49,784 bases of DNA. It comes from Dehalococcoidia bacterium (GTDB lineage: Bacteria; Chloroflexota; Dehalococcoidia; Lucifugimonadales; UBA3495). Below, in pieces: positions 1-49,784 of this stretch (its first letter is position 1; every line of letters starts with the position of its first letter). The notes below the pieces were generated by a model, which had not been told where the DNA came from, searched no databases, and was given only the letters and a program-made list of their open reading frames with translations. The stretch is taken from positions 1 to 49,784 of the forward strand of contig SHYG01000008.1 of NCBI GenBank assembly GCA_009692925.1, in the 5' to 3' direction. The translations under genes were made by a program, and so were the position numbers.

Positions 1-181
1 GGCCTCCTAATCTACTATGGTACCTAGGCCTGGGAGGGGTGTCAAGGAGCGCCTAGTCACAGTTGGAAGCCGATTCCCTAGGCGCCGCGGCCTTGTCGCG
101 GCTCCACGGGGGACCGCTGACGGGGCTGTCAAACTCCGCCGCTGCCGCGCCCGCGCACGCCAGACTCACGCCAGGGTATGG

Positions 182-211
182 TTGAGACAAGGCGGCAGGC
201 TGCACTATAAT
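182..211 (+). promoter_or_regulatory. sigma70-like promoter upstream of dnaJ
   Basis: TTGAGA (182-187), 18-nt spacer, perfect TATAAT (206-211), about 45 nt upstream of the dnaJ ATG. Confidence 0.6.
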
Positions 212-256
212 GGTTGAGATGCCGCCCGCGATGCGCGGTTTTCCAGGTGTACTTAA

Positions 257-1396
257 ATGGCCAAATTGGACTATTACGAGGTTCTAGGCGTTGCCCGCAC
301 GGACAACGAGGAAGAGATCCGCAAGGCTTTTCGGAAGAAGGCCATGCAGTATCATCCTGACCGCAACAAGAGCCCGGACGCCGAGGAGAAGTTCAAGGAG
401 ATCAACGAGGCCTATCAGGTCCTCACCGACACCAAGAAGCGCGCCCAATACGACCGCTTCGGCCAGGCCGGCGTGGGGTCCAATGGCGGGTTTGACCGGC
501 CTTTTGAGGGTTTTGATGTCTTTGGCGGGTTTGGGGATATCTTCGACTCCTTCTTCGGCGACGCCACCGCCCGCCGGGCGCGGGAACCCCAACGCGGCGC
601 CGACCTGCAGCAGCGGGTGGTGCTGTCGTTCCAGGAATCGGTGTTTGGCGTGGAGCGAGAGATCGAGGTGCCCCGCCTGGAGGAGTGCCAGCGTTGCACC
701 GGCGCCGGCGCGGAGCCGGACACGGAAGTCAAGTCTTGCGCCACCTGCCGGGGCAGCGGCCAGGTGCGGCGCACTCAGCGCAGCGTCTTCGGCCAGTTTG
801 CCCACATTGGCGCCTGTCCCACCTGCCAGGGGCGGGGAAGCATCATTGAGACTCCCTGCACCCAGTGCCGCGGCGCCGGGGTGGAGCGCAAGCAGCGCCG
901 CATCGCCGTGCGCATCCCCGCCGGCGTGGAGCACGGGATGCAGGTGCGCCTCACCGGGGAAGGGGATGTGGGCCGCAACGGCGGGCCGGGGGGCAGCCTG
1001 TACGTCTACATGGAAGTGCAGCCCCACTCGGTGTTCAGCCGGGAGGGCTACGACCTGGTCTACCCCATGTGGCTGAATCTGGCCGAAGCCGCACTGGGCG
1101 TGGAGCGCCAGGTGCCCACCTTGGACGGCGACCCAGAGATGCTGAAGATTCCCCAGGGCACCCAGCCGGGGGCCGAGTTCCGCATCAAGGGCAAGGGCAT
1201 CCCCCATCTGGAAGACCACCGGCGGGGCGACCTGCGCGTGCTGGTGAACCTGCAAGTGCCCCGCTCCCTCAACTCCCAGCAACGCAAGCTGCTGGAGGAG
1301 CTGGCCCGGTCCCTGGAACCAGAAACGGCCGAGGCTGAGGCCGGCGACGGGAAGGACAAGGGGCTGTTCGGGCGGATTAAGGACGCCCTTGGCTGA
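257..1396 (+). CDS. dnaJ: Molecular chaperone DnaJ
   Basis: J domain (YEVLGV...HPD), Gly/Phe-rich region, CxxCxGxG-type zinc-binding repeats, C-terminal substrate-binding domain. Confidence 0.96.
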
Positions 1397-1400
1397 CGAG

Positions 1401-1482
1401 TCCTCCTCTCCCATTGTGGGAGAGGATTAAGGTGGAGGGTATCACCCTCACCCCAACCCTCTCCCACGAGGGAGAGGGAGCA
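1401..1482. repeat. Intergenic hairpin repeat (CCTCTCCC...GGGAGAGG type)
   Basis: Two nested inverted repeats: CCTCTCCCATTGTGGGAGAGG and CCCTCTCCCACGAGGGAGAGGG. Confidence 0.6.
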
Positions 1483-1509
1483 AAGTTTTCCTTAGTGCGC
1501 TAAGCCGCT

Positions 1510-2388
1510 ATGCAAGGAAGGCCCATGATCTGGCAGGAGCTCAGCATTACCGTCCCCCACGAGTACGTGGAGCCCATTTCCTACCTGTTTGACCGCTACG
1601 GCCACGGCTTGAGCATGGAGCTCCTGGGGCCCAACCAGGTGCAGCTCCGCACTTACCTGCAAGACTCCTCCCGGTACCGCCTGACCCGAATTGAGGTGGG
1701 TGTGAAGCTGGCCAGCCTGCTCCAGCCCCTGGGGGAGCTGACCCTGCGCCCCCTGGACAAGGATGAGGACTGGCAGAACGCATGGAAGGCCCACTTCACC
1801 CTGCTGCGGGTGGGCAAGCACCTGGTCATCAAACCCTCATGGATTGAGTACCAGCCCGTGCCCGGCGACGTGATCATTGATCTGGACCCCGGGCTGGCCT
1901 TTGGCACGGGCTACCATCCAACCACCCACACCTGCTTGACCGCCCTGGAGTCCCTGCTGCAACCGGGCATGGAGGTGCTGGACCTGGGCACCGGCTCCGG
2001 CATCCTGACTATCGCCGCCGTCAAGCTGGGCGCGGGCCGGGTGACCGCGGTGGACATCGACACCCAGGCGGTGCGCGCCGCCCGGCAGAACTTCCGGCAC
2101 ACCGGCATCCTAGACCACGTAACGATCATCAAGGGCAGTCTGCCCGACCCCCAGGTGCGGCCCAGCCAGTTTGACCTGGTGATAGCCAACATCTCCGCCC
2201 GCGCGGTGCGGGAACGGGGGCCGTCCATACTGCCGGTGCTCAAGCCGGGGGGCCGGCTCATCGCCTCAGGCATCATCCAGGACCAGTATCCTGAGGTGCG
2301 CACCGCCCTGGAGGGGCTGGGCTTCTCCCCCATTGAGGAGTGGCCCCGAGAGGACTGGGTGACCCTGGTCTGCACCCGGCCCGGCTAA
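1510..2388 (+). CDS. prmA: Ribosomal protein L11 methyltransferase (start may be ATG at 1525)
   Basis: DPGLAFGTGYHPTTHTCL, LDLGTGSGILTIAAVKLGA, ANISARAV motifs typical of PrmA. Confidence 0.93.
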   Translation: MQGRPMIWQELSITVPHEYVEPISYLFDRYGHGLSMELLGPNQVQLRTYLQDSSRYRLTRIEVGVKLASLLQPLGELTLRPLDKDEDWQNAWKAHFTLLRVGKHLVIKPSWIEYQPVPGDVIIDLDPGLAFGTGYHPTTHTCLTALESLLQPGMEVLDLGTGSGILTIAAVKLGAGRVTAVDIDTQAVRAARQNFRHTGILDHVTIIKGSLPDPQVRPSQFDLVIANISARAVRERGPSILPVLKPGGRLIASGIIQDQYPEVRTALEGLGFSPIEEWPREDWVTLVCTRPG

Positions 2389-2414
2389 CGGTTGCGACCT
2401 AGTTCCACCCACCC

Positions 2415-2442
2415 GTAGGGGCGCACAGCCGTGCGCCCCTAC
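2415..2442. repeat. Palindromic intergenic repeat (GTAGGGGC family)
   Basis: GTAGGGGCGCAC-agcc-GTGCGCCCCTAC, perfect 12-bp arms. Confidence 0.8.
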
Positions 2443-2501
2443 CCTGCGCAGCCACCAGTGCTATACTCACCGCAGCATGGCCGGGGAGAGGGCAGTTCTT
2501 C

Positions 2502-3527
2502 ATGGAAGTAGTGGAGCTGGAGCGGTACGAGGCAGGCGGCATTCTGGGCGCCGGCGCCGACTACGAGGTCAGGGCCGCCCTGGACCGGGACACCGGCCGC
2601 CAGGTGGTGCTGAAGCGCCCCAAGCCCCAGATGGTGCGCCGCGGCCTGCACCAGGCGACGGAGGGCCGCACCGACCGCACCCTGCAGATTCGCCAGGACC
2701 TGGGCCCCGCCGTCACAGGGGTGTCGGCCATCCTGGGCTACACCCAGCGGCAGAACCACGACGCTTATTTCGGCGAGGACTGGGGACAAGAGTACCGGGT
2801 GCTGGTAGAGGAGCGGGTACGGGGCATCCCGCTGGTGGGAGACCCGATGGCCCGCATCACCGGAGTGCCAGTAGGCGCGGCCCAAAACCTCTTTGCCCTC
2901 TTTCCCCTGACCCACCCAGTGGGCGGCTCCCCTTTCGCCATCCAGGAGCAACTGCTGGACCTGGAGGAGGGCTTCTTCCGGGCCGGGTACATCCTGCTGG
3001 ACCTGCGGCCTCAGAACATTTTCTATCAGCCGGACGCCGGGCGGCTCACCGTCATTGACTGCGGAGACCTGGTGACGGTGAGCGCGCCAACCGACTCCCG
3101 GGGCCGAAAGCGGGACATTCACGACTTCTTTCTGGAGATCCTGAAGTTTTACACCACTCCCCAATCGCCGCCAACTCAATCCAGCGGCTACCGGGAGGCC
3201 TACGGCCTGCGCCCGGTGGTGCGGTTTGAGGAGGAGCTGGACCAGATGGCGCGGGGCTACGGCAACGTCCCTGACCCAGCGCGCAACGCCGCCCTGTACC
3301 TGGTGGCCAAGGTGCGGGACCGGGGCTACTCCACGGTGGCGGAGTTCCGGCAGGACTTGACGGTGTATTTGGAGGCCGTTAGAATCCGCAACCGTAAGCT
3401 AACCAATCTCGCCGCGGCTTGGCAGGCCTGGAGCGAGGCTCTTGCCTGGCTGCGCGGGGAGCACTGGCGGCGCTACCTGTTCGACCCGGAGTCGGAGCTG
3501 GCGGGGCTGGCCGCTCCAACAGCCTAA
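2502..3527 (+). CDS. Divergent protein-kinase-like protein
   Basis: N-lobe-like ILGAGADYEVRAALDRDTGRQVVLKRP; catalytic-loop-like LLDLRPQNIFY; DCG in place of DFG (VIDCGDLV). Confidence 0.65.
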   Translation: MEVVELERYEAGGILGAGADYEVRAALDRDTGRQVVLKRPKPQMVRRGLHQATEGRTDRTLQIRQDLGPAVTGVSAILGYTQRQNHDAYFGEDWGQEYRVLVEERVRGIPLVGDPMARITGVPVGAAQNLFALFPLTHPVGGSPFAIQEQLLDLEEGFFRAGYILLDLRPQNIFYQPDAGRLTVIDCGDLVTVSAPTDSRGRKRDIHDFFLEILKFYTTPQSPPTQSSGYREAYGLRPVVRFEEELDQMARGYGNVPDPARNAALYLVAKVRDRGYSTVAEFRQDLTVYLEAVRIRNRKLTNLAAAWQAWSEALAWLRGEHWRRYLFDPESELAGLAAPTA

Positions 3528-3583
3528 CCCCAGCAAAGACGGCCCGTAACCGTCTCTCGTAATCGTCTAATAAGGATACACGT

Positions 3584-4255
3584 ATGCTTGCTAGCACTGT
3601 CGCCACGCTACAGGATAACACCACCCACGGCGAGGACACCTTCCTGGTGCGGGACCTGGGCAACGGCGGCTTTCTGGACGCGGTGCTGGACGGCGTTACC
3701 GGCCACGGCGGCGCGGAGGCCAGCAAGTCGCTCCGGGAGGCGCTGGAGACCCTGGCGACCGCTTCCCCCGAGGCGGTGTCCCGTGTCCTCACGGAGATGA
3801 ACGACGAGTTCTTTCAGGTGGGCGGAGGCCGGATGCTGCTCTCCACCGCCTCCGTGGCGCTGTTCGTGGATGGTCAACTGCACGTCCTCAGCGCGGGGGA
3901 CAGCCCGGTGTTCCTGGTTCGCGGCGGCGCCATCCAGCAGCTTACTGGCCGCCGAGGCGGGTTCCTGCCGGTGGGCGCCGCCCGCGCCGTGGGCTCCCAC
4001 GCCAAGCTGGAGTTGATCCACAACACCATCAACCTGGAGGCGGGGGACCGGCTGCTGCTAGCTACTGACGGGGTTAGTGACAACATGCTGGCCGACGAGC
4101 TGGCCAGCACGGTGGAGGCTGCCGCCTCTCCCGCAGCGGCGGCGGAGCAGGTGGAGCGCCTCATCGCCGAACGGCTGGAGGGCGGACTGCGCCCCCAGCG
4201 CCTGGGCGGGCGCTACCGCCACGACGACCGCACCGCCATCTTCCGCTTCTTCTGA
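3584..4255 (+). CDS. PP2C-family protein serine/threonine phosphatase
   Basis: GEDTFLV, LDGVTGHGG, SAGDSPVFLVR, LLLATDGVSDN metal-binding motifs of PP2C. Confidence 0.85.
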   Translation: MLASTVATLQDNTTHGEDTFLVRDLGNGGFLDAVLDGVTGHGGAEASKSLREALETLATASPEAVSRVLTEMNDEFFQVGGGRMLLSTASVALFVDGQLHVLSAGDSPVFLVRGGAIQQLTGRRGGFLPVGAARAVGSHAKLELIHNTINLEAGDRLLLATDGVSDNMLADELASTVEAAASPAAAAEQVERLIAERLEGGLRPQRLGGRYRHDDRTAIFRFF

Positions 4256-4278
4256 GGAAATCGCCCCAGAGCATCCTA

Positions 4279-4314
4279 CCCCGTAGGGGCGACGCATGCG
4301 TCGCCCCTACGGGG
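4279..4314. repeat. Palindromic intergenic repeat (GTAGGGGC family)
   Basis: CCCCGTAGGGGCGACGCATGCGTCGCCCCTACGGGG, perfect 36-nt palindrome. Confidence 0.85.
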
Positions 4315-4662
4315 TTCTTCGCGCTCGTTATCGTTATCACCACCGGCATAGTCCATTCGCACCATCCCCGCATGGTACACCGTACCACCCATTTACCGGC
4401 CAATCTGCTCTGCCCCTCAGATACCATCGCTGCTATTCTGATGTCCCACCTCTGCCGCTTCTTGTGGCCCCTGGGGGAACCTGGTACAATTCCAGCCGCT
4501 TGGCTCCCCGGCGGCGCGCGGGCAACGGCGTCCGTGGCGGGGTGTTGTCGGCACTGGACCCCAGGCCATGCCAGCCCGCATTACGGTCAGAAGGGCCGGT
4601 GGCCACGGATTCCCCGGAGCACGGGCGATGAGAGCTAAGTCCCGTCTGGAAAGGAGCACAAG

Positions 4663-5733
4663 TTGGCCAAGATCAAGGTAGCCATTATCGGGGTGGGCAA
4701 CTGCGCCTCGTCCCTGGTGCAGGGCCTCTACAAGTACGTGGAGATGCCGGCCGGGGATGCTTCCGTCCCCGGAATCATGCACAATACGGTTGGCGAGTAC
4801 CGCATTGAAGACATTGAGGTAGTCGCGGCCTTTGACGTTGACGAAAACAAGGTGGGCAAGGACCTGTCCGAGGCTATCTTCACCAAGCCCAACAACACCC
4901 TGAAGTTCGCCGAGGTACCCTCCACGGGCGTGATCGTGGAACGCGGCATGACCCACGATAGCATCGGCAAGTACCTGTCCGACGTGGTGAAGAAGTCCAA
5001 CCACTCCACCGCGGACATTGTGGGAATCCTGCAGGAACGCCAGGTGGACGTGGTCATCAACTACCTGCCGGTGGGCAGCGAGATGGCCACCAAGTGGTAC
5101 GCCGAGCAGATCCTCACCGCTCGCTGCGCCATGATCAACTGCATCCCGGTGTTCCTGGCCAAGGAGGCCTACTGGCAGCGGCGCTTTGAGGAGCGCGGGG
5201 TGCCCATCATCGGAGACGATATCAAATCCCAGGTGGGGGCCACCATCCTGCACCGGGTGCTCACCCGCCTGTTTGAGGACCGGGGCGCCACCATCGACAA
5301 CACCTACCAGCTCAACTTTGGCGGCAACACCGACTTCCTGAACATGCTGGAGCGGGAACGCCTCGTCTCCAAGAAGATTTCCAAGACCGGCGCCGTCACC
5401 TCCCAGATGGACGAGCAGATTGAGCCGGACCGCATCCACATCGGCCCCAGCGACTACGTGCCCTGGCTGCTGGACCGGAAATGGTGCTACATCCGCATGG
5501 AAGGGAAGATCTTCGGCGGGGCGCCCATCAACTTGGAGTGCAAGCTGGAGGTGTGGGACAGCCCCAACTCCGCCGGAGTGGTGGTGGACGCCATCCGCTG
5601 CGCCAAGCTGGCCCTAGACCGGGGCATCGGCGGGGCGATAAAAGGGCCCAGCGCCTACTTCATGAAGTCGCCGCCGGAGCAGTTCACCGACGACGTGGCC
5701 CGGGATATGGTGGAGAAGTTCATTGCCGGATAA
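4663..5733 (+). CDS. ino1: Inositol-3-phosphate synthase (TTG start)
   Basis: [15 protein letters not shown]-binding motif, [32 protein letters not shown]: actinobacterial/archaeal-type Ino1. Confidence 0.93.
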
Positions 5734-5763
5734 GGGCCGCACTGGGCCAGGAAGAAGACAACC

Positions 5764-6930
5764 GTGAAAATCGCCATGGTGTCGCCCTATGACTACACTT
5801 GGCCCGGCGGAGTTACCGCCCACGTCTCCCAACTGACCCGGGAAATGACCCGGCTGGGCCATGAAATGCAGGTTCTGGCGCCCCACTCTCCCTCCCGCCC
5901 CCTAGGCTTAGACGAATCAGGCAATTTTGTGCCCCTGGGGCGGTCCGTGCCGGTGCCCAGCGGCGGCTCCGTGGCGCGGGTATCTCTGTCCTGGTGGCTG
6001 TCCCGCAAGATTCAGGCGCTGCTGGAGCGGGAAGCCTTCGACGTAATCCACCTCCACGAGCCGCTGGCCCCCGTGTTGCCCCTTTGCGTGCTGGAGTACT
6101 CCAACACCGTGAACGTGGGCACCTTTCACTCCTTCGCCAATAGCCAGCACCTGTACAAGCTCAGTCACCCGCTGGTCAAGCGGTGGCATCAGCGACTGCA
6201 CGGCAGCATCGCCGTGTCCCCGGCAGCCCGCCGCCACGTAAGCGAAGTTTACCCCGGCGACTACCAGATCATCCCCAACGGCATTGACCTTGCCCACTTC
6301 ACCAACCACGCTGCCCCCTGGCCCCAGTACCTGGACGGCAAGACCAACATCCTGTTTGTAGGGCGAATGGAGAAGCGCAAGGGTCTGCGGTACCTGCTGG
6401 AGGCCTACGGGCGGCTCAAGTGGGACCTACCCAACACGCGGCTGCTGGTGGCGGGTCCCGGGAACCTGGATCAGGAGTCCCAGCGGTTGCTCAGCGCCCG
6501 CGAGCTGGGCGACGTGGTGCTGCTGGGCGGGGTGCCCCAGGCCGACTTGCCCCGCTACTATGCCACCGCCGACATCTTCTGCTCCCCGGCCACCGGATCG
6601 GAGAGCTTTGGCATCGTGTTGCTGGAGGCGATGGCCGCGGGCAAGCCCATCGTGGCCTCCAACATTGAAGGCTACAGCGGGGTGATCGCCCACGGCAAGC
6701 AGGGGCTGCTATGCCCGCCGCGAGACGCCGGCGCGCTCACCGATGCGCTGGCCTACCTGGTGCGCAACCCCGGAGTAGCGCAGCGATTGGGCGCCACCGG
6801 CCGGGGCATGGTGCAGCGCTACCGCTGGCAGGTGGTGGCCCGCCAGGTGGAAGACTACTACTATCAGTGCCTGGACCGGGCCAGGCCCTCTCGAAATAAG
6901 CATGGCCGCACTGGGAAGAGAACAGCTTAG
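5764..6930 (+). CDS. GT4-family glycosyltransferase (PimA-like; GTG start)
   Basis: VSPYDYTWPGGVTAHV, FVGRMEKRKGLRYLLEAY, SPATGSESFGIVLLEAMAAGKPIVASNIEGY. Confidence 0.88.
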   Translation: MKIAMVSPYDYTWPGGVTAHVSQLTREMTRLGHEMQVLAPHSPSRPLGLDESGNFVPLGRSVPVPSGGSVARVSLSWWLSRKIQALLEREAFDVIHLHEPLAPVLPLCVLEYSNTVNVGTFHSFANSQHLYKLSHPLVKRWHQRLHGSIAVSPAARRHVSEVYPGDYQIIPNGIDLAHFTNHAAPWPQYLDGKTNILFVGRMEKRKGLRYLLEAYGRLKWDLPNTRLLVAGPGNLDQESQRLLSARELGDVVLLGGVPQADLPRYYATADIFCSPATGSESFGIVLLEAMAAGKPIVASNIEGYSGVIAHGKQGLLCPPRDAGALTDALAYLVRNPGVAQRLGATGRGMVQRYRWQVVARQVEDYYYQCLDRARPSRNKHGRTGKRTA

Positions 6931-7525
6931 GGCCGCGGTCCTCCGCTTCGTGGAGCTGCCGGGCGCCCGGTTCCTGCGGGCGCTGGGGCTGACGCCCAAC
7001 GGCGTGACGCTGCTGGGGTTTGCCTTGACGGTAGTGGGCGCCTGCCTGGCGGCGCTGGGCTGGCTGCCCGCCGGCGGCGTGGTGTTTCTGGTAGGCGGCG
7101 GCCTGGACTTGATGGACGGCGCCCTGGCCCGGCTTAACGGCACCGCCAGCCCCTTTGGCGCGCTGCTGGACTCGGTGTTCGACCGCTTGGGGGAGGCCGC
7201 CCTCTTCGTGGGGCTGGGGGTCTACGCCCTGCGGGCCGGGTTCAGCCCCAACTACCTGCTGTTCTTCATGCTCTCCCTGCTGCTGGCCCTGGTCTTCTCC
7301 CAAGGGGTGAGCTACCTGCGCGCCCGCGGCGAGGGGCTGGGCGTCTTCAGCAAGGCGGGCCTCATGACCCGCACTGAGCGGGTGATACTCCTGGGGCTGG
7401 GCTTAATCATCCAGCGCATTGAGTGGGTGCTGGTGCTCATCTCCGTGGTGTCGTGTTTCACCCTGTTCCAGCGCATGTTCGCCATCCGCCGGGAGCTGGA
7501 GCGGGGTGCGCCCCCCTTACCCTAA
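6902..7525 (+). CDS. CDP-alcohol phosphatidyltransferase, likely phosphatidylinositol(-phosphate) synthase
   Basis: DGALARLNGTASPFGALLDSVFD matches DGx2ARx8Gx3Dx3D; adjacent to ino1 and a PimA-like gene. Confidence 0.85.
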   Translation: MAALGREQLRAAVLRFVELPGARFLRALGLTPNGVTLLGFALTVVGACLAALGWLPAGGVVFLVGGGLDLMDGALARLNGTASPFGALLDSVFDRLGEAALFVGLGVYALRAGFSPNYLLFFMLSLLLALVFSQGVSYLRARGEGLGVFSKAGLMTRTERVILLGLGLIIQRIEWVLVLISVVSCFTLFQRMFAIRRELERGAPPLP

Positions 7526-7617
7526 GCCTGTCCAAGGGCGGGCGGATGGCTAAACCGCCGGTTCCATTGTAAACTGGTGGCTAGGATCACCGGCCACGCC
7601 GCCCAGGAGCTGCCAGC

Positions 7618-8328
7618 ATGACGCCCAGGCCCATCATCTCGGAGCAGGACAAGGCCCAACTGAAGCGGGGCTTCCGCAAGGACCTGGAGGGCGAGGTCCG
7701 GCTCCGCCTGTTCACCCAAAAGCCTTCCCCCCTGACCATTCCCGGCCGCGATTGCCCTTCCTGCCCGCAGACCCAACAACTCATGGAGGAGCTGGCCGGG
7801 CTCTCGCCCAAGCTGCGGCTGGAGACCGTTGACGCCTACTCCCAGCCGGAGATTGCCCGCCAGTGCGGGGTTACCCGCATCCCGGCAGTGGTGCTCAGCG
7901 GCGATGATTCGGCGCGGGTGAAGTTCTACGGCATCCCAATGGGGTTCGAACTGGTGACCATCATCGAGGCCATCAAGACCATTTCCCGGGGAGTCAGCCC
8001 CCTGAGCATGGAGACCCGCAAGGGGTTGCGGCAAGTGAACCAGCCGGTGCATATCCAAGTATTCGTGACACCCGCTTGACCCCATTGCCCGCCGATGGGC
8101 CGGTTGGCCCATGCCATGGCCCTGGAGAGCCCCCTCATCTCTGCCGACGTGGTGGAGGTGCAGGAGTTTCCGTCCCTGGCCTCGATGTACGGCGTGCGGT
8201 CGGTGCCGCTGACCGTGATTAACGAGAGCATCCGGGCGCTGGGCGCGTTGCCGGAAGCGGATCTGTTACAGAAGGTGCTGCAAGCCGGGGTGCGACCCAC
8301 GCCGGAAGGCGATGCCGGCCAGGACTGA
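7618..8328 (+). CDS. Candidate selenoprotein: two-domain glutaredoxin-like protein disulfide oxidoreductase with in-frame TGA (Sec, codon 154) in a UPHC motif
   Basis: ORFs 7618..8079 and 8095..8328 share one frame, separated only by TGA 8077-8079 and 5 codons. N-domain has CPSC; C-domain reads [10 protein letters not shown]-[TGA][48 protein letters not shown], a contiguous thioredoxin fold. Confidence 0.8.
8095..8112 (+). promoter_or_regulatory. Candidate bacterial SECIS hairpin
   Basis: ATGGGCC-GGTT-GGCCCAT: perfect 7-bp stem, GGUU apical loop, loop starting 22 nt after the in-frame TGA. Confidence 0.65.
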
Positions 8329-8395
8329 ACCTTTCGTCAAGCTCAGGGCGACGCCTGGCAGCAATGTTCCACAATCTTTCTCAGGAGGAGCGACC

Positions 8396-8869
8396 TTGCC
8401 CAAGGAGATTAGGGTTGAGATGGATGGCCAAGGGCTGCGGATGGCGGTGGTGGTGGCCCGCTTCAACGAGTTTATCACCCGCCAGCTGCTGACCGGGGCG
8501 CTGGAGACGCTGACCCGCGCCGGCGTGCGGGACCAGGACATTAGCGTGGCCTGGGTGCCCGGCTCCTTTGAGCTGCCGCTGGTGGCCAAGACCCTAGCCC
8601 AGACCGGCCAGTACGACGCCGTCATCTGCCTGGGGGCGGTAATCCGCGGCGAGACCAGCCACTACGACATGGTGGCGGGCCACGCCTCCAGCGGCATCGG
8701 CGCCGTGGGGCTGGAGACCGGGGTGCCCACCATCTTTGGCGTGCTGACCACGGAGAACATGGACCAGGCCATCAACCGGGCTGGCGGCAAGGTGGGCAAC
8801 ATGGGCAGCCACGCCGCCATGACGGCTATTGAAACCGCCCGGCTGGTGCAAGCCATAAAAACGAGCTGA
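8396..8869 (+). CDS. ribH: 6,7-dimethyl-8-ribityllumazine synthase (TTG start after AGGAGG)
   Basis: [50 protein letters not shown]. Confidence 0.95.
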
Positions 8870-8950
8870 CAGCTATCAGCCGTCAGCCATCCGCTTCCCC
8901 TCCCTAGGCATGGGTGGGGGCTGAAAGCTGACCGCTGATCGCTGATAGCT
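8865..8950. repeat. Degenerate AGCTGATAGCTGAC-type intergenic repeat cluster
   Basis: gctgacagctatcagccgtcagcc ... ggctgaaagctgaccgctgatcgctgatagc: inverted arrays of GCTGAtaGCTGAc units. Confidence 0.7.
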
Positions 8951-8966
8951 CCGAAGGAGGCTCCCC

Positions 8967-9869
8967 ATGCAGTTCGGCGTGACCATCCCCAACAACTGGG
9001 GCATCGCGGACCCTCAGCAGGTGCTGGCCCTGGGCCCCCTGGCTGAGGAGTTGGGCTACAACTCGGTGTGGGTCATGGACCACCTGTTCAACACCGGCTA
9101 CATCCGCCAGCGGCTGGAAGACAAGCCCTACTACCATCCCCTGGCCACCCTCTCCTACCTGGCCGCCACCACCAAGCGGGTTCGCCTGGGCACTTCCGTC
9201 CTGGTGCTGCCCTACCACAACCCGGTGGAGCTGGCCAAATATACGGCCACCCTGGATCACATGTCCGGCGGGCGGGTGACTTTGGGCATGGGCGTGGGCG
9301 GCATGGGCGAGGAGTTTGAGGCCCTGGGCATCCCCATGCACCGCCGGGGCGCCCTGACCAACGAGTGCATCGCCATCATGAAGGAGCTGTGGACCAGCCC
9401 CAACCCCAGCTACCACAGCAAGCGCTGGAACTTTGACAACGTGCTGTTCTCCCCCAAGTGCTTGCAGCGGCCCCACATACCCCTGTGGATTGGCGGGTCC
9501 AGTCCGGGGGCGCTGAAGCGGGCCGCGACTATGGGGGATGGCTGGCATCCCTCGGGCGTGTCGCCGGAGGAGTTTGCCATCGGGCGACAGGAGGTGCGGC
9601 GGCTGGCAGCGGCAGCGGGCCGCGACCCCGACAGCCTGGCCTGGTCGGTGCGGGTGGAGGTGGAGATTGGCGGCGGGCCCTCCAGCGCGCGGGCCTCGGG
9701 CCGCTCCCGGGTCTCCGGCGAGGATGCTGACCAACTCATGGGGGCCATTGCCGCCTACCAGAGCGCCGGGGTGGAGCACCTGGTGCTGGCGCTGAACTCC
9801 GGGGAGGTCCCGCGCATTACCGAGACCATGGAGCGCATTGCGCGAAGGGTGCTGCCGGAGTTTGGGTAG
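8967..9869 (+). CDS. LLM-class (F420/flavin-dependent) oxidoreductase
   Basis: Luciferase-like TIM-barrel sequence: GYNSVWVMDHLF, LATLSYLAATTKRVRLGTSVLVLPYHNPVELAK, GGRVTLGMGVGG. Confidence 0.88.
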   Translation: MQFGVTIPNNWGIADPQQVLALGPLAEELGYNSVWVMDHLFNTGYIRQRLEDKPYYHPLATLSYLAATTKRVRLGTSVLVLPYHNPVELAKYTATLDHMSGGRVTLGMGVGGMGEEFEALGIPMHRRGALTNECIAIMKELWTSPNPSYHSKRWNFDNVLFSPKCLQRPHIPLWIGGSSPGALKRAATMGDGWHPSGVSPEEFAIGRQEVRRLAAAAGRDPDSLAWSVRVEVEIGGGPSSARASGRSRVSGEDADQLMGAIAAYQSAGVEHLVLALNSGEVPRITETMERIARRVLPEFG

Positions 9870-9873
9870 GCAC

Positions 9874-10113
9874 TTACGCCACGTTGAGCATCTTGTTCGC
9901 GTAGTCTTTCCCGGCGGTAGGCGGCGGAAGAGGTTTCACGTCTGCCTGGTACAGGTCAATTATTTCGTCCACAAGCTGACATAGCTCCGCAAACACCGTT
10001 TGCTCATCGTCCCCGTGAGTGCCTCCATAGAATAACCCTGGGCAGCTCCCTACAAAGCACTGGTCCTCGTCAGACCATTCCACAATTTTGACGTATCGGG
10101 CACTGGCTTTCAT
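9874..10113 (-). CDS. hicB: HicB-like antitoxin
   Basis: Short protein: YVKIVEWSDEDQCFVGSCPGLFYGGTHGDDEQTVFAELCQLVDEIIDLY, a HicB partial RNase H-like fold. Confidence 0.75.
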   Translation of the reverse strand: MKASARYVKIVEWSDEDQCFVGSCPGLFYGGTHGDDEQTVFAELCQLVDEIIDLYQADVKPLPPPTAGKDYANKMLNVA

Positions 10114-10256
10114 AGTTGGGACTCCTTAACGGCTGCCCTGACAGCTCGCTCCTGGTAGTGCTTGGCATCGTCACCGAGTCTGCCGGAGATGTTGACGGGC
10201 TTGGACACTCGCGGATGCACGAAGTTTCTATGGTCTCCTCTGCCTCCGCGATTCAC
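10110..10256 (-). pseudogene. hicA: HicA-like toxin C-terminal region, probably N-terminally truncated
   Basis: Minus-strand frame reads MNRGGRGDHRNFVHPRVSKPVNISGRLGDDAKHYQERAVRAAVKESQL*, resembling the HicA C-terminal half (GDH..H......ISG..GDDAK.YQER.VR). Stop overlaps the hicB start (cTATGA); in-frame TAG just upstream. Confidence 0.55.
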
Positions 10257-10400
10257 GAGGCCCGAGACCTAATCCAGCGCTATGAGAAACAAGAGGGAGC
10301 ATTGGGAGTTTCTTAGTCAGACGCAACTCGCCACGCGAGATTGTTTCTTGAAGCGTTAGCTAACTTCTCCCAACTGAGTTCCGCCAAACCTCAAGAATCT

Positions 10401-10428
10401 GTAGGGGCGACGCATGCGTCGCCCCTAC
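10401..10428. repeat. Palindromic intergenic repeat (GTAGGGGC family)
   Basis: GTAGGGGCGACGCATGCGTCGCCCCTAC, perfect palindrome. Confidence 0.85.
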
Positions 10429-10459
10429 GTTGTTCAGTCGCGACTGGCTGCCCCAGTCC

Positions 10460-12322
<1,863 letters not shown>

Positions 12323-12344
12323 CTAAAACCACAGAAACCGCTTC

Positions 12345-12427
12345 CTACGCTGGCATTACCCAGATCAGGTTCTTGGGGGTCGGCAGCGGAACTAGCTACC
12401 CTCTCAGCCGGGATCACCCCAGCTCCC
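12345..12427 (-). promoter_or_regulatory. TPP riboswitch (THI element) upstream of thiC
   Basis: Minus strand: ggagctggggtgatcccgGCTGAGAgggtag...aaGAACCTGATCTGGgTAATGCCAGCgtagg, the canonical TPP aptamer core. Confidence 0.93.
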
Positions 12428-12521
12428 TCTTGGTCCGATTCACTTTTCTGGTGCCAACTCTACCATCATGTGCCCCTGTGGTCAAGCGGGCTTTCCTGCA
12501 AGGTTGCCAGATTATCTGCGC

Positions 12522-13931
12522 CTATTTAGCCGCCTCCTTGTCTCCTTCCGTCTCCGGCTGGTTCAGGGCGGCCCAGGCCTGGAGCAGCCGCGCCATCTCA
12601 GCGTCGTCCACTTGGCCCTGGCCGTAGTGCGCCAGTTGGAAGCCGCTGACAATCCGACCCACCGGCTCGGCGGGCAGCACGCCTTGCAAGTCGCCCTGAT
12701 GCTCCCGGGGCGTTTGCCACTCCCGGCGGGGCCGGCCCAGGCGCTGGGCCAGCAGCAGCAGGGCATGGTACACCTCCCGCGGATCCCGGGGCACGACGCG
12801 GCGCCCTCCCTCCCCTTCCGAGGCCTTGACCAGGTTGTTCCACCAATCGCCCAGCAGGGAGGACATGTCCTGGCCGGCTCCCGTCCAGCTGAACAGCGAC
12901 TCTCGGGTCTCCTCTACATCAGATGCCGCCCGCAACAGCCGGCGGAACCGGAAGGCCCGGAACAGCACCCACCCCACCAGCAGCGACACCGCCAAAACGG
13001 CCAGCCATTTCAGCGCCGTAAGCAGCACCTCGGGCGGGCCGCCGCTCTGCGTTTCTTTTTGGAGACTTTCGTGGAACTGACGTATCTGCTCCGCGGCCAC
13101 GTCCAGACTGCTGAGGTCGCCGCCGCCAAACATGCGGGCCAGCCAGTGGCTCAGCTCCACCAGCAGGCCCACCAAGTAGCCCGACACCATCAGCACGGGC
13201 CGCAGCAGCCAGGTGCCCGCGGCGCCCACCAATCGGAGAATGGACCGCGTTACGTCGTCGAGACCGCCCAAGCCCAGGGCGCTGATGGCCACGCCCACCA
13301 GCAGCACCGCGCCGATGCTGGCGCCGATGGCCAGGAACCACTGGCCGGACATGCCCTGGCCGGCCCCGCTCTCGGACGTGAACCGGGCCAGGGCCATGCC
13401 GGCCAAACCTACCCCAAAGAAGCTGACGATGAGAAAGCCGCTGGCTATCTCAGCCCCGGTAAAGCTGTCTGCCAGGGCCGCCGCGAACACCACCGCCAGA
13501 CCCCACTGGAAGGAGCCCCGCACCGTTTCCAGCACCACCTCATCGTGGGCCAGGGAGCTGCCTCGCCACCATACCAGCAGCAGAAAGGCCAGGGTCAGAA
13601 CCAGGGCGGCCACGGCCTTGAGGTCGCCGTTCAGTATTGGACCCAGAGGTAGGAACCCCAGGCCAGTGCTCCAGCTGGCCATGAGCAGCAGGGACACCAG
13701 GCTCAACACCAGGCCCAGGGCGCCCCGCAGGTTCAGGGAGAACCGCACGGTCTGAACATACATCGACAATAGGTACGCCCACACCAGGGCCAAACCCACC
13801 ATCCAGTAGGGCAGGCGCGCCTCGGGCAGCTGCACCGCGGCGCTGACCATGGCGATGCCCAGGTAGAAGGCGGCGACCTCCATGAAGAGGACCGCGCCGG
13901 TGACGGTGCTAGTGCGCCAGAACTGGCTCAC
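12522..13931 (-). CDS. Membrane protein with C-terminal DUF4129 domain
   Basis: Multiple TM segments; C-term REVYHALLLLAQRLGRPRREWQTPREH...DUF4129-like; follows DUF58 and MoxR. Confidence 0.75.
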   Translation of the reverse strand: MSQFWRTSTVTGAVLFMEVAAFYLGIAMVSAAVQLPEARLPYWMVGLALVWAYLLSMYVQTVRFSLNLRGALGLVLSLVSLLLMASWSTGLGFLPLGPILNGDLKAVAALVLTLAFLLLVWWRGSSLAHDEVVLETVRGSFQWGLAVVFAAALADSFTGAEIASGFLIVSFFGVGLAGMALARFTSESGAGQGMSGQWFLAIGASIGAVLLVGVAISALGLGGLDDVTRSILRLVGAAGTWLLRPVLMVSGYLVGLLVELSHWLARMFGGGDLSSLDVAAEQIRQFHESLQKETQSGGPPEVLLTALKWLAVLAVSLLVGWVLFRAFRFRRLLRAASDVEETRESLFSWTGAGQDMSSLLGDWWNNLVKASEGEGGRRVVPRDPREVYHALLLLAQRLGRPRREWQTPREHQGDLQGVLPAEPVGRIVSGFQLAHYGQGQVDDAEMARLLQAWAALNQPETEGDKEAAK

Positions 13932-15201
13932 GCGCCTCCTCCTCCACGGCGTCCAGCTCCCGCCCCAGGCGGTACACCGGCACTCCGGGCAGGGGCAGCT
14001 CCGGCACGCCGTCCCCCGCGTACAGCAGAATTACCCGGTAGCCGCGCGACCGGAGGTCTTGAACCTCTAGAACCAGCGCCGGCAGCACCACCGCAGTGAC
14101 CAGGGCCACCGTCGCTCCCGGCGGCAGGGAGTCTCGCTCGGCGTGCAGCACGTCGGCCAGGGTGGTCACCACGTAGGGAGCGGCCATGGCCAGCAACTCC
14201 AGCACCATCCCCAGCTGAGCGGAGGAGCCGCCGAAGGGGACGCTGAGCCACTTGCCGGAGTATACCGCCACCGCGTTGCTCACCAGGCCAAAGCTGAAAC
14301 CCCGGTCGGCGGCGTGCTTGGCCACCGAAGCCGCGGCGGTCACCGACCGCTCAAACAGGCGGCGGTTGCTGCCCTGCCAGGCGTGCTCGCTGGTGGCGGC
14401 GTTCAGGGCGATGAGCACGTTCAAGGAGACTACCGGCTCAAACACCCGCGTTTGCAGGCTGCCCCGGCGGGCGGTGGCCTTCCAGTCGATGTGTTTCATG
14501 GGGTCCGTGGGCTGGTACTCCCGCAGGCCCCGGAACCGGGAGGGGTCCTGGTAGAGGGGCCGCTGGCCCCGCGCCTCGCCCAGCGGGTGCGATGAGGGCA
14601 GAATCAACTGGCGCAGCTCCACCACCCTGGGGTAGACCAGCACCTCCACCGTCTGAGGTATCGTTATCTCCGCGGCGACGAACCCGAAGATGTCGCCGCT
14701 GCGCAGTTGCACCGGGCCGATGCGGTGGTAACCCCGGGCCTGGCACCGCATGGTGTACTTCCAGGAGATGCGCTGGTAGGGCAGCAGCGACGTGGTGATG
14801 CGGTGGCGGCGCTGCAGCTCGGTGCCGCTGCCCCGAATCGCGGCGCCGGGCAGCTCCAGCCCCACGGGAAAGGTGTCCTGGATATCCAGCCAGATCAGGG
14901 GAAGGAACTTGTCGTTGGTCAGCGAGATCGTGTACTCGATGGCGTCGCCCACAAAGGCGCGTTTGCGGGAGAGGGTGCGCTGGTGGCTGACCCCGCGGAA
15001 GGCGAAGCGGTTCCAGAAGCGAGTGGCGGCCCAGACGATGATGACCAGCGACCCCACCACCAGCAGCAGTCCCTGGCTGGTCACCAGCCCCAGGAACACC
15101 AGGATGCCGCTGACAAGGAGCCACAGGTCATTTAACACGAAGCCATCATCCGAGGGTGACCCCTTCATCGCGATGATATCGCGGTCTCGCCTTGAGAGCA
15201 T
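13909..15201 (-). CDS. DUF58 domain-containing protein
   Basis: DPSRFRGLREYQPTDPMKHIDWKATARRGSLQTRVFEP is the DUF58 signature. Confidence 0.9.
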   Translation of the reverse strand: MLSRRDRDIIAMKGSPSDDGFVLNDLWLLVSGILVFLGLVTSQGLLLVVGSLVIIVWAATRFWNRFAFRGVSHQRTLSRKRAFVGDAIEYTISLTNDKFLPLIWLDIQDTFPVGLELPGAAIRGSGTELQRRHRITTSLLPYQRISWKYTMRCQARGYHRIGPVQLRSGDIFGFVAAEITIPQTVEVLVYPRVVELRQLILPSSHPLGEARGQRPLYQDPSRFRGLREYQPTDPMKHIDWKATARRGSLQTRVFEPVVSLNVLIALNAATSEHAWQGSNRRLFERSVTAAASVAKHAADRGFSFGLVSNAVAVYSGKWLSVPFGGSSAQLGMVLELLAMAAPYVVTTLADVLHAERDSLPPGATVALVTAVVLPALVLEVQDLRSRGYRVILLYAGDGVPELPLPGVPVYRLGRELDAVEEEAREPVLAH

Positions 15202-15315
15202 TCTGAGTCACCCTTAAGGAACCGGGCCGAGGTCAACCCTCGTCCTGGCCAGTATAGTTGACTCCAATCGGAAAGGCTTTGAGAAGGCAGGTCAGTCACT
15301 GAAGTGGCGTCGCCG

Positions 15316-16260
15316 CTACACCGGCACCGGCACCTGGGCTAGGACCTCGTTGATGACGCTCTCCGCGGTGTGCTCCCGCAGGCGGGCCTGGGCCTTGAGC
15401 ATGACCCGGTGGGACAGGGCCAGGGGCGCCAGGGTCTTGATCTCGTCGGGGGTCACGTAGTTGCGGCCTCGCAGGGCGGCCAGGGCCTGGCTGCACCGGT
15501 ATAAGCCCATGCTGGCCCGGGGGCTGGCCCCCAGGTCCAGATCGGCGTGCCGGCGGGTGGCCTGCACCAGCTTGACCAGGTAGTTCCGCAGCACCGGCGC
15601 AAAGTAGACCTGCCGCACCAGCGACTGGTACTCCAGCACCTCTTGCGCCAGGGCCACCGGCTCCAGGGTGGACAGAGGCTCGGCGGTCTCAAACCGCTGG
15701 AGCATCTCCTCCTCCTGGGCCTCCTGGGGATAACCCAGGCGCAGGCGAAGCAGGAACCGGTCCAGCTGGGCCTCGGGCAAGGGGAAGGTGCCCTCCAGCT
15801 CAATGGGGTTCTGGGTGGCGATGACCAAGAAGGGCAACGGTAGCAGGATGGTGGATTCGTCAATGGTCAACTGGCGCTCTCCCATGGCCTCCAGCAGGGC
15901 CGACTGGGTGCGCGGAGTGGCCCGGTTAATCTCGTCGGCCAGCACTACCTGGGCGATGATAGGGCCGGGCCGGAACTGGAACTCGCCGCTCTTCTGGTTG
16001 TAGTAGTGAATGCCGGTGATGTCCGAGGGCATGAGGTCGGGGGTGAACTGGATGCGCCGGAAGGAGCAGTCCAGGGAGGCGGCCAGGGCGCGGGCCAGGG
16101 TGGTCTTGCCGATGCCCGGCACGTCCTCGATGAGGATGTGTCCGCCGCTGAGCAGCGCCGCCAGGGTGAGATCAATGACCTCTCCCTTGCCTACCAGCAC
16201 CTGCTCGATGCTGGCCTTGATGCGGGCGGCGGCGGCGGCCATCCGCTCCACCGCGGCCAA
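15316..16260 (-). CDS. MoxR-family AAA+ ATPase
   Basis: GGHILIEDVPGIGKTTLARALA, LADEINRATPRTQSALLEAMGERQ, IATQNPIELEGTFPLPEAQLDRF. Confidence 0.94.
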   Translation of the reverse strand: MAAVERMAAAAARIKASIEQVLVGKGEVIDLTLAALLSGGHILIEDVPGIGKTTLARALAASLDCSFRRIQFTPDLMPSDITGIHYYNQKSGEFQFRPGPIIAQVVLADEINRATPRTQSALLEAMGERQLTIDESTILLPLPFLVIATQNPIELEGTFPLPEAQLDRFLLRLRLGYPQEAQEEEMLQRFETAEPLSTLEPVALAQEVLEYQSLVRQVYFAPVLRNYLVKLVQATRRHADLDLGASPRASMGLYRCSQALAALRGRNYVTPDEIKTLAPLALSHRVMLKAQARLREHTAESVINEVLAQVPVPV

Positions 16261-16353
16261 GTCCGGCGGAGCGACCGCCGTGCCAGGCCCGTTCCGTCCC
16301 GCGCTTCCGGCGGAGTAGTGCGGCGAAGTGGCGATGGCCGATACCCCCTTAGG

Positions 16354-17088
16354 TTAGTGCCGCGGGGCAGGACGACCCTGGCCGCGGCCACTGGCAGTTA
16401 TGTGCTCTTCCGCTTCCCGCAGGTCTTTGAAGGAGTCCACGCTGCGCCAGAAGGCCCGGGAGCGCACGGCGGACATCCTTCCGGCCCTGGCCAAACGCGG
16501 GAAGGTTTCGGTTTCATGGTCGCCGGTCTCGGGCAGCTCCGTCGCAATCTGGCGGTCAAATAGGTAGATGCCGGCGTTAATCCAGTAGGGCAGCTCCGCC
16601 TTCTCCCGGAAGCTGACCACCTCATCCTGAGGGCCGATGGCCACCAAACCGTAAGGACTCACCATGGGAACCACCATGATGGTGGCCAAGTGGTCCGCGC
16701 GGGCTACTTTTTTCCGCTGGTAGTGGCCCAACACGGTGGCGGGAGGCTCGGCGGTGATGATGTCGCCATTGAGAACCAGCACTGACTCCTCGTCTTCAGG
16801 CACCAGCGACATCCCCTGCCGAATCGCTCCGCCGCGCCCCAGGGGCGACTCCTCCACATTGTAGTGGGCGCAAATGCCGAAGCGACGGCCGTCCTGGAAA
16901 TGGTCCTGCACCGTTTGCCACAAGTACCCCACCAGAAACACCACATCGGTGACGCCGGCCTGCTTGAGCCACTCCACCTGGTGTTCCAGAATGGGCTTGC
17001 CGCCCAGAGGCACCATGGGCTTGGGCAGGGTATCTGTGAGGGGGCGCAGGCGTTCCCCTTTGCCGCCGGCCAAAACCAGAGCATACAT
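16354..17088 (-). CDS. Sugar-phosphate nucleotidyltransferase
   Basis: ALVLAGGKGERLRPLTDTLPKPMVPLGGKPILEHQVEWLKQAG. Confidence 0.9.
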   Translation of the reverse strand: MYALVLAGGKGERLRPLTDTLPKPMVPLGGKPILEHQVEWLKQAGVTDVVFLVGYLWQTVQDHFQDGRRFGICAHYNVEESPLGRGGAIRQGMSLVPEDEESVLVLNGDIITAEPPATVLGHYQRKKVARADHLATIMVVPMVSPYGLVAIGPQDEVVSFREKAELPYWINAGIYLFDRQIATELPETGDHETETFPRLARAGRMSAVRSRAFWRSVDSFKDLREAEEHITASGRGQGRPAPRH

Positions 17089-17256
17089 TTAAGGGCTTCT
17101 CAGGCAGCGGCTGTTCATTATAAAGAGGCTCAAGTTGCCTGGAGACAGGAGCGTCCCCGGCGGTCTGAGATTGCCCTAATATACCGCCAGCGGGGGAAGC
17201 GGTCAACGGGAGCAGGTATCTCCAACCCCTGATTGCCAATAGCCCCCTAGATTGTT

Positions 17257-17276
17257 ACTATAGTCATAACTATAGT
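17257..17276. promoter_or_regulatory. Putative TA operator: two tandem 8-bp palindromes
   Basis: ACTATAGT at 17257-17264 and 17269-17276 (12-bp phasing), immediately before the SD of the antitoxin gene. Confidence 0.6.
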
Positions 17277-17296
17277 CACTTAAGGAGGCGCCGCCC

Positions 17297-17524
17297 GTGC
17301 GGACTATCAAAGCCTCGGAGTTCAAGGCCAAGTGTCTGAAAATCATGGATGAGGTAGCCGCCTCAGGCGAGACAGTGGTGATTACCAAACATGGGGTGCC
17401 CATCACCCAGCTAATTCCGGTGCGACACCGTCCCAAGACCATGTTCGGAGCTCTCAGCGACTCCATAACTATCCGGGGAGACATCCTGGCGCCGGTGGAT
17501 GCCCGGTGGGACGCGCAGTCGTGA
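17297..17524 (+). CDS. Type II TA antitoxin, Phd/YefM family (GTG start)
   Basis: MRTIKASEFKAKCLKIMDEVAASGETVVITKHGVPITQLIPV. Confidence 0.88.
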   Translation: MRTIKASEFKAKCLKIMDEVAASGETVVITKHGVPITQLIPVRHRPKTMFGALSDSITIRGDILAPVDARWDAQS

Positions 17525-17928
17525 CCCCGGTGTTGCTGGACACCCACGCCCTGGTGTGGCTGCTGGCTGGCGACTCCAGCGTGGGCAATCAGGCGCGAGA
17601 GTTGATAGATGCCGGAGCACGGGAGGACGCGCTGCTGGTGTCCGCCATTAGCTTCTGGGAAGTGGCGATGCTGGCCCAGCGTCGCCGTTTGACGCTGAAT
17701 TTGCCCGCGGCCCAATGGCGGCGACAGGTGCTGGAGCTGGGGATCGCTGAGATTGCGGTATCTGGAGACGTGGGCATCCTGGCCACCGAGCTGGAGGAAT
17801 TCCAGCCGGACCCCGCAGACCGGATGATCGCCGCCACGGCTCTGCTGCAGGGAGCTACTCTGATTACTGCGGACGCCTCCATCCTGAGTTGGAGGGGGAA
17901 CCTGGTGCGCCAGGACGCGCGCAGGTAG
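17521..17928 (+). CDS. vapC: PIN-domain (VapC-like) toxin
   Basis: VLLDTHALVWLLAGD ... ISFWEVAMLAQRRRL ... DPADRMIAATALLQGATLITAD; start GTGA overlaps antitoxin stop. Confidence 0.88.
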   Translation: MTPVLLDTHALVWLLAGDSSVGNQARELIDAGAREDALLVSAISFWEVAMLAQRRRLTLNLPAAQWRRQVLELGIAEIAVSGDVGILATELEEFQPDPADRMIAATALLQGATLITADASILSWRGNLVRQDARR

Positions 17929-17944
17929 TCGAAGTGCTGAAAAG

Positions 17945-18015
17945 CTGCCCGGCCTGGGCTCGAACCAGGACACTCAGCTTCAAAGGCTGATGTGCTACCA
18001 TTACACAACCGGGCA
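17945..18015 (-). tRNA. tRNA-Gln (anticodon TTG)
   Basis: Minus strand: TGCCCGG...TCAGC-CTTTGAA-GCTGA...GGTTCGAGCC...CCGGGCA cloverleaf. Confidence 0.9.
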
Positions 18016-18187
18016 ATAGAGGTGGCAGGGGTGCCGGCGACGCTGGGCCGCTATCCCTATTCTGCCCAGGCTATCCCTCCTGCGTCAAGGGGCCGGGCCA
18101 ATTCCTCCATAGTGCTATAATGGGCCAACATATCCAGATTGATGCTGGAGATACCCATCCCGCAAGCCCGCCAACGGCGGAGGCCCT

Positions 18188-18961
18188 ATGCAAAAACTGC
18201 GCGTCGCCCTGCTGCACCTAGCGCCCATTACCGCCCAGGTCGACCACAACCGCCGGCTGGTGGAGCAGGCGGTGCGGGTAGCTTCCCGGGCGGGCGCCCA
18301 CTGGGCCGTCACTCCCGAGCTATGCATCCCCGGCTACGTCTTCGCCTCCCGCATCGGCACCGACTGGATCCTGCCCCAGCCGGACCCTTGGATGCAGAGC
18401 TTCTGCCGCATCGTGCGGGAGCTGGGCATTACAGTGTTCCTCTCCCACCCCGACCGAGACCCCCAAACCGGCAACATGTACAACACAGTGTTCGTCATCA
18501 ACCCCCGAGGGGAGATAATCGGCAAGCACAGCAAGGTGCGGGCGCTAAGGGGGCCCGAGGGCTGGTCCACCGCAGGCGAAGTGATCGAGCCCATCCAGTG
18601 CGGCGCCGTGCCGGTGGGGGTGCTCATCTGCGCCGACGCCTACAAGAACGAGGTAGCCCAGGTGCTGAAGGACAAGGGCGCCCAGATGCTGGTTTCTCCC
18701 GCTTCCTGGGGACTGGGCGGCTGCCAGCCCCGAGGCGAGTGGGAGCAGCGCACTCTGGACACCGGACTGCCCATCATTGTCTGCAACCGCTCCGGAGTGG
18801 AGCCCGACGAGATGGACTACTCCACGGCGGAGAGCGTGGTGGCCCAATCGGGAGAGCGCCTGCTGTCGGCCTGCTCCAACCGCTCAGTGGTGCTGACCTT
18901 TGACTGGGACCTGGAGGCGATGCGCCTACTGTCGAGGGAGTTCCAGCGCACGTACCTGTAG
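18188..18961 (+). CDS. Carbon-nitrogen hydrolase (nitrilase superfamily)
   Basis: TPELCIPGY (Glu), KVRALRGPEGW (Lys), GVLICADAY (Cys) catalytic regions. Confidence 0.85.
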   Translation: MQKLRVALLHLAPITAQVDHNRRLVEQAVRVASRAGAHWAVTPELCIPGYVFASRIGTDWILPQPDPWMQSFCRIVRELGITVFLSHPDRDPQTGNMYNTVFVINPRGEIIGKHSKVRALRGPEGWSTAGEVIEPIQCGAVPVGVLICADAYKNEVAQVLKDKGAQMLVSPASWGLGGCQPRGEWEQRTLDTGLPIIVCNRSGVEPDEMDYSTAESVVAQSGERLLSACSNRSVVLTFDWDLEAMRLLSREFQRTYL

Positions 18962-18978
18962 CGACGCCCACCTCAGCC

Positions 18979-19006
18979 GTAGGGGCGACGCATGCGTCTC
19001 CCCTAC
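18979..19006. repeat. Palindromic intergenic repeat (GTAGGGGC family)
   Basis: GTAGGGGCGACGCATGCGTCTCCCCTAC, one mismatch. Confidence 0.8.
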
Positions 19007-19027
19007 GATTGCAACCAGGCCACAACC

Positions 19028-19054
19028 AGGGCAGACACACAGGTCTGCCCCTAC
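19028..19054. repeat. Palindromic intergenic repeat (GTAGGGGC family, diverged)
   Basis: agGGCAGACacacaGGTCTGCCCctac; arms GGCAGAC/GTCTGCC. Confidence 0.65.
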
Positions 19055-19518
19055 GGCTGCGCTGGCCGCTGCTGGTCCAGGAACCGCTGCAGGATTAACG
19101 CCGCCGCCGCCTCGTCCACCGCGCTGCGCTCCCGGGAGGGCTGCCGGCCCGCCTGGCGCAGCAAATCCTCCGCCTGCACCGAGGTGAAGCCCTCATCCAC
19201 CGAGTAGACCGGCAGGGCAGTGTGCTTCTTCAGCTCCCGGATGAACCCCAGGGACTGCTTGGCCTGGGGGCCGATCAAACCGGCGCCAGCAGCATCAGTA
19301 CCGGTGTAGGCTCGCCTGTCGTTGCGATAGGGCACACCCACCACGAAGCCCTCCACCTGGCGCTGCCGGGCCAGTTCCAGCAGGCGGTCAACATCTTGGG
19401 CCAAGCGGGTGCGGACCAAATGGCCGATGGGCAGGGCCAGGTCTTTCCCCTGAAAGGCAGCGTCGCACACCGCCAGGCCGATGCGCCGCCCGCCCAAGTC
19501 AAGCCCCAGCAGCTTCAT
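19051..19518 (-). CDS. ruvX: Putative pre-16S rRNA nuclease / Holliday junction resolvase-like YqgF
   Basis: MKLLGLDLGGRRIGLAVCD ... VVGVPYRNDRR ... SVDEGFTSVQAEDLLRQAG; next to alaS. Confidence 0.88.
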   Translation of the reverse strand: MKLLGLDLGGRRIGLAVCDAAFQGKDLALPIGHLVRTRLAQDVDRLLELARQRQVEGFVVGVPYRNDRRAYTGTDAAGAGLIGPQAKQSLGFIRELKKHTALPVYSVDEGFTSVQAEDLLRQAGRQPSRERSAVDEAAAALILQRFLDQQRPAQP

Positions 19519-19531
19519 GGGGAGAAGAAAC

Positions 19532-19577
19532 GAAATCCCCCCTCGCCCCCCTTTGCCAAAGGGGGGTTGCAGGGGTT
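19532..19577. repeat. Palindromic repeat (CCCCCTTTGCAAAGGGGG family, diverged)
   Basis: aaatcccccctcgcccccctttgccaaaggggggttgcaggggttt. Confidence 0.75.
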
Positions 19578-19612
19578 TACCCCAACCCAGAACCAAGTAG
19601 CCGGCTTGGTCA

Positions 19613-22600
19613 CTAGCGCTTCAGGCTCCGCCGCACCAGCTCGGGCACGCCCTGCAGGGCCTCGTCCAGCTTGCCCGCCTGCTTGCCGCCCGCCTGGGCC
19701 AGCTCCGGCCGTCCGCCGCCGCCGCCCCCCATGACCTTGGCGGTGTCCCGCGCCAGGTTACCGGCGTGGAGACCTCGCGCCACCAGGTCTGGAGTGACCA
19801 TGCTGATGAGGATGGGGTTGCCCTCCACCACCGCGCCCAGCACCACCACCACGCTGGGGAGCTTGGCCTTTAGGAAGTCCCCCATCTCCCGCATGGCGTC
19901 GGCGCTGCCGGCGGAGGTGCGGCCCGCCACTACCTTGACGCCCGCCACGTCCTGCACTCGCGCCAGCAGCTCTTCCGCCTCGGAACGCAGGCTGGAGCGC
20001 TCCAGGCCAGCCAGTCGGCGCTTGAGCTGCTCGGTGTCCTCCAGGAACGCCTCCATCCGGGCCTCCAGATCGGCCACCGGCGTTTGCAGCTTGCGGGCCA
20101 GGGACTCCAACCGGGCCGACTGGTCAACAAACAGCTGCTCGGCGGCGCGGCCCGTCACCGCTTCGATGCGCCGCATGCCGCCACCAACGCTGGACTCGCC
20201 CAGCACGAAGATAGTCCCGACCTGCCCGGTGGCGCCCACATGGGTGCCGCCACACACCTCCAGGCTGAAGGGCGTCACCGCTGGGTCATGGTCGTGGGCA
20301 CTCATGGACACCACCCGCACCACGTCGCCGTAGCGATCGCCGAAGAAGGCCAGCGCGCCGTCCCGCACCGCCTGGGCGTAGCTGGTCTCGCGGTAAGAGA
20401 CTGCCAAATTGTCGCGCACCTTTTCGTTGGCCAGTCCCTGCACCGACAGCACCTCCTGGGGCGACAGCGGGCTGACGTGGCTGAAGTCGAAGCGCAACCG
20501 CTCGGGAGCCACGTAGGAGCCGGCCTGGCGCACGTGGGCACCCAACACCGAGCGCAGGGCGGCGTGGAGCAGATGGGTGCCGCTATGGTTGCGGGCCGAG
20601 TCCAGGCGGCGGGAGATTTCCACCTGGGCGGTGACAATGTCTCCCAGGGATATGCCCCCTTGCTCCACCACGCCCCGGTGGATAATCAACCCGGCCACGG
20701 GGCTCTGGGTGTCCTCCACCCGCACCAGGCCGTTGGGGCCTTCTATGATCCCCCGGTCGCCCACCTGGCCGCCGCCCTCGGGGTAGAAGGGGGTCTCCTC
20801 CAGCACCAGCTCCACCTTCTGGCCCTGGGTGGCGTGGCCTGCCGGCACACTATCTACGAGAACCGCCAACACCGCCGACTGCTGGCCCGCCAACGATGGA
20901 TGCCCGTAGCCCACGAAGCGGGACTTGCCCACCCCCAGATCCCTGTAGGCAGTGAGCATCCCCATCCCGCCCTTGAAGGCATCATCCTGCCGGTCCAACT
21001 CCCGTTCGGCATCCATCCGCTGCAAGAAGCCGTCCATGTCTACAGACATGCCGTGTTCATGGGCGATTTCGTCCGTTAGCTCGGGTGGGAAGCCATAGGT
21101 GGTGTAGAGGACAAAAGCCTCTCGCCCTGAGATGCTGGGAATCACTTTATCTGCGCGGTCCCAAAGTTCCTTCAGTTGAGTCCCATTAGAGAAGTTGGTG
21201 CCATCTGTCTTCTCTAGTATCGGCCCTGTAAACGCGTCCCGCACGTAGACTTTCATTATCGGATGGACCTTGTTCTCAGCCATTCCTATTATGGCCTTAA
21301 GATGGTCCTTCGTCCCTTGTTCACCAGTCATGTGAAGACGACGGGGCATTAGTTCCCTAAACTCGTCAAGCTTACCCTGCAACCAGGTTCTGGCAGTGAT
21401 GGTGCCCAAATTACCCGTCAGAACATCCAGACCTCGGTCAACTGTCTGGGCGAACCGCTCCTCCTCCAGGGTGATGACCCGCAGAATAAAGTCGCCGTTC
21501 TGCCGCAGCTCCGGGTAGACCGGAGCGAACCGCTCCAGCACCACCTGGACTACCTTGGTCAGGAATGGCTGAGTCAGGCCAAGCCGGCGCCCGTAGCGCA
21601 CCGCCCGGCGGATGATGCGGCGCAGCACGTAGCCGCGCCCCGCGTTACTGGGCGCCACGCCGTCGCCGATGAGGAATGACGCGGCGCGGGCGTGCTCGGC
21701 CACTACCCGCAGGGCGTAATCCGTTTCCACGCTCGCCCCGTAGGCCTTGCCGGTCAGCTCACACACGCGGCCAATGATGGCGGTGAACAGGTCGGTCTCG
21801 TAGACGCTGGGCTGGCCCTGGAGGATGGCGGTGGCCCGCTCCAGCCCCATGCCGGTGTCCACGCTGGGGGCAGGCAGGGGCGTGCGGTTGCGCTGGGAGT
21901 CCTGGTAGTACTGCATGAACACCAGATTCCACAGCTCCACGAACCGCTCGCAGTCGCAGTTGGGGTGGCAGCCGGGAATTTCTCCCCTGACAGCCGTGGC
22001 CCGCTCCTCTCGCAGGATGCTGCTCAGCGTGTCGGGGGGCACCATTGCTTTGCTGCAGCCCTTCTCCGGGGCGGCATCGTAGTGCAACTCGGAGCAGGGA
22101 CCGGTGGGGCCTTCCGTGCCGGCGGGACCCCACCAGTTCTCGCGGTCGCCGTAGCGGTAGATGCGCTCTAAAGGCACGCCGATCATGTCGTGCCAGAGCT
22201 GGAACGCCTCGTCGTCATCCAGGTGCACCGTCACGTAGAGCCGCCCTGGGGCCAGCTTGAACAGCCCGGTGACTAGCTCCCAGGCGAAGGTGATGGCGTC
22301 CTTCTTGAAGTAGTCGCCGATGCTGAAGTTGCCCAGCATCTCAAAGAAGGTCAGGTGCTTGTGGTCGCCCACGGTGTCGATGTCGGTGGTGCGGAAGCTC
22401 TTCTGGCAACTGGTGAGGCGCCGGCGCGGCGGGGTCTGCTCCCCCATGAAGAAGGGCTTGAAGGGCACCATGCCGGCGCTGGTGAACAGCAGTGTAGGGT
22501 CGCCCGCGGGTATCAGAGAGGCGCTGGGCATGGGCAGGTGGCCCCGGTTCTCAAAGAACTGGAGGTAGGCGGCGCGAATCTGGTCTCCGGTCATAACCAT
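19613..22600 (-). CDS. alaS: Alanyl-tRNA synthetase with an internal insertion
   Basis: Catalytic core (RAAYLQFFENRGH, TFFEMLGNFSIGDYFK), editing domain (HSGTHLLHAALR), C-Ala domain (GGGGGGRPELAQAGGK). Confidence 0.96.
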   Translation of the reverse strand: MVMTGDQIRAAYLQFFENRGHLPMPSASLIPAGDPTLLFTSAGMVPFKPFFMGEQTPPRRRLTSCQKSFRTTDIDTVGDHKHLTFFEMLGNFSIGDYFKKDAITFAWELVTGLFKLAPGRLYVTVHLDDDEAFQLWHDMIGVPLERIYRYGDRENWWGPAGTEGPTGPCSELHYDAAPEKGCSKAMVPPDTLSSILREERATAVRGEIPGCHPNCDCERFVELWNLVFMQYYQDSQRNRTPLPAPSVDTGMGLERATAILQGQPSVYETDLFTAIIGRVCELTGKAYGASVETDYALRVVAEHARAASFLIGDGVAPSNAGRGYVLRRIIRRAVRYGRRLGLTQPFLTKVVQVVLERFAPVYPELRQNGDFILRVITLEEERFAQTVDRGLDVLTGNLGTITARTWLQGKLDEFRELMPRRLHMTGEQGTKDHLKAIIGMAENKVHPIMKVYVRDAFTGPILEKTDGTNFSNGTQLKELWDRADKVIPSISGREAFVLYTTYGFPPELTDEIAHEHGMSVDMDGFLQRMDAERELDRQDDAFKGGMGMLTAYRDLGVGKSRFVGYGHPSLAGQQSAVLAVLVDSVPAGHATQGQKVELVLEETPFYPEGGGQVGDRGIIEGPNGLVRVEDTQSPVAGLIIHRGVVEQGGISLGDIVTAQVEISRRLDSARNHSGTHLLHAALRSVLGAHVRQAGSYVAPERLRFDFSHVSPLSPQEVLSVQGLANEKVRDNLAVSYRETSYAQAVRDGALAFFGDRYGDVVRVVSMSAHDHDPAVTPFSLEVCGGTHVGATGQVGTIFVLGESSVGGGMRRIEAVTGRAAEQLFVDQSARLESLARKLQTPVADLEARMEAFLEDTEQLKRRLAGLERSSLRSEAEELLARVQDVAGVKVVAGRTSAGSADAMREMGDFLKAKLPSVVVVLGAVVEGNPILISMVTPDLVARGLHAGNLARDTAKVMGGGGGGRPELAQAGGKQAGKLDEALQGVPELVRRSLKR

Positions 22601-22778
22601 AAACTCAACTCAAACCCCACGGACGTGGGCGGCGGCCCGCCCTGACGAGTTTGGGGTATCTGGCAAACCGCATTATGGGAGTGTTGACGAGAATTGTATG
22701 GCAGGCGGAATGGAGCGTCAATCTGAGGAGCACCAAGAGCGGGCCGTTATCTGCCTTGACGACGGCTGGCGGCTAACC

Positions 22779-24017
22779 CTAGAAGCGGCGGAAAACCAGG
22801 CAGGCGTTCTGGCCGCCAAAGCCAAAGGCGTTGGACAGCACTACCGCCACGTCCTTCTGCCGCGCCCGGTTGGGCACGTAGTCCAGGTCGCAGGCGGGGT
22901 CTGGTGTCTCATAGTTGATGGTGGGGTGGATGATGCCCTGAGTGATGGTCTTGACGCAGGCCACCGCCTCCAGCGACCCGGCGGCGCCCAGGGCGTGGCC
23001 GATCATGGACTTGGTGGAGCTGATGGGGATGCGGTAGGCCAAATCCCCAAACAGTCGCTTGATGGCCGCGGTTTCCACGGCATCGTTCAGCGGTGTTGAC
23101 GTGCCGTGGGCGTTGATGTAGTCCACCTGGCCCAGGGCAACCCCGGCATCGGCCAGGGCCAGACCCATGGCCGCCGCGGCGGTGGCGCCCGTCTCCTCGG
23201 GCTGCACCAGGTGCCCGGCGTCGGAGGTGCAGCCGAACCCGGCCACTTCGGCCAGGATGGCAGCGCCCCGGGCCTGGGCGTGTTCCAGGCTCTCCAGCAC
23301 CAGGATGGCCGAGCCTTCCGCGGGGACAAAGCCGTCGCGCCCGGCGTCAAATGGGCGGCTGGCCCGCTCCGGCTCCTCGTTGCGGGTGCTGAGGGCGCGC
23401 ATCACCGCAAAGCCCGCCAGTCCCAGCTGGCTGATGCCCGCCTCGGTGCCCCCGGCCAGCATCACATCGGCGGCGCCCCGTCGCACCACTTCCAGGGCCT
23501 CGCCGATGGCCTGGTTGGAGGCGGCGCAGGCGGTGGTGGCGGTGGAACTGAACCCCTTGGCGCCCACCAGCCGGCTGACGTTAGCCGCCGCCATGTTGGG
23601 CAGCACCATGGGAAAGAAGAAGGGGGAGATGCGCATGCCGCCACGGCTGGCCAACACCCGGCAGTTCTCCTCCAAGGTAGGAAAGCCGCCGTTGCCGTTG
23701 CCCAGCACGACGCCCACCCGGTAAGGGTCCTCCTGGGCCATATCCAGTCCCGAGGCAGCCACCGCCATCCCCGCGGCGGCCACCGCCAACTGGGAGAAGC
23801 GGGCCATGCGCCGGGCTTCCTTGGCGTCTAGATACTGGGCGGGGTCGAAGTCCCGGACCTCCCCGGAGATGCGGCTAGGATAGCCCGTGGGGTCGCACAA
23901 GGTCATGGGCCCCACGCCGGACTTGCCAGCCACCAGGTTGGCCCAGAAGGTTTCCACGCCCAAGCCCAGGGGAGTCACCGCCCCCATGCCGGTTATGACA
24001 ACTCGTTTACGCTGCAT
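22779..24017 (-). CDS. fabF: 3-oxoacyl-ACP synthase II (FabF-like), copy 1
   Basis: VVITGMGAVTPLG, TTACAASNQAIGEA active Cys, NAHGTSTPLND, STKSMIGHALGAAG. Confidence 0.93.
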   Translation of the reverse strand: MQRKRVVITGMGAVTPLGLGVETFWANLVAGKSGVGPMTLCDPTGYPSRISGEVRDFDPAQYLDAKEARRMARFSQLAVAAAGMAVAASGLDMAQEDPYRVGVVLGNGNGGFPTLEENCRVLASRGGMRISPFFFPMVLPNMAAANVSRLVGAKGFSSTATTACAASNQAIGEALEVVRRGAADVMLAGGTEAGISQLGLAGFAVMRALSTRNEEPERASRPFDAGRDGFVPAEGSAILVLESLEHAQARGAAILAEVAGFGCTSDAGHLVQPEETGATAAAAMGLALADAGVALGQVDYINAHGTSTPLNDAVETAAIKRLFGDLAYRIPISSTKSMIGHALGAAGSLEAVACVKTITQGIIHPTINYETPDPACDLDYVPNRARQKDVAVVLSNAFGFGGQNACLVFRRF

Positions 24018-24144
24018 AGTTGACCCTGCGCCTAATTGTACTAACTAAATTACCCCAGAGACCTCTGAGAATCGGAGTCGGTTATCCTCATCCGCATCTC
24101 AGCGGTCTCCGCGCGCTCAGCGGTGAGCGTTTTTAAGACCGCCC

Positions 24145-25572
24145 CTAGACCTCCGCACCGCGCGCCTGCAGATCCGGGGGCAGCAGGTCCGGGTACAGCT
24201 CTGGCGGGATGCCTAGCACCGCTTCGCGCAGCTCCGCCGCCACGAAGAGGGAGCCTGCGCCCAGCACCAGATCGCCCGGTTTCGCTTGGGACAGCGCCTG
24301 GGCCAAGGCCTCCGCCACCGTGGCGCACTCCACGGTCTGGGCGCCCCGAGACTGAAACTCCGCCGCCAACGCCGCCGGCGCCGCGGACCGGGGATGGCGC
24401 GAACGGGTAGCGTACACTACTTCGGCGCGGCGGGCCAGCAGGCGGACCATCTCCGAAACGTTCTTGTCTCGGGAGAAACCCGCCACCACCACCAAACGCC
24501 GGTAGTCCAGGTAGCTGGGCAGGGATTCCAGCAGGGCGGCCATGGAGTAGGGGTTGTGGGCGCCGTCAGCCACCACCAGAGGGCGGCGGGAGAGCACCTC
24601 CAGGCGGCAGGGCCAGGACACGGCGGCGAAACCTTGCTGGATGGCATCGTCAGGGATAACGTGGCCCAACTCCCGCAGGACTTCCAGGGCCGCCAGGGCC
24701 GCGGCGGCGTTCTCCAACTGGTAGGCTCCCAGTAGCGGCGTCCGCAACTGGTAGTCGCCTAACCTGCCTTTTACCTCCACGTCCTGGCCGGTGATGTCCG
24801 ACCCGGCGGGCGTCCAGGTCACGTCCTTCCCCACGATGACGGGCCGCACGCCGCTCTCCCGGCAGACTGCCAGAATGACCTCCAGCGCCTCCGCGCGCTG
24901 GAGGGCGACGACCACCGCGGCCCCCGGCTTGATGATGCCCGCCTTCTCCCCGGCAATCTGGGCAATGGTATCTCCCAGGATGGCCATGTGGTCCAGGCTA
25001 ATGGAGGTGATGACGCACACCTGGGGGCGCACTACGTTGGTGGCGTCCAGCCGCCCCCCCAGGCCTACCTCAATGGTCTGAAAGTCCACCCGGTCCTGGG
25101 CATAGCCCTGGCCGTAGCCCTGCCCGTAGCATTGAAAGGCCATGCCGGTCATGAACTCGAACAGCGACACGGGGCCCAGACCCAGCTCCGCCTCAACTTG
25201 CCGGGCCTGGGGCAAAAGCTGTTCCACCAGCCCGGCGAACTCAGGCTCCCCGAGGGGCTGAGTATCGCGGCGGATGCGCTCCCGGAAGGTGTGCAGATGG
25301 GGCGAGGAGTAGAAGCCGGTGCGGTACCCGGCGGCATGCAGCACCGAGTCGCAGATGGCCGCGACGCTGCCCTTGCCCTTGGTGCCCGCCACGTGGATTG
25401 TAGGAACGGCCAGGTGCGGGTTCCCCAGGCGGGCCAGCAACGCTTCCATGCGCCTTAGATCGTAGATGAGCTTCTGCCGGGGCAACGGCGCCTGACTCCG
25501 CTCGTGGTCGACCATCGCCAGCAGCGCGTTTATGGCTTGTGAGTAGTCCAATGTCTCACGCTCTGGCCGCAT
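24145..25572 (-). CDS. folC: Bifunctional folylpolyglutamate/dihydrofolate synthase
   Basis: HVAGTKGKGSVAAICDSVLHAAGYRTGFYSSPHLHTFRERI; FQTIEVGLGGRLDATNVV; ADGAHNPYSMAAL. Confidence 0.94.
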   Translation of the reverse strand: MRPERETLDYSQAINALLAMVDHERSQAPLPRQKLIYDLRRMEALLARLGNPHLAVPTIHVAGTKGKGSVAAICDSVLHAAGYRTGFYSSPHLHTFRERIRRDTQPLGEPEFAGLVEQLLPQARQVEAELGLGPVSLFEFMTGMAFQCYGQGYGQGYAQDRVDFQTIEVGLGGRLDATNVVRPQVCVITSISLDHMAILGDTIAQIAGEKAGIIKPGAAVVVALQRAEALEVILAVCRESGVRPVIVGKDVTWTPAGSDITGQDVEVKGRLGDYQLRTPLLGAYQLENAAAALAALEVLRELGHVIPDDAIQQGFAAVSWPCRLEVLSRRPLVVADGAHNPYSMAALLESLPSYLDYRRLVVVAGFSRDKNVSEMVRLLARRAEVVYATRSRHPRSAAPAALAAEFQSRGAQTVECATVAEALAQALSQAKPGDLVLGAGSLFVAAELREAVLGIPPELYPDLLPPDLQARGAEV

Positions 25573-25623
25573 AGATCATTTACCCTTGCATATGTATCTA
25601 ATATGAGAGAGAGGTACTTGGGA

Positions 25624-25673
25624 ACGAAATCCCCCCAACCCCCCTTTGCAAAGGGGGGTTGGGGGGATTTCGT
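25624..25673. repeat. Perfect 50-nt palindrome (CCCCCTTTGCAAAGGGGG family)
   Basis: ACGAAATCCCCCCAACCCCCCTTTG/CAAAGGGGGGTTGGGGGGATTTCGT. Confidence 0.9.
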
Positions 25674-25703
25674 CCGCTCATCTTTGCCAATCGACTTAGA
25701 CAA

Positions 25704-25952
25704 TTATGTGAGGCATGGTAAGAGAAGCTCTATCCGTTCGTGGCCTACCATCCGGTGCGCGTAAACGAGGCAGGCCTGAATATCTTCCGGCTCCAACCAC
25801 GCATAGCCACTCAGGATGGTGTCGGGAGTGTCGCCAGCCGCCAGCATCCCCAAGATGTGCTCAACCGCCAAGCGCCGGCCTCGGATGATGGGCTTGCCAC
25901 CAAAAATCTTGGGGTTGGCAGTGATTCGCTTCAACAGTTGGTTCTCGTCCAT
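25704..25952 (-). CDS. DUF433 domain-containing protein (antitoxin-like)
   Basis: RITANPKIFGGKPIIRGRRLAVEHILGMLAAGDTPDTILSGYAWLEPEDIQACLVYA. Confidence 0.88.
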   Translation of the reverse strand: MDENQLLKRITANPKIFGGKPIIRGRRLAVEHILGMLAAGDTPDTILSGYAWLEPEDIQACLVYAHRMVGHERIELLLPCLT

Positions 25953-25997
25953 GAGGTATCACCTAATCCCCGCAAGTTACCCCCTCGGCAGAGGCAC

Positions 25998-26951
25998 TCA
26001 GTGGTCCCGGATGCGCGAGGGCATGAAGCCCAGGGTGATTCTCAGGCCGTCGCCGAAACCCACGGACCGGATGTAGTCTATGTTACCTTCCAAGGGTCGC
26101 GGGGTAAAGCCAAAGGCGCGCTCCACCGAATCCAGCAGGGCCACGTTGCGCACGGGCAGCAGCCGGAGCTGCTCGGTCGTGACGGGTGGCCGGGGCTGCA
26201 CCTTCTCCAGCAAAGCCACGTTCAACCGCATGAGCCACACCGGCAGGTGCGCCCGCCAGCGGCGCTTCTCCAGGGTGCGCGCCACCAGGCGCAACAGCTC
26301 CAGATAGCTAATCTGCTGGGGCCCGCCAATCTCGATGGTCTGGCCGTTCAGGGCCGGCCGCTCCAGGGCCAGCGCCACGCACTTGGCCAAATCTTCCGCG
26401 GCGATGGGCTGAAACTGGTTGCGGCCTGACCCAACTACCGGCACCACTGGGAGCACCCGCACCAGGCCCGCCAGGGTGTTCAGAAACTCGTCACCTTCAC
26501 CAAAGAGCAGCGAGGGCCGGAGAATGGTGTAAGGCACCCCGCTGTTGACTACCGCCTGCTCCCCCTGCCACTTGCTTTGCAGGTAGGGAAGGGCCGGGTT
26601 GTCAGCCGCGCCGATGACGCTGACGTGCACCAGCTTCTGCACCCCGCCGGCGGCTTTGGCAGCCGCAACCACGTTGGCCGTGCCCTGGCGGTTCACATCG
26701 TCAAAGCTGGCGCCCTTACTCCGGCGGATGATGGCCACCAGATGCACCACCGCATCTACGCCCCAGCAGGCGGCCGCCAGCGACTCGGGTTGGGACACAC
26801 TCCCCTGATGCACCGTCACCGAGCCTGGGGGAAGCAGCGCCTCCCGGCCTGGGGTGTGCACCAGCGCTCGCACCCGATGTCCCCGGTCCAGCAGCTCCCG
26901 CACTACCCGGCGGCCCAGAAATCCGGTGGCTCCGGTGACCAGCACATCCAT
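25998..26951 (-). CDS. NAD(P)-binding SDR-like protein (NmrA/NDUFA9-like)
   Basis: VLVTGATGFLGRRVVRELLDRGHRVRALVH; atypical SDR pattern. Confidence 0.86.
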   Translation of the reverse strand: MDVLVTGATGFLGRRVVRELLDRGHRVRALVHTPGREALLPPGSVTVHQGSVSQPESLAAACWGVDAVVHLVAIIRRSKGASFDDVNRQGTANVVAAAKAAGGVQKLVHVSVIGAADNPALPYLQSKWQGEQAVVNSGVPYTILRPSLLFGEGDEFLNTLAGLVRVLPVVPVVGSGRNQFQPIAAEDLAKCVALALERPALNGQTIEIGGPQQISYLELLRLVARTLEKRRWRAHLPVWLMRLNVALLEKVQPRPPVTTEQLRLLPVRNVALLDSVERAFGFTPRPLEGNIDYIRSVGFGDGLRITLGFMPSRIRDH

Positions 26952-27262
26952 TGCCTAGCTTACCTCCGACTAGCTTGCCTCGCGATTCAGTATGACTCTT
27001 TGCCATCAGCCGGGAGCCAGTCCCACTGTGCAGATACCTGAAAGCCCTGTCAACAGGCCCGGCCCTAGGCCTGCACTCCGCCAGGGGAAGTGGCCCTTTG
27101 GAAACTGCTGGGGGAGCCGCTAGCTTGCTGGCAAAAGATAGTCCATTTACCCGGCGACGATGCTCCTATTGTACCTGGGAGCAGTCGTTCGCATAATGTA
27201 CAGTGTTCACGGTGGCTTCCGCCCGAAATTAGATACTGGCAGACTAACCCGGGGGTGGTTTC

Positions 27263-27943
27263 ATGGCAGGCACGGTGTTCGCAGGGGATAAGAAGCAGGG
27301 GGACTGGTTCCTGGCCCGCGGGGAGCGGCGCATGGTGGCCTGGCTTGTGCCTAAGGTGCCGCCTTTCCTGGAGACCTACCACCTGACCCTGCTCACCCTG
27401 GTGTGGTCTGCTGGAATTGTGGCGGGCGGCTATTTTGCCCGGCAGAACCTACACTGGCTCTGGCTGGTCTCCCTGTGCATCCTGTTCCAGTACCTCACCG
27501 ACGTGCTGGACGGCGCGGTTGGGCGGTACCGGAACACCGGCCTGGTCAAGTGGGGCTTCTACATGGACCATCTTCTGGACTACGTGTTCTTGGCTTCCAT
27601 AGTTGCCGGATATGCCTTGCTGCTTTCCCACATTCCCTGGCCTTGGTTCCTGGCTCTGCTAGCCCTGGGCGGGGCTTTTATGGTCAACATGTTCCTCGCC
27701 TTCGCCGCAACCAACCAGTTTCGCATCTCGGTCCTCAAGGTTGGGCCCACGGAGATGCGGCTGTTCTTCATCCTGGTCAACACCGGCTTAGTCCTGTTTG
27801 GCACGGGCTGGGTGCAAAGCCTCCTGCCCTTGGTGACGGCGCTGCTGGCGGTGGCGCTGGCCTTGGTGGTGTTTCAGACTCAAAAAACCCTCTGGCAGAT
27901 AGACATGGCCCTTAAGCAGACCAGCGGGCCAGCGGGTAGCTAG
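27263..27943 (+). CDS. CDP-alcohol phosphatidyltransferase family protein (second)
   Basis: DGAVGRYRNTGLVKWGFYMDHLLD matches the CDP-OH-P motif spacing (A to G in the AR position). Confidence 0.8.
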   Translation: MAGTVFAGDKKQGDWFLARGERRMVAWLVPKVPPFLETYHLTLLTLVWSAGIVAGGYFARQNLHWLWLVSLCILFQYLTDVLDGAVGRYRNTGLVKWGFYMDHLLDYVFLASIVAGYALLLSHIPWPWFLALLALGGAFMVNMFLAFAATNQFRISVLKVGPTEMRLFFILVNTGLVLFGTGWVQSLLPLVTALLAVALALVVFQTQKTLWQIDMALKQTSGPAGS

Positions 27944-27956
27944 GGGTAGAAGTTAC

Positions 27957-28907
27957 ATGGCACAATCACAGCTGCACTTTGGCGCCAGCATGGCCCTGGG
28001 GGCGTCAGAAACCGCCCGGCAGGCCCGCTGGATGGAGGATCTCGGCTACGAGTACCTCTCCGCCGGGGAGCACTTCATGCGGGGCAACCCTCCAGGGGCC
28101 ACCCACGCCGCGCTGCCTCTGCTGGCGGTGGCCGCCGGCGCCACGGAGCGCATCCGCCTGCTGTCCTCGGTGCTGCTGGCGCCCTTCTACCACCCGGTGG
28201 TGCTGGCCAAGCTCACCACCAGCCTGGACATCGCCTCAAATGGGCGGCTTACTTTGGGAGTAGGCGTGGGCGGCGAGTTCCCGGTGGAGTTCGAGGCGGC
28301 GGGACTGAACGTGAGGCAGCGAGGCCGACGCACCAACGAGTGCCTGGAGGCGCTGCGCCAACTGTGGACTCAGGAGCACGTGAGCTACCAGGGCCGCCAC
28401 TTTCAGTTCAGCGACGTGACCCTCAACCCGCAGCCCGCCCAGCAGCCCCATCCGCCCATCTGGGTGGCCGGCCGCCGGGAGGGAGCTATGCGCCGCGCCG
28501 CCCGCCTGGGCGACGGGTGGCTCCCCTACTTCTATAGCCCAGACCGGTACCGGGACAGCGTGAGCAAGATCACCCAGATGGGAACTGAGGCCGGGCGAGA
28601 CATGTCTCGCTTCCAGTGGGGCCACTTCCCATACATCTCCATCTATCCCACGGTGGAGGAGGCGGCCGGCGTGGCTGCGGAGGCTCTGGGCGGCCGCTAC
28701 CTTTACGGCGGCGACTTCATCAACATCGTCAGCCAGTACTGCCTGCTGGGGCCGGTGGAACGGTGCATTGCCCGCCTCCAGGAGTATATTGATGCTGGAG
28801 CACGGCACATCGTGTTCAGCATCGCCTGCCCTAAAGAGGACCGGGCGCGGCACGTGGAGACCATCGCCAAGGAGATTATCCCCCACTTCCGGAAGCTGGG
28901 CGGTTGA
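27957..28907 (+). CDS. LLM-class (F420/flavin-dependent) oxidoreductase
   Basis: GYEYLSAGEHFM, ERIRLLSSVLLAPFYHPVVLAKLTTSLDIASNGRLTLGVGVGGE. Confidence 0.88.
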   Translation: MAQSQLHFGASMALGASETARQARWMEDLGYEYLSAGEHFMRGNPPGATHAALPLLAVAAGATERIRLLSSVLLAPFYHPVVLAKLTTSLDIASNGRLTLGVGVGGEFPVEFEAAGLNVRQRGRRTNECLEALRQLWTQEHVSYQGRHFQFSDVTLNPQPAQQPHPPIWVAGRREGAMRRAARLGDGWLPYFYSPDRYRDSVSKITQMGTEAGRDMSRFQWGHFPYISIYPTVEEAAGVAAEALGGRYLYGGDFINIVSQYCLLGPVERCIARLQEYIDAGARHIVFSIACPKEDRARHVETIAKEIIPHFRKLGG

Positions 28908-28950
28908 CGAAACTTGCATAAACATTTACCGCGGTTGTGAAGCATTTGGG

Positions 28951-29001
28951 ACGGAAATCCCCCCAACCCCCCTTTGCAAAGGGGGGTTGGGGGGATTTCG
29001 T
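28951..29001. repeat. Palindromic repeat (CCCCCTTTGCAAAGGGGG family)
   Basis: Near-identical to 25624-25673, with one extra G breaking perfect symmetry. Confidence 0.88.
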
Positions 29002-29076
29002 AGCTTCGGTTAAGAGCTTTTTTGCAGAGGTCTGTAACCAACACACTATGAAAATTGCAGGAGGAGGTAACTGACC

Positions 29077-29325
29077 ATGGCCGAAGACAAGATTATTAAA
29101 GTGTACGGCGCCCCCTGGTGTGGTGACTGTCGCCGCTCCAAGGACTATCTGGACGCCAATAAAGTCCCATACGAATGGATTGACGTGGATCAGGATGCAG
29201 CCGGCAAGGCATACGTGCGCAAGGTGAACCAGAACAAGCTGATTATCCCCACCATCGTTTTCCCCGACGGGTCGGTGCTGGTGGAGCCCGGCAACGCCGA
29301 GCTGGCCAAGAAGCTCAAGAAGTAA
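29077..29325 (+). CDS. Glutaredoxin/mycoredoxin-like protein
   Basis: IKVYGAPWCGDCRRSKDYLDANKVPYEWIDVD...IPTIVFPDGSVLVEP (CGDC active site). Confidence 0.88.
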   Translation: MAEDKIIKVYGAPWCGDCRRSKDYLDANKVPYEWIDVDQDAAGKAYVRKVNQNKLIIPTIVFPDGSVLVEPGNAELAKKLKK

Positions 29326-29480
29326 GGCAGGCCGCCCGCCGCCGGATTCTTCATCGTTGACGGGCAGGGGACTATGCCGGTCCAAACAGGCAAGGCTACC
29401 CACGATAGCTACGGATGAGCTCCACTTGTAGTAGCTAGAGCGACTTACTTTTGACTAGGGATGGTGGCAAGAAAGACAGA

Positions 29481-29684
29481 ATGGGCAGGATGGACGGAAC
29501 CGAGCGCGCCGATATCAAGACTGGTTTGCGGGTGTCGGTAGTAGTGAAGGCGGATCAGCGGTCCGGAAAGCTAACCGAAGGGGTAGTCAAAGATATTCTG
29601 ACGAACTCTTCAGTTCATCCCCACGGCATCAAAGTGCGCTTGGAAGGCGGCCAGGTTGGCCGGGTTAAGAAATTGCTGCTCTAG
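29481..29684 (+). CDS. YwbE-family protein (DUF2196)
   Basis: DIKTGLRVSVVVKADQRSGKLTEGVVKDILTNSSVHPHGIKVRLEGGQVGRVK. Confidence 0.9.
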   Translation: MGRMDGTERADIKTGLRVSVVVKADQRSGKLTEGVVKDILTNSSVHPHGIKVRLEGGQVGRVKKLLL

Positions 29685-29810
29685 CAGTATTTCAGCTTGC
29701 GCTGGGGAAGTGCCTACCGTTGCATTTTGCCGTTAGTGTATAATAATGACCGTTGCCCACTATGGGCTCGTGGTTTGCCTGGTGTTCAGGCTTCCAGACA
29801 AGGAGTCGTG

Positions 29811-31604
29811 ATGTCCAAGATCAAGCGCGTTACCCTGGTGCAGCCCGCCTCCACGGGGGGTAACTTTGAGTACATTGCAATTCCCAGGCAGGGCATGTTG
29901 TTCCTGTCGGGAGCGCTGGCCCAGTGGCAGGGCCTCAACCTTTACGAGCGGGACATCTGGTTTGAGGACCGCTCCGGCCCCATGGACCCCAACAAGGACT
30001 TGGAGGGAGTAGACATCCTCCTGGTCACTGCCCTGATTAACGAGGCCCCCCGGGCCTACCAGATTGCCCGCGCGGCCAAGCAGTTCCACCCTGACCTCAT
30101 CACCGTGGGCGGCGGCCCCCAGATGAGCCCCCTGCCCGAAGAGGCCTTTGAGTACGGCCACTTCGATGTCATCGTCAACCGGGAAGGGGAAGACATCATC
30201 GGCCAGTTGTGCGATCTGCTGCTGGAGCACCGCGGCCCCGACCGGAACAAGTACCTGAGCAAGATGCCCGGCATCAGCTACCGGCAGGACGGCAAGGTGG
30301 TTCAGACCCGCCGCGCCGGGCTGGTGTCCCCCGACTTTGTGGAGTTGCCCGATTTCCGGTCCATCCGCGGGCTGACTCCCGCCCACCCCATGGCCGGGGG
30401 CGTGCTGGAGACCGTGCGCGGCTGCACAGAGAAGTGCACCTACTGCCAGGTAATCCAGCAGTTCCTGGGCTACCGCCTAATCAGCCGGGAGACGGAGCTG
30501 AAGCGCCTGACGCAGCTGCACGAACTGGCCGCCGACGGCCTGATCCACACGTCCAGGGGCGGCAAGTTCCACGTCTTCATCTCCGACGACCTGCACACGC
30601 CTCCCCTGCGGGCGGTGAAGTACCGCGACGAGCGCCTGGCGCGGCTGAAGGCCTGGAAGGGTCACACCGACGGCATGTACATGATCTGCCAGGCCCGCGT
30701 TGAGGTGGGCCAGGACCCCGAACTGGCCCAGGCGGTGGCCGAGGCCAACATCAAGATGATCTACGCCGGGGTGGAGTCGGACAACGCCGAGAACCTGAAG
30801 CTGGTGCGCAAGCGCCAGGAGCCGGGGCAGGTTCACAAGGACCTGCAGACCCTGAACCAGATGGGCTTCGCGGTGGTGGCCATGACCATCATCGGCCTGC
30901 CCTACGACACGGAAGACAGTATCATGTCCATGGCCGACTGGATTACCGGGATCAGCAAGTACCAGACGGCCAACCTGCTCACCCCGCTGCCCGCCACCTC
31001 CAACTGGACCGATCTGAAGCCCTTGAACGAGCGGGGCGAGCTGCTCCAACCCGGGGAGATGCGGCCCTACCACCTGTACACCGGCCGCCAGATAGTTTTC
31101 CAGGACCCCCGCTGGTCCCTGCAGGAGAGCCAGGCGCTGTTCAACCGCTACTCCGCCAAGCTAAACCCGGTGGACAATCTCTACGCCCGGATCTTCCGCA
31201 TCCTGAAGTCGTACCAGCTTCGGCTGTCCTCTTCTCGCCGGGACTTGGGCGACACCCTCAGCAACCGCATCACTGAGGCCACCGAGGTGCTGCGGAGCTG
31301 GTCCGACCCCATGTCCATGGCCGGCAAGGAGTTCGGCGAAAACCTGTCCCAGCGGGTGGGAGAGCTCACGGAGAATCTGCGGGCCTCGGCGAAGCCCCTG
31401 GCCACCGCCCGGCGCGACCTGGCGGAGTCGGTGGGGATGCGGGTCAACGAGCTGGCAGAGGCGCTGCGCAACCTGTCCGACCCCCTGACCGCGGGCAGCA
31501 AAGACGTGGCCGCCAACATCTCCGCCCGCATCACCGAGCTGTCGGACATGCTCAACCGCGTGACGGTGGAGCAACCGCGGTCCACCGCGCAAACCGACGA
31601 CTAG
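29811..31604 (+). CDS. B12-binding-domain-type radical SAM protein with C-terminal repeat extension
   Basis: Rossmann-like N-term (TVGGGPQMSPLPEEAFE...DVIVNREGE) and radical SAM CTEKCTYC; four C-terminal ~29-aa repeats. Confidence 0.88.
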   Translation: MSKIKRVTLVQPASTGGNFEYIAIPRQGMLFLSGALAQWQGLNLYERDIWFEDRSGPMDPNKDLEGVDILLVTALINEAPRAYQIARAAKQFHPDLITVGGGPQMSPLPEEAFEYGHFDVIVNREGEDIIGQLCDLLLEHRGPDRNKYLSKMPGISYRQDGKVVQTRRAGLVSPDFVELPDFRSIRGLTPAHPMAGGVLETVRGCTEKCTYCQVIQQFLGYRLISRETELKRLTQLHELAADGLIHTSRGGKFHVFISDDLHTPPLRAVKYRDERLARLKAWKGHTDGMYMICQARVEVGQDPELAQAVAEANIKMIYAGVESDNAENLKLVRKRQEPGQVHKDLQTLNQMGFAVVAMTIIGLPYDTEDSIMSMADWITGISKYQTANLLTPLPATSNWTDLKPLNERGELLQPGEMRPYHLYTGRQIVFQDPRWSLQESQALFNRYSAKLNPVDNLYARIFRILKSYQLRLSSSRRDLGDTLSNRITEATEVLRSWSDPMSMAGKEFGENLSQRVGELTENLRASAKPLATARRDLAESVGMRVNELAEALRNLSDPLTAGSKDVAANISARITELSDMLNRVTVEQPRSTAQTDD

Positions 31605-31658
31605 AGGGCCGGTGCGTCCAGCGTTAAGCATCCAAGACAGTTGGAAATAGCCTGTCAC

Positions 31659-31706
31659 CTACATCCCCTCTCGCCCCCTTTGCAAAGGGGGCGAGAGGGG
31701 ATGTAG
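31659..31706. repeat. Perfect 48-nt palindrome (CCCCCTTTGCAAAGGGGG family)
   Basis: CTACATCCCCTCTCGCCCCCTTTG/CAAAGGGGGCGAGAGGGGATGTAG. Confidence 0.9.
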
Positions 31707-31737
31707 TCAGCCCCTACTTATCAAAACACTCCCGCAG

Positions 31738-32997
31738 ATGAGTATGAACGACAACCACCGAGTCTGGGTCACCGGCATCGGCATGATCAGTCCCCTGGGG
31801 CTGGACGCCGCCTCCAGTTGGGGCGCATTGCTCCAGGGCCAGTCCGGCGTTGACACCATCTCCGCCTTCGACACGGAGGGCTTCGACACCCGCTTTGCCG
31901 CGGAGGTCAAGGGGTTTGACCCGGAGAACTACCTGGAGCGCAAAGAGGCCCGGCGCATGGACCGCTTTGCCCAGTTCGCCGCGGTGGCCGCCAAAGAAGC
32001 CTGCCGCAACGCCGGGCTGGACCTGGCGGCGGAAGACCCCTACCGCGTGGGGGTCATTGTCGGCAGCGGCATCGGCGGCATCCTAACCCTGTCCCAGCAG
32101 TACGACGTGCTGGCTCAGCGGGGGCCCAAGCGCATCACGCCATTCCTGATTCCCATGATGCTGGGGGACATGGCGGCGGCCCAGGTATCCATGCTTACCG
32201 GCGCCATGGGGCCCAACTACTGCGTGGTCTCCTCCTGCTCCAGCGGCGCCGACGCCCTGGGCCAAGGCTGGGATATGATACGCCGGGGCCAGGCCGACGT
32301 GGTGCTGGCCGGCGGGGCGGAAGCGCCCATTGCGCCCATCGCCGTGGCTGGATTCAACGCCCTGCGCGCCCTCTCCCGCTGCAACGAGAACCCCAAGGGG
32401 GCCAGCCGCCCCTTCGACAAGCGGCGGGACGGCTTCGTCATGGGAGAAGGCTCGGCCATTCTGGTGCTGGAAAGCCAGGAGCACGCCCAGCGGCGGGGCG
32501 CTGCACCCTTGGGAGAGTTTCGGGGCTACGGCTCAACCTCCGACGCCCACCACTTAACGGAGCCTAACCCCACGGGGCAGAGCGCCGCCACCGCCATGCT
32601 CCTGGCTCTGAAGGCCGCGGGGCTGGACCCTTCCGATGTGGATTACCTGAACGCCCACGGCACCTCCACGCCAATGAACGACTCCCTGGAGACCAAGGCC
32701 ATCAAGGTGGCCCTGGGCGAGGACGCCTGCCGGGTGCCCATCAGCTCCACCAAGTCCATGACCGGACACCTGCTGGGGGCCGGCGGCGCTGTGGAGGCTG
32801 CCTTCTGCCTGCTGGCCATCCGGGACGGCATGATCCCGCCCACCATCAACCTCATGGAGCCCGACCCGGAGTGCGACCTGGACTACATCCCCCTCAAGGC
32901 TCGCGCCAAGAGCATCCAGGTGGCCATGAGCAACTCCTTCGGGTTTGGCGGCCACAACTCGGTGCTGGTCTTCGCCAATTCCAACCGGGCCAACTGA
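31738..32997 (+). CDS. 3-oxoacyl-ACP synthase II (FabF-like), copy 2
   Basis: VWVTGIGMISPLGLD, NYCVVSSCSSGADALGQG, LNAHGTSTPMNDSLETKAIK, STKSMTGHLLGAGG. Confidence 0.92.
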   Translation: MSMNDNHRVWVTGIGMISPLGLDAASSWGALLQGQSGVDTISAFDTEGFDTRFAAEVKGFDPENYLERKEARRMDRFAQFAAVAAKEACRNAGLDLAAEDPYRVGVIVGSGIGGILTLSQQYDVLAQRGPKRITPFLIPMMLGDMAAAQVSMLTGAMGPNYCVVSSCSSGADALGQGWDMIRRGQADVVLAGGAEAPIAPIAVAGFNALRALSRCNENPKGASRPFDKRRDGFVMGEGSAILVLESQEHAQRRGAAPLGEFRGYGSTSDAHHLTEPNPTGQSAATAMLLALKAAGLDPSDVDYLNAHGTSTPMNDSLETKAIKVALGEDACRVPISSTKSMTGHLLGAGGAVEAAFCLLAIRDGMIPPTINLMEPDPECDLDYIPLKARAKSIQVAMSNSFGFGGHNSVLVFANSNRAN

Positions 32998-33011
32998 CTC
33001 GGGGAGGGCCG

Positions 33012-33518
33012 ATGCGCTGGAGAGAGCCGCCACGCGCCGAGTGCACCAAGGGTGAGCGCTGGGGCAGCGCCTTGGCCCACGGCAGCGGACTGGTCGTTGG
33101 CGTGCCCCTGGCCGTCAGCGGTTTTCTTCCCCTGTACATCGCCCTGTCGCCCTGCCCGGTAGTGGCCTACTACATCGGCCGGGCCTTTCGGCGGCGGGGG
33201 TTGGCCTGGGGCGCTTTCCAGGCCCTGCAGGCAGCGTTGGTCCTGCTCCTGATTGTGGTGCTGGCCACCCTCGGCAGCCTGCAGGAGGACCAACTATCTC
33301 GGCTCTCCGCCACGCTGTGGGCCTTTGCCGCGCTCCTGTTCCTCTACTCCCTGTGGGGCGCCTGGGACACCGCCTTTGGCTACAATTTCCGGTACATCGG
33401 CCTCAGCCGGCTGGTGGCGCGAGTTTCTGAGGCCAACATCCGCCGGCACGAGCGCCGCAAGGAATGGCTGGCCCGCGAAAAGTCCGACAACCGCGCCGAC
33501 AAGCGCCCCCGGTCATGA
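33012..33518 (+). CDS. Hypothetical membrane protein
   Basis: Several hydrophobic segments and a basic C-terminus; stop overlaps the recJ start. Confidence 0.6.
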   Translation: MRWREPPRAECTKGERWGSALAHGSGLVVGVPLAVSGFLPLYIALSPCPVVAYYIGRAFRRRGLAWGAFQALQAALVLLLIVVLATLGSLQEDQLSRLSATLWAFAALLFLYSLWGAWDTAFGYNFRYIGLSRLVARVSEANIRRHERRKEWLAREKSDNRADKRPRS

Positions 33519-35233
33519 TTCCTGCCGCCAAGCGCTGGGACCTGCCGCCACCCACTCCTGCCCATACCCTCCCCCGAGACCTGCCGCGCGCCGCGGTGGC
33601 GGTGCTGCTGCGCCGGGGCATTGATACCGCCGACAAGCTGCGCTGCTTCCTCCAGCCGCCGCACCGGCTGCCCTACGACCCCTTGCGGCTATACGGCATG
33701 GACCGGGCGCTGCCCCGGCTGTACCAGGCCATGCGCCGGGGCGAGAAAGTAGGCATCTTCGGCGACTTTGACGTGGACGGTCTGACCGGCACCGCCATCG
33801 TCGCTGAGGGACTGGGACAGATGGGAGTCCCCGTCGTGCCGTATCTGCCCCACCGGGTGGACGAGGGCCACGGCCTTTCCGACGACGCGGTGCAACACCT
33901 GGCGGCTAAAGGGGTCGGCCTGATCATCACCGTGGACTGCGGCGTAACCTCCGTGACGGAGGTGGAGCGGGCCAAGCGTCAGGGCGTGGACGTGATCATC
34001 ACCGACCACCACACCCCTCAGGCGACGCTGCCCCAGGCCGTCGCCATCATCAACCCCCGGCTGGACCAGGACCAGTACCCCTGCCCGGACCTGTCCGGCG
34101 CGGGGCTGGCCTTCAAGCTCATGCAGGGCCTCTACCAGTTCCACGGGCAACCCTGGCCCCAGGGGCTGATGGGGCTGGCCGCCCTGGGCACTGTGGCCGA
34201 TTTGGTGCCTCTGGTGGATGAAAACCGCTTCCTGGTGCAGCAGGGCCTGACCGAGCTGTCCCGCACCCAGCGCCCCGGGCTGCTGGCCCTGTACCGGCGG
34301 GCGGGCATCAATCCCCAGCGCATCACCACAGAGACGCTGGCGTTCCACATTGCCCCCCGGCTCAACGCCGCGGGGCGCATGAGCCACTCCATCGACAGCT
34401 ATCAGCTCCTCACCACCGACTCGGAAGCCGAGGCCGAGTCGCTAGCCGGCAAGCTGGAGGGGCTGAACCAGGACCGCCGCAGCCTGACGGAAGCGGCCTT
34501 CGCCATCGCCATCGACCAGGTGCAGCGCCACGCCACGCTGCCCCCCATCCTGCTGGTGGACGACCCGATTATCACTCCGGGAGTGGCCGGGCTGGTGGCC
34601 GGGCGGCTGACGGAGATGTTCCAGCGGCCCGCGGTGGCAGTGGCCTCCCTTAGCGACGACCTGGTGGTGGCCAGCGGGCGCAGCATCCCCCAGTTCAACA
34701 TCGTCCAGGCCTTTGCGGCGTGCCAGGACCTGTTCCTGCACTACGGCGGCCACGCCCAGGCCGCGGGCTTCACCCTGGCCCGCAACAACCTGCCGGAGCT
34801 GGCAGAGCGGCTGGCGGCCTACGCCGATGAGCTCCTGGCCTCCCTGGACCTGCGCCCGTCGCTGACCATTGACGCGGAGGTGAGGCTGGCGGAGCTGCGG
34901 AACGGTTTTCTGCCCTGGATGGCCACCCTGGAGCCCTTTGGCGCCGCCAACCCCCAGCCGCTGTTCCTCACCCGGGGTGTGAATGTGACGGAGGCGCGGC
35001 ACATGGGGCAAGCGGGGCAGCACCTGCGGCTGCGGCTGCGGGACCCAGACTCGCCGGGGCAGGAGTGGACCGCCCTGGCGTTTAATCAGGCTGATCGCTG
35101 GCAGGCTGAGAAGTGGATCGCAGGCGCCCAGCGGGTGGACCTGGTCTACACCGTCACGCAGGACTCCTGGCGGGGAGCCGACGCAGTGGCGCTGAAGGTG
35201 GCGGACCTGCGGGCCAGCGGGGATAAGAGCTAG
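33515..35233 (+). CDS. recJ: Single-stranded-DNA-specific exonuclease RecJ
   Basis: IFGDFDVDGLTGTAIV, VDCGVTS, VIITDHHTPQATLP, GHAQAAGFTL DHH/DHHA1 motifs. Confidence 0.95.
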   Translation: MIPAAKRWDLPPPTPAHTLPRDLPRAAVAVLLRRGIDTADKLRCFLQPPHRLPYDPLRLYGMDRALPRLYQAMRRGEKVGIFGDFDVDGLTGTAIVAEGLGQMGVPVVPYLPHRVDEGHGLSDDAVQHLAAKGVGLIITVDCGVTSVTEVERAKRQGVDVIITDHHTPQATLPQAVAIINPRLDQDQYPCPDLSGAGLAFKLMQGLYQFHGQPWPQGLMGLAALGTVADLVPLVDENRFLVQQGLTELSRTQRPGLLALYRRAGINPQRITTETLAFHIAPRLNAAGRMSHSIDSYQLLTTDSEAEAESLAGKLEGLNQDRRSLTEAAFAIAIDQVQRHATLPPILLVDDPIITPGVAGLVAGRLTEMFQRPAVAVASLSDDLVVASGRSIPQFNIVQAFAACQDLFLHYGGHAQAAGFTLARNNLPELAERLAAYADELLASLDLRPSLTIDAEVRLAELRNGFLPWMATLEPFGAANPQPLFLTRGVNVTEARHMGQAGQHLRLRLRDPDSPGQEWTALAFNQADRWQAEKWIAGAQRVDLVYTVTQDSWRGADAVALKVADLRASGDKS

Positions 35234-35832
35234 GCCGGCTTTTTTACCTGTCCCAGGCCCCGATTCACGCGAGCTGGTAGGACAAACAGAAACTCGGCTA
35301 AGGCCCGCGCGAATTCCACGCTCCGCGTGGCGTCGTCGATGCCGGGCATTTCCGCATCTTCGTCTGCGTGCCTTTGGTCATTTGCATCCAAGCGCACCTA
35401 ATGAGCCCACCGCTTCATCTCTTCGGTTATCAGGTGCTGTTGGGCAGCCTCATCAATCCTAGAGAACAAACTTCCTTGTCTGAGACCCTTCTCCTTCAGC
35501 ATCGCATCCACGGCGCTTGCAGCTAGCATCACAGCTCCCGCTGGTGCGTGAAGAGAGCCGACTGCCTGTGCCAAATACCCCTTGGCACGGGTCGGAATCG
35601 TTTCATCGACGGTTGGCGGTTTCGGGTATATTTCCGAAACGGCACCTTGCTCTTGGTCAGAAGCAGCAGTCGCTACTCCCCCGCATCTGGCGCATGTGTA
35701 ACATGTCCACCACCTTTTAACTCTCCCGACACTGGCAGTTGAGGCGAAGCGCGACGCCCGGAAGAGCGACGGCTTGTCTACCTGACAATGCGGGCACCTG
35801 GGCAAGTCCAGTTGTTCAATTAGATCTGGCAC
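35230..35832 (-). pseudogene. DUF4145-like protein interrupted by in-frame TAG (35398-35400)
   Basis: ORF 35398..35832 ends ...MKRWAH-TAG; the same frame continues VRLDANDQRHADEDAEMPGIDDATRSVEFARALAEFLFVLPARVNRGLGQVKKPA*, a plausible DUF4145 C-terminus. N-term has CPHC and CYTCARC Zn motifs. Confidence 0.7.
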
Positions 35833-35940
35833 GTCTCCGCCTATCCCTGAGTTCGCTGGTATCGCACGGCACCGTAATTTTAATACTTAGAGACCGAGCT
35901 ACCGGGCATTGGTCGTAAGTCTTGTTACCTACCCCGTCCC

Positions 35941-36831
35941 CTAACGGCCCGCCGCCTGCTCGCTTCTAGGCGCGGGGCGCACCAGTTTGGCCTTGTACAC
36001 CAGCAGGGGTATGGTGACGATGACCACCAGCAGGGCCACCAACTGCGCCTCGTTCAGGCCCAGGAAGTACTGGTTGATCTCCTCCCGCAGGAAGCTGAGG
36101 AAGAACCGCCCCACGGAGTAGAGGGTCACCGCCAGGGCAAACACCATGCCGTGGGGCTGCAAGCGATGGCGCAGGGGCCACAGCACCGCCACCAGCAGCA
36201 GGTCGAAGATTAGCTCGTAGGCCACCGCGGGGTGGCTGGCAGCGCGGCTCAGTCCCAGACTCTCCGGGTGGGTGTAGAGCACCCCCCAGGGCAGGCTGGT
36301 GAACCGGGCAAAGTGCTCGCCGTTAATGATGTCGCCAATGCGCCCGATGGCCATCCCAATGAGCATGGCCGGAGCCGCCACGTCGGCCATGTGGCCCACG
36401 GCAGGCAGCTGCGCTGGAGTGGCCGCTCCGGCAAACTTGAGAAAGCGCCCCCAGAAGGCCAGGAACCAGCGGGAATTGCGGATGGTGATGTACCCAGCGC
36501 AGCCGGCAAAGCCGCCCAGGATGCCACCGTACAGGGCGATGCCCCCCTGCCAGATGTAGAACACCGTCAGCGGGTTGTGGGAGTACACGGCGCCCCAAAA
36601 GTCGATGACGTGCACCAGGCGCGCGCCCAGGATGCCGCCGATGATGGACCACACGCATATCGACAGCACCGGGTCAGGCTGCATCCCTTCGCGAGTACCC
36701 CAGCGCAGCACCAGGCCCACCACCGTGGCCACCGCGATGAAGGTGAACACGCCATGCCAGGAAAGCAGCAGCCCGCCAAAGGCCGCAATGTTGGGGCTCA
36801 TGCCAATGGTGATACTGCCCAGTACGTTCAT
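35941..36831 (-). CDS. lgt: Prolipoprotein diacylglyceryl transferase
   Basis: GGIALYGGILGGFAG, MAIGRIGDIINGEHF, YELIFDLLL, VGRFFLSFLREE. Confidence 0.92.
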   Translation of the reverse strand: MNVLGSITIGMSPNIAAFGGLLLSWHGVFTFIAVATVVGLVLRWGTREGMQPDPVLSICVWSIIGGILGARLVHVIDFWGAVYSHNPLTVFYIWQGGIALYGGILGGFAGCAGYITIRNSRWFLAFWGRFLKFAGAATPAQLPAVGHMADVAAPAMLIGMAIGRIGDIINGEHFARFTSLPWGVLYTHPESLGLSRAASHPAVAYELIFDLLLVAVLWPLRHRLQPHGMVFALAVTLYSVGRFFLSFLREEINQYFLGLNEAQLVALLVVIVTIPLLVYKAKLVRPAPRSEQAAGR

Positions 36832-36880
36832 TTATCAGCTCACAATCCCTAAACCGAATGCACTTATTATCTCGCGGCCG

Positions 36881-37738
36881 TCACACCACCACCGGCGATG
36901 CGGCCACGGTGTGTACAAGGTACGCCCTGGCGACCTCGGGTGGCAAGCCCCTGGCCGCCCGCAGGTACTCCTCCTGGGTGGCGGGCAGGCAGAACAGGGC
37001 CGGCCCCGCGCCCGACAGGCGGGGCGCCGCGGCAGCTATGCCTTGCAGCCGCTGGCGCAGGGCCTCCAGACCCGGAAACACCCGGAAGGCCACCGCCTCA
37101 AACACGTTGTGCAGCAGGCCCTCCGGCGGCTCTCCGCGTTCCAGGGCCTGCACCAAGCGGGCAGTGGCCCCGCCGCCGGTGTAGTGGGACGGCGTGAGGC
37201 GCGAGTAGAGCTGCGCGGTCTTGCCCGGCATCGTCTCGCTGGGGCACACCAGCAGCAGCGGCAGGGATGGCAGCGCAGACAGCGGGCTGACCAGTTCGCC
37301 CCGGCCCTGGGCCAACGCTGTGCCGCCCTGGAGGAAGAAGGGCACATCGCTGCCCAGACCGGCAGCCACCAAGGCCAGCTCGGGTGTGGGAAGATCCAAC
37401 TTCCACAGCCGGTTGAGGGCCGCCAGGGCCGCGGCGGCGTCGCTGCTGCCGCCGCCCAAGCCCATGCCCACGGGGATGGCCTTGTGGATGCGGATGCGGG
37501 CCTGGGGCCGGATGCCCTGGCTCGCTGCCAGCGACGTGGCCGCCCGCCACACCAGGTTAGCTTCCCCCGCCAGCGCCGGATCATCGCACTCCACCTGGAG
37601 GGATGCGGCAGGCTGGACCTCCAGGTGGTCCGCCAGATCAATGGTCTGGAGGACGGTGCGCACCTCGTGGTAGCCGTCGGGGCGGCGACCCAGAACCTCC
37701 AGGGTGAGGTTAATCTTGGCGAAGGCCAGGACTTCCAA
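36881..37738 (-). CDS. ispE: 4-diphosphocytidyl-2-C-methyl-D-erythritol kinase
   Basis: AFAKINLTLEVLGRRPDGYHEVRTV, IPVGMGLGGGSSDAAAAL, LGSDVPFFL. Confidence 0.94.
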   Translation of the reverse strand: MEVLAFAKINLTLEVLGRRPDGYHEVRTVLQTIDLADHLEVQPAASLQVECDDPALAGEANLVWRAATSLAASQGIRPQARIRIHKAIPVGMGLGGGSSDAAAALAALNRLWKLDLPTPELALVAAGLGSDVPFFLQGGTALAQGRGELVSPLSALPSLPLLLVCPSETMPGKTAQLYSRLTPSHYTGGGATARLVQALERGEPPEGLLHNVFEAVAFRVFPGLEALRQRLQGIAAAAPRLSGAGPALFCLPATQEEYLRAARGLPPEVARAYLVHTVAASPVVV

Positions 37739-37740
37739 TC

Positions 37741-38571
37741 TTATCCCTCATCCCTCACCTGCTCCCAGGCACGGTAGATGCCAGCCCACTCCTCCAGGGA
37801 CAATGTCTCCGCCCGGCGGCGCCCGTCCAGCCCCAGGGAGTCCAGCAACGCCGACACGCGGCCTACCTCTACTCCCAGTCCCTGGGCCAGGGAGTTGCGG
37901 AGCTGCTTGCGCGGCGCGGCGAACCCGGCCCGCACCACAGTGAAGAAGGCGGCGGGATCGGCCAGCGGCACCGGGGGCGTGACCCAGGGGGTGAGCTTCA
38001 CCACCGCGGAGGTCACCTTGGGCGGCGGCAGGAAGGCCGAGGGCGGGACGGCGCACACCAGAGTCGCCTGGGCGTAGAACTGCACCGCCACCGAGAGGAT
38101 GCTCATGTCTCCAGGACTGGCGGTCATGCTGCGGGCCACCTCTTGCTGCACCATCACCACCATTAATTCGGGACAAGGCGGCGATTCGAGAAAGCGGCGA
38201 ATGATGGGATTAGCAGCGTAGTAGGGCAGGTTGGCTACTACTTTATAACCGAGGGGGCGCCCCGGCCCCACCAGCGCGGCGACGTCCACAATGCGGGCAT
38301 CGCCAACAATCACCGTCAGGTTGGTGGGGTGATCCAGCCGGGCCGGCAAGGCTGCCGCCAGCTCCGAATCCAGCTCCACTGCCACCACCTGGGCGGCCTG
38401 GGCCACCAGCAAGCGGGTCAAGGCGCCGCGGCCGGGGCCCACCTCCAGCACCAGGTCCTGGGGGACTATCTCCGCGGCAGTTACAATACGTTCCAGGATG
38501 CGCTCGTCGGTCAGAAAGTGCTGGCCCAGGGACTTCGCGCTTCCCCGGCGGGCGGGTGTAGTGATGCTCAC
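37741..38571 (-). CDS. rsmA: 16S rRNA dimethyladenosine transferase RsmA/KsgA
   Basis: SLGQHFLTDERILERIV, VLEVGPGRGALTRLL, VVANLPYYAANPIIRRFLE. Confidence 0.95.
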   Translation of the reverse strand: MSITTPARRGSAKSLGQHFLTDERILERIVTAAEIVPQDLVLEVGPGRGALTRLLVAQAAQVVAVELDSELAAALPARLDHPTNLTVIVGDARIVDVAALVGPGRPLGYKVVANLPYYAANPIIRRFLESPPCPELMVVMVQQEVARSMTASPGDMSILSVAVQFYAQATLVCAVPPSAFLPPPKVTSAVVKLTPWVTPPVPLADPAAFFTVVRAGFAAPRKQLRNSLAQGLGVEVGRVSALLDSLGLDGRRRAETLSLEEWAGIYRAWEQVRDEG

Positions 38572-38635
38572 AGCTTGTCAGCTATCAGCCGTCAGCTTTC
38601 CCCACCCCGGCGGCAGGGGTGTGGGGGCTGATAGA
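38571..38635. repeat. AGCTGATAGCTGAC-type intergenic repeat
   Basis: cagcttgtcagctatcagccgtcagctttccccaccccggcggcaggggtgtgggggctgatag, same layout as 8865-8950. Confidence 0.65.
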
Positions 38636-38697
38636 TCGTAGAGACCGCGCACCTTCCGTTGACGCTGACCAGGCAGACTTAACCTGAAGAGTGACTC

Positions 38698-38795
38698 CAG
38701 TCAGGCGCTCCCACGGCACCCGCAGGGTCCTGTTTACCGTTGCTTCCTTCCGGACCTGGCGGGGTTCACAAGTCTGCGCCGCGTGGGACCCAACT
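38698..38795 (-). ncRNA. ffs: Bacterial small SRP RNA (4.5S)
   Basis: Minus strand: GTGAACCCCGCCAGGTCCGGAAGGAAGCAACGGTAAACAGGACC, the invariant SRP domain IV, flanked by complementary GGGTCCCACG.../...CCGTGGGAGC. Confidence 0.93.
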
Positions 38796-39017
38796 ATCAA
38801 CATCATCCTCCAGGACATAGGCCCGCTGGCCAGGCCTAGGGAAGGAGTTCCACCCCGCTATAGCGGATTGCGGGTACAGGGCACCGCTGGCTCCCCGTGT
38901 AGCGCGGTCTCCAAGTTAAATGGTAGGCTAGTACCCCTGGCGTGTCAAATGCGCCGGCCCGCCTTCCAGCCCACTTTCGTTGTCCCACCCTGGCCCCGAT
39001 GATAGAATGGCCCAGCC

Positions 39018-39890
39018 ATGACTTCTCGCCCGCCAATCCTGAAAGCCGTCATCCCCGCCGCTGGCTTGGGCACCCGCTTCCTGCCCGCCACCAAGGCGGT
39101 GCCCAAGGAGCTGCTGCCCATCCTGGACAAGCCTGCCCTCCAGTACGTGGTGGAAGAGGCGGCGGAGGCGGGCATCCAGCAGGTCATCATCGTCATTGCG
39201 CCGGGCAAAGAGTCCATCGTCGCCTACTTCCAGCCCGACCCGGCGCTGGAGCGGCGCCTGACCGCCAGCGGTGCCCAAGACCTGTCGCAGCAGGTGCATC
39301 ACGCCTCGCACCTGGCCCAGGTCTCCTTTGTCATCCAGCAGCAGCCCCTGGGCCTGGGCCACGCGGTGCTCATGGCCAAGCAGGCGGTGGGCAATGAGCC
39401 TTTTGTGGTGATGCTGCCCGACGACATTGTCTCCCACACGCCGGGGGTGGTCGCCCAGATGCTGGAAGTCTACCGCAAGTTTGGCGGCGCGGTGGTGGCG
39501 GTGGCGGAAACGCCCTGGGAGTCGGTGCACAACTACGGCGTGGTGGCGGCCACCCCGGCGGGCGAGCGGGTGCACCGGGTGCGCGGGCTGGTGGAGAAGC
39601 CACCCAGGGAGCAAGCCCCCTCCAACCTGGCGATTGTGGGCCGCTACCTGCTGCCGCCGGAGATTTTTGACTGCCTGGAGCGCACCCCGCCGGGGGCCAA
39701 GGGGGAGATACAGCTCACCGACGGCATGGCGCTGCTGCTGGAGAACCACGCGCTGTACGCCTGCCAGTTCCAGGGCCGCCGCTACGACACCGGCACGCCC
39801 CTGGGCCTGCTGCGGGCCTCTCTGGAGTTTGCCCTGGCGCGGGAGGACACGCGGGAGTCCGCCCAGGCCATGCTGAAGGGGCTGCTATAG
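39018..39890 (+). CDS. galU: UTP-glucose-1-phosphate uridylyltransferase
   Basis: AVIPAAGLGTRFLPATKAVPKELLPILDKPALQYVVEEA. Confidence 0.95.
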   Translation: MTSRPPILKAVIPAAGLGTRFLPATKAVPKELLPILDKPALQYVVEEAAEAGIQQVIIVIAPGKESIVAYFQPDPALERRLTASGAQDLSQQVHHASHLAQVSFVIQQQPLGLGHAVLMAKQAVGNEPFVVMLPDDIVSHTPGVVAQMLEVYRKFGGAVVAVAETPWESVHNYGVVAATPAGERVHRVRGLVEKPPREQAPSNLAIVGRYLLPPEIFDCLERTPPGAKGEIQLTDGMALLLENHALYACQFQGRRYDTGTPLGLLRASLEFALAREDTRESAQAMLKGLL

Positions 39891-39963
39891 CTGTCAGCCG
39901 TCAGCGGACGGTCTCCTGATAGCTGACCGCTGACGGCTGACGGCTGACCGGCTGATAGCTGAA
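39890..39963. repeat. AGCTGATAGCTGAC-type intergenic repeat
   Basis: gctgtcagccgtcagcggac...ctgatagctgaccgctgacggctgacggctgaccggctgatagctgaa. Confidence 0.7.
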
Positions 39964-39984
39964 CGCTTTGCGAGGAGCAAAACC

Positions 39985-40476
39985 ATGACCAGCCAGAAAG
40001 AGACCCACCTGACCAGCGTGCGCCGCATCCGGGACGAGCTGTCTCAGACCCTGGAGGGCATGGACTACTGCCTGGACTGGAAGCCTGACCCCGCCACATG
40101 GTCGGCGCGGGAGGTGATTTACCACCTGCTGGATACGCCGCCCGGCGGGGTACACCGCGTGCTGATGGGAATCCTGTCGGGTCAGCTAACCGAGTACGAT
40201 CTGTGGGCGGACAAGAGCAACATGACGCCCCAGCGGGCGGCCTACAGCCTGGAGCAGGTGCGGGCCGACCTGATGCGGTTCTTTCAGGGGCTGGAGGCCG
40301 CAGTGGGCATGGCGGAAGAAGGGGACTTTGCGGGAAGGTCGGTGCTGGTGCATCTGAAAACCAGGGGCCGCGACGAGACTCGCACCCCTCAAGTGCTGCT
40401 GGAGCGGGGCTTCACCCGCCACTGGGGAGAGCATCTGGCGCAACTGCGCGCGCTGCGGGAGGCGTTGGGCGTGTAG
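39985..40476 (+). CDS. DinB-superfamily-like protein
   Basis: Four-helix pattern: RDELSQTLEGMDYCLDWKPDPATWSAREVIYHLLDT ... HWGEHLAQLRALREALG. Confidence 0.65.
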   Translation: MTSQKETHLTSVRRIRDELSQTLEGMDYCLDWKPDPATWSAREVIYHLLDTPPGGVHRVLMGILSGQLTEYDLWADKSNMTPQRAAYSLEQVRADLMRFFQGLEAAVGMAEEGDFAGRSVLVHLKTRGRDETRTPQVLLERGFTRHWGEHLAQLRALREALGV

Positions 40477-40481
40477 GGCAG

Positions 40482-40509
40482 GTAGGGGCCAGGCATGCCT
40501 GGCCCCTAC
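40482..40509. repeat. Palindromic intergenic repeat (GTAGGGGC family)
   Basis: GTAGGGGCCAGGCATGCCTGGCCCCTAC, perfect palindrome with different inner arms. Confidence 0.85.
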
Positions 40510-42407
40510 TCCTCGCTGCCGATCTTCAGGAGGCTGAGGAAGGCTTCCTGGGGCACTTCCACCTGGCCCACCTTCTTCATGCGCTTCTTGCCCTCTTTCT
40601 GCTTCTCCAGCAGCTTGCGCTTGCGGGATATGTCGCCGCCATAGCACTTGGCCAGCACATCTTTGCGCATGGCCCGCACCGTCTCGCGGGCAATCACCCG
40701 GCTGCCGATGGCCGCCTGGATGGGCACCTCAAACATCTGGCGAGGGATGGAGCTCCGCAGCTTCTCGACCAGCAATCGCCCCATGTTCACTGCCCGGTCC
40801 TTGTGCAGGATCATGGACAGAGCCTCCACCGGGAAGTGGTTCACCAGGATATCCACCTTCACCAAAGGCGCCGCATGGTAGCCCTCGAAAGTGTAGTCCA
40901 GCGAGGCGTAGCCCTGGGTGCGGGACTTGAGCTGGTTGTAAAAGTCGGCCAGCATCTCCGCCAAGGGCATGGAGTATTCCATAAGCACTCGGGTCTGGCC
41001 TTCCGGCGCTTGGGGCGGGCTGCCCGCAATCAGATTGAGCACCGGCGCGGACTGGCCCGACTTGGGCGACAAGCCCTGGATGTACTCCATGCGCTTGAAC
41101 TCGGCGCGGCGGGCGTGCATCAACTCCATGATTGGGCCGATATGCCGGTTGGGTGTTACGATGGTCAGGTTCAGCACCGGCTCCTGGATTTCGGCAATGT
41201 CGCTCAGGGACGGGAGCTTGGATGGGTTGTCGATGCGCACCGTCTCGCCGTTATGCAGCACTACTTGATAGGCCACACTGGGGGCAGTGATCACCATGTC
41301 CAGGTCGTACTCCCGCTCCAAACGCTCCTGCACAATGTCCAAGTGCATCAGCCCCAGGAAGCCGCAACGAAAGCCAAAGCCCAGGGCATTGCTACTTTCC
41401 GGCTCCATGGTCAAGGAGGCGTCGTTAAGCTGGAGTTTCTCCAAGGCAGTGCGAAGATTGCCATAGTTCTCACCCTCTGAGGGATAGAGACCGGCAAAAA
41501 CCATGGACTTGAGGGGCTGGTAGCCGGCCAGGGGTTCCTTGGCGGGGTGGGCGCCGTTGGTGAGGGTGTCCCCTACGCTGCACTCTCGCACCTCTTTGAA
41601 GCCGGTGGCGATGTATCCCACCTGGCCGGTGGTCAGCACCTTGGTGGGCTTGGGCGCGGGGGAAAAAACCCCTACCTCCACAATCTCCGCAGTCTTGCCG
41701 CTGGACATCACCTGAATCTTGTCGCTCTCGGAAACCTGGCCGTCCTCCACCCGTACGTAGGCAATAATGCCTTTGTAGGAGTTGTATACCGAGTCGAATA
41801 CCAGGGCGCGCAGCGGGGCCTCTGGATCGCCGCGGGGCGGAGAAACCCGGGACACCACGGCGTCCAGAATCTCTCTGGCGCCGGTGCCTGCCTTGGCCGA
41901 TACAAAGAGTACCTCCTCCTCCCGGAAGCCGAACATCTGCTGCATCTCGCTGGACACCCGCTGCGGCTCGGCCTGGGGCAGGTCCACCTTGTTCACCACG
42001 GGGATTAGCACCAGGTCATGCTGAAGCGCCACCAGGGCGTGGGCAATGGTCTGGGCCTCTATGCCCTGGCTGGCGTCCACCACCAGGAGCGCGCCCTGAC
42101 AGGAGGCCAAAGCGCGGGAGACTTCATAGCTGAAGTCCACATGACCGGGGGTGTCAATCAGGTTTAGCTGGTAGGTAACGCCATCTGGGGCCTGGTGGTA
42201 CATGGTCACCGCCTTGCCCTTGATGGTGATGCCGCGCTCCCGCTCCAGGTCCATCTGGTCCATGTGCTGCGCCTTCATCTCCTGAAGTCGGACGGTGCCG
42301 GTAATCTCCAGGAAGCGGTCGGCCAGGGTGGACTTGCCGTGGTCAATGTGGGCGATGATGCAGAAGTTGCGGATGACGGCGGGCGTGAAGGCAGTTACCA
42401 TGTTCAT
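40506..42407 (-). CDS. lepA: Elongation factor 4 (LepA)
   Basis: [79 protein letters not shown]. Confidence 0.97.
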
Positions 42408-42450
42408 AGTAGTGTCATCGTATCATGGCGGGCTAATACCAGCAATGAGG

Positions 42451-42476
42451 CAGGGGCACGGCGCACCGTGCCCCTG
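42451..42476. repeat. Palindromic intergenic repeat (GTAGGGGC family, diverged)
   Basis: CAGGGGCACGG-cgca-CCGTGCCCCTG, 11-bp arms; followed by GCTGACCGCTGATAGCTGATTGC. Confidence 0.75.
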
Positions 42477-42509
42477 CTGACCGCTGATAGCTGATTGCTA
42501 AAGGCTAGC

Positions 42510-43553
42510 TTACGTTGCGCCGTAGCCGGGCACGTTGATGCAGGCGGCCCAGTGGTTAGACTCCACCTCGCGCAGCTGAGGGATAACCTGGGAGCACTGG
42601 TCCGTGACCAGGGGACAGCGGGGGTGAAAGACGCAGCCGCTGGGAGGATTCAGCGGGCTGGGCACCTCGCCGGTCAGAAACACGCGCTCCCGCTGGGCAT
42701 CAATGACGGGGTCCGGTATGGGCACCGCAGATAGCAGGGCCTTGGTATAAGGATGCAGGGGCTTGAAGTAAATGTCGTTGCGGTCGGCAACCTCCATCAG
42801 GCGGCCCAGGTACATTACGCCCACCCGGTCGCTGATGTGGCGAACCACCGCCAGGTCATGGGCAATGAACAGGTAAGTGAGGGAGAACTTCTCCTGAAGC
42901 TCTTCCATCAGGTTGATAATCTGGGCCTGGATGGACACGTCCAGGGCGGACACCGGCTCGTCGGCCACAATGAACTGTGGGTTCACGGACAGCGCCCGGG
43001 CCACGCCGATGCGCTGGCGCTGGCCGCCGCTGAACTCATGGGGGAACCGGTCGGCCATGTAGGGGTTCAGACCCACGTCCTTGAGCAGGTCTCCCACCTT
43101 GTTCTTGTACTCTTCCTTGGTCTTGACCAGCCCGTGGACAATCAGCGGCTCGCCGATGATGTTGCCGGCAGTCATGCGCGGGTTAAGGGAGCTGTAGGGG
43201 TCTTGGAAGATGACCTGCATCTTCCGCCGCATTATGCGCATCTGCCGGGTGCCCAGCTCCGTCAGACTCTGGCCCTCAAATTTAATGGTGCCGGAGGTGG
43301 GCTTGTAGAGCTGGAGAATGCACCGTCCGGTGGTGGTCTTGCCGCACCCCGACTCCCCAACCAGCCCCAGGGTCTCGCCCCGGCGGACTACAAAGCTGAT
43401 GTCGTCCACCGCCTTAACGTGGCCGACGGTGCGCTGTAAAATTAAACCCGCGGTGACCGGGAAGTACATTTTGAGGTTCTTAACCTCAAGGAGGACATCT
43501 CCCAGGTTGACCGTGGACTGGCCTCTTGCTTCGGCAGCGGTCATGGTAGTCAT
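42510..43553 (-). CDS. Oligopeptide/dipeptide ABC transporter ATP-binding protein (OppF-like)
   Basis: [32 protein letters not shown]-terminal oligopeptide ATPase motif ([11 protein letters not shown]). Confidence 0.92.
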
Positions 43554-43559
43554 GGCTGC

Positions 43560-44648
43560 TTAACCCCCTCTCGCTGGCTGGGATCTGGGGCTCCGGGGTT
43601 GCCGGGCCGGGGTCGCGACCTTGGCGCCGTTATCAGATGCGGCGGGTTGGTTGCCAATGTCCAGGGCGTGGGCGCCCAGCTCTTCCGTGCGCCAGCAGGC
43701 GGACCAGTGCCCGTCCTCCACCACCATCAGCGGCGGGGTATCGGTGGCGCACTTGTCCACCGCCCAGCGGCACCGGGCGCGGAAGGAGCAGCCGATGGGC
43801 AGGTTCACCAGGTCAGGCGGCTGGCCTTCAATGGGGTCCAGCTTGGCGCGGCGCGGCTGGTCCAGCCGGGGCACGGACCGCAGCAGGCCCACGGTGTAGG
43901 GGTGCCGGGGGTTGCTGTAAATCTGCTTGGACGTGCCTCGCTCAATGATCTTGCCCGCGTACATGATGTTGACCCGGTCGGCGTAGCGCGCCACCACCCC
44001 CAGGTTGTGGGTGATGACAATGAGGGCCACCCCAAACTCGGTGGTGAGGGATTTCATCAGCTCCAGGATCTGGGCCTGGATGGTGACGTCCAGGGCGGTG
44101 GTCGGCTCGTCGGCGATGATGAGCTTGGGGTTGCAGCTCAGGGCCATGGCGATCATCACGCGCTGTCGCATGCCGCCGCTGAACTGGTGGGGATACTGGC
44201 GCACCCGGCGCTCCGGGTCAGGGATGCCGACTCGGGCCAGCAGGTTCACCGCCTCTTGGCGGCCCTGCTGCCGGGACAGGCCTTTGTGCAGCTGCAGCGT
44301 CTCGCTGAGCTGCCGCTCCACGGTAAGCACCGGGTTAAGGGAGGTCATGGGCTCTTGAAACACCATGGCCATCTTGGCGCCACGAATGCGGCGCATGTCA
44401 TCCATATCAATCTTGAGGACATCCTCGCCGTCAAACAGGATCTCTCCGCGGACGATCTTGCCCGGCGGGTCGGGGATGAGCCGCATCAAGGACAGGGCGC
44501 TTACGCTCTTGCCGCACCCGCTCTCACCAACCAAGCCCAGCGTTTCCCCTTCATCCACCTCATAGGATATGCCGTCTACGGCCTTGACCACACCGGCAAA
44601 GGTGAAGAACTGAGTGCATAGGTCTTTCACTTCCAGTAGTGTCGCCAC
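43560..44648 (-). CDS. Oligopeptide/dipeptide ABC transporter ATP-binding protein (OppD-like)
   Basis: [66 protein letters not shown]. Confidence 0.93.
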
Positions 44649-44747
44649 CGGTCCTCCTCATAACAAAGGCTTGACTACCCGGGGCTTTTCTGGGGACTGG
44701 CAGATGGCCCGGGCCGCACCCGCGGGGTAAATTGGCAGCGGTTCCGC

Positions 44748-44832
44748 TGGTGGGGAAGGGGAGACTCGAACTCCCACGCCTTTCAGCACATGATCCTAAG
44801 TCATGCTCGTCTGCCAGTTTCGACACTTCCCC
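44748..44832 (-). tRNA. tRNA-Leu (anticodon TAG), CCA encoded
   Basis: Minus strand: GGGGAAGTGTCGAAACTGGCAGACGAGCATGA-cTTAGga-TCATG...variable arm...GAGTTCGAGTCTCCCCTTCCCCACCA. Confidence 0.9.
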
Positions 44833-44874
44833 CTGGAGCCAGCCTGGAGCAACAAACAACTGATTTGGAATGGG

Positions 44875-44950
44875 TGGTGACCCGCCTCGGAGTCGAACCG
44901 AGAACCTAAGGATTAAGAGTCCTTTGCTCTGCCAATTGAGCTAGCGGGCC
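44875..44950 (-). tRNA. tRNA-Lys (anticodon CTT), CCA encoded
   Basis: Minus strand: GGCCCGCTAGCTCAATTGGCAGAGCAAAGGACTCTTAATCCTTAGGTTCTCGGTTCGACTCCGAGGCGGGTCACCA. Confidence 0.92.
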
Positions 44951-45056
44951 ACGCAGTATCTCGCATGAATATAAACCGTATCACAATTTATCAACCACTG
45001 ACTGGCTTGTCAAGAGAACCGTTAGCCCCCCCGGCAGGGCGCTGGGCAATAGCCCT

Positions 45057-45161
45057 TAGCAGGCTGCTGAAAAACCCCGATCTTGCGAAAAATGGACGGA
45101 CTCTCAGATACGAAAATTGGGACGCTTTCGGGCCGTCGACCCCTTTTTCAGCACCCTGTTA
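45057..45161. mobile_element. MITE-like element, copy 1 (105 bp)
   Basis: TAGCAGGCTGCTGAAAAA...TTTTTCAGCACCCTGTTA terminal inverted repeats; near-identical to 45974-46078. Confidence 0.75.
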
Positions 45162-45205
45162 GGAATCCCCAAGGTTGGGGCCAGGCCCGCCTGGGCCGCG
45201 CGGCG

Positions 45206-45973
45206 CTACACCCCATGGTCCAGGCGCTGGATTAGTGGCGGGGGCAGTCCGGCCCGGCGCATCTTTTCCTGGGTCTTGGCAATAGGGTAGGTCACCCGGT
45301 GGCGTTCCACCGTGGCCGGCTGGCTGTCGTAGATGGCGTAGCTGGGGCGCGGGTCCCGGTCCCGGGGCTGGCCCACACCGCCGGGGTTGATGATCCAGCG
45401 CTCTTCTCCCAGGCTAAACACCTGGTCTTCGGTGAACTCCACGAACTTGGGGAATCCGCCGTTTTCCCGGCAGATAAAGGGGATATGGGTGTGGCCCACC
45501 AGGCAAAAACGGGTGGTGAGGCGTTTCAGGGTGCCCAGGGCCGCCTCGGCACTCATCAGGTACTCCCACAGGGGGTCCCGCAGGCTGCCATGCACCAGGG
45601 TGAAGGGTCCCTGGGTAATCACCAGGGGCAGACCGGACAGGAACGCGGCATGGTCCTGGGAGAGCCGGCTGGAGGTCCAGCGGGCGGCGGCCGCAGCGGC
45701 GTCGTTGAATTCTTCCACACCCATTTTCCCCACGGCGGCGTGGTCGTGGTTGCCGACGACTATACGCAGCTGGTGACCCCCCAGCCCAGACACGCCGGGG
45801 CGCAGCAGGTCCAAACATGCATCGGGGTCTGGCCCGTAGCCCACGGTGTCCCCCAGACACCAGATTTCGTTGAAGCCGCCCCGCTCTTGGGCGTCGGCCA
45901 CCACCGCCTCCAGGGCTTCCAAGTTGGAGTGGATATCCGACAGGATTAGCGCCCGCACGTGCTGAACCCCCAC
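45206..45973 (-). CDS. Metallophosphoesterase (YfcE/MJ0936-like)
   Basis: ALILSDIHSNLEALEAV, CLGDTVGYGPDPDACL, VGNHDHAAVG, LVHGS, LVGHTHIPFI. Confidence 0.92.
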   Translation of the reverse strand: MGVQHVRALILSDIHSNLEALEAVVADAQERGGFNEIWCLGDTVGYGPDPDACLDLLRPGVSGLGGHQLRIVVGNHDHAAVGKMGVEEFNDAAAAAARWTSSRLSQDHAAFLSGLPLVITQGPFTLVHGSLRDPLWEYLMSAEAALGTLKRLTTRFCLVGHTHIPFICRENGGFPKFVEFTEDQVFSLGEERWIINPGGVGQPRDRDPRPSYAIYDSQPATVERHRVTYPIAKTQEKMRRAGLPPPLIQRLDHGV

Positions 45974-46078
45974 TAGCAGCCTGCTGAAAAACCCCGATTT
46001 TGCGAAAAATGGACGGACTCTCAGATACGAAAATTGGGACGCTTTCGGGCCGTCGACCCACTTTTCAGCACCCTGCTA
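45974..46078. mobile_element. MITE-like element, copy 2 (105 bp)
   Basis: CTAGCAGCCTGCTGAAAAA...CTTTTCAGCACCCTGCTAG; same orientation and length as copy 1, few substitutions. Confidence 0.75.
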
Positions 46079-46199
46079 GAATTGGCGACCTAATTATACC
46101 CAATCAAACAAAAAGGACCCCTAATCCCCAAATCCCGGCGACCCGCGTCCCTTCGTCTGGCTCAGGAGAGACCTTCGGCAGGGATTGTAGGAGTGAATT

Positions 46200-46499
46200 A
46201 AAGCATCAAGAAAGACGCACTGCGGTGCGAAATACTGCAAGGAGGTGCTAGATGGTTAGGCTCTTCGTCCTGTTCCACCGTTGGGAGTTTCCTTGTAGCC
46301 ACCCTGCCGGAGGGGCAAGATAACAGAGGACATGGGCACTGGGCAGGCGGATCGGAACCGCAAGCCTTGTAGTGTGTAGATAGCTGGCCGTATGCTCCAA
46401 ACGGGGCGGCCCGTCAGGTTGTGAAGACCGAACGCGCAGGGCGGCGGGGTTGAGAGACCAAAGGGGACCCGGTTGGACAATCGGGTCCCCTCACTTTTT
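46200..46499 (+). ncRNA. Candidate structured non-coding RNA of unknown family
   Basis: No convincing CDS; several local hairpins (CGCAC-TGCG-GTGCG; GCGG-ATCGGAA-CCGC); ends in a strong intrinsic terminator. Confidence 0.35.
46462..46499 (+). terminator. Rho-independent terminator
   Basis: AGGGGACCCGG-ttggacaat-CGGGTCCCCT followed by cacTTTTT. Confidence 0.75.
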
Positions 46500-46521
46500 G
46501 GGGGCAGTGGCCCTGCGCCGG

Positions 46522-47142
46522 CTATCCCTGCACCGCCGCCTGGTACTCCTCCGGGGTGTTCAAGTCCCACAGCACCTCGGCGGCGTCCACTGCCACGCGC
46601 CTCACTCCATCCCGGTGGCGGCGCACCAGCGCCCGCAGGCCCTCCGTCGCCTCGTCGATCTCCCGCAGCTCCTCTAGCAAGGAACCATCCAGCACCACCG
46701 GATGGCCTCCCTTGCCCTGATAAGTGGGGATGGTGATGAGGCTCCCGCCCCGTCGGTGCTCCGCCAGCAGATGGCGCAGGGTCTCCGCGGTGCGAGGCTG
46801 GTCTACGTTGAGGAGGAGCAGGGCGTCGCAAGGCACTGATCCCAGAGCAGCCAGGCCCGCCTTAACTGAGGTGGTCTTGCCCTGACGGTAATGGGGGTTG
46901 ACGGTCCAGGAGATACCCGCCAGGTGGCCCGGCAGGCGGGGTTCCACCGCGGCCCGCAGCGCCGCCGCCTGGTGGCCCAGCACCACCACCACCCAGTCCA
47001 CGCCTGCCGCCTTGAGGGCAAGAATCTGGTGGGCCAGCAAAGTAGTGCCCTCGCCATAGTGGAAGGGCCAGGGGAGCAGGGCCTTGGGTCGGCCCATGCG
47101 GCGGGACTCTCCCGCCGCCAGCAGCAGCGCCGCTACGGACAT
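46522..47142 (-). CDS. MobA-like NTP transferase (molybdenum cofactor cytidylyl/guanylyltransferase-like)
   Basis: VAALLLAAGESRRMGRPKALLPW; adjacent to an XdhC/CoxI-family gene. Confidence 0.85.
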   Translation of the reverse strand: MSVAALLLAAGESRRMGRPKALLPWPFHYGEGTTLLAHQILALKAAGVDWVVVVLGHQAAALRAAVEPRLPGHLAGISWTVNPHYRQGKTTSVKAGLAALGSVPCDALLLLNVDQPRTAETLRHLLAEHRRGGSLITIPTYQGKGGHPVVLDGSLLEELREIDEATEGLRALVRRHRDGVRRVAVDAAEVLWDLNTPEEYQAAVQG

Positions 47143-47311
47143 TGGAGCCTGGGGAGGCTGGGTACATGAGTCATCCCGGAGTTTGGTATCCAGTAACGCC
47201 CCTTGGGTCACTTCGTCGTTCCTTACGCTCGCCGCTAAGACAAGCCGGCGGAGGGCGGAACCCAGGGTGACATTTTTGCATCCATCCTCACGTGACTAGG
47301 CGAAGTGGTTG

Positions 47312-47331
47312 GATTCCGGCTTTCGCCGGAA
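47312..47331. repeat. ATTCCGGctttcgCCGGAAT hairpin repeat
   Basis: Short inverted repeat in the XdhC-MobA intergenic region. Confidence 0.6.
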
Positions 47332-47340
47332 TGACTCATG

Positions 47341-48468
47341 CTACACTTCCAGGGCGCGGCGGGCCTTGCCGGCCACCCGGTCCAGGTACCACTCCGCCAT
47401 CTGCATCTGGCCGCCCTTGCCGCCACGGCGCACCATGATGATCTCCGCCATGATACTAACGGCCAGCTCCTCCGGGTTGATGGCGCCGATGTCCAGCCCG
47501 ATGGGAGCGTGCACCTGCTTGAGCCGCTCAATGGACCGGCCCTGCTGGAGCAGCCGCTGGTAGATCATCAGGGTCTTGCGCTTGCTGCCCATGAGGCCGA
47601 CGTAGCGGGCGCGCGTGTGGAGGGCCGCGTCCAGGGCCATGTCGTCGTAGCGGTGGCCCCGGGTGAGCACCACGATGAAGCTGTTAACGTTAATCGGCAG
47701 CAGATCGGGCCACTTGTCGTAGCTGGTGACCGCCAGATGCTCGGCGTAAGGGAACCGAGTGGCGTTGGCGAACTCCTCCCGGTCGTCCACCACAAACACC
47801 CGGTAGCCCAGGGTATTGGCCAAATCCGCGGTGGCCTTGCCCACGTGGCCGCCCCCCACCAGCACCATTGTGGGCGGCGTGGTGAACCCCTCCACAAAAA
47901 CCTCGGTGCCGTCGTCGGTGGCGAAGTGCTCGTTGCTGCCCACGTCGGCCAGACGGCGGGCGATGTCGATGGCGCGCTCGTCCAGGGCGGCGTTGCCCAG
48001 GGAGCCCGCCACGGTGCCGTCGTAGCGCAGCAGCAGCTTGGCGCCGATATTAGTCGCCCCCTCGGGGACTTTGACCACTGTAGCCAGGGCCACCGGGTCG
48101 CCGCCGTTATATGCGTCCAGGAGCTGGCTGGCGATGGGCACAAAGTCGCCCGGCTCCCGGATAGGCTCAAGGAAGAAGTACATGGTGCCGCCGCACACCA
48201 GGCCGTCGCGGGCGGCGATGTCCTCGTTCAGGTAGTAGTCCTTGAACTCAGGCCCGCCGTTGCGGCGCAGCATCTCCTTGGCGGCGAACCAGATATCACC
48301 TTCCACGCAGCCGCCGCCCAGGGTGCCCACGCCGGTGCCGTCGGAACGCACCAGCAGCTTGGCGCCGGGCTTCTGAGGGGTGGAGCCTTTGGTGCGCACC
48401 ACCGTAGCCAACACCACCTGCTGGCCCTCGTTGAGGAGGGTGACGGCTTCCTGGATTACTTCTTTCAT
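47341..48468 (-). CDS. XdhC/CoxI family protein
   Basis: VLATVVRTKGSTPQKPGAKLLV, GTLGGGCVEG, LVGGGHVGKATADLANTLGYRVFVVDDREEFAN, YVGLMGSKRK. Confidence 0.92.
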   Translation of the reverse strand: MKEVIQEAVTLLNEGQQVVLATVVRTKGSTPQKPGAKLLVRSDGTGVGTLGGGCVEGDIWFAAKEMLRRNGGPEFKDYYLNEDIAARDGLVCGGTMYFFLEPIREPGDFVPIASQLLDAYNGGDPVALATVVKVPEGATNIGAKLLLRYDGTVAGSLGNAALDERAIDIARRLADVGSNEHFATDDGTEVFVEGFTTPPTMVLVGGGHVGKATADLANTLGYRVFVVDDREEFANATRFPYAEHLAVTSYDKWPDLLPINVNSFIVVLTRGHRYDDMALDAALHTRARYVGLMGSKRKTLMIYQRLLQQGRSIERLKQVHAPIGLDIGAINPEELAVSIMAEIIMVRRGGKGGQMQMAEWYLDRVAGKARRALEV

Positions 48469-48616
48469 AGCTGACTCACCTGGCTTGCTGACACTGTGTC
48501 TAGCTTACCAAATTTCGTCGCCCCCTGCCAGGGCAGTCACCCCAGGAAAACTGGCGGCATTCCGCACCAAGCACGGCTGTACCGCCCAAGCTGGTTCAGG
48601 TACAATATAGCTAGAT

Positions 48617-49339
48617 ATGTCGCTCGTGGCCATCAGTTCGGTTGACGCGTCCAACGCCCGCCAGTACATCCAGGTCATGGAGTCCCTGGGGGCCGCTGTG
48701 CGCCTCCTGACGCCCGAAGCTGACGGGCCAGCCGAGGACCTGCTTCAGGGCGCGGGCGGGCTGCTGCTTTCCGGCGGGCCCGACGTGGATCCCGCCAGAT
48801 ACGGCGCGGCGCCAGACCCCAGCGCCGGGTTGCACCTGTGCCGGCCCCTAGACGCGCTGGAGCTGAAGCTACTGGACTATGCGCTGGGCCGGGATATGCC
48901 GGTGTTGGCCATCTGCCGGGGGATGCAGCTCCTGAACGTGGCCTTCGGCGGCAAGCTGATTCAGGACCTGCCGGATCACCGGGAAGAAGACCACGAGGGC
49001 GAGCTGGTGTCGCGGAAGCACAGCATCTTTCTGTCGCCGGGGTCCAAGGCGGCGGCGATTATCGGCAGCGCGGGGTTCTTCCGGGTCAACAGCCGGCACC
49101 ACCAGGGGCTGCGGGAGGCCCAACGCGCGCCCCGGCTGATGAGCACCGCCTACTCGGTGGAGGACGGCTTAGTCGAGGGGCTAGAGAGTGTGGAGCATAG
49201 CTGGGTCATCGGCCTGCAGTGCCACCCGGAGCGGCAGGACGAGGTGCCCCGCAGCTTCGCCAACCTGTTTGCCGCCTTGGCGGAGCGGGCGGAGGGGTTT
49301 GGGGGTTCCCAGGGCTTGAGCAGCATCAACATTAAGTAG
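48617..49339 (+). CDS. Gamma-glutamyl-gamma-aminobutyrate hydrolase family (peptidase C26)
   Basis: GLLLSGGPDVDPARYG, LAICRGMQLLNVAFGGKLIQDLP, VNSRHHQGL, GLQCHPE. Confidence 0.93.
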   Translation: MSLVAISSVDASNARQYIQVMESLGAAVRLLTPEADGPAEDLLQGAGGLLLSGGPDVDPARYGAAPDPSAGLHLCRPLDALELKLLDYALGRDMPVLAICRGMQLLNVAFGGKLIQDLPDHREEDHEGELVSRKHSIFLSPGSKAAAIIGSAGFFRVNSRHHQGLREAQRAPRLMSTAYSVEDGLVEGLESVEHSWVIGLQCHPERQDEVPRSFANLFAALAERAEGFGGSQGLSSINIK

Positions 49340-49365
49340 CTAAGCCAGGCGGCAGGGTGGTTCTT

Positions 49366-49784
49366 ATGGCAGGGTTATCGTTCTCTGACCGTCACGGATT
49401 CAGACCGACTCCTGCGCCCCACCCCGACGATTACTTGCCAGGATGGGTTCGAGAGACGGTAACAAATCACCTGAAAAGCCTCGTTAACATCCCTAACGGG
49501 TCTTCACCTCAGCGTCTAGACGTCTATTCTATCTTCCGCCCCTACGTATGGAAAGTGCTTGAGAGACGGCCCCCTGGGAATCCTCAGGGGGGAGTCTGGA
49601 TGTACTATGCCCCTGAAATCCTTTTAAAATGTGAATGGAGCTTGTCCCACAAACCCCCTTCTCGCAGGGTAGGTAAAGCAGTAAGCTCATGGAAACATGG
49701 AGCGAGGTACGAGGGGATGGCGTACAACCTGCTGGCGGGTGACCGAGAGCAAGGGTATCTGCTGCCGCCGTCGGTGCGGGAGTG
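49366..49784 (+). CDS. Hypothetical protein, truncated by the window edge
   Basis: Open frame from ATG 49366 to window end: MAGLSFSDRHGFRPTPAPHPDDYLPGWVRETVTNHLKSL...GDREQGYLLPPSVRE; lower GC than neighbours; absent from ORF track because no stop is reached. Confidence 0.55.
   Translation, partial: MAGLSFSDRHGFRPTPAPHPDDYLPGWVRETVTNHLKSLVNIPNGSSPQRLDVYSIFRPYVWKVLERRPPGNPQGGVWMYYAPEILLKCEWSLSHKPPSRRVGKAVSSWKHGARYEGMAYNLLAGDREQGYLLPPSVRE

Follow-up and report, generated by a model that had tools for sequence, protein, structure and literature searches.

A predicted selenoprotein of the TIGR02187 protein disulfide oxidoreductase family in a SAR202-type Dehalococcoidia genome

The window analysed here is a stretch of 49,784 nucleotides from a Dehalococcoidia bacterium (contig SHYG01000008.1). 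Between nucleotides 7618 and 8328 it carries an intact gene for a two-thioredoxin-fold protein disulfide oxidoreductase (PDO), in which the in-frame TGA at 8077–8079 almost certainly encodes selenocysteine (Sec). This reading is drawn from comparative sequence data, namely the conservation of the TGA among related genomes, the selection acting on both sides of it, the Sec machinery of the source genome and a putative SECIS hairpin. The features referred to below are as follows.

6902..7525, + strand: CDP-alcohol phosphatidyltransferase, PI-phosphate synthase-like (below the family cut-off); upstream neighbour, syntenic, in the INO1-GT4-PIPS cluster
7618..8328, + strand: complete predicted selenoprotein gene, two-thioredoxin-fold PDO (PDO/TIGR02187), 236 aa, ATG start, terminal TGA
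7753..7764, + strand: N-terminal active-site CPSC (C46, C49)
8077..8079, + strand: in-frame TGA, predicted Sec154, first residue of the C-terminal UPHC motif (VFVTPA-U-PHCPP)
8086..8088, + strand: predicted resolving Cys157 (TGC) of UPHC
8095..8112, + strand: putative bacterial SECIS hairpin, ATGGGCC-GGTT-GGCCCAT; 7-bp stem, GGUU loop at 8102–8105, 22 nt from UGA to loop
8396..8869, + strand: ribH (lumazine synthase); downstream neighbour, syntenic in close relatives

The gene and its predicted product

The original prediction held that two open reading frames at this locus are one frame broken only by the TGA at 8077–8079, and translation bears this out: the sole internal stop falls at codon 154, after which the frame stays open up to the terminal TGA at 8326–8328. 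The position of the start codon is the same in the homolog of a SAR202 cluster bacterium (L090). Both cysteines of the CPSC motif and Cys157 are intact in the translation, as had been claimed.

The 236 amino acid product matches the NCBIfam model TIGR02187 (PDO_seleno_TRX) with 226.9 bits against a cut-off of 185 (residues 9–223, profile positions 2–209 of 209), carries the UxxC motif of this family as U154-P-H-C157, and has a Pfam match to Thioredoxin_3. The PDO of Pyrococcus furiosus (1a8l) aligns with residues 6–223 (E-value 2.6e-31), that is, over the full length of the protein. Position 154 lies opposite the first Cys of the C-terminal CPYC of 1a8l, where the window protein would have Sec (UPHC); the TGA had accordingly been placed correctly at the first catalytic Cys of the C-terminal domain, and the naming as a PDO-type glutaredoxin-like protein was also right. 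On this alignment the product is predicted to comprise two thioredoxin folds, each with a CxxC-type site, as in the Pyrococcus enzyme. Related solved PDO chains are 1j08, 2ywm and 2ayt, to which the PDO of Sulfolobus solfataricus may be added. The N-terminal domain of AhpF (1zyn, 1hyu) has tandem thioredoxin folds in common with the product and a weak sequence match; in contrast to AhpF, the window protein is free-standing, lacks a flavoprotein part and possesses redox-competent residues at both sites.

The conserved neighbours (inositol phosphate synthase INO1, GT4, PI-phosphate synthase and ribH) yield no functional clue. Homologs outside the INO1-GT4-PIPS cluster stand next to unrelated genes, among them those for RecA, a rhodanese, a universal stress protein and a peptidase.

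Conservation of the TGA and the Sec machinery

A search of 147 related genomes recovered a PDO homolog in 64. Codon 154 in these is TGA in 29 (the source genome included), TGC or TGT in 10, and a codon for Asp, Ser, Asn or Glu in 23, the remaining two being fragments without the codon. Counted by locus, codon 154 was readable in 72 different loci, of which 36 have TGA, 11 have Cys (TGC/TGT) and 25 have a codon for Asp, Ser, Asn or Glu; the recurrence of the same TGA in 36 loci excludes chance. The expectation that TGA would alternate only with TGC or TGT therefore held for the 11 Cys homologs and failed for the 25 others. TGA members are also found in Myxococcota. No further stop was present inside the gene in any of the 29 TGA members among the 147 related genomes, and unrelated nonsense codons, for which the relatives were also to be checked, are absent from those that bear the TGA.

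The homolog in L090 is 76% identical and keeps the TGA. Between it and the window gene dN/dS is 0.135 on the 5' side of the TGA and 0.205 on the 3' side, with dS of about 1. A pseudogene, broken at codon 154 by a point nonsense mutation and drifting since, would account for the interrupted frame, and many close relatives do lack a catalytic residue at 154. This reading is very improbable, since the TGA is common to the window gene, L090 and some 30 divergent genomes, purifying selection persists 3' of it, and there are no other stops or frameshifts. A sequencing or assembly error that turned TGC into TGA is more improbable still: the two codons are one base apart and the source is a draft metagenome assembly, but separately assembled genomes show the same TGA, and the hairpin downstream of it is conserved at the nucleotide level.

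Three cases call for separate comment. In one genome (G126, locus L084) the PDO homolog lies in two overlapping pieces in different frames, which a frameshift or an assembly error may explain. A contig filed under the archaeal Candidatus Poseidoniales (L129) bears a TGA-PDO closely like those of Chloroflexota and is probably misbinned. Two near-identical TGA-PDO copies in G052 (L037 and L085; also L111 and L102; OX638353.1) lie one towards each end of a 3.4-Mb contig; probably either a circular chromosome was left with its overlap untrimmed, or the gene was recently duplicated.

The source genome is a draft of 2.07 Mb in 101 contigs and is 91% complete. The genes selA, selB, selD and that for tRNA-Sec, the search for which had been proposed as a check on the prediction, are all present: tRNA-Sec (66 bits, anticodon TCA), selA (554.7 bits), selB (309 bits; 334 bits when in-frame neighbours are included) and selD (399 bits). 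The last (contig C38, 11798–12721, - strand) carries one in-frame TGA, in HCAGUAAK, and its product is itself a predicted selenoprotein, so that the PDO gene is apparently not the only one in this genome to be decoded with Sec. Such machinery is common in the order, selA being found in 125, tRNA-Sec in 124 and selB in 130 of the 147 genomes. Among the 29 genomes with a TGA-PDO, 24 have selA, selB and tRNA-Sec together and none lacks all three. The PDO gene is present and all three are absent in two good-quality genomes, both with a Cys codon (G080, 97% complete, and G091, 91%), and in G043 (75%; Asn); such genomes are few, so that the correlation of machinery with codon is supportive rather than decisive. 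In locus L001 the tRNA-Sec gene (1501–1597) follows directly on a thioredoxin-like gene (917–1477; WCGPCKM).

An altered genetic code with TGA assigned genome-wide to Trp or Gly would also place a TGA in frame. It is given no more credence than a sequencing error. The PP2C, PDO and ribH genes of the window end in TGA, which shows that the codon is not reassigned; a Sec-type tRNA with a TCA anticodon and selA/selB are present; and the sense codons at 154 in homologs specify Cys, Ser, Asp, Asn or Glu, never Trp or Gly. For practical purposes a pseudogene, a sequencing error and a code change are excluded, given that relatives have the same TGA, that selection continues 3' of it and that TGA also serves as a terminator. 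The machinery, the conservation of the TGA in independently assembled genomes and the lack of extra nonsense codons in TGA-bearing relatives all support the original proposal that UGA is read as Sec, giving a 236 amino acid protein with U154.

The putative SECIS hairpin

A hairpin of -11.9 kcal/mol begins 15 nt downstream of the TGA. The bacterial SECIS model, as set out in PMC13188914, has a loop of 3–9 nt, a G in the first two loop positions and a spacing of 16–37 nt, and with its 7-bp stem, its small loop starting with GG and its position in relation to the UGA the window hairpin fits that description. As coded here, these published criteria were passed by 77% of random codons in the window genes; the model is non-specific in GC-rich DNA, and was rejected as evidence. 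Because it is so permissive, only the comparative signal of the hairpin counts, and since an Rfam search of the gene region gave no RNA family match, the hairpin was likewise judged by comparison.

All 18 nucleotides of the hairpin (8095–8112) are identical in the window gene and L090, despite a synonymous divergence of about 1. Measured against codon-matched synonymous controls, hairpin stability has a mean z of -1.64 in TGA members (n=31), -0.36 in Cys members and -0.21 in non-thiol members (Mann-Whitney p of about 1e-8, uncorrected for relatedness). A tree-aware test pointed in the same direction (3.1 to 0.0 of 8 pairs) and was not significant, with only 8 independent pairs; the 61-nt region folded alone gave a z of -0.99, too little to be informative. 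The wobble pair 3–15 joins the third position of codon 160 to that of codon 164, both mostly free to vary silently. Of the 37 TGA members, 34 have G-C, C-G, U-A or G-U there; of the 36 members without TGA, 17 form a standard pair. The data point to an in-frame SECIS hairpin just 3' of the UGA, conserved and covarying in TGA members, as a putative SelB site. SelB bound to the hairpin at 8095–8112 would bring Sec-tRNA to the UGA at 8077–8079.

Function, loss of Sec and known relatives

In Sulfolobus, electrons pass from NADPH to thioredoxin reductase, PDO and peroxiredoxins, and the main thiol-transfer site of PDO is the C-terminal one (PMC7465337). The source genome has two thioredoxin reductase-like genes (341.6 and 327.3 bits, just below the TIGR01292 cut-off of 343.45). 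Together, the Sulfolobus pathway and these two genes suggest a reductase in which Sec154 would be the nucleophile of the C-terminal UPHC site and Cys157 would resolve, with Cys46 and Cys49 providing a further dithiol. If the protein works like the PDOs characterised so far, electrons would flow from thioredoxin reductase through PDO to disulfides or peroxiredoxin-type partners. A thioredoxin reductase-fed, two-site disulfide reductase is accordingly put forward as the likely function, the assignment of reductant and substrate being about an even call.

In the window's own family (L023–L031, L033, L035, L036, L039, L045, L048, L062, L067 and L069–L071), 19 of the 20 other homologs have Asp, Ser, Asn or Glu at position 154 and a single one (L026) has Cys; 13 of the 20 genomes possess selA, selB and tRNA-Sec together. 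As one family member has Cys, this residue is a possible intermediate on the way to the non-thiol state. The N-terminal CxxC is kept in all 25 non-thiol members and in nearly all homologs, and Cys157 is retained in 15 of the 25. Their C-terminal domains are constrained (dN/dS 0.065–0.14 in close pairs), and gene order is retained around the non-thiol homologs where checked. The tree, built on an alignment that included column 154 itself and so carries a small bias, implies some five transitions into or out of the non-thiol state, and well-supported branches require at least four of these. These observations lead us to favour, with some reserve, the view that in SAR202-type Dehalococcoidia Sec has repeatedly been lost to Asp, Ser, Asn or Glu and not to Cys alone, mostly with Sec decoding kept, the Sec site being an optional module on a conserved N-terminal dithiol. 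This is the reverse of Sulfolobus PDO, in which the C-terminal site is the principal one.

UGA recoding in general competes with termination, and the codon may also serve as a regulated stop, yielding a 153 amino acid protein that has the N-terminal site alone under selenium shortage, and the 236 amino acid selenoprotein when selenium is available. Such a switch is compatible with Sec decoding and would be added to it, and relatives that have lost the C-terminal nucleophile do retain the N-terminal CxxC. It is nevertheless unlikely, if less so than a pseudogene, for the truncated form has no support as stable or useful, and the whole C-terminal domain is still encoded and constrained in the non-thiol relatives.

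A selenoprotein family of the TIGR02187 type was reported in 2006 in Carboxydothermus and Symbiobacterium (PMC1794560), is listed in PMC13188914 and PMC9312934, and occurs in Asgard archaea (PMC11227280). With the known TIGR02187/AhpF-N-terminal-homolog selenoproteins the window protein shares the family model, matched above cut-off, and the UxxC motif; it differs from them in its host, a SAR202-type member of the Dehalococcoidia (Chloroflexota). In the portions of the literature on the family that were consulted, no mention of Chloroflexota or SAR202-type hosts was found. The window protein is an additional member of an already known selenoprotein family.

Standard annotation splits this gene in two, in a widespread bacterial group whose SAR202-type genomes carry a conserved predicted selenoprotein PDO. 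Position 154 varies among Sec, Cys, Ser and Asp in genes that are otherwise retained, as are their neighbours. These homologs form a natural series for studying what Sec adds to a thioredoxin-fold enzyme with two sites, and what allows its loss.
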